Assembly (NCBI RefSeq): GCF_009933255.1
Contig: NZ_MAEI01000054.1
Span: 375,355 to 439,354 of the forward strand
DNA length: 64,000 nucleotides
From: Enterococcus diestrammenae
Lineage (GTDB): Bacteria; Bacillota; Bacilli; Lactobacillales; Enterococcaceae
Direction of reading: 5' to 3'
This document shows positions 1 through 64,000 of this stretch, one piece after another; within the stretch, counting starts at the first letter, position 1, and the number at the start of each line of letters is the position of its first letter. Made by a program: the position numbers and the translations under genes. Below the pieces are notes generated by a model. That model saw nothing but the letters and a program-made list of their open reading frames with translations, was not told the origin of the DNA and did not search any database.

Positions 1-1
1 T

Positions 2-757
2 GATGTAGTGTTGAAGCTTAAGGAAAATAATGTACTGTATCAATCATTAACTTTGGAAAATCCGGTGAATATGTCAATCGATTATCATATAGGTTATCCA
101 GCAACCCAGATGTATGAAACAATTGAAGGGATGATTTATCGGATTGATTTAGATACAAATCGGTATGCATATGCCCCTGAGAGTGCAGTAACAATTATCA
201 AAAACAATATGCTAACAGATATCAACGGAGATACCATTCTACCAATCAATCCAGCTTATCAAAATTTTGTCAATATTGGCCGGTTATCACCGGAGAAAAA
301 CCAAGCAAATCTGATTTTAGCCTTTAAAACATTTGTGCAAGAACAACCTGATGCTAGATTGTATATTATGGGTGATGGTGTTCTTAAAGATGAATTACTA
401 GATTTGATAATGACCTCTGGCTTACAGGAGAAAGTTTTCTTGTTGGGTCAAAAACCAAATCCATTTGAAATCTTGGTTCAGTGTGACTGCTTTATCTTAC
501 CTTCCTTATATGAAGGGCAGCCAATGGTTTTACTTGAGGCCATGACTCTAGGAATGACGATTATTGCCTCCGATATTCCAGCTAACCGGGATGTTTTGAA
601 AGATGGTACGCGAGGGATTTTGATTGAGGGGACGACGAGTGAAGCGATAGCTGATACGCTTCTTGCAGGGGATTATCTAAATCGTCACTTTGATACGTTT
701 GATGCTTATGAATACAATCGTCAGGCGGTGGCTAGTTTCTATCACTTTATCGAATAA
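2..757 (+). CDS. GT4-family glycosyltransferase, C-terminal part (5' truncated by window)
   Basis: The reading frame is already open at the window edge, so only about the last 250 residues are visible and the start lies upstream. The visible part is the C-terminal Rossmann half of a GT-B, GT4-type glycosyltransferase: NIGRLSPEKNQ opens the domain, MGDG follows, and LPSLYEGQPMVLLEAM contains the family E-x7-E motif that contacts the sugar nucleotide. Such enzymes transfer a sugar from a nucleotide donor to a cytoplasmic glycan or teichoic-acid precursor. The next gene also carries a GT4 domain, which fits a wall-glycopolymer locus. Donor and acceptor cannot be read from the sequence. An intrinsic terminator follows directly. 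Confidence 0.85.
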   Translation, partial: DVVLKLKENNVLYQSLTLENPVNMSIDYHIGYPATQMYETIEGMIYRIDLDTNRYAYAPESAVTIIKNNMLTDINGDTILPINPAYQNFVNIGRLSPEKNQANLILAFKTFVQEQPDARLYIMGDGVLKDELLDLIMTSGLQEKVFLLGQKPNPFEILVQCDCFILPSLYEGQPMVLLEAMTLGMTIIASDIPANRDVLKDGTRGILIEGTTSEAIADTLLAGDYLNRHFDTFDAYEYNRQAVASFYHFIE

Positions 758-775
758 CTGTCTTGCCTAAAAATT

Positions 776-812
776 GCTCTGTCGGAACTCAGATTTCGAC
801 AGGGCTTTTTTT
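776..812 (+). terminator. Rho-independent terminator after the first GT4 gene
   Basis: GCTCTGTCG pairs with CGACAGGGC across a short loop and is followed by a run of T. Confidence 0.85.
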
Positions 813-823
813 GTGGGAATGAA

Positions 824-851
824 TTGAAACTTACCCAAAGAATGGTAGACT
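824..851 (+). promoter_or_regulatory. Putative sigma-A promoter of the TagF-like/GT4 fusion gene
   Basis: TTGAAA and TAGACT are separated by 16 bp, just after a terminator and 41 bp before the next start codon. This is motif matching only. Confidence 0.5.
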
Positions 852-892
852 ATATCTATTAAAAAATATTTTAGAATAGGACGGAAAGACAG

Positions 893-3190
893 ATGTCGCT
901 TCTATCAAAAATAAAAAATAATCTAATGACGCCCCACGAACTCCGCTATCTCCACTTTCGTAAGCAACCTATCCAAAAAAAAGCAATCCTTTTGGAAGGT
1001 GCTCATGGTCGGGGGATTGAAGGACATATCTATGCTTTAGCCACTGAGTTGGTGGCACGTTATCCTGAGTATCAGGTGCGGATTGCCGTGCAAAAGACGG
1101 CTCAAGTACCGACTGAGCTACAGGATTACTGCGTGGAACATCTGAGTAGCGAGTACCTTAAGTGTTTGGCAACTTCGGAAATTTTGATCAATGATACTTC
1201 TTTTTGGGCCTTTTTTCATAAACGTCCAGAACAGAAGTACTACCTTTTTTGGCATGGCACGCCACTGAAATGTCTAGGGAAAGCTACCCAAGTCCAATGG
1301 TATGGCAATGTCCAGCGAAACCTCGCAGCTGCGGATCTGGTCTTAGTCAATAATGAGTTCACAAAAGACAAACTAGCCGTGGACTTTGGCATCGCTGAGA
1401 TTGTGGACAATGCCTTTGTAGTGGCGCCTTCACCTAGAAATGCCGTCTTGTTCGATCAATCGAAAGTGGTGCCGGGGCGTTATGTGTATATGCCTACTTG
1501 GCGGGATGACCGGCAAGATGTGACGGAAATCCGCAATCATTTGTCAGAGCTGGATCGGGAGTTGACTGATGGGGAAGAGCTTTACGTGAAGCTCCATCCT
1601 TACGAAGCGGCTCAACTTGATATTGCAAGTCTTGGTTTGCAAAAGGTCAAAGCTTTCCCGGCAGAGCAAGAAGTCTATCAATTTCTGGCGACGACGGAAA
1701 AGTTGATTACGGATTATTCCTCGATCATGTTTGATTTTGCGGTAACGGGTCGCGAGATTGTCTTATTTACTTATGATCAAACAGAGTACGAAGCCACCCG
1801 AGGACTGTATTTTCCATTAGCTGAGGTTCCTTTCCCACAAGTTGCCACCGTTTCAGCGTTAGTCCATCACCTTCACCAATCGGGGACAACCGATTGGAGT
1901 GAGTTGAACCAGCATTTCAATCCCTACGACTTTGCCAATGGGACGCAAGTTGTTTTGCAGTACCTTTTGCAGGGGGAAAAGTCTGAAAATCTTATTCATG
2001 AATATCCCCAATGGAATGGCAAAGACAATGTCTTGATTTATGCGTATAAATTTGACAATAACGGTATTACGAACTCTTTGTTAAACTTGTTAAGTGCTGT
2101 GGATCTGAGTAAGCGCAACTATATCTTGACCTGGCCAGATGGTCTGATCGAAGCTAGTCGTGAAGCAGTTATCCGTCAGCTACCAGCCGGGGTGCATACT
2201 TTTATCGAAGCAGGCAAGACGCAGGCGACTGTGGGGGAGATGCTACAAACATTTGCTTACATGGCAGAGCTCCCGTCTGGCAAAGAAAAGATGGCCGCGA
2301 TGTATCGTCGGGATTTTCAGCGGATTTATCCGAATCTCAAGGTGACGGATTTTGTTCATTACCCTGGCTATGATCGCTCCTATGCGGTATGGACTTGGGC
2401 GCTACAACCTCTGGGAATCCAGACGATGATCGTGGTGCATACAGATATGGAGCAAGAATTTCAGGTGAACCGTAGCTTGAAACAAAAGGTCATCTTTGAC
2501 GCGTATCGCGAAGCTAATCATGTGGTCTGTGTATCCCAGATCATCGGTGAGAAGATCAAGAAACTAGTACCAGAAGCTTCCGTGACGGTGATGAATGTCT
2601 TATTGAATCCTGAAAGAGTGCGCCTTTTAGCTCAAGAACCACTCCCAGAGGAAATCCCGCAACGCTTGTTAAATGACTTTGGCGATGATCGTGTCCGAGT
2701 ATTTATCAATATCGGACGCTTCTCGAAGCAAAAGGGACTAGACCGTTTAGTCACCGCCTTTGAGCAGCTAGCAGATACTACTACACGTTTGGTGATTATC
2801 GGTAGTTATGGACCTGAAGAGGCAGCCATCAAGGACCAAATCGCTAACAGCAAGCGCAAAGACGATATCTATCTTTTTTCACAACTTGCTGCGCCTTACA
2901 ATTTGGTGGCGGCGGCGGATTGTTTCGTCTTCAGCAGTCGTTACGAAGGGTTTGGCATGGTGGTCTTCGAGTCCCTCGCTCTAGGTACGCCTGTGGTGAT
3001 GACAGCTGTCCCTGAGACAGTCGAAGCCCTCGATGGACAACCTTGTACCCTGATTGTGGAAAACAGTACAGAGGGGATTTTAGAGGGGATGCAAGCGTTC
3101 CTTAAGGGAGAAGTTCCTAAAGCGGGGGATGATTTTGTGGAAAAAGCAGAAAAATCCCTTAATATTTGGGAAAATTTATTGAAAAAATGA
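893..3190 (+). CDS. Bifunctional CDP-glycerol glycerophosphotransferase / GT4 glycosyltransferase
   Basis: Two catalytic modules lie in one 765-residue chain. Residues about 30-370 match the CDP-glycerol:poly(glycerophosphate) glycerophosphotransferase (TagB/TagF) family: WHGTPLK, TWRDDRQD, KLHPYE and TDYSSIMFDFA are its recurring motifs. Residues about 385-765 are a GT4 glycosyltransferase, with FINIGRFSKQKG and SSRYEGFGMVVFES carrying the E-x7-E motif. The first module would add glycerol phosphate and the second a sugar, so one protein could build a glycosylated polyol-phosphate repeat on the cytoplasmic face of the membrane. There is no signal peptide. AGGACGG lies upstream of the ATG. Separate TagB/TagF and GT4 proteins are the more common arrangement; the order of reactions is inference. 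Confidence 0.85.
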   Translation: MSLLSKIKNNLMTPHELRYLHFRKQPIQKKAILLEGAHGRGIEGHIYALATELVARYPEYQVRIAVQKTAQVPTELQDYCVEHLSSEYLKCLATSEILINDTSFWAFFHKRPEQKYYLFWHGTPLKCLGKATQVQWYGNVQRNLAAADLVLVNNEFTKDKLAVDFGIAEIVDNAFVVAPSPRNAVLFDQSKVVPGRYVYMPTWRDDRQDVTEIRNHLSELDRELTDGEELYVKLHPYEAAQLDIASLGLQKVKAFPAEQEVYQFLATTEKLITDYSSIMFDFAVTGREIVLFTYDQTEYEATRGLYFPLAEVPFPQVATVSALVHHLHQSGTTDWSELNQHFNPYDFANGTQVVLQYLLQGEKSENLIHEYPQWNGKDNVLIYAYKFDNNGITNSLLNLLSAVDLSKRNYILTWPDGLIEASREAVIRQLPAGVHTFIEAGKTQATVGEMLQTFAYMAELPSGKEKMAAMYRRDFQRIYPNLKVTDFVHYPGYDRSYAVWTWALQPLGIQTMIVVHTDMEQEFQVNRSLKQKVIFDAYREANHVVCVSQIIGEKIKKLVPEASVTVMNVLLNPERVRLLAQEPLPEEIPQRLLNDFGDDRVRVFINIGRFSKQKGLDRLVTAFEQLADTTTRLVIIGSYGPEEAAIKDQIANSKRKDDIYLFSQLAAPYNLVAAADCFVFSSRYEGFGMVVFESLALGTPVVMTAVPETVEALDGQPCTLIVENSTEGILEGMQAFLKGEVPKAGDDFVEKAEKSLNIWENLLKK

Positions 3191-3268
3191 CTTAAAAATG
3201 ATAGTTGAGATTCTCTTGATTTTCAGGGATAATAGCAGTGTTGTAGTATTTTGAGTGGAGGAAGAAAA

Positions 3269-4225
3269 ATGTATAATTATTTAGTAACTGGTGGGGCTGG
3301 TTTTATAGGATCAACCTTAGTAAATCGTATTTCAAAGGATAATAACGTAGTGATTGTGGATGATCTCTCAATGGGAGATATCACAAAAATCAAAGATATC
3401 AACAAAACAAATGTAGATTTTATTGAAGGTAGTGTAACTGATGAGCAACTTATGACTAAAATTTTTAATGAAAATCAATTTGACTATATTTTTCATCTTG
3501 CAGCGGTAGCGAGCGTTGCGGATTCTGTTGTTCGTCCTGTTGAAACACATGAAGTGAATTTTGAGAGCGTCTTGTTACTGTTAGAACTATGTCGTAAGAA
3601 TCAAAAAAATCTGAAACGATTGGTCTTTTCTTCTTCTGCTGCTGTGTATGGGGATGAGCCTACATTGCCAAAATTGGAAACGTCAACTATTAAACCTTTA
3701 ACTCCTTATGCTGTTGATAAGTTTGCAGCTGAAAGGTATGTGCTTAACTATAATAGTTTATATAATTTGCCAACTAGTGCTGTTCGCTTTTTCAATGTTT
3801 ATGGACCAAATCAGAATCCAAATTCACCTTATTCTGGAGTCCTATCTATTTTAACGGATCGTTATGAAACTCTTTTGAATGGGGAAGAATCTTCTTTTAC
3901 GATTTTTGGAGATGGTGAACAGAGAAGAGATTTTGTTTATATTGATGATGTAGTCGATGCACTGCTATTGGTAGCTGATTCCGTAGATAGTCTAGGTAAT
4001 GTTTATAATGTGGGGACAGGGAATGCAACCTCATTAAATGATATAGTTAGTGTATATCGTAACTATCTTAATAAATCAATTAGTGTCAATTATGAAGAAA
4101 AACGTGATGGGGATATTCAAGATTCGTATTCAGACATAAGTAATTTAAATCGTTTAGGCTTTTTTCCGAAATATTCTGTTACTAGAGGAATCGAAGCGTA
4201 TTTAGAATACGCTTTGAAAAATTAG
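3269..4225 (+). CDS. NAD-dependent epimerase/dehydratase (UDP-glucose 4-epimerase-like)
   Basis: This is an extended short-chain dehydrogenase of 318 residues. TGGAGFIG at the N-terminus is the NAD-binding glycine motif, and a serine-rich stretch precedes the YAVDK catalytic Tyr/Lys pair. RRDFVYIDDV and VYNVGTG are typical of UDP-sugar 4-epimerases. It probably interconverts UDP-glucose/galactose or the N-acetyl forms to supply the neighbouring transferases. The start was placed at the ATG that follows GGAGG by 7 bp; an upstream in-frame TTG would put the ribosome site inside the gene. The gene is markedly AT-richer than its upstream neighbour, consistent with separate acquisition. Confidence 0.85.
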   Translation: MYNYLVTGGAGFIGSTLVNRISKDNNVVIVDDLSMGDITKIKDINKTNVDFIEGSVTDEQLMTKIFNENQFDYIFHLAAVASVADSVVRPVETHEVNFESVLLLLELCRKNQKNLKRLVFSSSAAVYGDEPTLPKLETSTIKPLTPYAVDKFAAERYVLNYNSLYNLPTSAVRFFNVYGPNQNPNSPYSGVLSILTDRYETLLNGEESSFTIFGDGEQRRDFVYIDDVVDALLLVADSVDSLGNVYNVGTGNATSLNDIVSVYRNYLNKSISVNYEEKRDGDIQDSYSDISNLNRLGFFPKYSVTRGIEAYLEYALKN

Positions 4226-4327
4226 TTTTAGCGTAAAGAGCTAAGACAATAAGTCATAATTGTTTGAGGAATAGAATTGTTGAACTTTCAAGTGCTATGT
4301 ATTCTTAATTTTTAGGAGGTAAAATTA

Positions 4328-5293
4328 TTGAAATCTATATTGATTTCTGTACCAGCGTATAATGAAGAACCAAATATATATCCACTTTATAAATCATTGT
4401 TGAAGGTCATTGATCCATTAAAGGAAAAATATCGGTTTGAAATCTTATTCATTAATGATGGGAGTTCGGATAATACTGTTGACACAGTGAAGCAACTAAT
4501 TAATGAAACAGATATTGTTTCATTAATTGATCTATCTCGAAACTACGGGAAGGAAATTGCTATGGCTGCTGGATTTGATTATTCAGATCATGATGCAGTG
4601 ATTACAATCGACGCAGATTTACAACACCCTCCGACATTAATCCCGGAGATGATTAATTTATGGGAACTGGGGTATGAGGATGTATATGCTAAAAGAAAAA
4701 AACGACATGGAGAATCGACATTCAAGAAGTTTACTTCGAAATTGTTTTATAAAGTATTGCAACATGTATCTGATACGCCAGTAAATGCGGATGCAGGAGA
4801 TTTTCGTTTGTTGGATAAAAAAGTGGTATCTGCATTGCAACTATTGAGGGAATCTCAACGTTACACCAAAGGACTTTATAATTGGGTAGGTTTTAAAAAA
4901 GTAGCTATTGAGTTTGATGCAGCGGAACGATTATTTGGTGAGACCAAATGGAGTTTCAAATCGTTATTTCGATTGGCTATGGAAGGAATTACCTCGTATA
5001 CGACAGCCCCGCTAAAGATATCAATGTATTTTGGGTTTGTAGCTTCATTGGTAGCTTTTATATATATGATTTATGTATTGATAAAAACTTTGGCTTTCGG
5101 TTCAGATACTTCAGGATTTCCAACAATAATAATAGTCATGCTGTTTCTTGGCGGCTGTCAGTTAATTTCTATTGGTATTCTGGGAGAATATCTTGGACGA
5201 ATTTTTACAGAAACTAAAAATAGACCGTTATATTTTAAAGAAGAAGTTATATCAAAGACAGTAAAAAAAGATGATGCCTCATATAAAAATTGA
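4328..5293 (+). CDS. CsbB/GtrB-type polyprenyl-phosphate glycosyltransferase (GT2)
   Basis: The N-terminal GT2 domain has VPAYNEE, NDGSSDNT and the DADLQHPP metal/donor motif. Two hydrophobic segments near residues 230-290 anchor the C-terminus. This architecture is that of GtrB/CsbB/DPM1 enzymes, which load a sugar onto undecaprenyl phosphate inside the cell for export and transfer to wall polymers. The start is TTG, chosen because AGGAGGT lies 7 bp upstream and the conserved VPAYNEE begins at residue 8. The next gene is a YfhO homologue, the partner that transfers the exported sugar in Bacillus. A second, diverged copy lies about 5.9 kb downstream. Confidence 0.88.
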   Translation: MKSILISVPAYNEEPNIYPLYKSLLKVIDPLKEKYRFEILFINDGSSDNTVDTVKQLINETDIVSLIDLSRNYGKEIAMAAGFDYSDHDAVITIDADLQHPPTLIPEMINLWELGYEDVYAKRKKRHGESTFKKFTSKLFYKVLQHVSDTPVNADAGDFRLLDKKVVSALQLLRESQRYTKGLYNWVGFKKVAIEFDAAERLFGETKWSFKSLFRLAMEGITSYTTAPLKISMYFGFVASLVAFIYMIYVLIKTLAFGSDTSGFPTIIIVMLFLGGCQLISIGILGEYLGRIFTETKNRPLYFKEEVISKTVKKDDASYKN

Positions 5294-5331
5294 CATATAG
5301 TTAATGAGGCTCAATGGAGGTTATTTGGATA

Positions 5332-8106
5332 ATGGCAAAAAAGCATAGAATCGGAATTTGGGCCCAGTACTCAATAATATTTATTTTGGTTACTGGATTT
5401 ATACTTTTGCCATACCATCTTCAAAATAAGAGCTTAATCCACAGATATGATGCGTTACAACAGCATATTGTAGCTATAAAAAATATACGGATAATTCTAG
5501 GAGAAATTCTTAATGGTAATTTTTCTTTTACGGATTTTTGGTCATGGAATTTAGGAATTGGAGCGGATCAATTTCAGATTTATAGTTACTATGGTATGGG
5601 CGATATTTTTACTTATATTGGTTTATTATTTGATAATTATGACACTACTTTTTGTGTAATTATGATTAGTAAACTGTATGTTGCTGGATTGGGAATGCTT
5701 TTATTGTTGAAAAATAAAAAAATATATTCAACTTTCGGAATTCTTGGCGGAACGTTTGTATATCTCATTTGTGGTTATACTATCCATTCATCGACTTCTC
5801 ATCCAATGTTCCTTACCCCTATTGTTGTACTACCATTCTTTTTATTGAGTATTGATCGTCTATTCGCTGATAGAAGAAGTTTCCTAATCTCGGTCATCTT
5901 AATGTGGGCGTTAGTAAGTAATTTTTATTTTGCAGTTTTTGTGATAATTGCAGGTGCAGTTTACTTTTTTATGATGCTTTTCGACAAAGAGAAGGGATAT
6001 TTTGAAAGATGGAAGATGGTTTTAAACGTAGCTATCAAATTATTGTTAGGAATTGGTATGTCATCGATTTTCTTAATTCCAACAGTATATGCGTTCCTCC
6101 ACTCTACAAGAGCTGAAGTACCCTTTGCAAACGGGACAATATTATATCCACTAAAATTTTATATTAATTTTTTTAGCACATATTTATTACCGCCATTTAA
6201 TCGATCATATGAATTTCACGGAACATATGCATTAATTACGCTACCAGCAGTTTGTTATGTGTTTATGAATTTTAGGAAGTATAGAAATGTCTGTATTGGT
6301 CTTATCTTACTTGGATTAGGTTTTATTTCACCAATTTTTGCTGCAACGATTAATGGATTAGCTACACCTTCTCTCAGATGGGAGTTTCTTTTAGGTATCC
6401 CGTTAGCATTTGCAACTGCTATTTTTATCGATTCAATAACTAAGATTACAAAAAAACAATTTATTATAATATCTATAGCTTCATCACTATTTGTTGTGTT
6501 GGCTAATTTTACTAATGGATTAGGTAAAGAAATTAGTCCATATGTTGCATTTTTACTATTAATTCTAGCTGTATTACTTGCAATATTACCTTTTTCTCGA
6601 CATACAATAAAATCTGTACCACTAGTTAAATGTTATCTCGTAGCTATTACATTGTTTAATGTTACATTTAGCGGGTTTTATTATAATTCAGAATTTGGAA
6701 ATAACTACGCAGCAGGTCATATTGATAGAGAAGCAACGAATAAGTACTATGATGATTACCTATATGGTATGACTTCTGATTTAAAAAAAGTAGTGAACTC
6801 ACAAAGTTTTTATAGGCTCTCAAATACTAGAAAAGCTAATAATCCAAGTTTAGGCTCGGCAATTAATAATCGTTCCAATGTCGGTGCCTGGAGTGGAATT
6901 CCTATGGTTAATTCTTATTTTTCACTTCAAAATGAAAATTTAGGGAATTTTTCAAGTTATTATGAAAATACAGATATGGTAATGACTGAGCCACTTCGAA
7001 ATTTAGATAACAGATCAGTATTATCTGATTATTTGGGAATTAAGTACTTGATTAGTAAGCAAATGGATGATAGACCACTTGGATATGATCTTAAATCTAA
7101 AAGGACATTTAATGACCAAACAGTATATTTGTTTGAAAGTAAGCACGCCCTCCCTTTATTATATGGAATAGATAAAGTTACAAGTACTCATAATTCTCAG
7201 AATGGAGTTGTACGAGAGCAATTATTGCCGATTGCTGTTGCTATTGACGATAAAGAAAATCCAGAGATATTTGATAAGTATAAAAATATTTCACCTTCTG
7301 ATGCTGCTGTGGAAGAAGTACCGATTATTGTAAGTAAAGACGAAATGAAATATACAATTGAACTTAATGATAGTTCAACTAACTCAGAAGAAGAGTTCGA
7401 ATACTTCATTCGAATATCAAATCCAAAAATAACCTATGTTAATTCATTTCAGAATATTAAAGAGTATATTAATCAACATCCAAAAACTATTGGTAGTTTA
7501 GTAGATGCTATTAAAGAAGAATCAAAAGTTTCACCTTCAGGATCGACAATTAGTATTTTTCAGGGTGAGAAACTATTAAATTTAAAGTATATTTATGGAA
7601 ATCATGAACCTTCATCGTTCGTTCCTGTTGACTCCATGCTTTTTAATCTAGGAAATAGTAATAATTTCAGTATTTCCAATGAACCATTAACTATACAGCT
7701 TAGTTCAACAATGAATATTGACTTAGGAAAAATTGAAGTTTTTAAGAGCTGCGTTTCAAAAGATACTTATCGCCACTTTGATGAATTGGATAGAAGTAGT
7801 TTAGGCGATCTAGAGATAAATAATGGCTTAATTACTGCTACGTCAAATTTTAATACTCGAAAAATTATATCAAGTTCAATACCTTTTTCTGATGGATGGC
7901 AAGTCGAAGTAGATGGGAAAAAAATAGATACTTTTATTGTTAATAGTGGCTTTTTAGGATTTGATATTGAAAAAAGTGGCAAGCATAGTATAGTGATTAG
8001 ATATCAAACACCATTGTTAAAAGTATCCATATTTTTAAGTGTTTTCTCAATTATTATATTTATTTTTTGGAAATTTTTGATTAATAGATATGTAAGAAAA
8101 CATTGA
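5332..8106 (+). CDS. YfhO-family GT-C-type membrane glycosyltransferase
   Basis: This protein of about 924 residues has many transmembrane helices over residues 1-480, a long extracytoplasmic region (about 480-890) and a final membrane helix before a basic tail. Length and layout match the YfhO family. In Bacillus and Listeria, YfhO takes the sugar that CsbB puts on undecaprenyl phosphate and attaches it to lipoteichoic acid outside the cell. The start is the ATG 11 bp after GGAGG; an ATG 18 bp upstream overlaps that site and was rejected. The gene sits 38 bp after the GT2 gene, so the two probably form one unit. It is very AT-rich. Confidence 0.82.
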   Translation: MAKKHRIGIWAQYSIIFILVTGFILLPYHLQNKSLIHRYDALQQHIVAIKNIRIILGEILNGNFSFTDFWSWNLGIGADQFQIYSYYGMGDIFTYIGLLFDNYDTTFCVIMISKLYVAGLGMLLLLKNKKIYSTFGILGGTFVYLICGYTIHSSTSHPMFLTPIVVLPFFLLSIDRLFADRRSFLISVILMWALVSNFYFAVFVIIAGAVYFFMMLFDKEKGYFERWKMVLNVAIKLLLGIGMSSIFLIPTVYAFLHSTRAEVPFANGTILYPLKFYINFFSTYLLPPFNRSYEFHGTYALITLPAVCYVFMNFRKYRNVCIGLILLGLGFISPIFAATINGLATPSLRWEFLLGIPLAFATAIFIDSITKITKKQFIIISIASSLFVVLANFTNGLGKEISPYVAFLLLILAVLLAILPFSRHTIKSVPLVKCYLVAITLFNVTFSGFYYNSEFGNNYAAGHIDREATNKYYDDYLYGMTSDLKKVVNSQSFYRLSNTRKANNPSLGSAINNRSNVGAWSGIPMVNSYFSLQNENLGNFSSYYENTDMVMTEPLRNLDNRSVLSDYLGIKYLISKQMDDRPLGYDLKSKRTFNDQTVYLFESKHALPLLYGIDKVTSTHNSQNGVVREQLLPIAVAIDDKENPEIFDKYKNISPSDAAVEEVPIIVSKDEMKYTIELNDSSTNSEEEFEYFIRISNPKITYVNSFQNIKEYINQHPKTIGSLVDAIKEESKVSPSGSTISIFQGEKLLNLKYIYGNHEPSSFVPVDSMLFNLGNSNNFSISNEPLTIQLSSTMNIDLGKIEVFKSCVSKDTYRHFDELDRSSLGDLEINNGLITATSNFNTRKIISSSIPFSDGWQVEVDGKKIDTFIVNSGFLGFDIEKSGKHSIVIRYQTPLLKVSIFLSVFSIIIFIFWKFLINRYVRKH

Positions 8107-8314
8107 CTTAATACTGTTTTATTTGTTCTTACTGATTGTTGTGCCGATAATCATATATTACTGTTAAGTGTATGGAATTAAATTAATGCTATAACGTAAA
8201 ATGCGTTCAGGATATGAACTGTTTGACACGATAGTCATTATTAGATAAATGGAATTATATTTATTTTGAAGAGGACTAACAGAATAATTTTATTGATGGG
8301 AAAAGGGGACGAAC

Positions 8315-9148
8315 TTGAATAGAAAAACTTATACTAGTAAAAAAGTACAATCTCATAAGAAAAGATTAAAAAAAGCTTGATGGTCCTTATCGTATTTATA
8401 GCTAGCCTCTCTATCATAGAGAATATTTTCTTTGCTTGTAATAGATTAAAATACTTACACGCTGCAGAGCATATTTTTTCACATCGTGATGCTTTGGAGG
8501 AGTTGGAAGATTCATTTTTTATCATATGATTTTAGCAATCCAATATGGCTCTAAATACATTGAACAAGATCTTGTTACGTCAAAACAAGGGACTCTTTAT
8601 GTCTCGCATGATTTATCAGCAAAACGCTTAACCGGTGTTGATAAGCAGTTTAGTGATATGACCGATGTGGAGATTAATGTACTAAAGACGATTATCGGTG
8701 AATCAATTTTATCGTTACGAGATGTTTTTGGTTGATATCAAACAAGAGTTAAATATGTAATTGAACTAAGGAAAACGATCAGCAAACGAAATTATTCGAA
8801 GAGATTGTAAAAAAATTATCTCGAAAAAAACATTATCGTCCAGTCATTTAGTTTAGTCCCGATAAAGAAACTTGTTGTTGTTTTTCCCGATATGATGAAA
8901 TTACTTTTGGTGAATTATCAAAGTGAATTGGATGAAGCCCTAAATGCTGAAGAAGTGGATATTATAGCAGCCAATAAGAAGCTGATTAATGCTAAAAATA
9001 TCAGGAATATCGATGATAGCAATAAGTATATGAATGCCTGGACAATACATCTTCTGAAATTAAGAATACGATTACTCTTGGAGTGGACAGGTACTTCACT
9101 GATTATACAGCCAAAGCTTTGTCAGTAGAGGCATTGTATAGAAAATAA
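8315..9148 (+). pseudogene. Decayed GDPD-family phosphodiesterase (paralogue of the gene at 13994)
   Basis: Fragments in different frames match the intact GDPD gene about 5.7 kb downstream: IQYGSKYIEQDLVTSK, GTLYVSHDLSAK and TGVDK in the middle, then the NAWT segment and an ending that parallels the intact gene's last codons. A TTG with GGGGAC upstream would be the start. The frame stops after about 20 codons and shifts at least twice more. The catalytic HRGAS segment is reduced to SHRDA. This is a relic, not a working enzyme. Confidence 0.85.
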
Positions 9149-9278
9149 AGATATTCCTGATAGAGATTTTATATGATATATATGGAATCTATGTTTAATA
9201 TTTTACGAGAAGATAATGGAGATACCATGATAATCAAAACTATAAGAACAATTTCTATAGAAAAGGATTGACGAATTA

Positions 9279-10151
9279 ATGAAAAAAGTACGTAAAGCGG
9301 TCATTCCGGCAGCGGGCTTGGGCACACGTTTTTTACCAGCAACCAAGGCAATTGCCAAGGAAATGTTGCCCATCGTAGACAAGCCAACGATTCAATTTAT
9401 TGTTGAAGAGGCTTTGGAATCGGGTATTGAAGACATTCTGATCGTGACTGGGAAAGGCAAACGTCCGATTGAAGATCACTTTGACTCTAACGTGGAATTA
9501 GAACAAAACTTGTCATCTAAAGGCAAAACAGAGTTGCTCGCTTTGGTGGAAGAAACTACTGGCATCAACTTGCATTTCATTCGCCAAAAACATCCACTGG
9601 GTTTAGGACATGCGGTGTTGTGTGCGAAAGCTTTCGTAGGGGATGAACCTTTTGTTGTCATGCTTGGAGATGACATCATGCAAGACAAGGTGCCATTGAC
9701 CAAACAATTGATCAACGACTATGAAAAAACCAATGCTTCAACCTTGGCAGTCATGAAAGTTCCTCATGAAGAGACTTCAAAATATGGAATTATCAACCCA
9801 ATTTCACAAGTTGAACCAGGTTTATATGACGTGAAGAACTTTGTCGAAAAACCAAATCCAGATGATGCGCCTAGTGATTTAGCAATCATTGGTCGGTACT
9901 TGCTGCGTCCAGAAATTTTTGAAATCTTGGAAAATCAAAAACCTGGGGCTGGTGGCGAAATTCAATTGACGGATGCCATTGACACCTTGAACAACTATCA
10001 ACGAGTTTTTGCGCATGAATTTACCGGCAAGCGTTATGATGTTGGTGACAAGTTGGGAATGTTGGAAGCCAATATCGAGTATGGGTTGCAACATCCAGAG
10101 ATTAAGGTTGGGTTGAAGGAATACTTGCAAGAATTAATTACTAAACTGTAA
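9279..10151 (+). CDS. galU: UTP--glucose-1-phosphate uridylyltransferase
   Basis: GalU makes UDP-glucose from UTP and glucose-1-phosphate, the donor for glycolipid anchors, teichoic-acid glucosylation and the epimerase nearby. The protein has 290 residues, normal for the family. [19 protein letters not shown] is the nucleotidyltransferase signature at the N-terminus, and [11 protein letters not shown] and [10 protein letters not shown] are conserved further on. Base composition is closer to the host average than the flanking AT-rich genes, so it may be native sequence between acquired blocks. AAAGGA lies upstream of the ATG. It is followed after 36 bp by a second lipid-linked sugar transferase. 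Confidence 0.97.
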
Positions 10152-10187
10152 TAAATATGATATTGATTTTATAGAGGAGAAGTCAGA

Positions 10188-11117
10188 ATGCTATCAATCA
10201 TCGTCCCGTGCTACAACGAAGAAGAGTCCGTTCCGTTGTTTTTAGCAGAAGTAGAAAAAATCCGTCAAGAAATTAGTCATAAAATTGAGTATATCTTTGT
10301 TAATGACGGTTCCCGTGACAACACGCTAGCTGTTCTAAGACAAGCGCACAAGCAATATCCAGAGAGTGTCCGCTATCTTTCTTTTTCTCGAAATTTTGGG
10401 AAAGAAGCCGCATTATATGCAGGGTTACAAGCAGCTACAGGTGATTTAGTCACAGTGATGGATGCGGACTTGCAGGATCCTCCTGAGTTGTTGCCAGAAA
10501 TGATTCGTTTGATAGAGAAGGAAGACTATGACTGTATCGGAACTCGTCGTACTGATCGATCTGGTGAGCCCAAAATTCGCAGTTTTTTTGCGAAAACTTT
10601 CTATAAACTGATTAACAAGATTGCGGATACTGAAATGGTAGATGGGGCGCGAGACTTTCGGCTGATGACTCGCCAAATGGTGGATGCGATTCTTGAGTTG
10701 ACTGAATATAATCGCTTCTCAAAAGGGATTTTTAGTTGGGTAGGGTTTAAAACAAAATATTTAGCCTATGAAAATCGTGAACGGGTGGCAGGAGAGACTT
10801 CTTGGTCATTTTGGAGTTTGTTTAAATACTCCATTGATGGTATTGTCAATTTTTCTGAAGCACCGCTGAATATTGCCTCGTTTGTTGGTGCGCTTTCTTG
10901 CGTTGGGTCGATAATTGCCATGATTTTTATTATCATTCGTGCTTTGGTATTTGGTGATCCAACGACGGGATGGCCTTCAATGGTTTGTATTATGCTATTT
11001 GTTGGTGGTCTACAGTTGTTGTGTTTGGGGATTATCGGTAAGTATATTGGTAAGATTTTTTTGGAAACGAAGAAACGACCGGTGTATATTGTGAAGGAAA
11101 CAGAAAAAGATCGATAG
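10188..11117 (+). CDS. CsbB/GtrB-type polyprenyl-phosphate glycosyltransferase, second copy
   Basis: The layout is the same as the copy at 4328: VPCYNEEE, NDGSRDNT and DADLQDPPEL in the GT2 domain, then two C-terminal membrane helices and a basic tail. The two copies are clearly homologous but strongly diverged, so they are unlikely to be a recent duplication and may use different sugars. GAGGAG precedes the ATG. It lies directly after galU and, after a terminator, before a GT-C-like membrane protein and a GtrA flippase, giving a full three-component glycosylation set (transferase, polytopic transferase, flippase). Confidence 0.9.
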   Translation: MLSIIVPCYNEEESVPLFLAEVEKIRQEISHKIEYIFVNDGSRDNTLAVLRQAHKQYPESVRYLSFSRNFGKEAALYAGLQAATGDLVTVMDADLQDPPELLPEMIRLIEKEDYDCIGTRRTDRSGEPKIRSFFAKTFYKLINKIADTEMVDGARDFRLMTRQMVDAILELTEYNRFSKGIFSWVGFKTKYLAYENRERVAGETSWSFWSLFKYSIDGIVNFSEAPLNIASFVGALSCVGSIIAMIFIIIRALVFGDPTTGWPSMVCIMLFVGGLQLLCLGIIGKYIGKIFLETKKRPVYIVKETEKDR

Positions 11118-11130
11118 TATATAAAGTAGA

Positions 11131-11155
11131 AGGCGCTAAAACGATGCGCCTTTTT
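11131..11155 (+). terminator. Terminator between the GT2 gene and the GT-C-like gene
   Basis: AGGCGC pairs with GCGCCT and is followed by T5. Confidence 0.75.
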
Positions 11156-11187
11156 CGCATTTATTATTAATTTAGGAGGGTTTTTTA

Positions 11188-12921
11188 ATGCACATAGGAG
11201 AGCATAGAAGGAAGAGAAATGAATTAAGGTCAAGCAAACTATCTTTTTTTGTGACATTCATCTTTTTTTCACTTATTTCTCTAATCATACAAAGCTCGCA
11301 AATATACACTAAAGGATTTGTTTTGGGAGTTGATTCGATATTTCATATGAATCGTATCTATGATGTAATGATGCAACTAAAAAGTGGAGATTATAGTTAT
11401 TTTATTTCGATTTACGGTTTTGATCAATCTGGAAGAATTGTAAATGCAGCCTATGGTCCATTCATGGCATATTTTCTTGGAGTAATACTACTGATTTCTG
11501 GAAGTTGGGTAAAATTTCAACTTATTACCTCATTCCTAATAAATGTTATTGGGGCTCTAGGAGTGTTTAGAATAGCTAAAAAGATTCATCTATCAGATTT
11601 GGTTGGTATTTCTTGTGGTGCTTTATTTATGAGTACTTATTTTTTGGCCTCTTGGAATTATGCCGGATCTTTTACTTCTGTAGGGGCAGCGGTAGTCCCT
11701 TGGGTACTTTATTATGGTATAGAAATGGTGAATGATGGAAAACGAGATTTTTCTGTGCTTGGTTTAGGAATTTCAATGGGAATTTTGATTCAGACACATA
11801 TTTTTTCATCATTTTTGGTAACCTTAGCATTAGTTCCGTTTGTTTTGTACTCCCTGATTACTCATAGAAGAAAGAGCATATTTATCATTAAAATTCTCAT
11901 TTCTATTTTAATTGCAGTTTTAATTAGTCTAAATGTATTTATCGGTCTCTTTCAACTTATGAACAATAACAATCTCATCCAAACCGCACCTAGAAATTTA
12001 TATGAAAGCATGATTAACCTTTCATCACTTACGAATAACAGTCAGGTAAACATAGGATTTATTTTTGCTTTCCTATATCTTGGTCAGATTTTTATTACAA
12101 TACTTCACTGGGACTCAACTAATTTATTAGTGAAAATAATTACTATCACCGGAGCAATATTCTTATTTTTGTCTAGCTCTTGGTTTCCTTGGCAACTTAT
12201 AGGTAACTTGCTACCTTCTTTACAGTCAACAATTCAATTTCCATCTAGATTTCAAGTCATTCCAGCTACATTATTGATTATCGCTTTTGGAATAACAGTT
12301 AATAAATGGGAATCGAAACTAGGAATTGTAACTTTGTGTGTATTTTCCATAATTTCTATAACTGCTGCCCAAAATAGAATTTCTGATAGGATGACAACAT
12401 GGAGTAGTAACAATGTTTTAGCTTCGCCAAATAAACTACCATCGGATATAACACCTGAGAAAATGCGTGAAGTTTTAGCGTCATCAAATCTCAATGAAGT
12501 TTTTTCATTTATTCATAAGGGCACTCCAGATTATTTGCCGACGAAAAAACCGTTAGATAATATTGAGTATGAACAAGCTGATTTTTATACATTATATTGG
12601 GATTCGATTATTAATCAAAATAGTTTTTTTGATAAAGAAGTTAAGGATGGGAAGTTAATAGTAAGGTGGATATCTGAAACTGAAGAGAACAAAGTAGTAC
12701 CGATTATTAAGTATAAAGATACTATAATCAAAATGGATGGAAAAACATTTGAACCCGAAACCAATAATTTAGGAGCAATTATTATCCCCTTTTCAAAAGG
12801 TAGTAATATGATTGAAGTATCTTATCGAGCTCCGATGTATGTCATTACATCAATCTTTATAGCGTTAGTTTCACTTGTTGCTTTTTGTTTTTTAGGGATA
12901 ATTCGATTGTTAGTCATATAA
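11188..12921 (+). CDS. Polytopic membrane protein, PTPS-related/GT-C-like
   Basis: The chain has 577 residues, with about ten membrane helices over residues 20-400, an extracytoplasmic domain of roughly 130 residues and a final helix. GVDSIFHMNR follows the first helix; a D/H pair in the first outer loop is what GT-C transferases use to bind a polyprenyl-linked donor. The general pattern matches proteins annotated as 6-pyruvoyl-tetrahydropterin-synthase-related membrane proteins, a name that does not reflect function. A role as acceptor-side transferase for the sugar loaded by the preceding gene is inferred from context. AGGAGG precedes the ATG. The gene is strongly AT-rich. Confidence 0.7.
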   Translation: MHIGEHRRKRNELRSSKLSFFVTFIFFSLISLIIQSSQIYTKGFVLGVDSIFHMNRIYDVMMQLKSGDYSYFISIYGFDQSGRIVNAAYGPFMAYFLGVILLISGSWVKFQLITSFLINVIGALGVFRIAKKIHLSDLVGISCGALFMSTYFLASWNYAGSFTSVGAAVVPWVLYYGIEMVNDGKRDFSVLGLGISMGILIQTHIFSSFLVTLALVPFVLYSLITHRRKSIFIIKILISILIAVLISLNVFIGLFQLMNNNNLIQTAPRNLYESMINLSSLTNNSQVNIGFIFAFLYLGQIFITILHWDSTNLLVKIITITGAIFLFLSSSWFPWQLIGNLLPSLQSTIQFPSRFQVIPATLLIIAFGITVNKWESKLGIVTLCVFSIISITAAQNRISDRMTTWSSNNVLASPNKLPSDITPEKMREVLASSNLNEVFSFIHKGTPDYLPTKKPLDNIEYEQADFYTLYWDSIINQNSFFDKEVKDGKLIVRWISETEENKVVPIIKYKDTIIKMDGKTFEPETNNLGAIIIPFSKGSNMIEVSYRAPMYVITSIFIALVSLVAFCFLGIIRLLVI

Positions 12922-13539
12922 TTATTTGGTACAAAGATAGCTGTATGTTTATTATAAAAGACAAACCTTAAGCTATTTACTGTGATTAGTATATCCGTAT
13001 TTTTTTGTGTATATTTACGATTTGGCAAATCACTTGTGTTAAAAATCATTTTATACTCGTGACCATATTTCATTAATGATAATTCTCACAATTTGAATTT
13101 ATGAACTTTAAGAGTAAAGCTAGAAAGATGTGTTCCTGTTCTGAAAGAGTGACCTTCGGAACATTTATGATTCATAGTGCATCTTGGATTTTATTCGAAT
13201 TATCTAATGCCAGTATTGATAGAGGCTGATTGGCTTTTTTGAATAAGTATGATTCTTTATGAACTTCTAATTGCTCGCTGTGTTTTCTACAACTGCATAG
13301 AAATATTTATTATTAATAATCAGTTTTGTAATAAAACCAACGAATTTCTTTCAAGAAAATACCATTAGAATTTCCAGAAAATAGTTTGTTACAATTCAAG
13401 TATTTAAACCTGAATCAAATAGGAGATGTCTACGAAATGATTTTTAATAATATATGTTGATCGTTAGTTAAGAAATTGAGAATCTATGGCTATCTCATTT
13501 ATATTATTTTGCCAATAAAACTATGAAAGGAATAACTCA
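12922..13539 (+). other. AT-rich stretch of 618 bp without a recognisable gene
   Basis: I find no open frame with a ribosome site, no convincing homology fragment and no clear repeat. The composition matches the AT-rich gene before it, so it may be decayed acquired DNA. Confidence 0.5.
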
Positions 13540-14007
13540 ATGAAACTCTACACCCGCTTCCGCAACGAACTCGAAAAACGCAAACTATGGGAGGTTTTCA
13601 TCTATCTCTTTTTTGGTGGTCTCACTACTGTAGTCAATTTTATAGCCTTCTTTATTGCGCGTGATTTGCTACACCTGAGCCTTGTCCCGTCAAACACCAT
13701 CTCGTGGCTAGCAGCAGTACTCTTTGCCTTCGTTACCAATAAAATTTGGGTCTTTCATTCTAGGACAGAAACAGCTGGCGAGTTAGCTGTCGAATTTGGC
13801 AAGTTTATCTTTTATCGATTGTTGTCTTATGCTATTGATATGGGAATGATGCTGTTATTAGTGAATATCGTCCATCTAAATGATTTCTGGGCGAAGATGA
13901 TTACCCAAATTTTTGTCGTTGTGGCTAATTACCTTTTTAGTAAATTGTTCATTTTTAAAGGAAGAACCGAAACAAATGTGAATGGAGTAAAGGATGAAAA
14001 ACGATAA
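13540..14007 (+). CDS. GtrA-family polyprenyl-phosphate sugar flippase
   Basis: GtrA-type proteins are small four-helix membrane proteins thought to flip undecaprenyl-phosphate sugars outward. This one has 155 residues with four hydrophobic segments. FVTNKIWVF and NYLFSKLFIFK are the recurring family motifs after helices two and four. AAAGGA precedes the ATG. It overlaps the next gene by 14 bp, so the two are probably co-translated. It completes the set formed by the lipid-linked transferases upstream and could serve either of them. Confidence 0.88.
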   Translation: MKLYTRFRNELEKRKLWEVFIYLFFGGLTTVVNFIAFFIARDLLHLSLVPSNTISWLAAVLFAFVTNKIWVFHSRTETAGELAVEFGKFIFYRLLSYAIDMGMMLLLVNIVHLNDFWAKMITQIFVVVANYLFSKLFIFKGRTETNVNGVKDEKR

Positions 14008-14851
14008 TACTAATTTAGCGTCTCGACAAAAAAATCACGCATCAAAAAGCAAGAGTCCGGTTTGGAGAATCGGACTTGCTTTTTTGGGAGTACTATTAGT
14101 GGCATCATTGGCTGTCAATGGGTATTTTATCCATAACAAAATGCAAGCCGAGCAAGCTGCTAAGCATGTTTATTCTCACCGTGGCGCTTCTGGTGAAGAA
14201 GTTGAGCATACTTTTTCGGCGTATGATTTAGCTATTCAGTATGGCTCCAACTATATTGAGCAAGATTTGGTTACTTCAAAAGAGGGAACACTTTATGTTT
14301 CTCATGATTTATCTGCTAAGAAAATTACCGGTGTGGATAAGCTATATGCCGACCTGACTGATCAAGAAATCGATGCTCTAAAGACGACTAGTGGGGAAGC
14401 GATTTTGACATTGCAAAGTGTCTTTGATCGGTATGGCGAGCAAGTGAATTATGTAATTGAGCTTAAAGAAAATGATCAGCAGACGGCACTTTTTCAAGAG
14501 ATTGTTGCAAAAAATAATCTTAAAGACAAAATTATCGTACAAGCGTCGAGTCATGAGCCACTGGATAAGCTTGAAGAAGTTTACCCTGAGATGCCGAAAT
14601 TATTGCTAGTGAAAAAACAAGAAGAACTGGCCGCAGCTGTGGCTAATAAAAATGTTGATATCATTTCCGTCAATAAAAGTTTGATGAATGAAGAGAACGT
14701 GAAATTGGTCCACGACAAGCATAAAATGTTCAATGCTTGGACCCTTGATACCACCAATGAGATAAAATCAGCTATTACTTTGGGTGTGGATACTTATTTT
14801 ACTGATTTTACAGCCAAAGCTTTATCCCTTGAAGCACAGTTTCGAAAATAA
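13994..14851 (+). CDS. Membrane-anchored glycerophosphodiester phosphodiesterase (GDPD)
   Basis: A single N-terminal helix (residues about 25-47) would anchor the enzyme with the catalytic domain outside. The GDPD TIM-barrel signature is clear: SHRGASGEEVEHT supplies the first His/Arg and Glu, YIEQDL a metal ligand and VSHD the second catalytic His. These enzymes release glycerol-3-phosphate from glycerophosphodiesters. Near teichoic-acid genes, and fused translationally to a GtrA flippase, a role in turnover or editing of lipoteichoic-acid glycerophosphate is plausible but inferred. A decayed paralogue lies near 8.3-9.1 kb. Confidence 0.88.
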   Translation: MKNDNTNLASRQKNHASKSKSPVWRIGLAFLGVLLVASLAVNGYFIHNKMQAEQAAKHVYSHRGASGEEVEHTFSAYDLAIQYGSNYIEQDLVTSKEGTLYVSHDLSAKKITGVDKLYADLTDQEIDALKTTSGEAILTLQSVFDRYGEQVNYVIELKENDQQTALFQEIVAKNNLKDKIIVQASSHEPLDKLEEVYPEMPKLLLVKKQEELAAAVANKNVDIISVNKSLMNEENVKLVHDKHKMFNAWTLDTTNEIKSAITLGVDTYFTDFTAKALSLEAQFRK

Positions 14852-14863
14852 ACATCAATAACC

Positions 14864-14896
14864 AAAAGCCCTCGACGATGATCGTCGAGGGCTTTT
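14864..14896. terminator. Bidirectional terminator between GDPD and the ComK-like gene
   Basis: A near-perfect 33-bp inverted repeat (arms AAAAGCCCTCGACGAT) has A4 and T4 at its ends, placed between convergent genes. Confidence 0.92.
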
Positions 14897-14903
14897 GATT
14901 TCC

Positions 14904-15878
14904 TCACTCCCTCCCACAAATCTGGCAACGATGTTTCTTATCCGCCAGTTCCATCTCTTGGTGCCACTTACGATGCTTTTCTTGGGCGTGTTCTTCTTTG
15001 CGGACCCAGCTGCGATTGTCGGCGAGGCTGGTGTGGACGCGATAAGTGTCCATCAGCTGGCTGCGGGTGCCGGGGATATGGTAGGTGGTGAGGCCGCCAA
15101 AGATCCGGTTGAGCAGCGGGGTGCTGGGATACTCCAGGTAGCTCATCAGCGGCGTGTCACTGCCGGGAGAGACGGCTTCGTGCATGCGTTTGCGGGCGGA
15201 GTGGATCAGGATGCCCCGGATGATTTGGCTTTTCAGGGTGTCGGGACGCACGGGGCCTTTGAGCATCAAGCCATAGGTGGTGATCAGCAGTTTATTGGCC
15301 TGGGTGCAGTCGTGGTGCCCTTTCGTCAAGTCCTGGGAGTAGTTTTCGATGGTGGCAGGGTTGATCCACAGGCGTTGATTTTCCCAGTGCTCTGAGGGTT
15401 TCAAGGGTATCAGGGTAAAGCGCCAGTTGGCCATCGGGATGTTGTGACTGGCATGGACGCAGTGCATGCCTTTTAGCAAGGTGGCCGCAGCGGAGCGAAA
15501 GGCATTGTCAAAGGCGATATGCTCGTGGTGCTTGAAGGAATCGTTGATGATCTGAGCCTGGGTCCGGTCCAGCAGATGCAGCGAATCGGTGGTGATCACC
15601 AGCTGCAAAGGGGGCTCTCCTAGAAAACGTGGGGCGACTGGCAAAACTGCCAAGAGGAGCTTGCTATGGTCAAACTCGTGCTCCACAGGCAGTTGATTGG
15701 TCATCTGGGAGAGGATCAGGCTATCGATGACCGGCTCGTCGTCGGAGTCGGGTGTGACAGCCGCGCCCCAGTCGAATAAAGAATCGATCAAGGGTAGTAA
15801 CTTGGTCAAGTCATAGGTGTGTTGCCGCATTTGGGGAGCGGGACTATTGATAGGTGTTGCGTGAGTATGATGTTTCAT
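14904..15878 (-). CDS. ComK-family transcription factor, extended form
   Basis: I read this as a distant homologue of the competence activator ComK, which binds AT-rich boxes and switches on DNA-uptake genes in Bacillus. The support is a collinear set of weak matches to Bacillus ComK: LHLLDRTQA to its LQIVDRSCR, a P-x-S-x(6)-WINPATIENY block to its TLSSTRPQCGWI-HVHVKEF block, and TTYGLML-x(11)-SQIIRG to TFSNGKTMEL-x(6)-FENQVYRT. The protein has 324 residues against about 190 for Bacillus ComK. The extra length is an N-terminal domain of about 85 residues and a basic C-terminus ending in CQICG. AAAGGAGA lies 6 bp before the ATG. It is divergent from the DnaD/sigma block. Confidence 0.6.
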   Translation of the reverse strand: MKHHTHATPINSPAPQMRQHTYDLTKLLPLIDSLFDWGAAVTPDSDDEPVIDSLILSQMTNQLPVEHEFDHSKLLLAVLPVAPRFLGEPPLQLVITTDSLHLLDRTQAQIINDSFKHHEHIAFDNAFRSAAATLLKGMHCVHASHNIPMANWRFTLIPLKPSEHWENQRLWINPATIENYSQDLTKGHHDCTQANKLLITTYGLMLKGPVRPDTLKSQIIRGILIHSARKRMHEAVSPGSDTPLMSYLEYPSTPLLNRIFGGLTTYHIPGTRSQLMDTYRVHTSLADNRSWVRKEEHAQEKHRKWHQEMELADKKHRCQICGRE

Positions 15879-15908
15879 AAAAAATCTCCTTTATAGTGTT
15901 GATAGGCA

Positions 15909-15986
15909 GGAAAAGCCGGTGTCAACCACCAAGCATACTCGCGGAAAATCTGCTCCGTGATAAACCGTGGTTGACTGTGCTTTTCC
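15909..15986. repeat. Imperfect inverted repeat upstream of the ComK-like gene
   Basis: GGAAAAGCCGGTGTCAACCA pairs with a right arm reading TGGTTGACTGTGCTTTTCC across about 37 bp. Each arm contains a TTGAC(A/T) hexamer, so the repeat may carry divergent -35 elements. Confidence 0.7.
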
Positions 15987-16126
15987 ATGACCCTCGCAAA
16001 AGTAGATACGCAAACAAATTTCCAAAAAAATCTGTGAACCAGAAAAAAGCGTCACTTTTTATTTTTAACGAAAGCCATTTTGAGGGAGTCCTGGTAGTCG
16101 CGGCAATTTAAAGATGAGAGGGCGGA

Positions 16127-16152
16127 GTCGGCAGCGGTGGCCGGCTTTTTTT
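16127..16152 (+). terminator. Plus-strand terminator with no annotated gene upstream
   Basis: GTCGGC pairs with GCCGGC and T7 follows. It implies a plus-strand transcript starting in the ComK/DnaD intergenic region. Confidence 0.55.
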
Positions 16153-16349
16153 GTGGTCAAAAAGCTTGTCAGATCAAGGCAAAAGCGTTCTTGACGACAA
16201 TAACCCCTAAAGAAAAGCACATCAAATCAAACTAAAGAAAAGGTCCTACTTGCTGGAGATTTCGCTAGCTGATAAAAGCTGCCAGCAGTCTCTGAGGAGG
16301 GAGCAAGAATCGTTAAAAAATATTTTTAAAAAAATTTTTTATTTTTTTT

Positions 16350-16394
16350 GAAATAACTCCCGTGATTTTCGTTGTACTTGTAAAGGGCCAAAAA
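16350..16394 (+). promoter_or_regulatory. Putative alternative-sigma promoter, copy A
   Basis: CGTGATTTTCGTTGTA followed by AGGGCC and an A run aligns with a site before the DUF1659 gene: the core CGTTGTA is identical, 13 of the 20 preceding positions match, and AGG-CC-AAAA recurs at nearly the same distance. No good sigma-A -10 is present. The nearby ComX-like sigma factor is the natural candidate to read it. Confidence 0.45.
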
Positions 16395-16431
16395 TGCGGC
16401 GGCAGCGTTTTGGCAAGAGGAGGACATGCGG

Positions 16432-18318
16432 ATGGTGCGACCAATCAAGCAGGGGCTGGATTATTTCCCGACGGATGTGGCGTTTTTGACGGAGAGCAAG
16501 GTGTGGCTGATCAAGCAAAAGTGTGGGCTGGGGACGATGGATACGCTGATGACCCTCTTGTCCCGTATCTATGGGGAGGAGGGTTACTTCATGCCTTGGA
16601 ATACCGAGGTGTTAGATCTAGTGGCTTATCACGGGCAAGTCCCCCACGAGCAGGTGCTCAATGTGGTGGAAAAAGCGCTAGCGGTGGGCTTTTTTGACTT
16701 GGAAAGCTTTCGGAGGCACCGGATCTTGACGGCAGTGGATATCCAAAAGAAATTCATCACGGCTACTCGGCGGCGCAAAACGGTCTTTCTCAACAAAAAC
16801 TACCTGCTCATCTCCGAATCCGAGCGGGAAAACTTGGTCATCGGGGAGGACGTTGTGGCGCTGGAGGCGGAGGCGCTAGCGACGACAGAATCCCCGGCAG
16901 CCGAGGATTTGGGCCAGCTGGTGCAACAGACAGCGACAGCCATCAAGGGCTACGAAGCCGGGATTGGCGCGTTGTTGCAAGAACCCGCAGTCGGTGAGGA
17001 ATGCGGGTTGCTGGAGGCCGAGACGGGGACCGGCGAGTGGGAAACGGCGCTAGCGGCTGTCGAAATGCCGGAAACGAAGGCTGAGGTGGCAACGGCGGAA
17101 GCGCCAGTCGACAGCCGGGAGGAAGCAGATGCGGTGGCGGTCGGGATGACGGCTGGCGAGAGTGGGGAGGCAGTGATGGCCGCCGAACAGCCAGTAGTGG
17201 TTGAACAGCCAGCGGTGGCAACCAGTGGTGTAACGGGGGCAAAAAGTGCTGCGGAAAGTGCTGCGGAAAGTGCCGAAGTCGAGGCGGTGACCCCGGTGCT
17301 AGTGGAGGCAGAAGTAGTGGTGGCTCAGGGGAAAACACCAGATAAATCAGCCGACAAATTCGCAGAAGCTGAAAAAGCCGTAAGGACGTTGGCAAATGAG
17401 TCAGTGACAAATGAGTCAGTGACAAATGGGCAAGCAAACGGCGGTGAAACGGTGGCAGCAAGGGAAATTGCGGTGGCGGACGGACTGGCGGTAGGCGCAG
17501 ATCGAGGCAAAGCTAGCGAAAAACTAAGTCCTAAGCCGGTAGCCGCGGCTGAAAAAGGGAGTGTAGCTAGCGCGGACGCTGCCTCGGAGCAAGGGGACGC
17601 TAGCGGGGAAAGCGATGATTTAACGAAATGGGTATTACAAAAGACCGCAAGTTTTGCGTTGTGGCAACAACTGTGGGCCGGGCCCAATGTCGCCACCCAA
17701 GCGGAGTTGACTCGTCTATTGCGCAACTATGGTGATGAGTTGGTGGTGGCGGTGCTGAAAATCGCTAGTGCCCAACAGATCGCCAGCTCCTGTAGTTTGC
17801 CTTTTGTCAAGGGCTACCTGAAGCGCTGGCAGCAGGCGGGGGTCACAGATGTGGCCCAGGCCCGGGCATTTGAGCGGGAGTGTCTCCAAAAAAACGAGGC
17901 CAAGCGACAACAGCTGGCAGAAGCCCAACATCAAGCAGCCGAAGCAACCCATAAACGCCGCCGGGAGAGTAAGCAAACAGCGGGCACTAAAGGGGGAAAA
18001 GGGGCTAAAAGTACCAAAGATGTGACTCCCTCAGGCTCACGTCGTTCGTCCACCAGTGGGAAAAATACCACAAACTACGGTCGCGACGGGCGGCCTTATC
18101 GGCGGCAACCGGTGGAAGATTGGGCCGCTTACCCTGATGGCCGGGAGGATCGCCAAGGTTGGCTGAAAATGCTGAAAAAAATGCAACAACTGACACCTGT
18201 TGTGCCGCAAGCTGGGGATAGTTATCAGCTGACGGAGGCGGAGTTGGCGTGGATTCATGATGAGACCCAGGGCTTTGAAGCGGCGGTCTTTCGCCAGGCG
18301 GCAGGGGTCTGGAAGTGA
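16432..18318 (+). CDS. DUF4373-DnaD replication-type protein with long low-complexity spacer
   Basis: The N-terminal 130 residues resemble the DUF4373 (Lin1244/Lin1753-like) domain found at the front of phage replisome organisers. Residues about 135-400 are a low-complexity Ala/Glu/Val spacer with short repeats such as NESVT. Residues about 405-480 look like a DnaD domain, ending near the family's YI/YLKRW helix (FVKGYLKRW). A Lys/Arg-rich stretch and a short C-terminal domain follow. Phage relatives load helicase at origins and are usually 250-350 residues, so 628 is unusual. The start chosen is the second ATG, 8 bp from AGGAGG; the first leaves only 2 bp. No phage genes flank it, and its promoter motif is shared with the DUF1659 unit. 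Confidence 0.72.
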   Translation: MVRPIKQGLDYFPTDVAFLTESKVWLIKQKCGLGTMDTLMTLLSRIYGEEGYFMPWNTEVLDLVAYHGQVPHEQVLNVVEKALAVGFFDLESFRRHRILTAVDIQKKFITATRRRKTVFLNKNYLLISESERENLVIGEDVVALEAEALATTESPAAEDLGQLVQQTATAIKGYEAGIGALLQEPAVGEECGLLEAETGTGEWETALAAVEMPETKAEVATAEAPVDSREEADAVAVGMTAGESGEAVMAAEQPVVVEQPAVATSGVTGAKSAAESAAESAEVEAVTPVLVEAEVVVAQGKTPDKSADKFAEAEKAVRTLANESVTNESVTNGQANGGETVAAREIAVADGLAVGADRGKASEKLSPKPVAAAEKGSVASADAASEQGDASGESDDLTKWVLQKTASFALWQQLWAGPNVATQAELTRLLRNYGDELVVAVLKIASAQQIASSCSLPFVKGYLKRWQQAGVTDVAQARAFERECLQKNEAKRQQLAEAQHQAAEATHKRRRESKQTAGTKGGKGAKSTKDVTPSGSRRSSTSGKNTTNYGRDGRPYRRQPVEDWAAYPDGREDRQGWLKMLKKMQQLTPVVPQAGDSYQLTEAELAWIHDETQGFEAAVFRQAAGVWK

Positions 18319-18636
18319 GGGATTTGGCTGGTGTTTTGGAGGGTGAAGGGTGGTGAGGGGTGCTTTGAGGGGTGCTTTGAGCGGTGCGCTGTTTCTTCAG
18401 GGAGCGGAGTAACTGGGATGTGTAGTGTAAAATGCGTGGATATTTTTGAGGTTTGGTGTTTTGGTGTGTAGTTGAGGAAGAGCGGGGGTTTGTGTGGTTT
18501 GGGGAAGTAGCCGGGGGGAGGGCGCAATGATTATTACGCAGGCGCCACCCACGGAAAACCAACAGCTTCAGAAATAGTACGTTTTGTAAGCGCGACCAAT
18601 TTCTTTGCTACCCTTGGCCTCTATTAATAACAAGAA
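18319..18636 (+). other. G/T-rich intergenic stretch before the sigma-factor gene
   Basis: The plus strand is strongly G-rich with repeated GGGG(T)GCTTTGAG units and four G-runs close enough to form a G-quadruplex. Near its end lies an 18-bp near-palindrome at 18522-18539 of the GCGTAAT-type described in the findings. No gene is evident on either strand. Confidence 0.55.
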
Positions 18637-19158
18637 ATGGGGATGGATATGACAAACGAAGAGATGGAAGAGTTATTTAAAGAGTATCATGGGCTAATGT
18701 TTCGGGTGCTACGCCGTGGGGGTGTTTTTCCTGCACATAGTTATTTTGAAGATTATTGGCAGGAGTTGTCACTGGTCTTGTTCCAGCTGATGAAAGAAGC
18801 GCCGGATCGGATCGGCTTTTTGACAGCTTACAATGAAAGCTGGTTGTTTAGCCATTTGTTGTGGAGGCTATCAGATATTCGCCGCTACCAGACCCGCCAC
18901 GTCAAAGAAGAAGTGCTGGAGCTGCCGGTAGAAGAACTGTTACAAACAACACCAGAGGAACACCTTGATGCCGCCGCCGTTCTAGAGCGAGATGCACTAT
19001 TGATGGGATTTTGGAACTCCTTGAAGCCCAAGCAACAGGGCCAGTTGGAAAAATTATGGCAGGCCAAAAGCCAGAAACCACCGGTGAGTCCGGCTTTACT
19101 TAGTTATTATCGCACCTGTTTACGAAAGATTTTTAAAAAGTTTTGCGAAAACTTTTGA
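18637..19158 (+). CDS. ComX/SigH-like sigma-70 family sigma factor
   Basis: The protein has 173 residues. FEDYWQELSLVLFQLM and LLWRLSDIRRYQTRH correspond to the core-binding and -10-recognition parts of sigma region 2, in the pattern of the competence sigma ComX and of SigH. Residues about 120-170 form a weak region 4 with a helix-turn-helix-like segment and basic tail. It probably directs RNA polymerase to a small gene set. The ComK-like gene 3 kb away and the shared promoter-like motif in front of its neighbours suggest targets. The start is uncertain: three in-frame ATGs lie within 12 bp and none has a strong ribosome site, hinting at tight translational control. Confidence 0.75.
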   Translation: MGMDMTNEEMEELFKEYHGLMFRVLRRGGVFPAHSYFEDYWQELSLVLFQLMKEAPDRIGFLTAYNESWLFSHLLWRLSDIRRYQTRHVKEEVLELPVEELLQTTPEEHLDAAAVLERDALLMGFWNSLKPKQQGQLEKLWQAKSQKPPVSPALLSYYRTCLRKIFKKFCENF

Positions 19159-19200
19159 TAAATCAGCTGTTATTTACGTTGTATATATAGAGGCCTAAAA
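19157..19200 (+). promoter_or_regulatory. Putative alternative-sigma promoter, copy B
   Basis: TTATTTACGTTGTATATA followed by AGAGGCCT and an A run matches copy A near 16350. The TTTACG...A part is reminiscent of the streptococcal ComX cin-box TACGAATA, though not identical. Confidence 0.45.
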
Positions 19201-19413
19201 AAACGAACTTCCAGACGTGAGGGAGGGTGCACCGTCTCTGACGAAAAGCAGTTCACCGGTTCCAGCTTGGGGGAACCGTCGACAGTCAGCCAACTGATGA
19301 TAGGAACAATCTTTCCCTGTCGTGGAGGAAGGTCTGGTTGTCACAATTAACGCAAGCAACCAATAGGGGAAAGCACTGTCTTTTCCCAATCACACATTAT
19401 GGAGGGAAACGTT
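19200..19413 (+). ncRNA. Structured leader of the DUF1659 unit
   Basis: About 210 nt separate the motif from the start codon. The stretch contains several hairpins, among them GGTTCC...GGAACC near 19258-19279 and GGGGAAAG...CTTTTCCC close to the start codon. I do not recognise a known riboswitch class; a structured 5' UTR or a separate small RNA are both possible. Confidence 0.4.
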
Positions 19414-19620
19414 ATGAAAACACATTTAGAAACTGGCTTAGGAATCATGATTCAAGAACCGGATCAAAAGAATTTGACGAAACAATCCTTGAACTATTGT
19501 ATCAAAGACCCTGCTGAAGCTAAGGTTATCAGCCTGATTGATATCTGGGCACCATTACTGCCAGAAGACAGCGATGTCATGAGCGTAGTGGAGACGACCA
19601 AAACCGAATACGTCAAATAA
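19414..19620 (+). CDS. DUF1659-family small protein
   Basis: A protein of 68 residues that matches the small DUF1659 family in size, the short N-terminal strand and the late SLIDIWAPLLP segment. Members of unknown function are commonly encoded beside DUF2922 proteins in Firmicutes, as here. The start is the ATG 8 bp after GGAGGG; an ATG 15 bp upstream overlaps that site. It is the first gene after the shared promoter-like motif and long leader. Function is unknown. Confidence 0.65.
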   Translation: MKTHLETGLGIMIQEPDQKNLTKQSLNYCIKDPAEAKVISLIDIWAPLLPEDSDVMSVVETTKTEYVK

Positions 19621-19667
19621 CAACCAGTAATGGTAGAAAAGTTGTAATGGTAACTTAGGGAAAAACA

Positions 19668-19735
19668 ACTAGGTGCTAGAATCTACTTCATAAACCGTGG
19701 TTTTACCACTGGGGCATCTTCCTAGCACTAGTTAT
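19668..19735 (+). repeat. Long hairpin between the DUF1659 and DUF2922 genes
   Basis: AACTAGGTGCTAGAA pairs with TTCCTAGCACTAGTT, with an inner GTGGTTTTACCAC hairpin in the loop. ATAAACCGTGGTT in the loop also occurs in the repeat near 15960. Without a clean T-run it is more likely a processing or attenuation element than a full terminator. Confidence 0.6.
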
Positions 19736-19781
19736 TTTCAAGAAAAAAGACTTTATTAAAACGAAAATGGAGGAATACAAG

Positions 19782-20006
19782 ATGAAAAAACTACGAATGA
19801 CATTTCTAAACAGCGAAGGCAAAAAACACAATCTCGAACCCCGTTTGGCTGCCACCAATTTGGACGAACCAACTGTGCGAACAGCGATGGAAAGCTTGCG
19901 GGATTTGGCCCTCTTTGAAAAAGACGACGTGAAACTCTACGTCGAAGTCAAAGGCGCCAAGTATATCGAAACCATCGAAACCCCGTTGTTTGAAGATGAA
20001 GTGTAA
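19782..20006 (+). CDS. DUF2922-family small protein
   Basis: A protein of 74 residues starting MKKLRMTFLNSEGKK, the usual DUF2922 opening, and ending with paired beta-type segments (VKGAKYIETIETPLF). Partner of the DUF1659 gene; both families lack a known function. The start is the ATG 8 bp after GGAGG. It is 31 bp before the repeat-bearing membrane protein. Confidence 0.75.
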   Translation: MKKLRMTFLNSEGKKHNLEPRLAATNLDEPTVRTAMESLRDLALFEKDDVKLYVEVKGAKYIETIETPLFEDEV

Positions 20007-20037
20007 CAGACAGTGCTAACGAAGCAGGAGGCCCCAG

Positions 20038-20736
20038 ATGAGACCAATGCAATCCCGATACTCAAAAATACACCCCCCACAAGCCCCCGAGAAATCGGGG
20101 GAACATCCAGTGCAAAGTCAGATACCCAGCGCGGGAGAACATCCGGCACAAAGCTCGGTTCACAGCGTGGGGGAACGTCCGGCACAAAGACCGGTGCACG
20201 GAACGGATGAGCGCCTAGCACAAAGTCCGATGCACAAACCGGAAAAATCATCAATACAACAAGCGGTACCGAAAACCGTACAAAGGATAGGAGAAAATGC
20301 CGCACCGCCCTCGGTAGAAATGCCAGCGCAAAAGCCAAGCTCCTGGTCGCCAAAACTGGCGGCCATGAGGGATTCACTGGATGACGCCATCGCTGCACAA
20401 AAAGCAGACAAAGCCAAGCACAAACGCCAGTTGCGCTGGCTAAATTATCGCTGGTATCGGCATTGGCTCTGGATAGTGACCATGCAAGAAGTGCGCCTCC
20501 GTATCTGGTTTGCCATGCTTTGCTACTTTTGGCAAGGGGTGAGGCGAGATTGGCGGGAGCGGAAGGATCGTATTCGGTGGCAGATGGGAAAATTGCTGGA
20601 GCTTCGTGACATTGCTGGAGTTAGCGGGTGGCCCCGCCGCAGCTTGGTAAGTGATTGGCGATTTATCGCTCTTTTCTTGGCAATGTGGGGCAGTTGGTTT
20701 ATTTGGCTGAGGCATCTGTGGTTGGTGCTTCGCTAG
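20038..20736 (+). CDS. Repeat-bearing basic membrane protein of unknown function
   Basis: I do not recognise a family. Residues 21-68 are four imperfect 12-residue repeats: GEHPVQSQIPSA, GEHPAQSSVHSV, GERPAQRPVHGT and DERLAQSPMHKP. After a Pro/Gln-rich linker the second half is rich in Trp and Arg, with hydrophobic segments near residues 140-165 and 210-232 that could be membrane-associated. AGGAGG lies 6 bp before the ATG. It ends the DUF1659-DUF2922 unit and is followed by a hairpin. The repeat array also reads open in another frame, but only this frame has a ribosome site. Confidence 0.55.
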   Translation: MRPMQSRYSKIHPPQAPEKSGEHPVQSQIPSAGEHPAQSSVHSVGERPAQRPVHGTDERLAQSPMHKPEKSSIQQAVPKTVQRIGENAAPPSVEMPAQKPSSWSPKLAAMRDSLDDAIAAQKADKAKHKRQLRWLNYRWYRHWLWIVTMQEVRLRIWFAMLCYFWQGVRRDWRERKDRIRWQMGKLLELRDIAGVSGWPRRSLVSDWRFIALFLAMWGSWFIWLRHLWLVLR

Positions 20737-20790
20737 CGATAGTTATAAAAACACAGATAACCTGTTTCTGTGACTAGAGAGAATAAGGAG

Positions 20791-20825
20791 ACACCCCTGA
20801 GGTAGCGTCCGTGCCTCAGGGGTGT
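20791..20825 (+). terminator. Strong hairpin ending the sigma/DUF block
   Basis: ACACCCCTGAGG pairs perfectly with CCTCAGGGGTGT. A T6 run follows only 14 bp later, so termination efficiency is uncertain. Confidence 0.6.
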
Positions 20826-20886
20826 GTTGCGAAACGGATTTTTTGCTTAATAATTATTACACACTAACCCGCCACCCCTTCACAAA

Positions 20887-20900
20887 TGAAAACGCTTTAA
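20887..20900. promoter_or_regulatory. Putative cre site (CcpA), upstream copy
   Basis: TGAAAACGCTTTAA differs from the cre consensus WTGNAANCGNWNNCW at one position. Confidence 0.45.
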
Positions 20901-20936
20901 ATAATTCGTTAGATTGTTCTTGTTATCCAACAACGA

Positions 20937-20956
20937 TTGGAAGCGTTTGCTATAAT
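20937..20956 (+). promoter_or_regulatory. cre site overlapping a TATAAT -10 element
   Basis: TTGGAAGCGTTTGCT fits the cre consensus at every defined position, and its last base is the first of TATAAT. CcpA bound here would block the promoter of the cystathionine enzyme gene, linking it to carbon catabolite control. Confidence 0.6.
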
Positions 20957-21148
20957 TTAAAACATAACGTATCAAACTAGTTTTTAAGACGCGCTGACGC
21001 AAGTTGCGTGAGGGCGAACAGGAACTTTAAAACAGGTGAGATGCGTAATTATTAATTAAGGTATCTAGCTTCCCCATTGCAGAAGCGCCGATTACTTTAA
21101 AGAAATAGCGGAATCAAAGAAGCGATGACGCGAAAGGAGACATACATA
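20957..21148 (+). other. Leader of about 190 nt before the cystathionine enzyme gene
   Basis: It contains ACGCAAGTTGCGT, AGCTTC...GAAGC and a GCGTAATT half-palindrome at 21043. I see neither a T-box nor a SAM-I or SAM-III signature, so the leader is unexplained. Confidence 0.4.
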
Positions 21149-22309
21149 ATGGCTATTAATACACAGTTGATTCACGGTTACCCGGTTTTTGATGAGGAGA
21201 CTGGTGCTTCTTCAATCCCCTTGTACCAAGCTTCGACTTTTAAACAAGCTGGGATTGACCAGCCACAGGCATTTACCTATTCCCGCTTTGGTAATCCGAC
21301 CAGACAGGCCTTGGAAGAGGCGATTGCAGCGATTGAAGGGGGCAAATGTGGCTTTGCTTTTGCTTCGGGGATGGCGGCGATTGCCAGTGTCTTGTTGCAA
21401 TTTAGCCAAGGAGATCACCTCGTCATGTGTAAGAGCATCTATGGTGGGACTTTTACCTTGGCGGAGACGGTGCTGAAACGCTTTGGCATTTCCGTGACTT
21501 ATGTGGATGAGACCGATCTGCATAGCTGGGAACAAGCAATCTTACCGGAAACAAAAGCACTCTACCTCGAGACCCCTTCCAATCCTTTGCTGAAGATTAC
21601 TGATATCAAGCAGGTGGTGGCTTTGGCGCAAAAACATGAGCTGTTGACGATCATAGATAACACCTTTATGACACCGCAGTTCCAATCGCCGTTATCTTTA
21701 GGTGTGGATATTGTTATTCATAGTGCGACCAAATTTCTCAACGGCCATAGTGATGTGGTGGCGGGGTTGGTAGTGGTCAATGATCTTGCCTTGGCGGAGG
21801 GGATACGCGCCCAGCAGACGGTTTTAGGGAGTATTTTAGGGGTTGAAGATTGTTGGCTAGTCCTACGAGGGCTGAAGACGATGGGGTTGCGGATGGCTCA
21901 AGCGGCAGCCACGGCGGCTAAAATTGCGACTTTTTTGGCGGCGGCTCCTCAGGTGAAGGCGGTGTATTATCCAGGATTGGCTAGTCATTTGGGCCATGAG
22001 ATTCATCTGTCCCAGGCTAGTAGCGGTGGGGCGGTGTTGTCTTTCGAGTTGGCTGACCAGACGGCGGTTTTGGCGTTTTCTAAGGCGCTGAAGTTGCCCA
22101 TCACGGCGGTGAGTCTTGGCGGCGTCGAGTCGATTTTGTCCTATCCGGCGACTATGAGTCATGCCTGTGTGCCACCGGAAGAGCGAGCGCGACAAGGCAT
22201 CACTGAGGGCTTGTTGCGTTTATCGGTGGGAATCGAGGATGCAGAGGATTTGTTGGCAGATCTCGCCCAATCCTTGGCGCAGATTCCCGTAGCTACCACC
22301 GTCGGCTAG
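21149..22309 (+). CDS. Cystathionine gamma-synthase/gamma-lyase family PLP enzyme
   Basis: This is a Cys/Met-metabolism PLP enzyme of 386 residues. TYSRFGNPTR, FASGMAAI and the SATKFLNGHSD segment with the PLP-binding Lys are diagnostic; SLGGVESILSYPATMSH near the C-terminus is the substrate-site loop. It makes or breaks cystathionine, so it acts in methionine synthesis or reverse transsulfuration; sequence alone does not separate the two. The start is the ATG 9 bp after AAAGGAGA. A cystine transporter gene and a thiol-disulfide reductase gene follow, suggesting sulfur/redox metabolism. The upstream region has two cre sites. Confidence 0.92.
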   Translation: MAINTQLIHGYPVFDEETGASSIPLYQASTFKQAGIDQPQAFTYSRFGNPTRQALEEAIAAIEGGKCGFAFASGMAAIASVLLQFSQGDHLVMCKSIYGGTFTLAETVLKRFGISVTYVDETDLHSWEQAILPETKALYLETPSNPLLKITDIKQVVALAQKHELLTIIDNTFMTPQFQSPLSLGVDIVIHSATKFLNGHSDVVAGLVVVNDLALAEGIRAQQTVLGSILGVEDCWLVLRGLKTMGLRMAQAAATAAKIATFLAAAPQVKAVYYPGLASHLGHEIHLSQASSGGAVLSFELADQTAVLAFSKALKLPITAVSLGGVESILSYPATMSHACVPPEERARQGITEGLLRLSVGIEDAEDLLADLAQSLAQIPVATTVG

Positions 22310-22333
22310 CGAGAGGGGCTGACCTCTAGCTAG
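22306..22333 (+). repeat. Hairpin overlapping the stop codon of the cystathionine enzyme gene
   Basis: CTAGCGAGAGG pairs with CCTCTAGCTAG. There is no T-run, so it may stabilise the 3' end or attenuate rather than terminate. Confidence 0.4.
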
Positions 22334-22457
22334 AGCGGGTCGATTAGGTTTGGCTTCACGGACGGAGTAATTAAAATTACGCCAAAAATCGCGTTTTACT
22401 AGCTGCTCTGGTTCGTTCAGCACTATTAGATTTTCAATATGAAAGTGAGGGTTTTTC

Positions 22458-23846
22458 ATGGACTTATTCTTAATTGGGGCCAATATCGCCATCATGCTGG
22501 TGATTTTAGTGGTATTAAACCGCATGGCCAAAAAACATGTTTCCTTTTCCAAGCGGGTCTTTGTCGGCTTGGGCATCGGGATCGTCTTCGGGACGGCGCT
22601 GCAGATGATTTATGGGGCGAGTCATCCCGTGGTGGCAGAATCCACCAACTGGTTTGGCATCGTGGGAAATGGTTACGTGGCGCTCTTAAAAATGATCGTC
22701 ATGCCGTTAGTGATGGTCTCCATCGTCAGTGCCATCAACAATCTTAGTTCCACTAAAGGACTGGGAAAACTTGCCGGCACCATCATCGGCGTCTTGATGT
22801 TCACTACCTTAATCGCTGGTAGCTTGGGAATTTTGAGTGCCAATTTGTTCCACTTGGATGCCAATTCCATCCAAGCGGGGCAGTCAGAAGCGGATCGGGC
22901 TGCTTATTTGGAAGAAAACTTGGCCAATGTGGAAGAAATGTCGATTCCCCAAAAAGTGGTGGAATTCATTCCTACCAATCCTTTTGCCGATATGACTGGC
23001 GCCCGCAGTACGTCCACCATCGCGGTCGTGATTTTCTCAGCTTTTGTCGGGGTAGCAGCTTTGCAGATTAAGAAAAAGAAAAAAGAAGAGGCGGAGCTGT
23101 TTACCAAAGTGGTCAATGCCGCTTATGCCGTGGTGATGCGGATGGTGACGTTGATCTTGCGCATGACACCGTATGGGGTGGCAGCGCTGATGACCTCCAC
23201 CATTGCTAAGACGGATGTAAAAGGGATTTTGAACTTGGGAACCTTTGTACTGGCATCTTATACGGCGATTCTCTTGATGTTTGTGGTGCATTTGGTGTTG
23301 TTGACGATTTTTGGCTTGAATCCTGCCATGTATCTGAAAAAAGCGTGGACAACCTTAGTCTTTGCTTTCACTTCCCGGACTTCTGCGGGGGCGATTCCGA
23401 TGAATATCGAAGCTCAGACGCAAAAGATGGGAGTTTCCGAAAAAGTAGCCAACTTTGCGGCGACGTTTGGTGCTACCATCGGGCAAAACGGCTGTGCCGG
23501 GATTTATCCTGCGATGTTAGCGGTGATGATTGCCCCGACTGTCAATATCGATCCTTTGTCACCTAGCTTTATCGTGTAGTTGGTGATCATCGTGATGATT
23601 TCTTCCTTTGGGGTAGCCGGTGTCGGCGGTGGGGCGACTTTTGCGGCCTTGATCGTGTTGAGCTCCATGAACTTGCCGGTGGGGCTAGCCGGGTTGTTGA
23701 TTTCCATTGAACCGATGATCGATATGGGACGGACGGCATTAAACGTGTCAGGGTCTATGACTGCTGGCTTGTGCTCGGCAAAACTCCTCGGGGAAATCGA
23801 TATGAATGTCTACAACGACGGGGATGTGCCCGTGAGAGAAGTATAA
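22458..23846 (+). pseudogene. tcyP: L-cystine/dicarboxylate symporter (TcyP type) interrupted by an amber codon
   Basis: The frame encodes a 462-residue sodium/dicarboxylate-type symporter like TcyP, but codon 374 is TAG. Reading resumes in the same frame without any indel through [14 protein letters not shown] and [15 protein letters not shown], the HP2-TM8 core needed for substrate and sodium binding. The truncated 373-residue product should therefore be inactive. The downstream part has no ribosome site of its own. Everything else looks intact, so the lesion is recent, a sequencing error, or suppressed. GAGGG precedes the ATG. The context (cystathionine enzyme, thiol reductase) supports cystine uptake. 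Confidence 0.88.
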
Positions 23847-23917
23847 TGCAGGGTTAGAAGCCCTTGATCCTGCCATTCAGAGTTTTTACTGAAGGGCGGA
23901 GCATAATAAAAATTACG

Positions 23918-23951
23918 CGGGGGCGCCAGCAACAGGTCCCCGCGTTTTCTA
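23918..23951 (+). terminator. Terminator after the tcyP-type gene
   Basis: CGCGGGG pairs with CCCCGCG, flanked by an A-rich run before and TTTTCT after. Confidence 0.7.
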
Positions 23952-24002
23952 AAAAATGATGGCGTAAATCCCATCAGTAAAAGAGTAAGAAGGAGCAACG
24001 AT

Positions 24003-25409
24003 ATGAAAACAATTATTATCGGTGGTACAGCGGCGGGAATGAGTGCGGCAGTGAAGATTCAAAAAATGGCGAAAGACCCTCTGATTACCGTCTATGAAAA
24101 AGGTGAGGTGGTCAGCTTTGGCGCCTGTGGCTTGCCTTATTATGTGGGGGATTATTTTCATGATTCCCATCAGATGATTGCGCGGGAACAGGCAGCTTTT
24201 GAGAAGATGGGGATTGCCGTGAAGCTGTTCCACGAAGTTGTCGCGGTGGATACGACAACAAAGACGGTGACCGTGCGGGACAATTTCCACGATGAGACTT
24301 TCGTGGACAGCTATGATCAATTGTTGGTAGCCAGTGGTGCCACACCAATCATGCCACCGGTGACCACCCAGCTGGATGGCGCGGCCTTCGAGAATCTCTT
24401 TACTTTGAAAACGCTGGGGGATGGGCGGGCTTTGAAGACCTATTTGCGCCTGGAAGAGGTGTACCAGGTGACCATCATCGGTGGCGGCTTTATCGGGGTG
24501 GAGTGTGCCGAGGCCTTCTTGCATCAAGGCAAAAAAGTCTGCTTGATTCAGTTGGATGACCATCTATTGCAGGATTCTTTTGATGAAGAAATCAGCGAAG
24601 TCATCGAGGCAAAACTGCGGCAAGCGGGAGTCTCATTGCATCTCGCAGAAGGTGTGCAGGATTTGGTGGGTAGTCTTGATGCCGAGGGTAACTGCCGGGT
24701 GACGCAAGTCGTGACCGATCAGGGGGAGTACAGGACGGATTTGGTGGTGGTAGCCATCGGTGTGAAACCGGCGACAGACTTTTTGGGACCAGCGTTTGCC
24801 AAACTTGCCAATGGCGCGCTGATAGTGGACGATCAAGGACGGACCAATGTGCCTGACGTCTGGGCTGCCGGGGATTGTGCGACAGTGCCACATCTGGTGA
24901 CCGGCGACGACCGCTTTATTCCCCTAGCCACTGGGGCGAATAAACTGGGGCGCATCGCCGGCGAAGTGATGACGGGGGCTGACAGTCATTATCCCGGTAC
25001 GTTAGGCACGGCGGGAGTCAAATTTATGGAATTGGAAGCCGCCCGTACTGGGATCACGGTAGCCGACGCCGACAAGCTGGGCTATGACTACAACACCGTG
25101 GTGATCGATGACAAAAACCAGACGGATTACTATCCGGGGCAAAAAGATATCCGGGTCAAACTGATTTATGACAACCAAACCCTGTGCCTGCTGGGAGCCC
25201 AGATTGCAGGAGAAAACGGGGCCGCCCTACGCATCGACACCTTGGCGGCCGCCATCACGATGGAAATGACCACGAAACAGCTGGGGCTGCTGGACTTGTT
25301 GTACGCTCCACCTTTTGCCCGCACGTGGGACGTGTTGAATGTGGCGGGCAACGTGGCTAAAAGCAAAAAAAACAGTCGCAAGCGCCAAGCCATAAGCGGT
25401 AAGTCATAA
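24003..25409 (+). CDS. CoA-disulfide reductase/NADH oxidase-like flavoprotein
   Basis: This FAD- and NAD(P)H-dependent disulfide oxidoreductase has 468 residues. GGTAAG at residues 7-12 begins the FAD fold, FGACGLPYY places the redox Cys at residue 42 in the CoA-disulfide-reductase manner, VTIIGGGFIGVECAE binds NAD(P)H, and DVWAAGDCA is the second FAD motif. It would reduce CoA disulfide or a similar low-molecular-weight thiol, or hydrogen peroxide/oxygen as in related NADH oxidases. The preceding cystine-uptake and cystathionine genes favour thiol reduction. AAGGAG precedes the ATG. The C-terminal KSKKNSRKRQ tail is unusually basic. Confidence 0.85.
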   Translation: MKTIIIGGTAAGMSAAVKIQKMAKDPLITVYEKGEVVSFGACGLPYYVGDYFHDSHQMIAREQAAFEKMGIAVKLFHEVVAVDTTTKTVTVRDNFHDETFVDSYDQLLVASGATPIMPPVTTQLDGAAFENLFTLKTLGDGRALKTYLRLEEVYQVTIIGGGFIGVECAEAFLHQGKKVCLIQLDDHLLQDSFDEEISEVIEAKLRQAGVSLHLAEGVQDLVGSLDAEGNCRVTQVVTDQGEYRTDLVVVAIGVKPATDFLGPAFAKLANGALIVDDQGRTNVPDVWAAGDCATVPHLVTGDDRFIPLATGANKLGRIAGEVMTGADSHYPGTLGTAGVKFMELEAARTGITVADADKLGYDYNTVVIDDKNQTDYYPGQKDIRVKLIYDNQTLCLLGAQIAGENGAALRIDTLAAAITMEMTTKQLGLLDLLYAPPFARTWDVLNVAGNVAKSKKNSRKRQAISGKS

Positions 25410-25486
25410 GCAAGCTGGGCTGGAACTCTTGTCGGCTCTGACTACCGCTGGCTGACAAGGGAGTCGGAGATGGAAGAACTAGGAGC

Positions 25487-25519
25487 AAGCCTGACCGGGG
25501 AAGGGGTTGGGCTTTTTTT
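25487..25519 (+). terminator. Terminator after the flavoprotein gene
   Basis: AAGCCTGACC pairs with GGTTGGGCTT (two G-T pairs) and T7 follows. The rest of the 337-bp gap before the epimerase gene shows no gene. Confidence 0.7.
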
Positions 25520-25746
25520 GATGGAAAATTTGGTGATGCGTTTTCTAAATCCAAAAGAAGTTACCGTTTTAAAATGGTAGGTTCAAAATGGAAAAGGTGC
25601 TTTTCTGTCACCTTTAGCCCCCCTTTCCCAGTTGCCATTTCGCCAGCTTTCCCGTATCCTTGAGACAAGGAATCATTCAATGAATGCCTGATTTATGAGG
25701 AGTTTCGGGAGTTTTTGGCGTAAAGGATAGAAGCGAGGATTGGCAG

Positions 25747-26901
25747 ATGAAAAAAATCAAAGTGATGACGGTTTTCGGAACACGACCGGAAGCCATCAAG
25801 ATGGCGCCCTTGGTGAAGGCTTTGGAAGCGACTGAGTGGTGTGAGACCCAAGTGGCGGTGACCGGGCAGCATCGGGAAATGCTGGACCAGGTGCTGGAGG
25901 TATTTGCGATTAAGCCGGCTTATGATTTGGCGATTATGAAGGCGGGGCAGACGATCGAGGAGATTACCACCCGCATCTTGAGCAAGTTTGGAGCGGTCTT
26001 GGAAGAGGCGCAACCGGATTTGGTCTTGGTGCATGGCGATACCACGACGGCGTTTGCGGCGGGTTTGTCGGCGTTTTACCGGCAGATTCCGGTGGGACAT
26101 GTGGAGGCCGGCTTGCGGACGTGGGATTTGGCACAGCCTTTTCCCGAAGAGGCCAATCGCCAGCTGATCGACGTCTTTGCCCAACTGTATTTTGCCCCTA
26201 CCCAGCAGAGTCGGGACAATTTGTTGAAAGAAGGCAAAGAGGCGGCGGGGATTTTTGTGACGGGCAATACCGCCATCGATGCCATGGGCTACACGGTGGC
26301 TGCTCGGCCCCAGTTGACGGCGGCGGCTTGGGCTCCTGGACGCAAAGTGGCAGGAGCGCCGAAGATTTTGGTGACGATGCATCGCCGGGAAAACCTTGGA
26401 GAACCGATGGCGCAAGTCTTCCGGGCTTTGCGCCAAGTGTTAGCCGAACAGCCCGAGGCACGGGTCGTCTTTCCAATGCACAAAAATCCAGCCGTGCGAA
26501 AACTCGCCCAAGAGATTCTAGGGGACTTGGACCAGGTGGAGCTGATCGAACCTTTGGATGTGGTGGCTTTCCAAAACTTGATGGCGGAGTGCCAGTTGGT
26601 ATTGACGGACTCCGGTGGTCTCCAAGAAGAGGCCCCTGGGCTAGGGGTGCCGGTGTTGGTGCTGCGGGAAACCACCGAGCGGCCGGAAGGGGTGCAAGCC
26701 GGCACGGTACGGCTAGTGGGTACCGAGGAAACGGCGGTCTACCAAGCGGTGACGGCGATGCTCACCGATGAGGCGGCTTACCACAAGATGGCCCATGCTG
26801 CCAATCCATATGGTGACGGGACTGCCAGCCAGCGGATCGTGGCGGCGATTGCCTATCATTTTGGCTTGGTGTCAACTCGGCCGGCGGATTTTACGTTTTA
26901 A
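25747..26901 (+). CDS. mnaA: UDP-N-acetylglucosamine 2-epimerase (non-hydrolysing)
   Basis: MnaA/WecB interconverts UDP-GlcNAc and UDP-ManNAc, the donor for teichoic-acid linkage units and capsule sugars. The protein has 384 residues. FGTRPEAIKMAPL opens the first Rossmann domain; HGDTTTA, VEAGLRTWD, HRRENLG and TDSGGLQEEAPGLGVP are family signatures, and TERPEG precedes the C-terminal helix. It stands alone between terminators and so is transcribed separately from the wall locus at the left of the window. The ribosome site is weak (GAGG). A bidirectional terminator follows. Confidence 0.95.
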   Translation: MKKIKVMTVFGTRPEAIKMAPLVKALEATEWCETQVAVTGQHREMLDQVLEVFAIKPAYDLAIMKAGQTIEEITTRILSKFGAVLEEAQPDLVLVHGDTTTAFAAGLSAFYRQIPVGHVEAGLRTWDLAQPFPEEANRQLIDVFAQLYFAPTQQSRDNLLKEGKEAAGIFVTGNTAIDAMGYTVAARPQLTAAAWAPGRKVAGAPKILVTMHRRENLGEPMAQVFRALRQVLAEQPEARVVFPMHKNPAVRKLAQEILGDLDQVELIEPLDVVAFQNLMAECQLVLTDSGGLQEEAPGLGVPVLVLRETTERPEGVQAGTVRLVGTEETAVYQAVTAMLTDEAAYHKMAHAANPYGDGTASQRIVAAIAYHFGLVSTRPADFTF

Positions 26902-26907
26902 ATACAA

Positions 26908-26960
26908 AAAAGGAAGACTTCCGAAGCTTATTGATAAGCTAGGGAGTCTTCCTGTTTGTA
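26908..26960. terminator. Bidirectional terminator, mnaA and HTH gene
   Basis: AGGAAGACT pairs with AGTCTTCCT with an inner GCTTAT...ATAAGC stem, between convergent genes. Confidence 0.85.
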
Positions 26961-26998
26961 TTTTGCCTAGCAATTGCTTAAATAGCTAGATCGGTTTG

Positions 26999-27223
26999 TT
27001 ATTTTGGCTCCTGGGTTTCAGCGGGTTCGGCAGCTAGGAGGTCACCAGGCTGGCAATCCAAGACTTCGCAGAGGCTGGCTAGCGTCGAAAAGCGCACGGC
27101 TTTGGCTTTCCCGTTTTTTAAGATGGAGAGGTTGCTCATGGTGACGCCGACTTTATCCGCCAGTTCCGTCAGGCTCATCTTGCGCTTGGCTAGCATCACA
27201 TCAAGGTTGACAACGATTTTCAT
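26999..27223 (-). CDS. Small XRE-family HTH regulator
   Basis: A 74-residue Cro/CI-type protein that is little more than one helix-turn-helix domain (MSLTELADKVGVTMSNLSILKNG). This class, often paired with DUF2975 membrane proteins as here, acts as a local repressor or activator. GGAG precedes the ATG, and the gene lies 18 bp downstream of the DUF2975 gene. Its target is unknown; autoregulation of the pair is the usual assumption. Confidence 0.88.
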   Translation of the reverse strand: MKIVVNLDVMLAKRKMSLTELADKVGVTMSNLSILKNGKAKAVRFSTLASLCEVLDCQPGDLLAAEPAETQEPK

Positions 27224-27241
27224 CGGGGACTCCTTTCTGCC

Positions 27242-27712
27242 TCAGATGGTGAGGTCTTGTTCATTTTTTAGGGAAATAGCGTTTTTAAATAACTCCTCGA
27301 CGATCAAGGAGAAAAGGTAGGCCGCAAAAGGGAGCAAAATCAGTCCCAGTCCCACTAAGATCAGGCCGGGGGCGTCATCAAGGTCTGCCGCCTGGGCCAC
27401 AAAGGGCAGGATACCACAAAAGCTGATGGCCGCTGCTAAAATCCGGTGTTTGACTTTGGCGACTAAGACCAGTGTTCTCTCAGAAAAAGAGTTATTTTTA
27501 GCAATCAAGTCCACGATTTGGTACAGGTAAACTAACGTCCATAGACCAAAAAAGGCCGTCAAGCCCACAGCGGCAAAGAAGAGCCAAGCGATAGCCGACA
27601 TGCCGATGGTGCCTTCTGTGATTAAGCTCATGGTGAAAATCGTAGCCAAGACCAAGAGAAAAGCCCCTAAACCAACCAAAGCTAGTTTCAATAAGCGTGT
27701 TTTGAGTTTCAT
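27242..27712 (-). CDS. DUF2975-family membrane protein
   Basis: The protein has 156 residues and four hydrophobic segments, ending in a short cytoplasmic tail. Size, helix spacing and the linked small HTH gene fit the DUF2975 family, whose function is not known. The start is the ATG 9 bp downstream of GAGG; a GTG overlapping that site was rejected. Confidence 0.75.
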   Translation of the reverse strand: MKLKTRLLKLALVGLGAFLLVLATIFTMSLITEGTIGMSAIAWLFFAAVGLTAFFGLWTLVYLYQIVDLIAKNNSFSERTLVLVAKVKHRILAAAISFCGILPFVAQAADLDDAPGLILVGLGLILLPFAAYLFSLIVEELFKNAISLKNEQDLTI

Positions 27713-27884
27713 AAAGGTCACCTCAATCTGTTTGATGAGTTGAGATTACCACGATGATTTATGTAAATCAATAAAAATATATTGATAAACGATAAAAGTA
27801 TAACGTTTATCGAGAGTGGTCAGAGGAATCAAGGTCAAGTGGGTGGTGAAGTTTTTGTTTTTTAACTGTGGGAAGGGGATTTTT

Positions 27885-28028
27885 AAAAATAAAAAAATCC
27901 TGCTGGTTGGTTAGGCCAGCAGGATTAAAGTGATGTGTGAAGGAAATAACTCCCTGACACGTTGTTGTGAGAATCTTCCCCAAAATTCTCTTCACCGTTA
28001 TTATAGCGTAAAAAGCCCGATATGTTAA
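27885..28028 (-). ncRNA. Candidate small RNA of about 108 nt with promoter and terminator
   Basis: On the minus strand TTAACA (28028-28023) and TATAAT (28005-28000) are spaced exactly 17 bp. The predicted transcript begins near 27993. It can fold into GAGAAT...ATTCTC, a second hairpin GTGTcaGGGA...TTCCttCACAC, and a terminator AATCCTGCTGG...CCAGCAGGATT followed by T7. No open frame with a ribosome site lies inside. I do not recognise the family. Confidence 0.6.
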
Positions 28029-28246
28029 AGAAAACGCACAGCCCTTGGGATTCCTGGCTTTTCAGATAACCAACCTTATCTATCGACATTAAAAAAAGCC
28101 TCTTGCCGTCAAGATGAGAGAAGCTTAGAAAATGATGAATAAGACGGACTTTGAAAAAAAGGCGTCTGCTGCCGGTGGAAAGTGCTAAAATGTAAGGGGA
28201 TCCAAAACAACTTACTGAGAAACTTTGTAGATAACGGAGGCAAATC

Positions 28247-28741
28247 ATGAAAATAACGGTGTTGTACTATACAAAAATCGGTCATACCAAAGAGATGGCC
28301 GAAATCGTGGCGGCGGGGGCTCGCCAAGTAGCAGGGGTGGAAGCGGCGGTATTTCCCATGGAAGCGCCAGATGTCCAGTGGTTGACGGCTAGCGACTGCG
28401 TCTTATTGGGAACACCGACATATATGGCAGACTTGGCTGGTGTGGTGAAATGTTGGTTGGAAACCGCTGGCCACAAGTATCCATTAGCCGGAAAACTGGG
28501 AGGAGCCTTTGCCACTGCTCACTTTTCCCATGGCGGTGGCGATATCGCCATCCAATCGATTTTGCACCATTTGTTGGTGGCGGGGATGGTGGTGTACTCT
28601 GGCGGTGATTCGTTAGGACAACCAGTCATCCATCTCGGACCGGTGGCGTTGTCGGAGGATTTGGAGCAATACCAATCCCTTTTTGCCACTTATGGACAAC
28701 GCATGGCAGAAAAAGCCGTCGCGTTATTTGGTGAATCATAA
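28247..28741 (+). CDS. Flavodoxin-fold NAD(P)H:quinone/FMN reductase-like protein
   Basis: The protein has 164 residues. YYTKIGHTKEMAE is the phosphate-binding loop of the flavodoxin/WrbA fold, LLGTPTYMADL and FATAHFSHGG are the two other FMN-binding loops. Such proteins carry FMN and reduce quinones or act in electron transfer. CGGAGG lies 8 bp before the ATG. It forms a single-gene unit closed by a strong terminator. The exact substrate cannot be read. Confidence 0.82.
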   Translation: MKITVLYYTKIGHTKEMAEIVAAGARQVAGVEAAVFPMEAPDVQWLTASDCVLLGTPTYMADLAGVVKCWLETAGHKYPLAGKLGGAFATAHFSHGGGDIAIQSILHHLLVAGMVVYSGGDSLGQPVIHLGPVALSEDLEQYQSLFATYGQRMAEKAVALFGES

Positions 28742-28769
28742 CAAGAAAATCATCGTCAAATAAAATGAG

Positions 28770-28856
28770 AGCTATTTTCTAGTTCTGGAATGAGACACTT
28801 GGTCAGTTCAAAGCTAAAAGTGTCGCTTCTGTCTGGCTAGAAAATAGCTTTTTTTG
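28770..28856 (+). terminator. Terminator after the flavodoxin-like gene
   Basis: AGCTATTTTCTAG pairs perfectly with CTAGAAAATAGCT across a 54-nt loop that has its own small hairpins; T7 follows. Confidence 0.8.
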
Positions 28857-28964
28857 TTATTAAAAAACGTTTGTTTCCAATATTTTGTTGTTTTATATTA
28901 GAAAAGAAATGTTATAATTAAAAAGTGGTAGACCAATGATGGTAAAAGTGTGGGGTGAAAAAAT

Positions 28965-29213
28965 ATGGAAAGTGTTTTGACGAAAATTTTTGGCAGTCCG
29001 GCCTATGCACAAGCGTTACTAGAACATAAATTTGTGTTATTTGTAATGTGTTTAGTTATTGCGGGGAGTAGTTATTTATTGGCCCGGGGGATCAAGCAAG
29101 TCCGGCAAGATGCCTTGGTGGGGACGATTTGCCTTTCAGGGGCGGCCATCATGTTGATCGGTACCTTTTTCGCCGCGATTTTCTTGGCGGTTTATGGCGT
29201 GTCATTGCCGTAA
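28965..29213 (+). CDS. Small two-helix membrane protein, unknown
   Basis: An 82-residue protein with hydrophobic segments near residues 25-42 and 52-78 and a basic loop between them (ARGIKQVRQD). I do not recognise a family. TATAAT lies at 28913 and GGGGTGA upstream of the ATG, and a terminator follows, so it looks like a real single-gene unit. Confidence 0.65.
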   Translation: MESVLTKIFGSPAYAQALLEHKFVLFVMCLVIAGSSYLLARGIKQVRQDALVGTICLSGAAIMLIGTFFAAIFLAVYGVSLP

Positions 29214-29221
29214 AAATACAT

Positions 29222-29270
29222 AAAAAAACTGCGAGAAGACCGGTGGGGGCTGGGTTTCTCGCAGTTTTTT
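29222..29270 (+). terminator. Terminator after the small membrane protein gene
   Basis: AAAACTGCGAGAA pairs with TTCTCGCAGTTTT and T follows. Confidence 0.9.
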
Positions 29271-29373
29271 CGATGAATTATTTATTGAATAAAATACTAT
29301 GAAAGAGTTTCAAGTTTTTTAATACCAGCCTTATTTTTAAGAAATGTAATCATTTGGGTTTGTGCCATTTCAG

Positions 29374-29403
29374 TTTAAACCCGTCGAATTCGACGGGTTT
29401 AAA
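29374..29403. repeat. Perfect 30-bp palindrome without a loop
   Basis: TTTAAACCCGTCGAA is followed at once by its exact reverse complement. It lies downstream of luxS and beside two DnaA-box-like sequences. It is not a typical terminator because there is no loop. Confidence 0.85.
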
Positions 29404-29407
29404 ATAC

Positions 29408-29429
29408 TTATCCACATCTCTGTGGAAAA
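29408..29429. promoter_or_regulatory. Two inverted DnaA-box-like sites
   Basis: TTATCCACA is a perfect DnaA box; four bases later TGTGGAAAA is the reverse of the common variant TTTTCCACA. Binding of DnaA is inferred from motif only. Confidence 0.5.
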
Positions 29430-29502
29430 CTAGTTGTAGCTATTCTATACACCGAAATTTATAACATTTTTGCTGAAAACTGACTATCTTAATTCTGATT
29501 CC

Positions 29503-29964
29503 TTACACTTTTCGCTCAAACGGATCGCTGGAAATCCCTTGGGCCAAGACTTGTTTGGCGTATTCTTGGGCGGAAAAGAGGGAATGGTCCCGGTAGTTGC
29601 CACATTCTTTGGCAGAGACGGCAGGGACGAAATCCGTTGCCACCACGTGTTTTTCTAATACAAGCTTCAAGGCGTCCCGTACTTCTTCGGTGGTATGATG
29701 GCCCCAAAGAATCAGGTAAAAGCCGGTGCGGCAACCCATCGGCGACAAATCGATGACGCCCGTCAGGTAATCCCGCAAGTTGACTGCCAACAGATGTTCC
29801 AAAGTGTGCAGCGCGCTGGTGGGCAAGGCCTCTTGATTGGGTTGCAACAAGCGCAAATCGTATTTTTCGATATGGGCGCCGTCTTGGTCCTCGGCGCCGG
29901 CCAGACGGACGTATGGGGCTAATACTTGATTGTGATCCAGTTCAAAACTTTCTACTTTTGCCAT
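29503..29964 (-). CDS. luxS: S-ribosylhomocysteine lyase
   Basis: LuxS splits S-ribosylhomocysteine into homocysteine and the autoinducer-2 precursor DPD. The protein has 153 residues; HTLEH supplies zinc ligands His53 and His57, MGCRTGFYL carries the catalytic Cys, and ECGNYRDH carries the third metal ligand Cys. GGAGG lies 6 bp before the ATG. It is a single gene here; the partner Pfs nucleosidase is not in the window. Confidence 0.97.
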
Positions 29965-30247
29965 GGGAATCCTCCGTTTTTTCTAAGTCATTTTTGACAG
30001 TATACTACGAAACCCAAAAAGTTTGGAGTATGTGTTGCAAAAGTTTCGAAAATCATCGAAATTGTGCTTATGCGTTGCAAAACTTTTAATCCCTCATCCG
30101 AATCCCTCTGATCTAGGACCAAAGTCTGATTTTTAGGCAGTGGTCTTTTTTTACTTCACCTGTCGTAGTAAACATGGTATGATTACTTTGACAGATGGAG
30201 TACTTTTGGTTTTCCGTCAGGAGACAAACCACAAAGGAGGTGGCGGT

Positions 30248-30628
30248 GTGATTTCAAGTGATGGGATTCGTGGGTACAATGACGCGATTATTTTGACTTT
30301 ATTGGCAGAAGGGGATTCTTATGGCTATGAGATTTCGCGGGAGATCAAGGGCCGCACCGACGAAGGCTATGTCATCAAGGAGACTACCTTGTATTCGGCT
30401 TTTACCCGGCTGGGGAAGCAGGGGTTCATCGAGGCTTATCCGGGCGAGGTGACTCATGGCAAAAAGCGCACCTATTATCGAATCACTGCCAGCGGTCGTC
30501 AGTATTTAGCCGCAAAAGTCAGTGAATGGCAGCTGACCAAACAAGTGGTGGATCGTTTTTTATCCACCGGGGCAACACCAAATCAACAAGTGGAAACATC
30601 GACGCCGGGGGTATCTTCCGGGGTGTAG
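30248..30628 (+). CDS. PadR-family transcriptional regulator
   Basis: The winged-helix N-terminus (IILTLLAEGDSYGYEISREI, then YVIKETTLYSAFTRLGKQG) is the PadR pattern, in a 126-residue protein with a short dimerisation tail. PadR proteins repress adjacent genes until stress or a ligand releases them. The start is GTG, 6 bp after AAAGGAGGT. The membrane protein gene that follows begins within 30 bp and is the likely target and partner. Confidence 0.9.
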   Translation: MISSDGIRGYNDAIILTLLAEGDSYGYEISREIKGRTDEGYVIKETTLYSAFTRLGKQGFIEAYPGEVTHGKKRTYYRITASGRQYLAAKVSEWQLTKQVVDRFLSTGATPNQQVETSTPGVSSGV

Positions 30629-30654
30629 ATGGATAGTGGAAAGGGTTGAAGGAT

Positions 30655-31746
30655 ATGGATACCATCAAAAATTATTTAGAAACGTTATTTCTAACATTGC
30701 CAAAAACGCCCCAGACCCAACAGGCGAAAGCGGATTTGTTAGCGACGATGGAAGATCATTACCATGGATTGATTGAAGAAGGCAAGAGTGAAAATGAAGC
30801 CATCGGGGCGGTGATTTCCGAGTTTGGCTCCATCGATGAATTGCGAGAAGAGCTGGAGTTGGCGCAGGAAGAAGCAGAGGATGCCGGAGAGTCTGGTGCA
30901 GCCGGAGCGTTTGCCCAGTCCCAACAAGCGGAAAAAGAGGCTGCGGCGACAGAAGGAGCATGGTCGAAGGCGGTTCCTGATCCCGAAGATTTCAACTGGC
31001 GGCAAGCGGGAGGCCGACGAGGCTATGGGTCAGCGGTAAGCTTGGCGGAGGTGGAGGAGTTTTGGCAGATGATTCGCCAATTTGCGCTGCGCATTGCTGG
31101 GGGAATTTTGCTCGGCGCTCTAGGATTTGCCGGGATGATCTTTTTCATGGCCTCCATGAGTGAAGGGATCGGGGCGACGATTTTGTTTATCGGGATCGCG
31201 GCGGCGGTGGCGTCGTTGATCCATGGGGGGATGCTCTTTAGCCGGGGGGCCAAACCACTTGCGGGGCGTCCGTATGATGAGGAAGTCCAGCTGGCAGCGG
31301 CTTACCATGTGGGAGCGTATCGCAAGAGTTTTAGCTTTTCATTGATTGGTGGGATTGCGGCTTTGGTTTTGTCTTTTGCACCGATTTTCCTTTTCTCCTA
31401 TAGTTATCAGCCAGCATTTGGCGCAGCGTTATTTTTTGCTATCTTGGGCTTGGGCGCTTTTATGATTATCTACGGGTCGATCATTTACGCCTACTACCGC
31501 AAGTTTGCCAATGGGCAGGTGCTGGAGGCGGCTAAAGATGACTACCCACAACCCTCTGCAACAGAACGCCAACATCCATTGTTTACTGCCTTTACCATCG
31601 TTTATTGGCCGGCGGTAGTTCTCTTTTACTTCTTGTTATCCTTTGGCGCGCATGCTTGGGCGTGGAGCTGGACGGTCTTTATGATTGCCGGACCGGTTTA
31701 CGCAGCGATCCAAACTTTGGTGCAGGCACGCGACGAACGGGGTTAG
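30655..31746 (+). CDS. HAAS/DUF1700-type membrane protein, PadR partner
   Basis: The N-terminal 70 residues form the helical HAAS/permease-prefix domain (IKNYLETLF...EDHYHGLIEEGKSENEAI...FGSIDELREEL), which in PadR-linked proteins is thought to sense membrane state and talk to the regulator. An acidic linker follows, then about six membrane helices over residues 150-360. The start was set at the ATG preceded by GAAGGA; an in-frame TTG 9 bp earlier is possible. A terminator follows at 31768. Confidence 0.78.
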   Translation: MDTIKNYLETLFLTLPKTPQTQQAKADLLATMEDHYHGLIEEGKSENEAIGAVISEFGSIDELREELELAQEEAEDAGESGAAGAFAQSQQAEKEAAATEGAWSKAVPDPEDFNWRQAGGRRGYGSAVSLAEVEEFWQMIRQFALRIAGGILLGALGFAGMIFFMASMSEGIGATILFIGIAAAVASLIHGGMLFSRGAKPLAGRPYDEEVQLAAAYHVGAYRKSFSFSLIGGIAALVLSFAPIFLFSYSYQPAFGAALFFAILGLGAFMIIYGSIIYAYYRKFANGQVLEAAKDDYPQPSATERQHPLFTAFTIVYWPAVVLFYFLLSFGAHAWAWSWTVFMIAGPVYAAIQTLVQARDERG

Positions 31747-31767
31747 AGAATTTGTTATTGATTCGTG

Positions 31768-31797
31768 GACCGTTTCCTTTCGGGGAGACGGTCTTTT
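31768..31797 (+). terminator. Terminator after the PadR/HAAS pair
   Basis: GACCGT pairs with ACGGTC, followed by T5. Confidence 0.75.
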
Positions 31798-31883
31798 TGA
31801 GTTTCACAAACAAGCTCCTTTTGAAATGAGAAAGACATCTGGTGTCGGTTGCGCTTTAATCATGTGGCAACTGCACCAGCTCC

Positions 31884-32723
31884 TTAGCTTTTAGTTTTTT
31901 CTGGTTGCCCCCGTCTGCGCCAACCGGTAGGAGAGTAGCCGGTTTTTTGGCGAAAGAGGTTGGAAAAATAGTGTTCGTCAGAAAAGCCGAGACGGTCGGC
32001 GATTTCTTGGACGCTGAGGAGGGTTTCCTTCAATAATAACTGGGCCAGCTGAATCTTTTTCGTCAAATAATACTCATAGGGGGTCTGATGGAACCAGCGT
32101 TTAAACTGGCGAGTCAGCTGGGAGGTGGAGAGATTAGCGGTGCGGGCGACAGCCGCCACGCTGACGTTTCCAGCTTGCAGGTGATTGTCCAGATAGACTT
32201 TGGCACGCCACAAATCTGCTGGCACCAGCTGATGGGACTGAGGCAGGGTTTCTGCGAGGCTGATCAGTAGTTCATGAAACAGTAAGCTGCAATGACGACT
32301 CCGCTGGGTGGGGGTCATGGGTGCTTGTTCGCAAAGGGCGAGCAGCTGGTTGAAAAGAGTAAAGCGGTCGGTTTGGGGGAAGTGGTAGTGCTGGTGTAAG
32401 TGATAGGCTTGCAACAACTGCTCCACGACAGTGCCGGCGACATTGATCCAGATTTTGTGCAGCGGCTGCCGGTCGTCGGAGCGGTACCAGTGGTCGTGAC
32501 CGGCGGGTAATAAATAACAATCCCCCGCCTGAACTTGAAAGCGGTGGTCATCGATGCGCACCTCGCCTTTGCCAGCGATGACAAACTCGATGGTGGTCAC
32601 GAGGGACTGCCAACGATCGACTTGGTAGTCGGCAAAAGGGAAGGTGATGCCGGCTAGTTCGACGCGAAACTGTTCCGGAGCGGCAAATTGTTCCGGTAAA
32701 AAGCTTAAGATGTATTCTTTCAT
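31884..32723 (-). CDS. AraC-family transcriptional regulator
   Basis: A sugar-type AraC protein of 279 residues. The N-terminal half is cupin-like (QAGDCYLLPAGHDHWYRSDD) and would bind the inducer. The C-terminal half has the two helix-turn-helix motifs VSVAAVARTANLSTSQLTR and VQEIADRLGFSDEHYFSNLF. It is divergent from the GH2 glycosidase gene across about 175 bp, so it probably activates that gene in response to a substrate-derived sugar. GAGGAAAA lies upstream of the ATG. Confidence 0.9.
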   Translation of the reverse strand: MKEYILSFLPEQFAAPEQFRVELAGITFPFADYQVDRWQSLVTTIEFVIAGKGEVRIDDHRFQVQAGDCYLLPAGHDHWYRSDDRQPLHKIWINVAGTVVEQLLQAYHLHQHYHFPQTDRFTLFNQLLALCEQAPMTPTQRSRHCSLLFHELLISLAETLPQSHQLVPADLWRAKVYLDNHLQAGNVSVAAVARTANLSTSQLTRQFKRWFHQTPYEYYLTKKIQLAQLLLKETLLSVQEIADRLGFSDEHYFSNLFRQKTGYSPTGWRRRGQPEKTKS

Positions 32724-32830
32724 ATCTGCGTGTTTTCCTCACTTTGATGGCGTTATCTTGCATGGATTTTGCTGCTTTGGGTCGTATACTATACCTGTAT
32801 TTGAAAAACGTCAATGGCCGGCGCTGTCTT

Positions 32831-32848
32831 GCGTAGTATTCATTACGC
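32831..32848. promoter_or_regulatory. GCGTA-type near-palindrome in the AraC/GH2 intergenic region
   Basis: GCGTAGTATTCATTACGC matches 13 of the 16 defined positions of GCGTAATTnnAATTACGC. It lies between divergent promoters and may be an operator. Confidence 0.4.
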
Positions 32849-32898
32849 CTCACCAAGCCCCCACTGACAACCAATAACAATTAATGGAGGTCTCAATT

Positions 32899-34737
32899 AT
32901 GACCGTATCTCACACTATCCCTCGTCCAGAACACCCACAACCGCAAATGTTGCGGGACAATTGGCGCAATCTGAATGGTCCCTGGCGCTTTGCCTTTGAC
33001 TTTGGCAAAAGCGGCCAGAACCGCAAGTTTTATGAAGTGACTACCACAACTCCCGGACCGGCACCAAAACCCTTGGCTACCGCGGAAAATATCTTTGAAA
33101 ATCAGTTGACCGCGCCAAATCAAGATCCTTTCGACCATGAAATCATCGTGCCTTTCTGTCCCGAATCCAGCCTCAGCGGGATTGGCTACCCGGACTTTAT
33201 CCCGGCTTGTTGGTACCAACGGGAAATCGAAATCACAGCGGAAGAGTTGGCGCTAGATGAGGCAGGTCAGCGCCCAACGATGCGCCTGCATTTTGGGGCT
33301 GTCGATTATTTCTGTGAAGTCTATGTCAATGGCCAGTCGGTGGGGACCCACAAAGGCGGTTACGCGTCTTTTGCCTTTGATATCCAAGATGTGCTGGTCA
33401 GCGGAGTCAACACCATCACCGTCTATGCGGAAGATGACACTCGCAGCGGGCGCCAGCCTCGAGGCAAACAGTCGGGGAATTTTTATTCCGGTGGCTGTGA
33501 TTATACCCGGACTACCGGGATTTGGCAGACGGTTTGGCTGGAAATCATGGCAGCCAGTCACGTGGAGGAAGTGCAGTATTTCCCAAATGTGGCGCAAACC
33601 AGCGTCACCATGGCCGTCAAAACAACTGGCCTGCCAACAGAAGAGTTGACGGTGGCCGTCAGCTACCAAGGGCGACCGATGGCTGAAACAACGGTGGCGG
33701 TGACCGGTAATTTCACCACCTTGACCCTGCCTTTAGCTGAAGAGCACCTCTGGGAAGTCGGCGCCGGGCGGTTGTATGATGTCACTTTCCGCTATGGCAC
33801 CGATGAGGTAAGCAGTTATTTTGGCTTGCGAGAAGTGGCGATGGCTGGCTACAAGTTCCTGTTAAATGGCCAAGCGGTTTTCCAACGGACGGTATTGGAT
33901 CAAGGATTTTACCCAGATGGCATCTACACCGCGCCGACTGACGAAGCCTTGCAACAAGATATCCAACTTGCGCTGGCGGCGGGTTTCAACGGTGCCCGCC
34001 TCCACGAAAAAGCCTTCGAAGCCCGCTTTTTGTACCATGCTGACCGAGCTGGCTACCTGGTTTGGGGAGAGATGGCTAACTGGGGGCTGGACTTGTCCCA
34101 GGCGGCCAATGTCTACGCCTTTTTACCGGAATGGCAAGAACTGCTGGCCCGGGATTTCAACCATCCGGCCATCGTGACTTGGTGTCCGATGAATGAAACC
34201 TGGAACTACGAAAATCGTCCGCAGCGCAATGAAACCCTGGAGCTGGTCTACCGAGTGACGAAGCAAATCGATCCGACCCGTCCGGTCATCGACACTAGCG
34301 GCAACTACCATGTCATCACAGATATTTACGACATCCACGACTACTGCCAAGACCCGGCTGAGTTTGCCACTCATTTTGACGGGGAAAAATGGCCCAATGG
34401 CGTCTTTCGCGATGAACACGATGCTCGCCAAAGCTATACCAAAGGCCAGCCGATCAATGTCAGCGAATACGGGGGCATCAAATGGGACCCAGCATCTGAT
34501 CCTGAAAAAGCGTGGGGCTACGGGGATGCACCGAAGACGGAAGCCGAGTTTATCGCGCGCTACCAAGGCTTGACGGATGTCTTATTGGACAATCCGCAGA
34601 TCTTCGGTTTCTGTTATACCCAGCTGTATGATGTGGAACAAGAGCGCAACGGCCTGTACAACTACGACCGCAGCGAGAAGTTTGACATGACTCTTTTCAA
34701 GGCAATCAATTCCCGAAAAGCCGCGATTGAAGAGTAA
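32899..34737 (+). CDS. Glycoside hydrolase family 2 enzyme (beta-glucuronidase/beta-galactosidase-like)
   Basis: The protein has 612 residues: an N-terminal jelly-roll sugar-binding domain (residues about 20-190), an immunoglobulin-like domain, then the TIM barrel. CPMNETWNYE carries the general acid/base Glu after Asn, and NVSEYGGIKWD the likely nucleophile Glu, so the enzyme appears active. The length suits GH2 beta-glucuronidases and short beta-galactosidases rather than LacZ. There is no signal peptide. The start is the ATG 9 bp after GGAGG. Only the divergent AraC regulator accompanies it, with no transporter in the window. Confidence 0.85.
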   Translation: MTVSHTIPRPEHPQPQMLRDNWRNLNGPWRFAFDFGKSGQNRKFYEVTTTTPGPAPKPLATAENIFENQLTAPNQDPFDHEIIVPFCPESSLSGIGYPDFIPACWYQREIEITAEELALDEAGQRPTMRLHFGAVDYFCEVYVNGQSVGTHKGGYASFAFDIQDVLVSGVNTITVYAEDDTRSGRQPRGKQSGNFYSGGCDYTRTTGIWQTVWLEIMAASHVEEVQYFPNVAQTSVTMAVKTTGLPTEELTVAVSYQGRPMAETTVAVTGNFTTLTLPLAEEHLWEVGAGRLYDVTFRYGTDEVSSYFGLREVAMAGYKFLLNGQAVFQRTVLDQGFYPDGIYTAPTDEALQQDIQLALAAGFNGARLHEKAFEARFLYHADRAGYLVWGEMANWGLDLSQAANVYAFLPEWQELLARDFNHPAIVTWCPMNETWNYENRPQRNETLELVYRVTKQIDPTRPVIDTSGNYHVITDIYDIHDYCQDPAEFATHFDGEKWPNGVFRDEHDARQSYTKGQPINVSEYGGIKWDPASDPEKAWGYGDAPKTEAEFIARYQGLTDVLLDNPQIFGFCYTQLYDVEQERNGLYNYDRSEKFDMTLFKAINSRKAAIEE

Positions 34738-34926
34738 ATTTTTGGAGGAGTTCGGTTGTAGCGGACCCGCAGCGCGATGTCAGTGCCCCTTGATAGCAAA
34801 GATCAGAATAACTGATTATCGTTGTCAGTTAAGGGCTTTCGGTAAGGCTTTCAACGGCTTCCTGTTACAATACAAGTAGGGTGGTTGGAGCATACGTCAC
34901 TCAAAAATAACTAGGAGGTTTTTTAA

Positions 34927-35349
34927 ATGAGCTTAGATTATTCAGATCGTGGAAAACAACCAGTTGTAGCAGACATTGAAGCATTGACCCTTGAAAACGA
35001 CAATTACCGGACGACCATCTGGACCGGCGATAAGTTGCAAGTCACCGTGATGGCCATCCAACCTGGCGATGACATCGGCCTTGAAATCCACCACGGCATC
35101 GATCAATTTTTGCGCATCGAATCCGGGACAGGCTTGTGCAAAATGGGACCCGCCGCAGACAATCTGACTTTTCAACAACCAGTCAAAGACGATGACGCCA
35201 TCTTTGTGCCTGCCGATACTTGGCACAATGTGGAAAACACCGGGACAGAACCTTTGAAACTTTATACCATCTATGCCGGACCAGATCACGTCAAAGGTAC
35301 GGTGCATCCGACGCATGAAGATGCCCGCAACGATCCTAACGAAAGCTGA
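34927..35349 (+). CDS. Single-domain cupin protein
   Basis: A 140-residue protein with one conserved beta-barrel. LEIHHGIDQFLRIESGTG is cupin motif 1 and DTWHNVENTGTEPLKLYTIY motif 2, with three His and one Glu placed to bind a metal. Function in such stand-alone cupins ranges from dioxygenase to sugar isomerase or ligand binding and cannot be told from sequence. TAGGAGG precedes the ATG, with TACAAT about 50 bp upstream. A terminator closes this unit downstream. Confidence 0.82.
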   Translation: MSLDYSDRGKQPVVADIEALTLENDNYRTTIWTGDKLQVTVMAIQPGDDIGLEIHHGIDQFLRIESGTGLCKMGPAADNLTFQQPVKDDDAIFVPADTWHNVENTGTEPLKLYTIYAGPDHVKGTVHPTHEDARNDPNES

Positions 35350-35447
35350 GGCACCTGAAAAAAGTACCAGACTCGCCCAAAAGACGGTAAGGCCGGGGCT
35401 ACGTCGCTACTAATTAGCGTGAAGTTTGGCAAGCTATCAGTAAAAGC

Positions 35448-35486
35448 AGCTGCTCTTTCAATTTTTTATTGAGAGAGCAGCTTTTT
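35448..35486 (+). terminator. Terminator between the cupin gene and asd
   Basis: AGCTGCTCTTTCAAT pairs with ATTGAGAGAGCAGCT, followed by T5. The rest of the 313-bp gap holds only the asd promoter region. Confidence 0.9.
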
Positions 35487-35662
35487 GATTGCACCCGGCA
35501 GGATGATGTGGAACAAGCGCCCATCGACTTAAATGATTACGACCGAAGTACGTCGCGGTTTGGCTAATTCGTTCGGATTTTTCTGACAATTTTAGGGAAA
35601 TCAGCTGTTTTTCCGTGGGGAATGTGGTAGAATGGCACAAATATGACATAGGGGTGTTGTGA

Positions 35663-36715
35663 ATGACTGGTTATAATGTTGCGGTTGTGGGAGCGACTGG
35701 CGCGGTGGGGACCCGCATGATTGAAATGCTGGCACAGTCCACCTTACCATTGGGAGAAGTAAAATTGTTGGCATCGGCCCGTTCAGCTGGCCAGACGCGC
35801 CAATTTAAAGGACAAGACTTAGTAATTGAAGAATTGGTACCGGAATCTTTTGAAGGCGTAGACATTGCCTTGTTTTCTGCGGGAGGCGGCATTTCCAAAA
35901 AATTTGCCCCAGAAGCAGTCAAACGGGGGGCTGTGGTTGTGGATAACACCAGCGCTTTCCGGATGGATCCCGAAGTGCCTTTGGTGGTGCCAGAAGTCAA
36001 TAGCGAGGCATTGAAGGCACACAAGGGAATCATCGCCAATCCCAACTGTTCCACTATCCAAATGATGGTCGCCTTGGAGCCGATTCGCCAAGTAGCTGGC
36101 CTGAAGCGGATCATCGTTTCCACTTATCAAGCCGTCTCTGGTGCCGGTGCAAAAGCGATGGCAGAGCTGAAACGGGAGTCGCAAGCTTATCTGTCAGGCA
36201 CTCCGGTAGCCGACTTGCAACCGGAAATTTTGCCTTGTGGTGGGGACAAAAAACACTATCCGATTGCTTTCAACGCGCTGCCACAAATCGACGTGTTTGC
36301 GGAAGAAGACTACACCTATGAAGAGTGGAAGATGATCAACGAAACCCGCAAAATCATGGAGGACGACACTATCAAAGTGGCCGCAACCTGTGTGCGGATC
36401 CCAGTCTTTGCCGGTCATTCCGAGTCCGTCTATATCGAAACCGAAAAAGTCATCCCGGTCTCTGCGGTGAAAGAACTCTTAGCCAAAGCGCCAGGCGTCG
36501 TCTTGGAAGACGATCCCAGCCAACAAATCTACCCCCAAGCGCTAAATTCGGTGGGTAAAAAAGAAACCTTCGTAGGCCGCTTGCGTCGGGACCTCGACGT
36601 AGCAGAAGGCCTGCACATGTGGGTTGTTTCAGACAACTTGCTAAAAGGCGCCGCTTGGAATTCGGTCCAAATCGCAGAAACCTTGCACGAGCTGGACTTG
36701 GTGCGGGTGCCGTAA
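35663..36715 (+). CDS. asd: Aspartate-semialdehyde dehydrogenase
   Basis: Asd reduces aspartyl phosphate to aspartate semialdehyde, the branch point for lysine/diaminopimelate, threonine and methionine. The protein has 350 residues. VVGATGAVG binds [12 protein letters not shown] places the catalytic Cys at residue 129, and FAGHSESV carries the substrate-site His. AGGGGTG lies upstream of the ATG. It is a single gene with a terminator after it; no dapA, hom or lysC copy is adjacent. Confidence 0.96.
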
Positions 36716-36733
36716 CACTGATTAATAAAAAAG

Positions 36734-36768
36734 AAGCGAATCTCAGGGCTATGCTGAGGTTCGCTTTT
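36734..36768 (+). terminator. Terminator after asd
   Basis: AAGCGAATCTCAG pairs with CTGAGGTTCGCTT, followed by T. Confidence 0.85.
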
Positions 36769-36895
36769 GTTATCTGAAGAAAAGCTTAATCTCTCTTTGA
36801 ATGGGGAAACTCTTTTGACAGGTATTGAAGGAAAGCGTATTCTGAAAGTAGAAAAGAGCACCGCCATTATGGGTCAACCTAAGGAGTGAGAGCAG

Positions 36896-37189
36896 ATGAA
36901 ACGTTATTTAGGAATCGCTTTAGCCGTCATCGCCGTGTTAGGAATTGGTGCGTTAGAAATCAATGATGTCTTGACGTTAACCATGGCGAACTATCTGTTG
37001 GCGGCAGTACTGGTCTTCGGCGGACTGCTAATTGTCGCTTTCAAAATGTATTTTTTATCCAGCATTGTACCGGTCAAAGCTAAAGGCGACTACACCGCTG
37101 AGCAGCAAAAATTGGCACGCGCATCCGGTTGGGTCGTGCTGGGGTTAGGGGTGCTGATCGGTCTATTGACAGCAGTAGGAGTGTTATAA
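36896..37189 (+). CDS. Small membrane protein, unknown
   Basis: A 97-residue protein with hydrophobic segments near residues 5-22, 30-55 and 75-95 and a charged loop (KAKGDYTAEQQKLAR). I do not recognise a family. AAGGAG precedes the ATG at good distance. It is followed after 30 bp by another gene of unknown function, perhaps in one unit. Confidence 0.65.
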   Translation: MKRYLGIALAVIAVLGIGALEINDVLTLTMANYLLAAVLVFGGLLIVAFKMYFLSSIVPVKAKGDYTAEQQKLARASGWVVLGLGVLIGLLTAVGVL

Positions 37190-37219
37190 AATTAGGGGTG
37201 AGAAGGGGTTTAAAAAAAG

Positions 37220-37600
37220 ATGACAGCAAAAAATCAACCAGAACAGGAAACAACTGGAGAAAATGCTGAAGCGGCGATGATCCAATTAGGTTTGACTGGT
37301 GTAGGTCCGGTTAAAATAATCGTCAAAGGGCATGTAGAAAAGACACAGCCTGAGAATGGTGAAGGAAACGGAGCCAGTGAGCAGAGGGCGTTGCCTGCTA
37401 ATTCACCTACAACCAAAATTGCCGTGGTTTCGGTTGTTTTTCTCACTTTAGATGCGACTTTAGCTGAAAGACGTTTACGGGATTTGAAAGCCAGCGACCC
37501 CAGCAGTTGGTATATGGTCTACAGTTGCCCATGGGACACGGATTTGACCACGTTGGCTCACTATCCCTCAGTCGCAGTGACGGCAGAAGATTTTCAATAA
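37220..37600 (+). CDS. Hypothetical protein with disordered N-terminus
   Basis: A 126-residue protein I do not recognise. Residues 1-65 are polar and rich in Glu, Asn and Gly, likely disordered; residues 65-126 look folded (IAVVSVVFLTLDATLAERRLRDL, then DPSSWYMVYSCPWDTDL). The ribosome site is poor, so the start is uncertain. A terminator right after the stop supports a real gene. Confidence 0.5.
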   Translation: MTAKNQPEQETTGENAEAAMIQLGLTGVGPVKIIVKGHVEKTQPENGEGNGASEQRALPANSPTTKIAVVSVVFLTLDATLAERRLRDLKASDPSSWYMVYSCPWDTDLTTLAHYPSVAVTAEDFQ

Positions 37601-37604
37601 AATG

Positions 37605-37647
37605 AGGAAACCATTTCGGAGCAAAAGAAGTGGTTTCCTTGTTTTTT
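37605..37647 (+). terminator. Terminator after the hypothetical gene
   Basis: AGGAAACCA pairs with TGGTTTCCT, followed by a T6 run. Confidence 0.85.
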
Positions 37648-37716
37648 AGTAGTGAAAATGGCCGGCGCTTTGCTATTGATTAACAAAAACAGCAATACTT
37701 TTCCCTTAAATGCTAT

Positions 37717-37770
37717 TTAAGTACATTATACTTAAATGTTTGCCTAATCTGGTGGCTTTCTGATATGATG
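37717..37770 (+). promoter_or_regulatory. Promoter and palindromic operator of the aldo/keto reductase gene
   Basis: TTAAGTACATTATACTTAA is a perfect 7-bp-arm palindrome that ends next to TTGCCT, a possible -35; TATGAT follows after 18 bp. A near-cre sequence (TTGAAAGCGCTGTTA) lies in the 5' leader near 37827. Repression by an unidentified regulator is inferred. Confidence 0.4.
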
Positions 37771-37893
37771 AAGCAAAGATTGGTTGGCCGCTACCAAAAA
37801 AGTAGCGGTAAATTTTTGATTTGGATTGAAAGCGCTGTTATCTTTGCTCCAGATCAACTACCAATCATCAATCATCAGAAAGGGTGTTTGCAG

Positions 37894-38892
37894 ATGTACA
37901 AAGCAGCGGAAAAACGTTATGACGGAGTGCAGGTGCGTCATGCCGGGGATACGGGGCTGATGTTGCCACCGATTTCCTTGGGGCTCTGGCGTCATTTTGG
38001 GAGTCGCGATCCATTGCGTGAGCGACGAGAAGTTATTTTAAAGGCCTTTGACAAAGGCGTCTTTCACTTTGATTTGGCGAACAATTACGGCAATGATGGT
38101 GCCGATTTTGGCTCCACAGAGTCCCTGTTTGGCGAAATTATCAAGCAAGATTTGGGGCCGTATCGCAACGAGCTGGTGATTTCTTCCAAGGCCGGCTACG
38201 AGATTCACGATGGCCCTTTTGGTATCGGCACCTCCCGCAAGTCGTTGTTGCAAGGCATTGACGATTCGTTGCGGCGAATGAATCTGGATTACGTAGATAT
38301 TTATTACGCTCACCGTTACGACGACCGCACGCCGATTGCCGAAACCGTCAAGGCGCTAGATGATATCGTGCGTCAAGGCAAGGCCCTCTACGTCGGGGTG
38401 TCCAACTATGAAAAACCCCAGCTACAAGAAGCCATCGCGTTATTCAAAGAGTTGAAAACACCTTTTGTTTTGGATCAGATGAGTGCCAATATGCTAAAAA
38501 ATGAACCAGAAGAAACCGGACTATTACAGGTTTTACAAGATGCCGGTGCCGGTCTGATTGCCTATGGCCCACTGGCGGAAGGCTTGTTGTCAGAGCGTTA
38601 TTTACAAGGAATTCCTGACACGGTAGCGTTGCATCGCACCAACAAAGACTTGCTGGATCAAGGCAAGGAAGTTTTGGTCCAAAAGCTCAATGATTTGAAC
38701 AACGTTGCCAGCCAAAGAGGCCAAACCCTCAGTCAGCTAGCGTTGGCTTGGTTGTTGAAAGATCCGGTGGTCACTAGCGTCATCATTGGGACCACCAGTG
38801 TCGAGCATTTGGAAGACAACTTAAAAGCTGCGGAAAATCTCACCTTTAATGGTGGCGAAATCGCAGCCATCGAAGGCATTTTGGCTCGGTAA
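37894..38892 (+). CDS. Aldo/keto reductase (YghZ/Gpr-like)
   Basis: A (beta/alpha)8 NADPH-dependent reductase of 332 residues. FDLANNYG carries the catalytic Asp and Tyr, ISSKAGYE the Lys, and YYAHRYD the His; SVIIGTTSVEHLEDN near the end binds NADPH. The opening (YDGVQVRHAGDTGLMLPPISLGLWRHFG) is that of YghZ-type L-glyceraldehyde-3-phosphate/methylglyoxal reductases, which detoxify small aldehydes. The start is the ATG 8 bp after AAAGGGTG, 129 bp inside a longer open frame whose first part is leader. Confidence 0.9.
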   Translation: MYKAAEKRYDGVQVRHAGDTGLMLPPISLGLWRHFGSRDPLRERREVILKAFDKGVFHFDLANNYGNDGADFGSTESLFGEIIKQDLGPYRNELVISSKAGYEIHDGPFGIGTSRKSLLQGIDDSLRRMNLDYVDIYYAHRYDDRTPIAETVKALDDIVRQGKALYVGVSNYEKPQLQEAIALFKELKTPFVLDQMSANMLKNEPEETGLLQVLQDAGAGLIAYGPLAEGLLSERYLQGIPDTVALHRTNKDLLDQGKEVLVQKLNDLNNVASQRGQTLSQLALAWLLKDPVVTSVIIGTTSVEHLEDNLKAAENLTFNGGEIAAIEGILAR

Positions 38893-38930
38893 AACCCGAG
38901 CAGTTGGCTGAAGATGTCCTTATAAAATAA

Positions 38931-38983
38931 CCAAGTAAGCAGGCTAGCTGTGGGCAGGCGGGCCTTGCTAGCTTGGTTTTTTT
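38931..38983 (+). terminator. Terminator after the aldo/keto reductase gene
   Basis: CCAAG and GCTAGC pair with GCTAGC and CTTGG; T7 follows. Confidence 0.65.
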
Positions 38984-39062
38984 CTGTCGATTTGGCTAGT
39001 CTTTTGAGGAGCGGCTTGCTACAATTAACAAAAGATAACTTGCGAAAGAAGGCGTGATTTCC

Positions 39063-39620
39063 ATGGATAATGCTGATGAAAACTTGATGATCCGATCAAT
39101 TCAAGTGGCGGATTTGCCTGAACTATGGGCCCTTAGTTATGGTCCCAAAGCGGATTTGGAGTGGCTGAAATATAACGGACCTTACTTTTAAGACCCGCTT
39201 CAAGACTGGCAAACCTATCGAGAAGGTTGGGGACAGAAGGCCTTGGACAATCCCTTACGTCGCGGAATCCAGTGGCAAGGTGAGTTAGTGGGAGAGGTTT
39301 CTGCTTATTGGTCAGATGGTGACTTGCGGCAGTGGTTGGAGATCGGCATTGTGCTTTACGATCGCCAGTGTTGGGGGCAAAAAATCGGCGAGAGGGCGTT
39401 GAAGTTGTGGCTGACGGAACTTTTTAACCGATTTGACTATTTGCCTCACATCGGTTTTACCACCTGGTCTGGTAATCCGGGAATGATGCGGCTAGGAGAC
39501 AAAGTGGGGATGCAAAAAGAAGGCGTGATTCGTCAGGTGCGCTATTGGCAAGGGCGCTACTACGATTCTGTGAAATACGGCCTTCTGCGGGCGGAATGGC
39601 AGCAGTGGCAAACGAGTTGA
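39063..39620 (+). pseudogene. GNAT-family acetyltransferase with an ochre codon
   Basis: The frame would encode a 185-residue RimJ/RimL-type GNAT acetyltransferase (IRSIQVADLPELW at the start; IGIVLYDRQCWGQKIGERALKLWL is the acetyl-CoA motif). Codon 43 is TAA, after NGPYF and before DPLQDW, and the frame then runs on unbroken. No ribosome site supports a restart. A single substitution from GAA, AAA or CAA would restore it. Confidence 0.82.
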
Positions 39621-39854
39621 AGCAGGGAGAAATAAAAAAAAATGGTTGTGATATTTGCCTTATGGTTCTTGGTATTTTATTGCTGGAAACATTTGAAGAT
39701 TTATAATCGTTCTTAGCCAGTCGAATGAGCCTTCTATGCCTAGAGGATTTTGAATAATTAAGATGGAATTGGAGATAAATGTAGCTGATTGTAAACTAAT
39801 GTATACGTTTATTCGGTTTTGTGGTATAATGATAGGGGATTAGGAGGGATGATA

Positions 39855-40151
39855 ATGGCAACCATCAGAATTGACGATGATTTGAAGCATGAGGCAGATA
39901 AAATGTTTGATGAAGTTGGCATGAACACATCTGTTGCAGTAAAAATTTTTTTGACGAAATTTGTAAAAACCGGTAAATTTCCTTTTGATATTGAAACGTT
40001 ATCTTTTAAACCTACTGCTGAAACGGCGCAAGCTTTTAAAGAAACGGCTAAATTGATTGAACAAAAAGACTTAGCGAATAATGAAGATTTAGACAGCTAC
40101 TTTGCCAGAATGAAAAAAGAAGCAGCTGAGGAATCCCATGTTGAATTATAA
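39855..40151 (+). CDS. RelB/DinJ-family antitoxin
   Basis: A 98-residue ribbon-helix-helix protein: MATIRIDDDLKHEADKMFDE, then VAVKIFLTKFVKTGKFPF, the DinJ signature. It would bind its own promoter and neutralise a YafQ-type toxin. AGGAGGG lies 6 bp before the ATG and TATAAT 30 bp further up. It overlaps the toxin gene by 14 bp. The toxin is broken, so this antitoxin is an orphan unless it controls another toxin. Confidence 0.9.
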   Translation: MATIRIDDDLKHEADKMFDEVGMNTSVAVKIFLTKFVKTGKFPFDIETLSFKPTAETAQAFKETAKLIEQKDLANNEDLDSYFARMKKEAAEESHVEL

Positions 40152-40422
40152 AACGACGACACGCTTTGATAAAGATGTCAAAAAGTTGATTAAGCAAGGA
40201 AAACCTCTAAGAAAGCTACAAAAGGCCATGGAGTTGTTGATTAATGAAGAAGAATTAGGGGGAGAGTATCAGCTTCACCCCTTGGAACCCAAAAATTAAA
40301 TTCCCAAACGTTGGGATATCCACATAGGTGGAAGGAACAGCGATTGGGTTGTTATTTTTTATTATTATGATCAAACCATTATTTTTGAAAGAACTGGCAG
40401 TCATTCTGAGCTATTTAGATAA
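40138..40422 (+). pseudogene. YafQ-type mRNA-interferase toxin truncated by an ochre codon
   Basis: Starting inside the antitoxin gene, MLNYKTTTRFDKDVKKLIKQGKP is a typical YafQ N-terminus. Codon 54 is TAA, after LHPLEPKN; the same frame then continues through WDIHI and IIFERTGSHSELF, which holds the C-terminal catalytic His region of the RelE fold. The 53-residue product lacks the active site. This is probably a neutralised module. Confidence 0.85.
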
Positions 40423-40566
40423 TTTCGTGAACGGATTAAAAGGTCCTCTTTTAAAAACGAGGCTCTTTTTTTGACCAAAAATGTAAAGACTTATTGACAT
40501 CCTGTAAGGGATTCATTACACTCTAAAAGTAATGACTTGTTTACATAAAGAAACGAGGTGATGACT

Positions 40567-40776
40567 TTGATTAAAAATCGGATCAAAGTTTTGCGGGCAG
40601 AGCGGGACTGGACTCAAGAAGAGCTGGCGCAGCGGGTCGGGGTTTCTCGGCAAGCGATAATCTCCATTGAAAAATACAAATACACGCCGTCTTTGGAGTT
40701 GGCTTTTACGATTGCCAAAGTCTTTCAAGTAGCCATCACCGACGTATTTGCACAGGAGGCGGAAAAGGATGAATGA
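40567..40776 (+). CDS. Small XRE-family HTH regulator
   Basis: A 69-residue single-domain HTH protein (KNRIKVLRAERDWTQEELAQ...SRQAIISIEKYKYTPSLELAFTIAKVF). The TTG chosen as start follows GAGGTG by 6 bp and gives the usual family N-terminus; an ATG two codons earlier is an alternative. It overlaps the next membrane protein gene by 8 bp. Such regulator-membrane protein pairs are common and usually autoregulated. Confidence 0.88.
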   Translation: MIKNRIKVLRAERDWTQEELAQRVGVSRQAIISIEKYKYTPSLELAFTIAKVFQVAITDVFAQEAEKDE

Positions 40777-41119
40777 ATTTACCAGAATGCTTGCCATGTT
40801 TGCTTTGGCGGCGGTGTCGCTTTTTGCGGCGAAATATGAAGACAGTAGGCGCCGAGCCAATCAAAATGACGAACGCTGGCAAGCGGTAACTGCTAAAGCC
40901 GATGCCCTGACCTTGCATGCCATTATGATTGTCGCGGTGGCGGTGATGGCTTTGTTGACGCTGGGTAGCTTTGGCTTTGTTCAGCGGATTGGACTGATCC
41001 ATCAATGGTCACAAGCCCAACAGTTATTGCCAATCTTGTTTGGTCTGCTATATCTAGCGCCTTTTGCTATTTTTGCTTTTCGCACATGGGCCTTGATGCA
41101 CTTTGATAAAACCTTGTAG
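40769..41119 (+). CDS. Three-helix membrane protein paired with the HTH gene
   Basis: A 116-residue protein with hydrophobic segments near residues 5-20, 48-70 and 85-108. I do not recognise the family with confidence. AGGAGG lies 10 bp before the ATG, within the end of the HTH gene, so expression is coupled to the regulator. Confidence 0.68.
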   Translation: MNEFTRMLAMFALAAVSLFAAKYEDSRRRANQNDERWQAVTAKADALTLHAIMIVAVAVMALLTLGSFGFVQRIGLIHQWSQAQQLLPILFGLLYLAPFAIFAFRTWALMHFDKTL

Positions 41120-41207
41120 GCAAAAGGTGGCTGGGGGATTGCCAAGCTCTCCTGGCTATGCCACAATAGAAAAAGTTTGAAGCAAGAAATACTGGAGGAA
41201 CAATGGC

Positions 41208-41510
41208 ATGATGATCTTGTTTATTTGTATGATGATACTAGGTGGAGCAGCGTTATATTTTGCGACGAAACCAGAAGTGGGCTTTGGGTATAAAGGCTTA
41301 GCTTACAAAGCATTAGGTAAAAAAGTGTGGTGCTTTTCAAACCGGCTGTGTGGTATTTTGTTATTGGTGGTCGGTGTCGGGGGAAGTATCAGCTATTTTG
41401 CCTTAAATCAACCCAGCAATCGCCGCTTTTTCTGGGCGGGGTTATTGGCCGCTCTTCTATGTTTTTTAATTAGTGATTTAGTGACGATTCAACGTTTTAA
41501 AAACAAATAA
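41208..41510 (+). CDS. Small membrane protein, SdpI-like
   Basis: A 100-residue protein with helices near residues 1-20, 45-65 and 75-92. The segment FGYKGLAYKALGKKVWCFSNRLCG resembles the conserved loop of SdpI-family proteins, whose founding member gives immunity to a killing factor. That resemblance is short, so the call is tentative. GGAGGA precedes the ATG. A shared terminator follows. Confidence 0.5.
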   Translation: MMILFICMMILGGAALYFATKPEVGFGYKGLAYKALGKKVWCFSNRLCGILLLVVGVGGSISYFALNQPSNRRFFWAGLLAALLCFLISDLVTIQRFKNK

Positions 41511-41555
41511 AAAAGGCGGTTCCTCCCAAACTTTTTCTGGGAAGAACCGCTTTTT
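41511..41555. terminator. Bidirectional terminator, SdpI-like gene and SDR gene
   Basis: GCGGTTCCTCCC pairs with GGGAAGAACCGC, flanked by A and T runs, between convergent genes. Confidence 0.88.
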
Positions 41556-41567
41556 ACTTAGTGGTTT

Positions 41568-42335
41568 CTAAACAATACTCATCCCGCCGTCGACCACTAT
41601 AAATTGACCGGAGACATAAGAGGACATGTCGCTGGAGAAATAAAGAATGGTACCGTTGAGTTCGCCTCGTTTTCCTGGACGCCCCAGCGGATTTTGGTAG
41701 TTGTAGCTGTTGAGGAAGTCCTCTGATTTAAAGAGGGTGTTTTCGGTCATTTCTGATTCAAATAACCCAGGACCGATGGCGTTGACCGTGATATTATAAC
41801 GACCATAAGAAGCAGCCATTCCTTTAGTTAGGCCTAAAACGGCAGCTTTTGAAGCGTTATAAGAATGGCGGATGAAGACGTCTTGTTTGTCAGCGATAAC
41901 GGCATTGATGGAGGCAATGTTGATGATTTTGCCGTAATTTTGCGCCATCATGTAAGGGACCGCGTATTTTGAAGCCAAGAAAATCCCTTTCACATTGGTA
42001 TCCATGGACTTATCCCAGTCCGCTTCTGACAATTGATGCACGCCGCCACGGACGGCTACCCCTGCGTTGTTTAGCAAAATGTCGATGCGCCCAAAATGAT
42101 CATGGACCGCGGTGATTGCCGTTTTGACACTGGTTTCATCGGTGACGTCGCATTTGTGGATAAAAGTATCCACGCCAGCTTCTTGCAATTTTCTAGCGAC
42201 ATCTGCTAACTTTTCTTCTCGCCGCGCCAATAAGGCAACCTTGGCGCCGTTTTTCCCGTAAGCTCGGGCCGCATCCGCCCCCAAACCACTGGAAGCCCCC
42301 ACGACTACAGCAACTTTCCCCTTGATATCAAACAA
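41568..42335 (-). CDS. Short-chain dehydrogenase/reductase
   Basis: A classical SDR of 255 residues: GASSGLG binds the nucleotide, NNAG follows, YNASK holds the catalytic Tyr and Lys, and the C-terminus ends in IVVDGGMSIV. The closest general pattern is gluconate 5-dehydrogenase/3-oxoacyl reductase type; substrate unknown. The start is TTG, 4 bp after AAGGAGTGGAG. Longer reading upstream adds an N-terminus not seen in the family. Confidence 0.87.
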   Translation of the reverse strand: MFDIKGKVAVVVGASSGLGADAARAYGKNGAKVALLARREEKLADVARKLQEAGVDTFIHKCDVTDETSVKTAITAVHDHFGRIDILLNNAGVAVRGGVHQLSEADWDKSMDTNVKGIFLASKYAVPYMMAQNYGKIINIASINAVIADKQDVFIRHSYNASKAAVLGLTKGMAASYGRYNITVNAIGPGLFESEMTENTLFKSEDFLNSYNYQNPLGRPGKRGELNGTILYFSSDMSSYVSGQFIVVDGGMSIV

Positions 42336-42945
42336 TGAACTCCACTCCTTACTCAATATTTTGTACTGATTTTTCAAAGTGCGAAAAATCAATTTGATAC
42401 TCGTGCCGTATACCATTGGACTAAGGCGAAGACCGCCAAGTCCAACTGGTAGTTTTATTTGTGTTATTTGTTACAAGGCCATCATACGCCTAACCTAACA
42501 AATTGTAAACGTATTCAAAAAAGTTTTTGGTTTCTTTTGACGAATTGGTTATTACGCCAACCAGCCACCCGGGAAAAAGAAACTTTTCATCAAACTTTCC
42601 AACATTTTTCTTAACCCTTGCCACAAACCTCAACAAATCCGCTGTTTTCGTGTATAATATGTAATGGATGCTTAGGCATGTGATTGACCAATCTGTAAGT
42701 GAGCTGTGTCTCCCTCTCGTAGCGACCGGCTGCCTCAGATAACTTAGTATAACAATAACCTCGCAACAATTTTCAAGACTGAGACTGTCCCTTGAGGATT
42801 TTCCGCGGCCTGTGAAAACAAACCAGAACCCATTTTTCACCCTAGTGGTAGGGGGATTGGCTTTTCCGGCCCTCAAGAAAATCTCTTCGCATGGTCTGCT
42901 GTCGGCAATTGGCGCGACAAATCAAAGAAAGAATAGGTGAGATTT
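42336..42945. other. Long intergenic region with the rnjB leader
   Basis: A TATAAT sits near 42654. The following 290 bp up to rnjB contain no gene but can pair CTTGAGG (near 42791) with CCTCAAG (near 42871). An ATTACGC-type half palindrome lies at 42540-42557. A structured rnjB 5' UTR is the simplest reading. Confidence 0.5.
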
Positions 42946-44628
42946 TTGAGCGACATCAAGATTATTCCCTTGTCCGGTGTCCGGGAAAATGGGAAAAATA
43001 TGTATTTAACAGAAGTAGATGGGGATATTTTCATTTTTGACTGTGGTCTGAAATATCCTGACAATGAATTATTGGGGATCGACACTGTGATTCCTGACTT
43101 TACGTATTTAGAAGAAAATGCTGAGCGAGTGGTGGGGGTCTTCTTGACTCACGGTCACGCCGATGCAATCGGGGCCTTGCCTTATTTGTTGGAACGGGTG
43201 GAAGTGCCGGTGTTCGGGACGAAACTGACCATCGAATTGGCCAAAATCAATGTTCACAAAAATGAAGGTACCAAGAAATTTAAGGATTTCCATGTGATCG
43301 ATGAACATACGGAAATCGATTTTGGCACTGGAGTGGTCAGCTTTTTCCGCACTACCCACTCGATTCCTGATTCGGTAGGGATTAGTTTGAAAACTGCAGA
43401 AGGCAACATCGTCTACACTGGCGATTTCAAGTTTGACCAAGGGGCAGTGCCACTGTATCAAACGGATTTTGCCCGTCTGGGAGAAATCGGCAAAGAAGGG
43501 GTTCTGGCGTTATTGTCCACGTCTTCCAATGCCGAAAATCCTGCACCAGTGGCTTCAGAGCGGACGATCGGCGAAGAAGTGTCCGACACCATCCAATTTT
43601 GGGAAGGGCGGATCATCGTTGCTATGGTGGCCTCCAACTTGCAACGGGTGCAACAAGTCCTAAACGCCGCCCATAAAGCTGGCCGCAAAGTTGTCTTAAC
43701 CGGTCAAGATTTCGGTCGGATTTTGCGCACCGCCATGAAACTGGGTAAGCTAGAAGTGTCGGAAGAAGACATGTTCATCACCCAAAAAGAAATGAAAAAA
43801 TACCCGCCAGAACAGTTGATCATCATGGAAACCGGACGGATGGGCGAACCGATCAAAGCCTTGCAAAAAATGGCGAACGGCACGCATCGGACATTGCGGA
43901 TTCAAGAAGGGGATTTGGCTTATATCGCCACTACCCCTACCACCGCTATGGAAACCAGTGTCGCCAAAACCGAAGATATCGTCTTCCGAGCAGGCGGGAC
44001 TGTCAAACAAATTTCCGATAATCTGCGGGTTTCCGGTCATGCCAACCCTGATAACTTGCAGTTGATGCTCAACTTGATGCGTCCGCAGTATTTCATCCCA
44101 GTCCAAGGGGAATACCGTCAGTTGGCTGCCCATGCGGAGTTGGCGCATAAAGTCGGCATGGACTACAGCAATATTTTCATCACCGCTCGTGGCGATGTCT
44201 TAGAATACAAGCAGGGCAAATTGACTCCTGGGGGCGCTGTGCCAGCAGAAAATGTCCTGATCGATGGCATCGGTGTAGGGGATATCGGCAATATCGTCTT
44301 GCGGGACCGCAAGATTTTGTCAGAAGATGGCATCTTTATCGCTGTTTGCACCATCAATCGGCGGGAGAAAAAAATCGTTTCTCATCCGCAGATTACCTCT
44401 CGCGGCTTCGTCTATGTCAAAGCCAGCCGGGATTTGATTCGGGAAAGTGCCGACTTAGTCACGGAAATCGTGGAAAAACACCTACAAGACGACGATTTTG
44501 AGTGGGCCAAACTCAAACAAGACATCCGCGATCGGGTGGGCCGTTACCTCTTTGAACAAACTAAACGCCGCCCAGTGGTGCTACCAGTCATCATGGAAGC
44601 CACCCAACGGAACAATAAACGACGTTAA
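42946..44628 (+). CDS. rnjB: Ribonuclease J2
   Basis: RNase J proteins are metallo-beta-lactamase/beta-CASP nucleases that process and degrade RNA from the 5' end. This 560-residue protein has the full fold, but the metal motif reads HGHADA instead of HGHEDH, as in RNase J2 of streptococci and enterococci, where J2 is weakly active alone and works with J1. HSIPDSVGI, GDFKFDQ and SGHANPDNL are further conserved blocks. The start is TTG, 4-5 bp after AGGTGAG. A long untranslated leader precedes it and a terminator follows. Confidence 0.92.
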   Translation: MSDIKIIPLSGVRENGKNMYLTEVDGDIFIFDCGLKYPDNELLGIDTVIPDFTYLEENAERVVGVFLTHGHADAIGALPYLLERVEVPVFGTKLTIELAKINVHKNEGTKKFKDFHVIDEHTEIDFGTGVVSFFRTTHSIPDSVGISLKTAEGNIVYTGDFKFDQGAVPLYQTDFARLGEIGKEGVLALLSTSSNAENPAPVASERTIGEEVSDTIQFWEGRIIVAMVASNLQRVQQVLNAAHKAGRKVVLTGQDFGRILRTAMKLGKLEVSEEDMFITQKEMKKYPPEQLIIMETGRMGEPIKALQKMANGTHRTLRIQEGDLAYIATTPTTAMETSVAKTEDIVFRAGGTVKQISDNLRVSGHANPDNLQLMLNLMRPQYFIPVQGEYRQLAAHAELAHKVGMDYSNIFITARGDVLEYKQGKLTPGGAVPAENVLIDGIGVGDIGNIVLRDRKILSEDGIFIAVCTINRREKKIVSHPQITSRGFVYVKASRDLIRESADLVTEIVEKHLQDDDFEWAKLKQDIRDRVGRYLFEQTKRRPVVLPVIMEATQRNNKRR

Positions 44629-44641
44629 GCTCTGACTCTTT

Positions 44642-44680
44642 AAACACCTTATCCTGTTTTGGCAGATAAGGTGTTTTTTA
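44642..44680 (+). terminator. Terminator after rnjB
   Basis: AAACACCTTATC pairs with GATAAGGTGTTT, followed by a T run. Confidence 0.9.
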
Positions 44681-44816
44681 TAGCCAAACGCAATGAAGCT
44701 TGGCCTTGCAAGTGAACACAACAATTGTGCTCTCTTGAAGGAAGCTAAGGAAGCTAAGGATGCGAAATGCCCCTTGTATCCTAGGAAATGAGGGGAAATT
44801 GCTACCGGATAAGTGC

Positions 44817-44850
44817 TTTGCTCTGAGCTCTCCTTAATGCTCAGAGCAAA
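44817..44850. repeat. Perfect 12-bp inverted repeat in the rnjB downstream region
   Basis: TTTGCTCTGAGC and GCTCAGAGCAAA are separated by 10 bp, with no T-run after. It sits just upstream of the next promoter and could be an operator or RNA hairpin. Confidence 0.7.
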
Positions 44851-44886
44851 ATGAAAGCTGCCGTCGCCGTCATTAGGCTGTCAACA

Positions 44887-44915
44887 TTGACCCTACAGAC
44901 TGCTTTGGGTACACT
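44887..44915 (+). promoter_or_regulatory. Sigma-A-type promoter of the small membrane protein gene
   Basis: TTGACC and TACACT are spaced 17 bp, ending 40 bp before a GTG start. Confidence 0.65.
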
Positions 44916-44955
44916 GATAGACATAAGCTTACTAAGGCTTTTAGGAGGTTTTTTC

Positions 44956-45138
44956 GTGAAAACAAATAAATACACGCTACGGACGATCGTCGCCGGCATC
45001 TTGGTGTACGTGATTCTTGAATTATTATTTCCGGGACTGTCGGTGATTCTGCAGGTCTTGCTGGCATTTGCTATCTTTTTTGTGCTCTTATGGTTTGTTC
45101 CGGGGATTCGTCGTTTTTTTATTGGACCTAAACAGTGA
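44956..45138 (+). CDS. Small membrane protein, unknown
   Basis: A 60-residue protein starting VKTNKYTLRT with one long hydrophobic stretch (residues 12-50, probably two helices) and a basic end (RRFFIGPKQ). The start is GTG, 7 bp after AGGAGG; the longer open frame upstream would run through the promoter. No family recognised. Confidence 0.65.
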   Translation: MKTNKYTLRTIVAGILVYVILELLFPGLSVILQVLLAFAIFFVLLWFVPGIRRFFIGPKQ

Positions 45139-45279
45139 ATGATAGACAAGTCTCCGAGGGCTGATTTGCAGACAGAAAGATTTTGTCATTTCACAAGAAA
45201 AATGGCAGTATACCAGTTTTAGTGATGGATAGATTCACAAAATTTCGCGGCAATTCCATGCTGTGGGACGAAGCGATAG

Positions 45280-45326
45280 CGCGGGGAGGTTAGCCTGGAT
45301 TTAGGCGCCTCTTCGCGTTTTTATTT
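45280..45326 (+). terminator. Terminator in the gap before the MFS gene
   Basis: CGCGGGGAGG pairs with CCTCTTCGCG (two G-T pairs) and T5 follows. The remainder of the gap shows no gene. Confidence 0.7.
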
Positions 45327-45466
45327 TCCGAAATACCTGCAAATTACCAGTTATTTTTTGTCATTTTTACTCATTTTTTCTGCTAGCTTTCAAAAAAACA
45401 GTATACTAAAGATGAGAGGGGCGCTAATAGCCTCGGAAAGTGGTAGTGGAGAAAGGAAGTGCTGTT

Positions 45467-46906
45467 ATGAAAACCTATCAAGAAGATGCCCAAGTTCAAA
45501 AAAATCGTTGGTGGATTTTAGTGGCGGTGGCGATGTTTACCTTCATGTCGACCTTAGATACGAGTATCGTCAATATCGCCTTGCCGACGATTTCAAAGGA
45601 CTTAGCGGTACCCATGAATCAAGCGGAATGGGTGGTTTCGGTTTATTTGATGATTGTTTGCTCGTGTTTGTTATTGTTTGGTAAGGTGGGGACAGTCGTG
45701 GGAAGATTAAAGTTTTTCGAGTAGGAACGCTGATTTTTGTCACGGGATCGTTCTTGTGTGGCTTCAATCAGTCTCTCGGCTTTTTGTTATTTGCCCGCAT
45801 GATTCAGGGCATTGGGGCTAGCATGACGATGGCCACCAACACCGGGATTGTCACAGAGGTCTTTCCCATTCACGAAAGGGGACGGGCACTGGGAGCGATC
45901 GGCGCCTTTGTTTCCTTGGGTTCGATTGCTGGACCAGGATTAGGCGGCGTGATTTTAGCTCAGTTTACTTGGTCGTATATTTTTTGGATTAATGTTCCGA
46001 TTGGCATCTTGACCATGGTGATTGCCGAGAAGTTTTTGCCAAAGGATATCACCATGAGTGGTCACAGTATCGACAAAGGAGGTTTCGTTTATTTTGCCAC
46101 TACGGTGATTAGCTTTTTCGGCGGGATTTTCCTGGGGCAAGAACAAGGCTTTTTGCATCCGGTGCCGCTGGTATTATTTGCGGTGGCACTACTAGCGTTT
46201 CTTCGTTTTTTGCGAGTGGAAACCAAGGTGCGTTACCCGTTGATTTCTTTTCAAATTTTTCAAAATCGGATGTTTAGTCTGAGTTTGTTTACGGCTTTAT
46301 TGATTTTTTCATAAAAACTTCTTCGTCAACGTGGTGATTCCGTTCTATTTGCAAAATGCTCGTGGTCTCAGTCCTAGCTATGCCGGCTTGTTGATGATGG
46401 TCTTTCCCTTCACGATGGTGTTGGGGGCACCGATTAGTGGTTACCTGACGGATCGTTTGGGACCGGAAATCTTGGTGTTGTGGGGGCTAGGGATTCTCGC
46501 CTTGTCTCAGTTGTTGTACGTGTTTTTGGCAATTGATTCCCCGCTGTGGTTTTATGTGGTGGGAACGGCAGCCGGCGGGATTGGCAATGCCTTGTTTCAA
46601 TCCCCCAACAACACCATGGTGATGAGCGCGGTCACGAAGGAAAACTTTGGCGTGGCGGGGTCTTTGAATTCCTTTGCCCGTAATTTCGGGATGGTTATCG
46701 GGATTGCTTTGTCCACCACGATTTTGTACCAAGCCATGTCCGCCAAATTAGGAAAGAAAGTCACGACGTATATTGCTAACCGTCCGGATGTCTTCTTATT
46801 TGGTATGAAAATCACCTTCTTTGGTTCCTTTTTATTGTGTTTGGTGGCCTTTGTCTTGACCCTCTGGCGCATAAAAAAAGCCCGAAGCCGCACTGTAAAA
46901 GCTTGA
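45467..46906 (+). pseudogene. DHA2-type MFS multidrug exporter with two frameshifts
   Basis: The three frame segments together make a normal 14-helix EmrB/QacA-type drug:H+ antiporter (STLDTSIVNIALPTI in helix 1 and EVFPIHERGRALGAIGA in the antiporter motif region). The first frame is lost near 45685 in a G4 run, where one base appears missing. The second is lost near 46310 in a T6 run, where one base appears extra. Both lesions are in homopolymers, so sequencing error is a real alternative to decay. AAGGA precedes the ATG. Confidence 0.82.
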
Positions 46907-46997
46907 TATGTCTAAGCTTTGAGGAAAAAATCGACGTGAGAAACCCCTTTTTGAAGCTAGTGAAATAAAAGTTCTTATCGTTTTTCAAAAAAGATTC

Positions 46998-47026
46998 TTG
47001 CAATTCTGAAAAATCCTTGCTATACT
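46998..47026 (+). promoter_or_regulatory. Promoter of the trp leader
   Basis: TTGCAA and TATACT are spaced exactly 17 bp; predicted transcription begins near 47033, 28 bp before the leader peptide. Confidence 0.75.
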
Positions 47027-47060
47027 TTGACACAACTTAAACAGAAAAGAGGACATGTAC

Positions 47061-47108
47061 ATGACAATACGAGCAACTTTGACATATTGGTGGAACTGGC
47101 ATAGTTGA
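47061..47108 (+). CDS. Tryptophan-rich leader peptide
   Basis: A 15-codon frame, MTIRATLTYWWNWHS, with three Trp codons in four and a ribosome site (AGAGG) 8 bp upstream. It lies between a good promoter and an intrinsic terminator, followed by trpB. Stalling at the TGG codons when charged tRNA-Trp is scarce would favour an antiterminator, as in classical trp attenuation. This is inferred from arrangement; the alternative fold was not computed. Confidence 0.8.
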   Translation: MTIRATLTYWWNWHS

Positions 47109-47185
47109 CGTTGCGTGTGTGCGAAGGCATAGATGCAACTTTAGCGTAGGCGAAAAGTCATCTGTGCCGGGAAATCCCTTCAATG

Positions 47186-47225
47186 GACGACCGGTGAGCG
47201 AAAAAGCAAACCGGTCGTCTTTTTT
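47186..47225 (+). terminator. Attenuator terminator of trpB
   Basis: GACGACCGGT pairs perfectly with ACCGGTCGTC across 14 nt and T6 follows, 78 bp after the leader peptide stop. GTTGC and GCAAC upstream can pair as the earlier hairpin of an attenuator. Confidence 0.85.
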
Positions 47226-47226
47226 G

Positions 47227-47436
47227 ACTTTTTCGGGGCACGGGTGACTCATTAGTCTGGATTGTCTGTTTTCGAGGGGAAGCTTCTCGAAAACTTGGAG
47301 TGAAGCGAAAGGCGTAAGTCGGTACTGGACGCCGAGGCCCCTGCAAAAACTTTTTCGGGGCACGGGTGACTTGTTAGTCCGGATTGTCTGTTTTCGAGGG
47401 GAAGCTTCTCGAAAACTTGGAGTGAAGCGAAAGGCG
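47227..47436 (+). repeat. Two direct copies of an 88-bp sequence, 122 bp apart
   Basis: Copies at 47227-47314 and 47349-47436 differ at about three positions. Each starts CTTTTTCGGGGCACGGG and contains the hairpin TTTTCGAGGGGAAGCTTC plus TCGAAAA. They fill the space between attenuator and trpB and have no recognisable coding content. Confidence 0.85.
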
Positions 47437-47510
47437 AGAGACAGGAATGGCCAGCTCGCCCGACAAGTAGACCCCACAAAAAATCAAAAAAACTATTGGA
47501 GGAATGACTC

Positions 47511-48710
47511 ATGGAAACAAAAGAATTGAAAGAGATGACAGGATTTTACGGTGATTTTGGTGGCCAATTTGTGCCGCCCCATATCAAGGTGGCGATGGAT
47601 GAAATCGCCGCATCCTATGAAGCAGCCAAGCTCGATCCGACATTTCAGGAGGAATACCAAAGCTTACTGAAAGACTATTCCGGTCGGGAAACCCCGCTGT
47701 ATTTTGCGGAAAAATTGACGCAGCAATTAGGCGGAGCAAAAATTTATTTAAAACGAGAAGACTTAAACCATTTAGGCGCTCATAAGTTAAATAACGTGCT
47801 CGGCCAGATGTTATTAGCCAAACGGATGGGCAAAACCCGCATCATCGCAGAAACCGGTGCCGGCCAACATGGGGTGGCCACAGCGGCAGCGGCGGCTCGC
47901 TTTGGCTTTGAGTGCGTGGTGTACATGGGAGCCGAAGATTGCGAGCGGCAAAAATTGAACGTCTTTCGGATGGAAATGTTAGGGGCGACGGTGGTTTCCG
48001 TGACACGAGGCACCCAAACGTTGAAAGACGCAGTGGATGCTGCGTTTGAAGACTTGATGGAAAACCTCGATGATACGTTTTACGTGATTGGCTCGGCAGT
48101 CGGCCCCCACCCCTATCCGCTGATGGTCAAGGATTTCCAACGGGTGATTAGCCAGGAATCCAAGCGCCAAATTTTGGCAAAAGAAGGACGGCTACCGGAT
48201 ATGGTGATTGCTTGTGTCGGGGGCGGCTCCAATGCGATTGGCTCATTTGCCGAATACCTCGATGATCCCGAGGTGCAGCTAGTGGGAGCCGAGGCCGCGG
48301 GAGAAGGCGTCGATACGCCGCGACACGCAGCTACTATGACGGTAGGGTCCATCGGGGTCTTGGACGGCATGAACACTTATGGTATCTTTGACGAAGCGGG
48401 CAAGGTGGCGCCTGTGTATTCCATCTCGGCTGGCTTGGATTATCCGGGGGTGGGGCCAGAACACGCCTATTTGAAAGACAGCGGTCGCGCCGAGTACGTG
48501 GCGATTACCGATGAGGAAGCGGTCCAAGCCTTCTTGACCTTGTCCAAAGCAGAAGGTATCATCCCCGCCATCGAAAGCTCCCATGCCGTCGCCGAAGCTT
48601 GCAAACGAGTGCCCCGCATGGCCCCTGATCAAGTGGTCATCATCAACATCTCTGGTCGCGGCGACAAAGATGTGGAACAAATCGCCAAATACTTGAATAT
48701 TGAAATCTAG
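47511..48710 (+). CDS. trpB: Tryptophan synthase beta subunit
   Basis: TrpB joins indole (or the product of TrpA) and serine to give tryptophan. The protein has 399 residues. KREDLNHLGAHKLNN puts the PLP Lys at residue 92, and CVGGGSNAIGSF binds the PLP phosphate; AETGAGQHGVATA is also conserved. This is the TrpB1 type that normally partners TrpA. GGAGG lies 9 bp before the ATG. No other trp gene is adjacent: toxin-antitoxin genes follow. It could serve indole salvage or be what remains of a full operon. Confidence 0.96.
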   Translation: METKELKEMTGFYGDFGGQFVPPHIKVAMDEIAASYEAAKLDPTFQEEYQSLLKDYSGRETPLYFAEKLTQQLGGAKIYLKREDLNHLGAHKLNNVLGQMLLAKRMGKTRIIAETGAGQHGVATAAAAARFGFECVVYMGAEDCERQKLNVFRMEMLGATVVSVTRGTQTLKDAVDAAFEDLMENLDDTFYVIGSAVGPHPYPLMVKDFQRVISQESKRQILAKEGRLPDMVIACVGGGSNAIGSFAEYLDDPEVQLVGAEAAGEGVDTPRHAATMTVGSIGVLDGMNTYGIFDEAGKVAPVYSISAGLDYPGVGPEHAYLKDSGRAEYVAITDEEAVQAFLTLSKAEGIIPAIESSHAVAEACKRVPRMAPDQVVIINISGRGDKDVEQIAKYLNIEI

Positions 48711-48826
48711 CCTCCTCTGCCGTCACTTTGAAAAGTGGTGCTATCGAAGCAAATAACATCAGCGTTCAACCTCTAGAGGAAGCTTTCCAAGGACCTCCAG
48801 AGTTTTGATAACAAACCAGAAAAAGC

Positions 48827-48867
48827 CGCCAGCTATAGATGGAAACATCTAGCAGCTGGGGTTTTTT
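48827..48867 (+). terminator. Terminator after trpB
   Basis: CCAGCT with inner GATG pairs with CATC and AGCTGG, followed by T6. Confidence 0.8.
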
Positions 48868-48938
48868 CGTTTGGTGAAAGGCTTTTCAACATGGTTATAA
48901 CGTGTTATAATGTTAACGTAAGAAAGGACGTGGACCAG

Positions 48939-49190
48939 ATGGGTGAACTGAAAATCCGCAAGATTGGCAATTCCTTGGGGGCGATTTTTCCTAAAGATTG
49001 GGAGCTAAAAGAAGGCGATATCCTAACTTATGAGAAAAAGGGCAATGGCTATCTCTTGGATACTACGGAAACCGCCCGTGAACATGACCGCCAATTAATT
49101 GAGGAAAGCTTTGCCGAGTATGAGGCTGCCAAGATGGTCTCTGAGGATCAGCTGAAGGAGCGCTTTGGCAAGTATGGTTGGGGGAAGTGA
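48939..49190 (+). CDS. AbrB/MazE-type antitoxin
   Basis: An 83-residue protein whose first 45 residues are the swapped-hairpin AbrB fold (LKIRKIGNSLGAIFPKDWELKEGD). The acidic C-terminus would wrap the toxin. The start is the ATG after GAAAGGA; upstream TATAAT and the inverted repeat GTTATAAC/GTTATAATGTTAAC look like an autoregulated promoter. It ends 1 bp before the toxin start. Confidence 0.85.
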   Translation: MGELKIRKIGNSLGAIFPKDWELKEGDILTYEKKGNGYLLDTTETAREHDRQLIEESFAEYEAAKMVSEDQLKERFGKYGWGK

Positions 49191-49191
49191 G

Positions 49192-49509
49192 ATGGCGGTT
49201 TTTACGATTGGGTATACTCAGCAGTTTTACCAGAGTTTAGCGGAGTTGGTCAGCTGGTGGGAAGAGGAGCTGTTATTTACTGAGGCGGAGATTTCCCGTT
49301 TTGTGACGTTGATTTATGAGAGTTTACAGAAGGTCAGACACTTTCCGCAGATGTACCCTGAAGTTTCTGAAGTGTATGGTTTTACTCAGCCGACGCATCG
49401 GATCGTTATCGGCAAGGCGTTGGCACTGTTTTATCGGGTAGATGAAGCGCGGCAAGTGATTGTGGTGGGTCGGATTTTCCAAACGAAACAGTTGAAATTG
49501 CAGTTTTAG
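49192..49509 (+). CDS. RelE/ParE-superfamily toxin
   Basis: A 105-residue protein with the RelE/ParE fold pattern: FTIGYTQQFYQSLAELVSWW, a central helix (LIYESLQKVRHFPQMYPEV) and C-terminal strands ending RIVIGKALALFYRVDEARQVIVVGRIF. ParE-like proteins poison gyrase, RelE-like ones cut mRNA; the class is not decided here. Its partner is of AbrB type, whereas this toxin fold usually pairs with ribbon-helix-helix or Phd antitoxins. Confidence 0.78.
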   Translation: MAVFTIGYTQQFYQSLAELVSWWEEELLFTEAEISRFVTLIYESLQKVRHFPQMYPEVSEVYGFTQPTHRIVIGKALALFYRVDEARQVIVVGRIFQTKQLKLQF

Positions 49510-49541
49510 CAGTGCTTAAAAGAGAAAAGGGAAGAGCTTTG

Positions 49542-49777
49542 ATGGCGACGATTACTGTTTCAGTGACCGCGCAGAAAAAGCATGGTTACAACAACTAGCA
49601 GTTTTTCATGGCATCAGTCTGTCAAACTTGTTATTGACTTATTCCATCGATCAGTAGCAGGACTGGTACGATAGCCAAATTGCTAACGTGGCGTATAAAT
49701 CTTGGAAAAACCAAGGCGGCGAGAGCGTTGGAATGGCAGAAGTTTTGCGATTGTTTGACAATCCGGACAGAAAATAA
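49542..49777 (+). pseudogene. Relic of a DUF6290/RelB-like antitoxin gene
   Basis: MATITVSV at the start, then in another frame AEKAWLQQLAVFHGISLSNLLL, and after an in-frame TAG the tail QIANVAYKSWKNQGG...VGMAEVLRLFDN. Together they read as a small ribbon-helix-helix antitoxin with one frameshift and one nonsense codon. No toxin gene follows; an IS element sits about 220 bp downstream. Confidence 0.72.
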
Positions 49778-49837
49778 CGGAAGCGAGAGTTGTATCAATT
49801 AGCAGTAGAGGCTGTGTGATCAATAAGCAAATGTGGG

Positions 49838-49890
49838 AGTGTGTCGTCAAGGGTTTAGCAGCTAAATCAAGGTGACACGCTGTTTTTTTT
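49838..49890 (+). terminator. Terminator between the antitoxin relic and the IS element
   Basis: AGTGTGTC pairs with GACACGCT (one G-T pair), with an inner GTTTAGC-AGCTAAAT stem; T8 follows. Confidence 0.75.
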
Positions 49891-50090
49891 CAATCCTCTA
49901 CCAACATCATTTTTTACCCCAACGAAAGTATTCAGCAGACTACGTCAGTCAGACTGCTTTCTTGGTATACTATCTGTAACAAATCCAGTCGATTAAGAAG
50001 GCTAATTACAGTTGAGTAAAATATATAAATACCTATAAATATATTATTTATAATATCGATATTTGGTATAATCATATTGAGGTGAAGATT

Positions 50091-50729
50091 ATGACTATGT
50101 ATTCGATAGGAGAATTTGGAAAACAAATAGGCGTAACGCCGCAAACATTGAGAAATTGGGATAAAAAAGGTGAGTTAAAGCCTGCTCATGTCTCACAGGG
50201 TGGGACTCGTTATTATTCTGAAGAACAACGAAATCAATTCCTAGGAATCGCTGGAAGAAAGAAACCAAAGAGAATAAGCATCGGTTATTGTAGAGTAAGT
50301 TCAAATAAACAAAAAGATGACTTGGAACAACAGATAGAGAATGTTAAAACTTACATGATTGCACGAGGGTATCAATTTGACATTATTCAAGATATCGGTA
50401 GTGGAATCAACTACAACAAAAAAGGATTAACCCAATTAATTGACAGAATTACCAATGGAGAAATAGACAAGGTAGTGGTTCTGTACAAAGACCGCTTAAT
50501 CCGTTTTGGTTATGAACTTATTGAAAATCTTTGTAATAAATATGGCACAGAAATAGAAATTATTGACAATACAGAAAAGACGGAAGAACAGGAATTAGTC
50601 GAGGACTTAATTCAAATTGTTACTTTTAGTTGCCGGTTACAAGGAAAACGAGGAAATAAAGCTAAGGAGATGATTAAGGAGTTGATGGAAGATGATACGA
50701 GCCAAGAAAGTAAGACTACGCCCGACTAA
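50091..50729 (+). CDS. tnpA: IS607-family serine recombinase TnpA
   Basis: A 212-residue protein: MerR-like helix-turn-helix at residues 1-55 (YSIGEFGKQIGVTPQTLRNWD), then a small serine recombinase catalytic domain. GYCRVSSNKQKDDLEQQ carries the nucleophilic Ser, and VVLYKDRLIRFGYELI the conserved Arg residues. It moves the element through a circular intermediate with little target choice. The start is the ATG 8 bp after GAGGTGA. It overlaps tnpB by 38 bp. Confidence 0.93.
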   Translation: MTMYSIGEFGKQIGVTPQTLRNWDKKGELKPAHVSQGGTRYYSEEQRNQFLGIAGRKKPKRISIGYCRVSSNKQKDDLEQQIENVKTYMIARGYQFDIIQDIGSGINYNKKGLTQLIDRITNGEIDKVVVLYKDRLIRFGYELIENLCNKYGTEIEIIDNTEKTEEQELVEDLIQIVTFSCRLQGKRGNKAKEMIKELMEDDTSQESKTTPD

Positions 50730-51828
50730 AGAACAAGAAAAACAACTATGGCAATCGGCTGGAACTGCTCGATGGATTTTTAACTGGACGTTGAAAATGC
50801 AAGAAATGAATCATCGGTTCGGCGGAAAGTTTATTAGTAATAACGACTTACGCAAGCACATCACAAAAATGAAAAAGCGTCCAAAATATATGTGGTTGAA
50901 TAAAGTATCAAATAATATTGCCAAACAGGCAGTGAAAGACGCGTGTGATGCCTACAAAAAATGGTTTGATGGGATGACGGGCAAAAGTCATTTAAAGGCT
51001 GAAAAACCACGATTCAAGTCAAAAAAGAAGTCGAAACCAGCTTTTTATAATGACAACATCAAGCTGAAAGTGAAGTCAAAATCAATTTTACTTGAAAAAA
51101 TTGGTTGGGTAAAAACCAGCGAACAAATCCCAATGAACACAAAGTATTCCAATCCACGAATTAGTTTCGATGGAAAGTATTGGTATATTTCAGTTAGTAT
51201 TGAGGAAGATAAACCAGTGCAGAACTTAACAGGTGAAATACTGGGGATTGACCTTGGCATCAAAGATTTAGCCATTGTTTCCAATGGCAAAGTCTACAAA
51301 AACATTAACAAATCAAGCAAAGTTAAAAAACTTGAGAAACGCTTACGTCGGTTACAGCGCAACGTTTCTCGGAAATATGAGAAGAATAAGGAGGGAAACC
51401 GATTTGTCAAAACGTGTAACATCTATAAATTAGAAAATAAAATTCGGCATACACATCGAAAACTAGCGAATATTCGTCAGAACCATTTACATCAAACAAC
51501 AACGGAGATAGTGAAAACCAAACCATCAAGAATCGTTGTAGAAACCTTGAATGTAAAAGGAATGATGAAAAATAAATACTTAGCAAAATCAGTTGCACAA
51601 CAAAAATTCTATGAATTCAAGCGACAGCTTCAATATAAATGTGAAAATTATGGTATTGAATTAGTAGAAGCAGGTAAGTTTTATCCAAGTTCTAAGCTAT
51701 GCCATGAATGTGGGCACAAAAAAGTAGACTTAAAACTATCTGATCGTATCTATCACTGTGAAGAATGCGGCTATACAGCGGATAGAGATTATAATGCAAG
51801 TCTGAATTTAGCTAGTTATAGTGCGTAA
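50692..51828 (+). CDS. tnpB: TnpB RNA-guided nuclease of the IS607 element
   Basis: The protein has 378 residues and appears complete. GIDLGIKD, VVETLN and DRDYNASLNLA supply the Asp-Glu-Asp catalytic residues of the RuvC domain, and CHECGHKK...YHCEECG is the four-Cys zinc finger. TnpB uses an RNA made from the element's right end to cut DNA beside a short target-adjacent motif, favouring element retention. The ATG follows GGAG within tnpA. It is the ancestor-type protein of Cas12. Confidence 0.95.
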   Translation: MIRAKKVRLRPTKEQEKQLWQSAGTARWIFNWTLKMQEMNHRFGGKFISNNDLRKHITKMKKRPKYMWLNKVSNNIAKQAVKDACDAYKKWFDGMTGKSHLKAEKPRFKSKKKSKPAFYNDNIKLKVKSKSILLEKIGWVKTSEQIPMNTKYSNPRISFDGKYWYISVSIEEDKPVQNLTGEILGIDLGIKDLAIVSNGKVYKNINKSSKVKKLEKRLRRLQRNVSRKYEKNKEGNRFVKTCNIYKLENKIRHTHRKLANIRQNHLHQTTTEIVKTKPSRIVVETLNVKGMMKNKYLAKSVAQQKFYEFKRQLQYKCENYGIELVEAGKFYPSSKLCHECGHKKVDLKLSDRIYHCEECGYTADRDYNASLNLASYSA

Positions 51829-52010
51829 TCTATGAGCTTCTACTGAGACAGAAACGTAGATATGTAGGATTCGTTGTATCCGAATTAACGCCTGCGGAGT
51901 GTTATAGCAAACGAGAGTAGCGAGCAAATGGCAAAATCGGACACGTAGAAACAGGAAATAAACATAAATCTGACAACATTTATAGTTGGTTAGAAATATT
52001 TATAGATTTT
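51760..52010 (+). ncRNA. Probable omega (right-end) RNA of TnpB
   Basis: The guide RNA of IS605/IS607 TnpB proteins overlaps the 3' end of tnpB and runs to the right end. Here the non-coding 180 bp after the stop is richer in GC than tnpB and can form hairpins. Limits are inferred from position, not from a computed fold. Confidence 0.4.
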
Positions 52011-52023
52011 TGGCAACGGTGCA

Positions 52024-52209
52024 ATGATGAAAGTAAAGAAGCCCACTTCCCTTATCCGGGTGATAAAGGGATTTATTCGAATTCTCCCTTTTGTCAATAC
52101 CAGCAGCGACACGTTTGGACGAAATGCCAATGGCTACCTCCATTCACAGGCACAGCGCTTAAAACAAATTGAACGAGAACGGGAAAGAGAGCGGGATCAT
52201 TATTCCTAA
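52024..52209 (+). CDS. Possible small protein beside the IS element
   Basis: A 61-codon frame ending in an Arg/Glu-alternating tail (QIERERERERDHYS). There is no good ribosome site and no recognised family. It may be the cut remnant of a gene hit by the IS, or not a gene at all. Confidence 0.25.
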   Translation: MMKVKKPTSLIRVIKGFIRILPFVNTSSDTFGRNANGYLHSQAQRLKQIERERERERDHYS

Positions 52210-52340
52210 AGCTTAACCTGTAAGTGCTTGTCAGCTAATTTCAGACAATTTGGAAAAAGTTTATAGAAAAATCTGGCAAGATATTGTCACAATGGGTATT
52301 TCGCACTGCGAGCCATTTAAAGAGTGCCATTTAAAAAAAC

Positions 52341-52387
52341 AAAAGTTACCGGCTATTGTTGCGAGCAACTCTGTCGGTAGCTTTTTT
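52341..52387 (+). terminator. Terminator before ytkL
   Basis: AAAAGTTACCG pairs with CGGTAGCTTTT, followed by T. Just before it GCCATTTAAA occurs twice within 25 bp. Confidence 0.75.
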
Positions 52388-52594
52388 ATTGACTTCACAA
52401 AGTATCACTTGTTGAAATGAAGACGTAACCGACACAAGCTGAAGAATATCAGGTGTTCCTTCCCCAAAGCATTCTCTCTGTCCGTTTTGCTGTTTTATCT
52501 GTTATAATGAAACTGTTACAGTAAGGTCTCGTTGACTAGTTATTTCAGGCAAGTGATGGTCAAAAAAGCCAAGACTTAGAGGAGGATTCCTTCT

Positions 52595-53278
52595 ATGAAA
52601 ATCACATATCATGGTCACTCAGTGGTTTCCATTGTGACCGAAACAGGATGCTGTATTGTGATCGATCCGTTTTTTACCGGCAATACTTTAGCCGATATCC
52701 CTGCGGAGGCGGTCCAAGCAGATTATATCCTGATTACCCACGGCCATTCCGATCACATCGGGGATATGGTGGCGATTGCCAAAGCCTGTGAGGCGACGGT
52801 GGTGGGGATGGTGGAAGTCTGCCATTATGCAGAAACTCAAGGGGTGAAAAAGACCCACGGCATGAATATCGGTGGTCGCTTTACCTTTCCTTTTGGACGA
52901 GTGAAGCTGGTGTCGGCGCTGCATAGTACCGGACTAGAAGTGGCGGGCCAGATGGTTTATATGGGAGAAGCAGCTGGTTTGATTTTGGAAATCGAAGGCA
53001 AAACCATCTATCACGCGGGGGATACGAGTTATTTTCGCGATATGGAATTGATCGGCGAGTACTTCGAGGTGGATTTGGCCTTCTTGCCGATTGGCGATAA
53101 TTTTACCATGGGGCCAGCCGAAGCGGCGGTGGCGGCAGCCAGTATCCAGGCGAAAAAAGTTGTGCCGATTCATTACAATACCTTCCCAGTGATCCAACAA
53201 GATCCGCAACAATTTGTGGGCATGTTGGAAGCGTCGGTGGGAGAAATCATGCACCCCGGCGAAACCGTGACTTTATAA
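52595..53278 (+). CDS. ytkL: UPF0173 metal-dependent hydrolase (YtkL-like)
   Basis: A metallo-beta-lactamase-fold hydrolase of 227 residues with THGHSDHIGD as the metal motif and further His/Asp ligands (HAGDTSYF, PIHYNT). Substrate unknown. GGAGGA lies 9 bp before the ATG and TATAAT about 90 bp upstream. It heads the ytkL-ytoI-nrnA group, an order kept across many Firmicutes. Confidence 0.93.
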   Translation: MKITYHGHSVVSIVTETGCCIVIDPFFTGNTLADIPAEAVQADYILITHGHSDHIGDMVAIAKACEATVVGMVEVCHYAETQGVKKTHGMNIGGRFTFPFGRVKLVSALHSTGLEVAGQMVYMGEAAGLILEIEGKTIYHAGDTSYFRDMELIGEYFEVDLAFLPIGDNFTMGPAEAAVAAASIQAKKVVPIHYNTFPVIQQDPQQFVGMLEASVGEIMHPGETVTL

Positions 53279-53338
53279 TCTTTCAAACCGGATGTAGCAA
53301 GCAAACGGCCATTAACCTATAGAAAAGAGTTGACTCTG

Positions 53339-54670
53339 TTGGCAACAAAACACGACCTGATTTTAAACCATATCGAAAGTCTACCCATCGGCGACCGGAT
53401 CTCGGTGCGGGGGATCGCCAAAGCGCTAAACGTCAGTGAAGGGACGGCATACCGGGCCATCAAAGACGCGGAAAATATCGGCTTGGTGTCCACCATTCAG
53501 CGGGTGGGAACGATTCGTATCGAACGAAAATTAAAAAAACATATTGAACGCCTAACTTTTGGCGAAGTGGTCCAAATTATTGAAGGGGACGTCTTAGGTG
53601 GCGCAGACGGGCTGAACAAAGTCTTGAACAAATTTGTCATCGGAGCCATGAAAGAAGAGGCCATGGAGCGTTATATTACTCCGGGTTCCTTGATGATTGT
53701 CGGCAACCGAGAAGAAGTCCATCGCTTGGCCTTGGAACATGGGGCGGCCGTCTTGATTACCGGTGGTTTCGGGACATCGGCGGAAATTGCTCGCCTGGCA
53801 GACAAGGTAGCGATGCCGGTGATGAGTACCACCTATGATACCTTTACCGTGGCGACGATGATCAACCGGGCGTTATCTGACCAGTTGATTAAAAAAGATA
53901 TCATGTTGGTGTCTGATATTTATGTGCCTTTGGAAAAGACCTTGTACTTAAACAGCCAAGACACGGTGAAAGATTACAAAAAACTCGCTGACCGCAGCAG
54001 TCATTCCCGCTTTCCGGTGGTGAATCGCAGCATGCGCCTCGTGGGAATCGTCACCGCTAAAGATATCTTGGAAAAATCCGATAAGCTGACCATCGAAAAA
54101 GTCATGACCAAAGACCCGAATTTTGTCAAACGGGAAATGAGTGTCGCCTCCGTCAGTCACCAGATGATCTGGGATGGCTTGGAAGTGATGCCGGTGGTTT
54201 CCGATGATTTGAGTTTGGTGGGCTTGGTTTCTCGGCAAGATGTCATGAAGGCGATGCAGCTGGTGCAGCGGCAAACCCAGATGTCAGATACCATCAGCGA
54301 CCAGATTACCGGTGAGATTCAGCTGATCGATCACGATGGCGACGGCAAGAAAAAAGAGATGCCGGAGTTTCTTTTTACCGTCTCGCCCCAGATGGTCAAT
54401 GAAGTCGGCACGATTTCCATGGGCGTGCTGAATGAAGTGGTGGCCAATGCCGTCAAACGTACGTTGTATTTCAATCAACGCCGCAACACCTGGATTGAAC
54501 AGATCAATCTACATTATTTCCGCTTGATTCAGCTAGAAAGCCAGTTGGTGATTCGCCCGCGGATTTTGGAATTAGGCCGGCGTTCGGCAAAGTTGGACAT
54601 CGAGATTTACATCGAAAACACGTTGGTGGCCAAAGCCATCGTGGTCTGCCAAGTTTTGGAACGCCCCTAA
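53339..54670 (+). CDS. ytoI: YtoI-like HTH-DRTGG-CBS-hotdog regulator
   Basis: A 443-residue protein with four modules: winged-helix HTH (VRGIAKALNVSEGTAYRAIKDAE), a DRTGG domain (residues about 70-190), paired CBS domains (about 190-310; SRFPVVNRSMRLVGIVTAKDI) that usually bind adenine nucleotides, and a C-terminal hotdog thioesterase-like domain. It is probably a nucleotide-sensing regulator; its targets are unknown. The start is placed at TTG giving MATKHDLILNH, the usual family N-terminus; another TTG lies 9 bp upstream. Confidence 0.9.
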   Translation: MATKHDLILNHIESLPIGDRISVRGIAKALNVSEGTAYRAIKDAENIGLVSTIQRVGTIRIERKLKKHIERLTFGEVVQIIEGDVLGGADGLNKVLNKFVIGAMKEEAMERYITPGSLMIVGNREEVHRLALEHGAAVLITGGFGTSAEIARLADKVAMPVMSTTYDTFTVATMINRALSDQLIKKDIMLVSDIYVPLEKTLYLNSQDTVKDYKKLADRSSHSRFPVVNRSMRLVGIVTAKDILEKSDKLTIEKVMTKDPNFVKREMSVASVSHQMIWDGLEVMPVVSDDLSLVGLVSRQDVMKAMQLVQRQTQMSDTISDQITGEIQLIDHDGDGKKKEMPEFLFTVSPQMVNEVGTISMGVLNEVVANAVKRTLYFNQRRNTWIEQINLHYFRLIQLESQLVIRPRILELGRRSAKLDIEIYIENTLVAKAIVVCQVLERP

Positions 54671-54704
54671 GTTGCACGAGAAAATTTGAAATGAGGAACA
54701 TCTA

Positions 54705-55682
54705 ATGAGCAGTATTCGACAAGAAATTTTACAAGCCATCAAAGACTACGATCGCATCATCATCCATCGCCACATGCGACCAGATCCCGATGCCCTCGGT
54801 TCCCAAGTGGGGTTGGCCGAAGTCTTACGGGCCAGTTTTCCCACAAAAGAGATTTACCAAGTCGGCGGCCCCGTGGAAGGGCTGGACTATTTGGCAGAAA
54901 TGGATGAGGTAGCTGATCATCTGTACCAAGGCGCCTTGGTGATTGTCACCGATACCGCCAATTCTCCCCGGATTAGCGATCAGCGTTTTGAATTTGGGGA
55001 ACGACTGGTGAAAATCGATCACCACCCCAATGACGAACCCTATGGCGATTTGGTGTGGGTCAATACCAAAGCTTCCAGCTGTAGTGAGATGGTTGCGGAT
55101 TTTGCCTTATCTTTTCCAGAAGAACTGGTAGTCAATCAAGCGGCCGCCCGCCTGCTGTATGCCGGCATCGTGGGGGACACCGGTCGCTTCTTGTATCCGG
55201 CGACCACCGCCCATACGTTGGCGATTTCCGGACGGCTATTGGAATACGGTTTTGACGCGGCGTTGCTCAATCGTCAGCTGCAACAGATTTCCTTGAAAGT
55301 TGCTCATCTATCCGGCTACGTCTACCAGCATATCGAAGCCGATGACAATGGCGCGGGCCAAGTGATTTTGCCACAGGAATTGCTGGAAAAATACGGCGTC
55401 GTGGATTCGGAAACAGCCGCTTTAGTGCCGTTACCAGGCACGGTGGATAGCATTTTGGCTTGGGCCCTCTTTGTCTGGCAACCAGAAGGCTACTACCGCG
55501 TGCGCCTACGTTCAAAAGGCCCAGTGATCAATGAAATCGCCAAACGACACCACGGCGGCGGCCACCCATTAGCTTCGGGGGCCAATGCGCGAGATCTTGA
55601 CGAAGTTGCCGAAATCTACAGCGAAATCCAAGACTTGTGTCGTAGGTTTAAAGAAGAACAAGCAGCGGCGCCAGAAAACTAG
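54705..55682 (+). CDS. nrnA: DHH-family oligoribonuclease/pAp phosphatase NrnA
   Basis: NrnA degrades short RNA oligomers to mononucleotides and dephosphorylates 3'-phosphoadenosine 5'-phosphate. The protein has 325 residues: HRHMRPDPDALGSQ, DTAN and KIDHHPND are the DHH catalytic motifs, and RHHGGGHPLASG in the C-terminal DHHA1 domain binds the substrate end. GAGGAA lies before the ATG. It follows ytoI by 34 bp and closes the unit, with a terminator after it. Confidence 0.95.
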   Translation: MSSIRQEILQAIKDYDRIIIHRHMRPDPDALGSQVGLAEVLRASFPTKEIYQVGGPVEGLDYLAEMDEVADHLYQGALVIVTDTANSPRISDQRFEFGERLVKIDHHPNDEPYGDLVWVNTKASSCSEMVADFALSFPEELVVNQAAARLLYAGIVGDTGRFLYPATTAHTLAISGRLLEYGFDAALLNRQLQQISLKVAHLSGYVYQHIEADDNGAGQVILPQELLEKYGVVDSETAALVPLPGTVDSILAWALFVWQPEGYYRVRLRSKGPVINEIAKRHHGGGHPLASGANARDLDEVAEIYSEIQDLCRRFKEEQAAAPEN

Positions 55683-55715
55683 GGCGCCCAGCCAGTATGT
55701 ATAGGAAAGTATCGT

Positions 55716-55756
55716 AAAAACGTCCAAAGACTCAGGGTGGTCTTTGGACGTTTTTT
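55716..55756 (+). terminator. Terminator after nrnA
   Basis: AAACGTCCAAAGA pairs with TCTTTGGACGTTT, followed by a T run. Confidence 0.9.
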
Positions 55757-55926
55757 ATAGATGACGGCTTATAAAATTTATGCGCTATACAGGCTAATGT
55801 CTCCCGCTATCATAGTGATGTTACGAAAAAGGTGAAATTTAGCCCCGCAAGAATTGGGTTGACGGTAACAAGGACCGCTTGACCTTTAAGGCTTGCCCCT
55901 CTTCAGGAAGCGTCTAAAAAGCTTTC

Positions 55927-56337
55927 CTAACGTATTTTTTCTACTTTTCCCGATGTTTTTAGATCATTTGCCACGGCTTCCTTCATTTCATCAAATGCTT
56001 GCTGGCTAGTTGTGATGTTTAAAATGAACTGGACGGCTTCTTCTTGTGTAAATTTCGTGGTATACCCATTCATCATAAATAAGGTGAGCATCGCCACGAG
56101 GGCGGTGCGCTTATTGCCGTTTTGAAAGGGGTGCCTTTTCGCTAGATTGATAGCTAAAATCGCAGCTTTATCATGGATTGTTGGGTATAAGGCTTCACCA
56201 AAAACCTCTTGTTGCGGTTGATTTACCGCCATATCCAAGGCGGCTGCGTCCTTGATCCCGATTAGCTCCCCTGAAGAAACGGTTGTAATTAGTTTGGTGT
56301 TGATTTTTACGATATCTTTTACTGTCAAATATCTCAT
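55927..56337 (-). CDS. Doc-type toxin (Fic/DOC family)
   Basis: A 136-residue Doc protein. HPFQNGNKRTALVAM is the Doc form of the Fic motif; Doc kinases phosphorylate and so inactivate elongation factor Tu. An N-terminal TVKDIVKIN and the AILAINLAKRHPF approach match full-length Doc. It overlaps the antitoxin gene by 4 bp. The catalytic residues are present, so the toxin looks functional. Confidence 0.9.
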   Translation of the reverse strand: MRYLTVKDIVKINTKLITTVSSGELIGIKDAAALDMAVNQPQQEVFGEALYPTIHDKAAILAINLAKRHPFQNGNKRTALVAMLTLFMMNGYTTKFTQEEAVQFILNITTSQQAFDEMKEAVANDLKTSGKVEKIR

Positions 56338-56579
56338 AAGTCAACCAAATCCTTGATAGCTTTCTCGTATTGCACCATCACGGAGTCGACAATGGCATCC
56401 ACATCAACTTCATCTTCCGCTTTGACAATTTTTACAGAGCCGTCCGTTTCAAAAAGATAACGAATCGATTCGCCAGTTTTCAAATTTAGCTTCTCCTTGA
56501 CTTCGAGGGGAATGGTGGTGACATCACTATTTCCTGATTTTCGCACCTTATATTTTTTATCGGTATCTACATGACTCAT
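56334..56579 (-). CDS. AbrB-type antitoxin of the Doc module
   Basis: An 81-residue protein: AbrB/MazE-like N-terminus (KYKVRKSGNSDVTTIPLEVKEKLNL) and an acidic tail ending IVDSVMVQYEKAIKDLVDL, which would block Doc. Phd is the classical Doc partner, so this is the AbrB-Doc variant. The start is the ATG 9 bp after GGAGAT. Confidence 0.85.
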   Translation of the reverse strand: MSHVDTDKKYKVRKSGNSDVTTIPLEVKEKLNLKTGESIRYLFETDGSVKIVKAEDEVDVDAIVDSVMVQYEKAIKDLVDL

Positions 56580-56979
56580 AGTAATCACATCTCCTTTTTG
56601 GATATACTTTATTATAATGTATCTATTCGTGATAGTAAATCGCTTTTACCAGGTAAGGGAAATTGGCAAAAATAGCAGACTTCGAATGCCGATGAAGAAC
56701 ATCAAATATCCAGCTTTTCCCCAAAAAGTGCTTAAGCTTTTTGGCGAAAAGCTTTTTTTATTACGCAAAAAATCTCTTTCATGTTCCAGAAACCTTACAA
56801 ATTTTCTGATTAGGAAGAAATCCCTTGTTCTATCAAGGCTTTGATTTACTTCGCCCTTTGATAGTTGTTCGCTGTAACATTTAAAAGGGGGTTTTTCGAA
56901 AAATCTTTGGTGTTGGTAATATAGCCCTGCTGTCTTTGTGAAGATATAATCAAGCCATCAAGAAAGTGGAGGTAGCAAG
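56580..56979. other. AT-rich region between the Doc module and the glucarate cluster
   Basis: It holds a long terminator-like stem at 56712-56760, the perfect 12-bp palindrome TTTTTCGAAAAA at 56892, and a TATAAT at 56945 with no good -35, consistent with an activator-dependent gudD promoter. I find no convincing gene. Confidence 0.55.
56712..56760 (+). terminator. Long stem-loop with T-run upstream of the glucarate cluster
   Basis: AGCTTTTC and CCAAAAAG pair with CTTTTTGG and GAAAAGCT; T7 follows. No plus-strand gene precedes it. Confidence 0.7.
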
Positions 56980-58305
56980 ATGGTTCCCAAAATTGTAAAA
57001 ATGGAAGTCGTACCAGTAGCCGGCTATGACAGCATGCTGATGAATCTCAGTGGTGCCCACGGTCCTTACTTTACACGGAATATCGTGATTTTAACTGATG
57101 ATCAAGGACGCACCGGGTTAGGGGAAGTTCCTGGAGGCGAAAAAATTAGAACAACTTTGGAAGCGGTTCAAGAGTTAGTCGTGGGCCGACCGGTTGGCGA
57201 ATATAAAAACATTGTAAAAGACATTCAAGACAAATACAGTCAGCTAGATGAAGGCGGTCGGGGAGCCCAAACCTTTGACTTGCGGACGACGGTGCATGTG
57301 ATGACCGCGGTGGAAGCACCTTTGTTGGACTTGTTAGGCCAGCACTTAAACGTCCCTGTGGCGGCTCTTTTAGGGGATGGTCAAGTACGGGAATCCGTGA
57401 AGTTCTTAGGCTATTTGTTCTATGTGGCGGATAAAAACAAAACCGACTTGCCTTATTTGGAACATGATGATGACTCCGATGCGTGGGGACGTTTGCGCCG
57501 GGAAGAGGCGATGACGCCAGAAGCGATTGTGGCTTTGGCGAAAGCGGCCCATGAGCGTTATGGCTTTGAAGATTTCAAACTAAAAGGCGGCGTGTTACCG
57601 GGACCAGAAGAAGTCAAAGCAGTACGGGCCTTGAAAGAAGCCTTTCCAAATGCCCGCATCACCTTGGATCCTAATGGCGGCTGGTTGTTGAAAGACGCAT
57701 TGGAATATGCTAAAGACTTAAAAGATATCGTAGCTTACGTGGAAGATCCATGTGGGGCGGAAGGCGTCTTTTCCGGTCGGGAAACGATGGCAGAATTCCG
57801 ACGCCTGACTGGTTGTCCGACAGCAACCAATATGGTGGCAACCGATTGGCGGGAGATGAAAGCTTCCATTCGTTTGGATAGTGTGACGATTCCGTTGGCG
57901 GATCCGCATTTTTGGACGATGCAAGGTAGCGTGCGGGTGGCGCAAATGTGTCACGATTTCGACTACACATGGGGCGTCCATTCCAACAATCACTTCGATA
58001 TTTCCTTGGCAATGGTGGCCCACACTTGTGCCGCAGCGCCAGGTGAAGTCAATGCTGCCGATACCCACTGGATTTGGCAAGATGGCCAAGGCTTGACCAA
58101 GCACTCACCAGAAATCCATGACGGAGCGATTGCCGTTCCTAAAGATGTTCCAGGGCTAGGCTTGGAATTGGATCGGGAAAAATTGGCCGCGGCTCATGCT
58201 TTGTATTTGGAAAAAGGCCTCGGTGCCAGAAACGATGCCATCGCCATGCAGTACTTGATCCCTGGCTGGGAGTTTGATCCAAAACGGCCATCTTTGGTGC
58301 GTTAA
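56980..58305 (+). CDS. gudD: Glucarate dehydratase
   Basis: GudD removes water from D-glucarate to give 5-keto-4-deoxy-D-glucarate. The protein has 441 residues. FKLKGG carries the KxK base, [16 protein letters not shown] and the following Glu/Asp bind magnesium, and [11 protein letters not shown] holds the catalytic His; these are the glucarate-dehydratase versions of enolase-superfamily motifs, and [17 protein letters not shown] is nearly that of the E. coli enzyme. GGAGG precedes the ATG. It is the first gene of the catabolic cluster; no regulator is visible. Confidence 0.95.
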
Positions 58306-58382
58306 CAAGCTAGGCTGTCAGGGGCCGGCCGCGACGGTGCGGCTAGCCCGTGAAGTCCTAGATGGAGAGAGGAAATGACGAA

Positions 58383-59285
58383 ATGAAGTTTGAGATAGAG
58401 AAGATCAAAGGGATTATCGTGCCCTTGATTACCCCGGTGGATGCCGAGGAAAAAATCGATGAAACCCGCTTGCGAAAAATCGTCAACCACGTGATTGATC
58501 ACGGTGTTCACGGCATTTTAGCCTTTGGTAGTAACAGCGAGTTTTACATGTTTGAAGACGAGGAAATGGTGCAAGCCACCCGCATCATTTGCGAGGAAGC
58601 CAATGGTCGGGTGCCGGTCTTCTTCGGAATGGGCAAGATTCGCACCAGTCACAGTGTGGCGCTAGCGAAAAAAGCGGCGGAACTGCCAGTAGCTGGGATT
58701 TCCATTTTGCAACCGATGTTTATCAAACCCACTGACGAAGCCTTGTACAACCACTTCCGGAAGATTGCGGAAGCCGTACCCGAAACCATGGTCCTACTCT
58801 ATAACAATCCTGGACGAGCTGGTTACACTATGAGTTTGCCAGTCGTTCGTCGTTTGGCTCATGATGTGGCCAATATCGTGGGGATGAAGGATTCCAGCGG
58901 TGACGTGACTTACTTAAGTGAAGTCATCCGCCAAAACCAAGACGTGGACTTCCGGGTGATGGCGGGAAAAGACACGATTGTCTATCCAGCCTTGGCAGTG
59001 GGAGCAGTGGGGAGCGTTTGTTCCACCGCCAATATGTACACCGAGTTGGTGGCAGGCATTTACGACAAATTTGTCGCGGGGGATCTTAAAGGAGCCTTGG
59101 AGAATCAATTCAAATTGAATCCGATTCGGTTATCCCAAGATGCCGCCAGTTTCCCGGCAGCCACCAAAGATATGGCCAACTTGATGGGCTTGGACATGGG
59201 GGCTTCGATTTTACCGACGGAAGCCACCACCGGAGTTATTTTGGAAAAGATGAAAAACGAGATGAAAGCAGGCGGCTTTTTATAA
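58383..59285 (+). CDS. DapA-family lyase, probable 5-keto-4-deoxyglucarate aldolase
   Basis: A 300-residue class I aldolase of the DHDPS/N-acetylneuraminate lyase superfamily. LLYNNPGRAGY has the Tyr and GMKDSSGD the Schiff-base Lys; FGSNSEF is the carboxylate-binding motif. KdgD dehydratases of the same superfamily have YQRDNA at the Tyr site, which this protein lacks. With GarR and GarK downstream and no ketoglutarate semialdehyde dehydrogenase, cleavage to pyruvate and tartronate semialdehyde is the likely reaction, replacing GarL. The start follows AGAGGA by about 9 bp. Confidence 0.8.
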   Translation: MKFEIEKIKGIIVPLITPVDAEEKIDETRLRKIVNHVIDHGVHGILAFGSNSEFYMFEDEEMVQATRIICEEANGRVPVFFGMGKIRTSHSVALAKKAAELPVAGISILQPMFIKPTDEALYNHFRKIAEAVPETMVLLYNNPGRAGYTMSLPVVRRLAHDVANIVGMKDSSGDVTYLSEVIRQNQDVDFRVMAGKDTIVYPALAVGAVGSVCSTANMYTELVAGIYDKFVAGDLKGALENQFKLNPIRLSQDAASFPAATKDMANLMGLDMGASILPTEATTGVILEKMKNEMKAGGFL

Positions 59286-59301
59286 GTAGAGGAGGGACAT
59301 C

Positions 59302-60435
59302 ATGGAACCAAAAAAAATTGTGATTGCCATGGATTCCTTCAAAGGTAGTGCCACCAGCTTGGAATTGGCAGATTGGTTGGAAAGCGGGATTCACCGGGTG
59401 CAACCAGACATTCAAGTGACGAAAATACCGATTGCTGATGGTGGCGAGGGGACGATTGCGGCCTTGATGCTAGCTTTAAATGGGCGGTGTCTGACAGTCG
59501 AAGTCAACAATCCCCTCGGTGAAGCCACCAAGGCCTTCTTTGGGATCACCGACCAGCAAGTGGCCTTTATTGAAATGGCCAAAGCTAGCGGGATTACCTT
59601 GATTGAGCAAACGGAAGCCAATGCGTTGCAAGCTTCCAGCTACGGCTTAGGGCAATTGATCGTGGCAGCCCTGGATCAAGGGGCCAAGGAAATCTATGTC
59701 GGCATCGGCGGCAGTGCTACCAATGATGGTGGCGTGGGGATGGCCCAAGCGTTGGGAGTCTCTTTCAAAGATGCCCACGGACAGGAAATCGCTCCGGGGG
59801 CAGCCGGCTTGGCAGAGTTGGCTACGATTGATATTTCCCAGCTGGATCCTCGGGTGTCCCAGACAGCTTTTCACATGCTGTCAGACGTGGCCAATCCTTT
59901 GACAGGAGACAATGGCGCAATCCGCATTTACGGTGGGCAAAAAGGCTTACCGGAACATCGAATGGCAGAAGTCGATGGGTGGATGCAACAGTATCGCCAG
60001 CGGATTTCTGACTTAGTCGGGGAAGATATCGGTGCCAGAGCCGGTGCTGGCGCTGCCGGTGGGGTAGGGACGGCTTTGATGGCTTTTTGTCAGGCGGACT
60101 TTTACCAAGGTATCGACAAAATCCTCGAGCTGCTACAAGTCGAGAAGCAGATGGCTACCGCCAATGCCGTCATTACCGGCGAAGGCTTTATGGATGCTCA
60201 GAGTATCAACGGCAAAGCCCCGATTGGCATTGCCAAAATGGCGAAGCGCTATGATTTGCCGGTGATTGCCATCGTCGGCGGCGCAGCGGATGAGTTGGCA
60301 CCGCTTTATGAAGCCGGCATCGATTTGGTGCTGGGGGCAGTCAATCGGCCCATGACCTTAGCAGAGGCCATGGACCATGTCAAAATCAACGTGATCAACG
60401 CGGGAGAAACAGCAGCCCGTGCATTAATGATATGA
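59302..60435 (+). CDS. garK: Glycerate kinase
   Basis: GarK phosphorylates D-glycerate, giving 2-phosphoglycerate in the GarK/GlxK class. The protein has 377 residues: DSFKGSATS near the N-terminus, IADGGEGTIAA, IGGSATNDGG and GAGAAGG are conserved type-1 kinase motifs. GAGGAGGG lies 4 bp before the ATG. It starts 16 bp after the aldolase gene and ends 16 bp before garR, so all are surely co-transcribed. Confidence 0.95.
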   Translation: MEPKKIVIAMDSFKGSATSLELADWLESGIHRVQPDIQVTKIPIADGGEGTIAALMLALNGRCLTVEVNNPLGEATKAFFGITDQQVAFIEMAKASGITLIEQTEANALQASSYGLGQLIVAALDQGAKEIYVGIGGSATNDGGVGMAQALGVSFKDAHGQEIAPGAAGLAELATIDISQLDPRVSQTAFHMLSDVANPLTGDNGAIRIYGGQKGLPEHRMAEVDGWMQQYRQRISDLVGEDIGARAGAGAAGGVGTALMAFCQADFYQGIDKILELLQVEKQMATANAVITGEGFMDAQSINGKAPIGIAKMAKRYDLPVIAIVGGAADELAPLYEAGIDLVLGAVNRPMTLAEAMDHVKINVINAGETAARALMI

Positions 60436-60451
60436 GAAAGGTGAATGAATA

Positions 60452-61336
60452 ATGAAAGTTGGATTTGTAGGTTTAGGAATTATGGGACGTCCCATGGCAA
60501 AAAATGTCGTCAAAGCAGGCTATGAAGTGACGGTTTTTGACTTTAATCAAGAAGCGATTGACGATTTGGTGGCTCACGGCGCGAAGGCAGCTGACAGCGG
60601 AAAAGCTGCCGCCGAAGAAGCCGATGTGGTCATCACCATGTTGCCAAACTCACCAAACGTCGAAGCGGCCTTATTTGCCGAAAATGGGATTGCAGAAGGC
60701 TTGCGTCCCGGGGCGACAGTCATCGACATGAGTTCCATCGCACCAAAAGCCAGCCAAGCCTTTGCTGAACGTTTGGCCAAACAAGAGGTGACGTTCTTGG
60801 ATGCACCGGTTTCTGGTGGCGAACCTAAAGCCATCGATGGTACGATTGCTGTCATGTTAGGTGGGAACCAAGAAGTCTTCAATCGTTACGAAGAATTGTT
60901 GAACACCATGGCTTCGACTGTGACTCGTGTCGGGGAAGTCGGCGCTGGTAACATCACCAAATTGGCTAACCAAATGATCGTCGCCATCAACATCGCCGCG
61001 ATTTCAGAAGCCTACTCCTTGGCGAAAAAAGCAAATGTCGATCCAGAAGCCGTCTACCAAGCAATCCGCAGCGGGTTGGCGGGCAGTACTGTCATGGATC
61101 AAAAATCCAACAAAATCTTCTCTGGTGATTTCGAACCAGGATTCCGCATCGAGTTGCACATTAAAGACATGCAAAACGTCTTGGAAACTTCTCACGCGGT
61201 CAACGTTGCGACACCATTTAGCTCTTTGGCGATGGACATCATGCAATCTTTGAAAGCACACGGCTTAGAAAAGAAAGATCATTCAGCGATTGCCAACTTC
61301 TATGAACTGATGAATGATATGAAGTTGCAAGGCTAA
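60452..61336 (+). CDS. garR: Tartronate semialdehyde reductase (2-hydroxy-3-oxopropionate reductase)
   Basis: GarR reduces tartronate semialdehyde to D-glycerate with NAD(P)H. The protein has 294 residues. FVGLGIMGRPMAKN binds the nucleotide, DAPVSGGEPKA binds substrate, and NITKLANQ contains the catalytic Lys of the beta-hydroxyacid dehydrogenase family. AAAGGTG precedes the ATG. Placed after gudD, the aldolase and garK, it fills the step between aldolase and kinase. Confidence 0.95.
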   Translation: MKVGFVGLGIMGRPMAKNVVKAGYEVTVFDFNQEAIDDLVAHGAKAADSGKAAAEEADVVITMLPNSPNVEAALFAENGIAEGLRPGATVIDMSSIAPKASQAFAERLAKQEVTFLDAPVSGGEPKAIDGTIAVMLGGNQEVFNRYEELLNTMASTVTRVGEVGAGNITKLANQMIVAINIAAISEAYSLAKKANVDPEAVYQAIRSGLAGSTVMDQKSNKIFSGDFEPGFRIELHIKDMQNVLETSHAVNVATPFSSLAMDIMQSLKAHGLEKKDHSAIANFYELMNDMKLQG

Positions 61337-61352
61337 TTGATACGCAGGCAAA

Positions 61353-61386
61353 CGAGGACGGGCTCCCAACAACTCTTCCGTCCTCG
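61353..61386 (+). terminator. Hairpin between garR and the NRAMP-like gene
   Basis: CGAGGACGG pairs with CCGTCCTCG. No T-run follows, so partial termination or mRNA protection is more likely than a full stop. Confidence 0.5.
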
Positions 61387-61542
61387 CAAGCTTTGCGGGT
61401 TTCGCCAGCACTAGTGAACAACTTGTAACCGCTTTTATATAAAGGGTAGTATTGGTGAAACCGGCTTAAAATTTTTAGCTTCATTTGTATAGAATTTCAC
61501 AATAAAAACCAAATTTGAAATTAGTTGAACGGAGGAAACACC

Positions 61543-62838
61543 GTGGAAAAAAATGTACAAGCGACTCCTGAAAACCCAGTTAGCGGTCAAAAAGCAGGGG
61601 GCCACAAATTAAAAGATTTCTTGAAAACCATTGGACCAGCCGTGATTACCGTCTTTTCTTGGCTAGGGGCCGGGGACATCATCAGTTCGGCCGTATCAGG
61701 CTCGACATACGGCTATGCCTTGATGTGGATTTTGGTCATCTCATTTTTGATCCGTTTTGTGATTGTAAATACCATGACGCGCTTTGAATTGATGAATATC
61801 AAAGGTGGCTCGATGGTGGAAGCTTTTGCAAGTATCAGTAAAATTTATCCAATTTTCTTAGGCATCGCGGCTTTAGTGATGGGGAACTTGACGATTGGGT
61901 ATATCTTAAAAGGGGCGGGACAATCTTTAGGATGGTTCTTAGGTTTTGGCCCAGCGACGATGTGGTCAGGTATTTTAGCTGTTATTATCGTGTTATTATT
62001 AGGTCGCAGTGTCTTTGCCAAACTAGAATCCATCTTCAAAATTTTCTTGGCAGTATTGGTGGCAGTCTTCATCGCGTTGGCCATTTATTGCCAACCGGAT
62101 CCAGCCGAAATCGTTCGGGGCACTTTCTTGTTCCAATTGCCAGAATCTAGCGGGACATATGATGTCATGTTGGTAGTCTTAGGTTTAGTCGGAGCCACTG
62201 CTGGTTCCTTGGCAAACTTATTCCACGGCATCAACTTGTCAGAAGGGGGCGTCCGCAACCCTGAAGACATGAAAGGGCAAACCAAGAGCTTGCTGTTTTC
62301 TGTGGTAGCTGGGGCTATTTTGGTGCTTTGTGTTTGGATCGTCGGGGCGGATATCTTGCGTCCGAATGGTATCGAAGTGAACTCCTTGCAAGACATCGGT
62401 ACTGCTTTGGAACTTTACTTAGGCGTCGTTGGTGCGAAAATCTTCTACTTGGGCGTGTTCGGTGCCTTGTTCTCCGCGGCAGCAAGTTCTGCTATCGGTT
62501 TTGGCAAATTAGCCATCGCCAACTTGAATGAATTGATGCCTAGTCGGAAAGGGCGCTACGAAAAATTCCAATACGATAAAATTTATCCAATCGTAGTCAT
62601 CGGTTTGATGGCAACGGCCTTCATCTGGTCCTTGCCAGCTATGCCAGGTCAAGTTTACATGACCTTGTTTGTCAACTCCTTGAACGTGGTTATCGTGCCA
62701 GCCATCGCTTGTGGTGTCTTGTATGTCACCAACAGCAAGAAATTCATGGGTGAAAACCGCAATAACCTCTTTGAAAACATCGTGTTGGCAGCAACCACCA
62801 TTTTGGCGATTGTCTCAGTCTTCAAAACTTTCTTCTAA
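61543..62838 (+). CDS. NRAMP-fold transporter without the metal-binding signature
   Basis: The protein has 431 residues and about 11 helices in the LeuT/NRAMP arrangement. In metal-transporting NRAMPs helix 1 has DPGN and helix 6 MPHN. Here the helix-1 stretch reads WLGAGDIISSAVSG and the helix-6 stretch LANLFHGINLSEGG, so the manganese/iron ligands are absent. It sits among glucarate genes and is the only transporter in the cluster, so sugar-acid uptake is an attractive but unproven role. The start is GTG, 7 bp after GGAGG; an upstream TTG was rejected. Confidence 0.8.
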   Translation: MEKNVQATPENPVSGQKAGGHKLKDFLKTIGPAVITVFSWLGAGDIISSAVSGSTYGYALMWILVISFLIRFVIVNTMTRFELMNIKGGSMVEAFASISKIYPIFLGIAALVMGNLTIGYILKGAGQSLGWFLGFGPATMWSGILAVIIVLLLGRSVFAKLESIFKIFLAVLVAVFIALAIYCQPDPAEIVRGTFLFQLPESSGTYDVMLVVLGLVGATAGSLANLFHGINLSEGGVRNPEDMKGQTKSLLFSVVAGAILVLCVWIVGADILRPNGIEVNSLQDIGTALELYLGVVGAKIFYLGVFGALFSAAASSAIGFGKLAIANLNELMPSRKGRYEKFQYDKIYPIVVIGLMATAFIWSLPAMPGQVYMTLFVNSLNVVIVPAIACGVLYVTNSKKFMGENRNNLFENIVLAATTILAIVSVFKTFF

Positions 62839-62857
62839 ACCAAACTTTTAAACTTAT

Positions 62858-62886
62858 CTGCCGCTGAAGGGACTTCCCTTGGCGGC
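62858..62886 (+). terminator. Hairpin after the NRAMP-like gene
   Basis: GCCGC with inner AAGGGA pairs with TCCCTT and GCGGC, followed by CCTTTT. Confidence 0.5.
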
Positions 62887-62960
62887 CCTTTTGACGAAAA
62901 AATACCCGGTGGCGACAGTCCATGTTAAAATCGGGAGAGAGCAAACTGGAGGAACTATCG

Positions 62961-63899
62961 ATGGCAAAAAAAGTTTACATTCCCCAAGATATCGCAGAAG
63001 TCGGCAAAACTTACTTGCAAGACCGCGGCTATGAAATCGTGATGGGTACCAGCACCGATGCTGGCACCGTCGTGGAAGAAGCCCAAGGAGCAGAAGGGGT
63101 CTTGCTGCGACTGATGCCCTTTACAAAAGAAATCATCCAGCAACTGCCAAACTTGAAAGTCATTGCCCGCCATGGCGTTGGCTTTGACAATGTGGATATA
63201 GCCAGTGCAACAGAAGCTGGCGTTTGGGTGACCATCACCCCGATGGCTAACGCAAGCTCTGTGGCTGAAACCACCTTGACTTTGTTATTAAATTTGGCCA
63301 AACGCATCCAATCTGACGTGGATCACATGCGCCAAGGGGATTTCTTCTACAAAAATCAGAACAAAGGCATGGACCTTGCTGGCAAAACAGTCGGCCTCGT
63401 GGGCTACGGCAAAATCGGTCGGGAATTTGCGCGGAAAATGGGAGCGTTGGATGTCGACGTCTTAGTCCATGACCCTTTTATCAAAGCGTGTGAATACGGC
63501 CAGTTGGTTTCCCGTGACGAACTCTTGGCAAAAGCTGATTTTGTTTCCTTGCACCTGCCTGCTACAGCTGAAACAGAAGGCTCATTTGGGGCTGCGGAAT
63601 TCAAGAAAATGAAAAACAGTGCCTCACTAATCAATGTCGCCCGCGGTAGTCTGGTAGATGAACCTGCTTTGATCGCTGCTTTAGAAAACGGCGATATCGC
63701 TGGTGCGGCCTTGGACGTCTATTCCCAAGAACCATTGCCGTTGGATCATCCGTTTTACAGCATGGAAAACGTCTTGTTGACGCCTCATATCGCGTCTAAC
63801 ACCGTGGAAACCATGGACCGGATGGCGCTTCATGCCGCTCAAGAAATCCATCGCGTGCTTTCCGGGGGCAACCCGGAATGGCCGGTTAATCGGGTGTAA
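62961..63899 (+). CDS. D-isomer-specific 2-hydroxyacid dehydrogenase
   Basis: A 312-residue enzyme of the D-2-hydroxyacid dehydrogenase family. GLVGYGKIGREFARKMG is the Rossmann motif, NVARGSLVDEPAL contains the substrate Arg, and LTPHIASNT the catalytic His. Members reduce hydroxypyruvate, glyoxylate or oxidise phosphoglycerate. In this place a role with glycerate or hydroxypyruvate is plausible. The start is the ATG 9 bp after GGAGGAAC; in-frame codons upstream lie before this ribosome site. A terminator follows. Confidence 0.88.
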   Translation: MAKKVYIPQDIAEVGKTYLQDRGYEIVMGTSTDAGTVVEEAQGAEGVLLRLMPFTKEIIQQLPNLKVIARHGVGFDNVDIASATEAGVWVTITPMANASSVAETTLTLLLNLAKRIQSDVDHMRQGDFFYKNQNKGMDLAGKTVGLVGYGKIGREFARKMGALDVDVLVHDPFIKACEYGQLVSRDELLAKADFVSLHLPATAETEGSFGAAEFKKMKNSASLINVARGSLVDEPALIAALENGDIAGAALDVYSQEPLPLDHPFYSMENVLLTPHIASNTVETMDRMALHAAQEIHRVLSGGNPEWPVNRV

Positions 63900-63946
63900 G
63901 AGTTTTGGTTTGGGGAGTTTGAAAAGTGTCATTAAATGAGTGATTT

Positions 63947-63983
63947 GAGGAGCAGTCTCGAAAAATCGGGCTGCTCCTCTTTT
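63947..63983 (+). terminator. Terminator closing the glucarate region
   Basis: GAGGAGCAG pairs with CTGCTCCTC, followed by T4. Confidence 0.85.
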
Positions 63984-64000
63984 GTTTGCCCAGCATGGGC

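Follow-up and report, generated by a model that had tools for sequence, protein, structure and literature searches.

ComK, a transcription activator, is known from textbooks as the master regulator behind competence and bistability. TcdR/UviA-type sigma factors control release, together with a holin-type small membrane protein. In Bacillus subtilis, ComK-on cells show an 8.7-fold rise in rsoA and a 3.9-fold rise in sigO, according to part of one report (PMC7317962), and DUF1659 is statistically tied to spore formers in part of another (PMC2955703). The open-licence papers found on DUF1659/DUF2922, YvrJ and ComK give, in their titles and abstract beginnings, no account of a ComK–sigma–DUF1659–DUF2922 module.

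In Gram-positive bacteria, a ComK relative and a dedicated sigma factor co-occur with two tiny proteins and often with wall-cutting enzymes, which hints at an undescribed programme for opening or remodelling the cell wall. Our preferred reading, to which we give a probability of roughly 0.5, is that a ComK-like activator switches on a dedicated sigma factor, which would in turn drive DUF1659, DUF2922 and a wall-opening output. We read this wiring from the sequence and infer its output.

The gene cluster in Enterococcus diestrammenae

The window is a 64,000-nucleotide stretch of the Enterococcus diestrammenae genome. The six genes that the sequence-only reading placed within 6 kb of it were all recovered there as open frames, confirming the cluster as an observation. 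Probable start codons lie at 16432 (DnaD gene), 18649 (sigma), 19414 (DUF1659-like) and 19782 (DUF2922). The features are as follows, with their basis in brackets.

14860..14900, minus strand: terminator, a strong stem-loop (19-pair stem) with a T tail, between a GDPD-type gene and the ComK-like gene
14904..15878, minus strand: putative regulator of the ComK family, 324 aa, extended at its N terminus and carrying a long helix at its C terminus (family profile against ComK; linkage)
16432..18318, plus strand: Lin1244_N/DnaD (DnaB_2) protein that resembles replication initiators and has a long linker of low complexity, an optional member (Pfam; homologues)
18609..18619, plus strand: place of the promoter palindrome, TACCCTTGGCC, degenerate and not palindromic in this copy (sequence reading)
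18649..19158, plus strand: predicted dedicated sigma-70-family factor, about 169 aa, with region 2 and a region 4-like C terminus (profiles; predicted fold)
19155..19185, plus strand: candidate sigma-dependent promoter TTGATA-N16-CGTTGTATA, 5' of DUF1659 (sequence reading against relatives)
19414..19620, plus strand: DUF1659-family small protein, 68 aa (relatives match PF07872; the window member alone does not)
19782..20006, plus strand: DUF2922 small protein, 74 aa (Pfam, 2.5e-19)
20038..20736, plus strand: membrane protein of 232 aa, basic and rich in tryptophan, containing 12-residue repeats (open frame; repeat comparison)

An Rfam search of the cassette gave no match, and a sigma-70 promoter scan found 2 sites, fewer than the 4.9 expected by chance. 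The genome has a second cassette copy at another place, in which the sigma gene carries an in-frame stop and no gene follows DUF2922 within 400 bp. A motif beginning CACCGTCTCTG is common to the window 5' of DUF1659 (19228) and the second copy 5' of dnaD, and was seen at these two places only.

Family assignment of the encoded proteins

Searched singly, the ComK-like, sigma, DUF1659-like and membrane proteins of the window had no convincing Pfam match, and none of the window proteins exceeded an NCBIfam cut-off. The sequences of relatives recovered family identity for the first three. For the regulator, PF06338 (ComK) matched neither the window protein alone nor anything in the whole E. diestrammenae genome. 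At E ≤ 0.01 it matched 13 of 61 ComK-like relatives, the best of them at 6.2e-8 (alignment of 61 of 71 sequences, with 10 near-identical or shortened ones omitted). Profile comparison with Listeria-type ComK by hhalign gave a probability of 95.7 (E = 8.5e-9) over 136 columns, and in the reverse search the cassette profile retrieved Listeria-type ComK at 2e-10, 2e-7 and 2e-8. The sequence-only reading had made its proposal depend on the ComK match not vanishing in profile searches, and the match persisted. These profiles argue that the window regulator truly belongs to the ComK family, with homology at family level. Clostridial ComK relatives compared directly with Listeria-type ComK matched weakly (probability 5.9); two of five tested matched PF06338, one of them over the cut-off. 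The structure model of the ComK-like protein (pLDDT 85.6) had LytTR DNA-binding domains as its nearest folds; it may be a beta-type DNA-binding protein with a LytTR-like fold. A PDB sequence search with the ComK-like and sigma profiles found no relative at a trusted E-value.

The sigma alignment comprised 26 of 31 genes from the loci found, the window gene and one database protein; Sigma70_r2 and Sigma70_r4 were each matched by 2 of these 28 sequences. The predicted fold ranked among sigma factors in structure comparison, and sequence and model together indicate that the window gene encodes a genuine sigma-70-family factor. Regions 2 and 4 lie in one chain, so it is not a two-subunit factor of the SigO–RsoA type. 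The sequence-only reading had called it ComX/SigH-like. The organism's own SigH is encoded apart from it, on a different contig and at the yacP locus. The profile of the cassette sigma matched a DUF1659-linked clostridial sigma at 2.4e-7 against 0.0045 for this SigH; hhalign probabilities were 86.0 for sigma L255 and 6.0 for SigH. ComX/SigH identity, judged by closest relationship and a yacP–rpmG location, was dropped, and the profiles place the cassette sigma in the lineage of the clostridial DUF1659-linked factor rather than that of SigH.

The DUF1659/DUF2922 pair was borne out: the window DUF2922 matched PF11148 at 69.4 bits (cut-off 25.5; E = 2.5e-19), and PF07872 was matched by 25 of 32 relatives of the DUF1659 member (best 9.7e-8). 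No PF11148 match was found in the B. subtilis control genome. The DnaD protein matched Lin1244_N (2.1e-18, 67.3 bits, over the cut-off) and DnaB_2 (4.8e-4, 20.2 bits, just below the cut-off of 22); its homologue at L187 exceeded both cut-offs. DnaD occurs in three cassettes of the genus (the window, L016 and L017) and in 3 of 48 loci of the wider order (L181, L187 and L190). It is an optional neighbour, and replication is therefore not the general output; the suggestion of DNA replication as output gave way to peptidoglycan hydrolases and holins, which are more frequent.

Linkage, promoters and candidate output across genomes

The ComK-like search listed 84 places, of which the retrieved loci and the window cover 71. 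Of the 73 ComK-like genes, found at 70 places, 53 have a sigma gene or DUF1659/DUF2922 no more than 4 kb away, and the sigma neighbours are divergent in 32 of 32 cases; the other 20 have no sigma or DUF neighbours, some of them at contig ends. In 48 further order-level ComK loci, retrieved from a longer list of places, a sigma gene was present in 30 (divergent in 29) and DUF2922 in 15. A clean DUF2922 seed alignment found 38 loci. The divergent layout repeats at the second copy and also outside the genus, including bacteria of other families and orders. The arrangement thus exceeds chance and recurs with the same layout. The proposal of a small regulon was upheld by this conserved linkage, and the ComK–sigma pairing, thought unusual from the sequence alone, proved common in the order.

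A phylum-wide sample of 40 wide-range DUF1659–DUF2922 loci, taken from the best-scoring matches listed, contained YvrJ in 30, ComK relatives in 14, an Amidase_2-type amidase in 8 and a sigma factor in 3. The last figure counts against the wall-breaching reading.

A palindrome was found at 26 of 31 sigma promoters, in four versions that differ between lineages and are each palindromic (CCGGCCGG, CCTCGAGG, CCGCGCGG and CCCGCGGG). In relatives it lies at about the transcription start of the sigma gene; the window copy lacks a strict palindrome. Exact matches in 10 genomes of the genus numbered 13, 9 of them at the cassette sigma promoter, with 4 for the reversed-pattern control. In genus g3, without a sigma gene, the same palindrome lies directly 5' of DUF1659.

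Inverted repeats scoring above all 30 shuffles were seen 5' of DUF1659 at 8 of 15 g3 places, at 2 of 26 sigma upstreams and at 0 of 5 ComK upstreams. An inverted repeat 5' of the window ComK-like gene was dropped as not significant, since it scored 9 and 30 shuffles reached as high as 11.

The relatives share the pattern TGACA-N16-CGTT 5' of DUF1659, and the window site is one base off. The pattern is not enriched (17 matches in 13 genomes, against 20 for the reversed control), and only the places of the matches, not their number, are telling. Twelve matches lie outside the places that defined the pattern. DUF1659 genes follow 6 of them, and holin genes unlinked to the cassette follow 2, in two species; 2 more resemble duplicate or decayed sites, and 2 have no such gene.

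A peptidoglycan hydrolase lies directly 3' of DUF2922 in 17 of 51 DUF1659–DUF2922 operons. These enzymes belong to two unrelated catalytic families, GH25 and Amidase_2, and fill one and the same position in several of the order's families. The remaining 34 operons have neither enzyme directly downstream, which counts against the wall-breaching reading; their slot holds nothing, or a VanZ, permease or glyoxalase-like gene or a c4 protein. In g3, a Phage_holin_4_1-type holin and an Amidase_5 endolysin follow downstream (tested at L094), and their BLAST clusters recur in L086 and L096. No lysin, holin or YvrJ adjoins the window genes. The membrane protein, which is species-restricted and varies in the copy number of its repeats, occupies the slot where relatives carry a lysin; the output here is therefore that protein or genes elsewhere.

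An alternative that we consider unlikely is a programme for general stress or stationary phase, similar to that of SigO–RsoA, in which the ComK-like protein and sigma turn on DUF1659 and DUF2922, with YvrJ, as small cytoplasmic proteins that protect or restructure the cell, and nearby hydrolases are incidental. The operons without a hydrolase fit this, as do the transcription of oxdC-yvrL and yvrJ by B. subtilis SigO–RsoA (part of PMC8103513) and the clustering of DUF1659 with spore formers (part of PMC2955703). Incidental hydrolases are harder to reconcile with unrelated enzyme families sharing one slot, in clostridia as well as in several of the order's families, and with the holin promoters that two species carry away from the cassette. 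A domesticated or remnant prophage block, with phage lysis and replication parts under host regulators, would explain the phage-type Lin1244_N/DnaD, Phage_holin_4_1 and Amidase_5 families and the integrase-like genes (BLAST cluster c6) that adjoin ComK-like genes at several g3 loci. We regard it as distinctly improbable: near the window genes, no phage genes for structure, packaging or regulation were recognised, the flanks are housekeeping genes shared with genome G004 (GtrA and a glycosyltransferase adjoining the ComK-like gene), and ComK, sigma, DUF1659 and DUF2922 are of host type, their linkage being widespread where phage genes are absent.

Least probable, and in our view very unlikely, is a competence switch in which the ComK-like/sigma pair, in the manner of ComK or ComX, governs the genes for DNA uptake. 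The ComK homology speaks for it, as does the presence of comEC in 9 of 10 genomes of the genus; the remark that DNA-uptake genes are missing was right for the locus, with comEC elsewhere in the genome. Against it, none of the 17 TGACA-N16-CGTT matches precedes a com gene, and SigH exists separately. Nine comEC stretches, which start some 1.5 kb 5' of the domain and may miss the operon start, contained neither promoter nor palindrome, except for three non-palindromic loose-pattern matches (L309, L311 and L312). Control of DNA uptake by the cassette is not supported.

A possible wall-opening switch and known systems

Under the preferred reading, of a ComK–sigma switch with a wall-opening output, the ComK-like protein would activate the divergent sigma gene through its palindrome-bearing promoter. 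The sigma factor would then read the TGACA-N16-CGTT promoter seen 5' of DUF1659–DUF2922 and, in some species, that of an unlinked holin gene or of further DUF1659 operons. DUF1659 and DUF2922 may cooperate with a peptidoglycan hydrolase and with a small membrane protein such as a holin or YvrJ, so that the wall is breached or remodelled in a subset of cells; this could serve lysis, release of cell contents or protein, or passage of a structure through the wall. In favour of this reading are the conserved linkage, the sigma lineage, the palindrome, the places of the promoter matches, the neighbouring hydrolases, holins and YvrJ, and, in B. subtilis, the rise of rsoA and sigO in ComK-on cells and the transcription of yvrJ by SigO–RsoA. 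Against it count the window copy, with neither palindrome nor adjacent lysin, holin or YvrJ, the second copy with its interrupted sigma gene, the 20 ComK-like genes lacking sigma and DUF neighbours, the unenriched promoter pattern, the weak direct match of clostridial ComK relatives to Listeria-type ComK and the tie of DUF1659 to spore formers. New here are the hydrolase after DUF2922, the lineage-varying palindrome, the unlinked holin promoter and the phylum-wide association of DUF1659–DUF2922 with YvrJ, ComK relatives, an amidase and a sigma factor.

More tentatively, and with some doubt, the ComK-type regulator and sigma factor may form an ancient Bacillota switch whose original output was DUF1659–DUF2922–YvrJ/holin–hydrolase wall opening rather than DNA uptake. 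Bacillus competence would then be a later recruitment of ComK, with ComK→SigO–RsoA→YvrJ as its relic. Should most ComK relatives indeed control a sigma factor and, through it, wall opening, this would directly and testably answer why many non-transformable Gram-positives keep ComK relatives, give a function to DUF1659, DUF2922 and YvrJ, and link competence to lysis of a cell subset and release of DNA or protein.

Compared with ComK of Bacillus and Listeria (PF06338), the regulator shares about 136 homologous columns, among them the conserved motifs P..I, W and L..N/G..S. ComK has about 200 aa, whereas the ComK-like proteins have 250–320 aa with extra N and C termini, a divergent sigma partner and a proposed DUF1659/DUF2922 output. 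ComX/SigH is, like the cassette sigma, a small sigma-70-family factor, but of a separate lineage and, for the organism's own SigH, at another location. TcdR/UviA-type systems likewise pair a sigma factor with a holin-type small membrane protein, but their partners differ, and no toxin or bacteriocin gene was seen with the cassette. In the streptococcal competence-induced fratricins CbpD and LytF, a competence-type regulator also drives a peptidoglycan hydrolase (part of PMC9910801), although the hydrolase families and the sigma factor (ComX) are different and DUF1659/DUF2922 do not take part. The SigO–RsoA/YvrJ system of B. subtilis splits its sigma into two proteins and drives oxdC; it resembles the cassette in being small and non-canonical as a sigma system, it has a tie to YvrJ, a member of the DUF1659–DUF2922–YvrJ cluster, and its expression rises in ComK-on cells.

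Cassette organization and conservation of gene linkage

The plus strand of the window carries genes for a Lin1244_N/DnaD protein, a sigma factor, a DUF1659-like protein, a DUF2922 protein and a membrane protein, with the ComK-like gene divergent and ordinary chromosomal genes on either side. The membrane protein (232 residues, basic, with variable 12-residue repeats) takes the place of a hydrolase. Only five homologs were found, all 77–89% identical, and one of them, P0008, has a repeat region 12 residues longer. A repeat and an RNA were also located in the window:

20096-20189: tandem repeat with a 36-base unit and 2.6 copies, within the membrane-protein gene
51891-51957, + strand: RAGATH-18 RNA, scoring 70.1 bits (gathering score, 44.9)

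The genome (3.16 Mb, 54 contigs) contains a second cassette, L016 (contig C18, 10009-13972), with dnaD, DUF1659 and DUF2922. Its sigma frame is interrupted by an in-frame TAG, while its promoter palindrome, CACCGGCCGGAA, is intact. The window copy is the converse: its sigma frame is intact, and its promoter site has degenerated and is no longer palindromic.

The sequence-only reading had proposed a linked regulon, and neighborhood searches bore out the linkage. ComK-like genes were present in 9 of 10 genomes of the genus, each adjoining a divergent sigma gene, and in 53 of 105 genomes in the family search (84 places). Among 73 ComK-like genes at 70 places examined, 32 had a sigma gene within 4 kb, divergent in all 32, and 40 had DUF1659/DUF2922 nearby; one or both were found near 53, and neither near 20. 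PF06338 (ComK) matched in 97 of 295 genomes of the order, and 48 of these places were fetched, showing a sigma gene in 30 (29 divergent, 1 not), DUF2922 in 15, DUF1659 in 8 (own profile) and dnaD in 3. DUF2922 was found in 147 of 299 genomes of the phylum; 40 places among the matches listed included DUF1659 (39), YvrJ (30), a ComK relative (14), an Amidase_2-type gene (8) and a sigma gene (3). The clostridial proteins are probably ComK relatives, aligning to enterococcal ComK-like proteins at 91.5% probability and to Listeria-type ComK at 5.9%; one of five tested passed the PF06338 cut-off.

Sigma factor and upstream elements

The modeled fold and Pfam matches of a few members support assignment of the cassette sigma to the sigma-70 family. 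The closest named relative of the window sigma protein, at 79% identity, comes from Enterococcus diestrammenae, and DUF1659-bearing loci also occur in Enterococcus asini and Enterococcus sp. CU9D. Elsewhere in the genome, Pfam detects sigma region 2 four times, once in SigH, adjoining yacP. In a small test set of 36 sequences, the cassette sigma profile gave 2.4e-7 for a clostridial sigma gene preceding DUF1659 and 0.0045 for SigH, and the order-wide profile gave 6.9e-15, 3e-10 and 1.3e-7 for three DUF1659-linked clostridial sigmas and 4e-4 for SigH. The earlier description of this protein as ComX/SigH-like was therefore not upheld, and the scores place it with DUF1659.

Upstream of the sigma gene, YACC-N4-GG with a palindromic octamer was found in 26 of 31 cases (CCGGCCGG 14, CCTCGAGG 8, CCGCGCGG 2, CCCGCGGG 2), 30–40 bases from the start codon in nearly all. 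The same strict pattern with CCGGCCGG is present in 8 of 15 DUF1659 upstream regions of sigma-less loci, mainly from genus g3. A TATnnT-like -10 lies 6–8 bases 5' of the palindrome, from which we infer that the palindrome sits close to +1, where an operator would be placed. Across 10 genomes from the genus there are 13 occurrences of YACCGGCCGGAA, 9 at the cassette sigma gene, and 4 of the reversed pattern, indicating that the site is private to the cassette. The core varies by lineage (GGCC, TCGA, GCGC, CGCG; seen upstream of sigma in L058, L059, L061, L065, L068, L073, L076, L080, L085 and others), and is palindromic wherever the pattern matched, which reads as a candidate co-evolving operator with a lineage-specific core and conserved palindromic form.

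Separately, DUF1659 upstream regions of seven loci (L089, L093, L094, L096, L098, L109, L114) contain long inverted repeats that exceed every one of 30 shuffles, differing in sequence and alike in layout (C-run, AT-rich, GAC). These could be ComK-like sites with paralog-specific sequence.

In sigma-bearing loci, a TGACA-N16-CGTT(N)ATA promoter recurs before DUF1659. The pattern matched 17 times in 13 genomes, against 20 for the reversed control, so the informative part is the match positions and not the count. Five matches come from loci that served to write the pattern. Of the remaining 12, six precede DUF1659 genes, including an additional DUF1659–DUF2922 pair in G005 and, in G098, a second operon of the DUF1659–DUF2922–GH25 type, and two (G059, G060) lie 21 bases 5' of a holin gene (PF05105, 7e-16 and 4.3e-16) on a contig other than the cassette's. 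Two more resemble a duplicated and a decayed site, and two have no such gene. No com gene stood behind a match in these 13 genomes. A short hairpin-like element, GTAAG...CTTAC, was seen by eye just 3' of the promoter, in the presumed 5' UTR (L019, L068, L073, L080 and others).

Genes downstream of DUF2922

A peptidoglycan hydrolase lies directly 3' of DUF2922 in 17 of 51 operons (GH25 in 9, Amidase_2 with LysM in 8), a count permitting one tiny intervening frame in L205; six were Pfam-tested, and the others are 56–97% identical to these. The clostridial loci have YvrJ and an Amidase_2 protein at this position. The filling of one slot by unrelated enzymes points to wall cutting as its common function.

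In g3, the gene order is DUF1659, DUF2922, an uncharacterized 127-residue protein and a longer DUF2922 protein, with holin-type and endolysin-type genes further along in three loci. A membrane peptide of 30–32 residues follows the second DUF2922 in L088, L090, L100, L104, L105, L114 and L115; the one tested (L090) resembled Fst toxin at 5.3e-6, below the cut-off. A gene of cluster c6, integrase-like by the one member read, lies beside the ComK-like gene in L086, L090, L093, L095, L098, L099, L100, L103, L104, L105, L114 and L115, and surface-protein genes adjoin these genes in some of those loci.

Proposed mechanism and comparison with Bacillus subtilis

Gene order, protein families and shared promoter elements are observed directly. 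In the best reading, to which we give a probability of about one half, the ComK-like protein would activate the sigma gene, and the sigma factor would use the promoter before DUF1659 to express DUF1659/DUF2922 and wall-opening genes, with wall opening as the putative physiological result. Data from B. subtilis lend this order of ComK-like protein, sigma factor and output independent support: PMC7317962 reports rsoA up 8.7-fold and sigO up 3.9-fold in ComK-on cells, and PMC8103513 reports transcription of yvrJ by SigO–RsoA. No description of the module or its spread was found in the literature searched. The component families are already known; the novel feature is a ComK-type switch that has a dedicated sigma partner and whose output differs.
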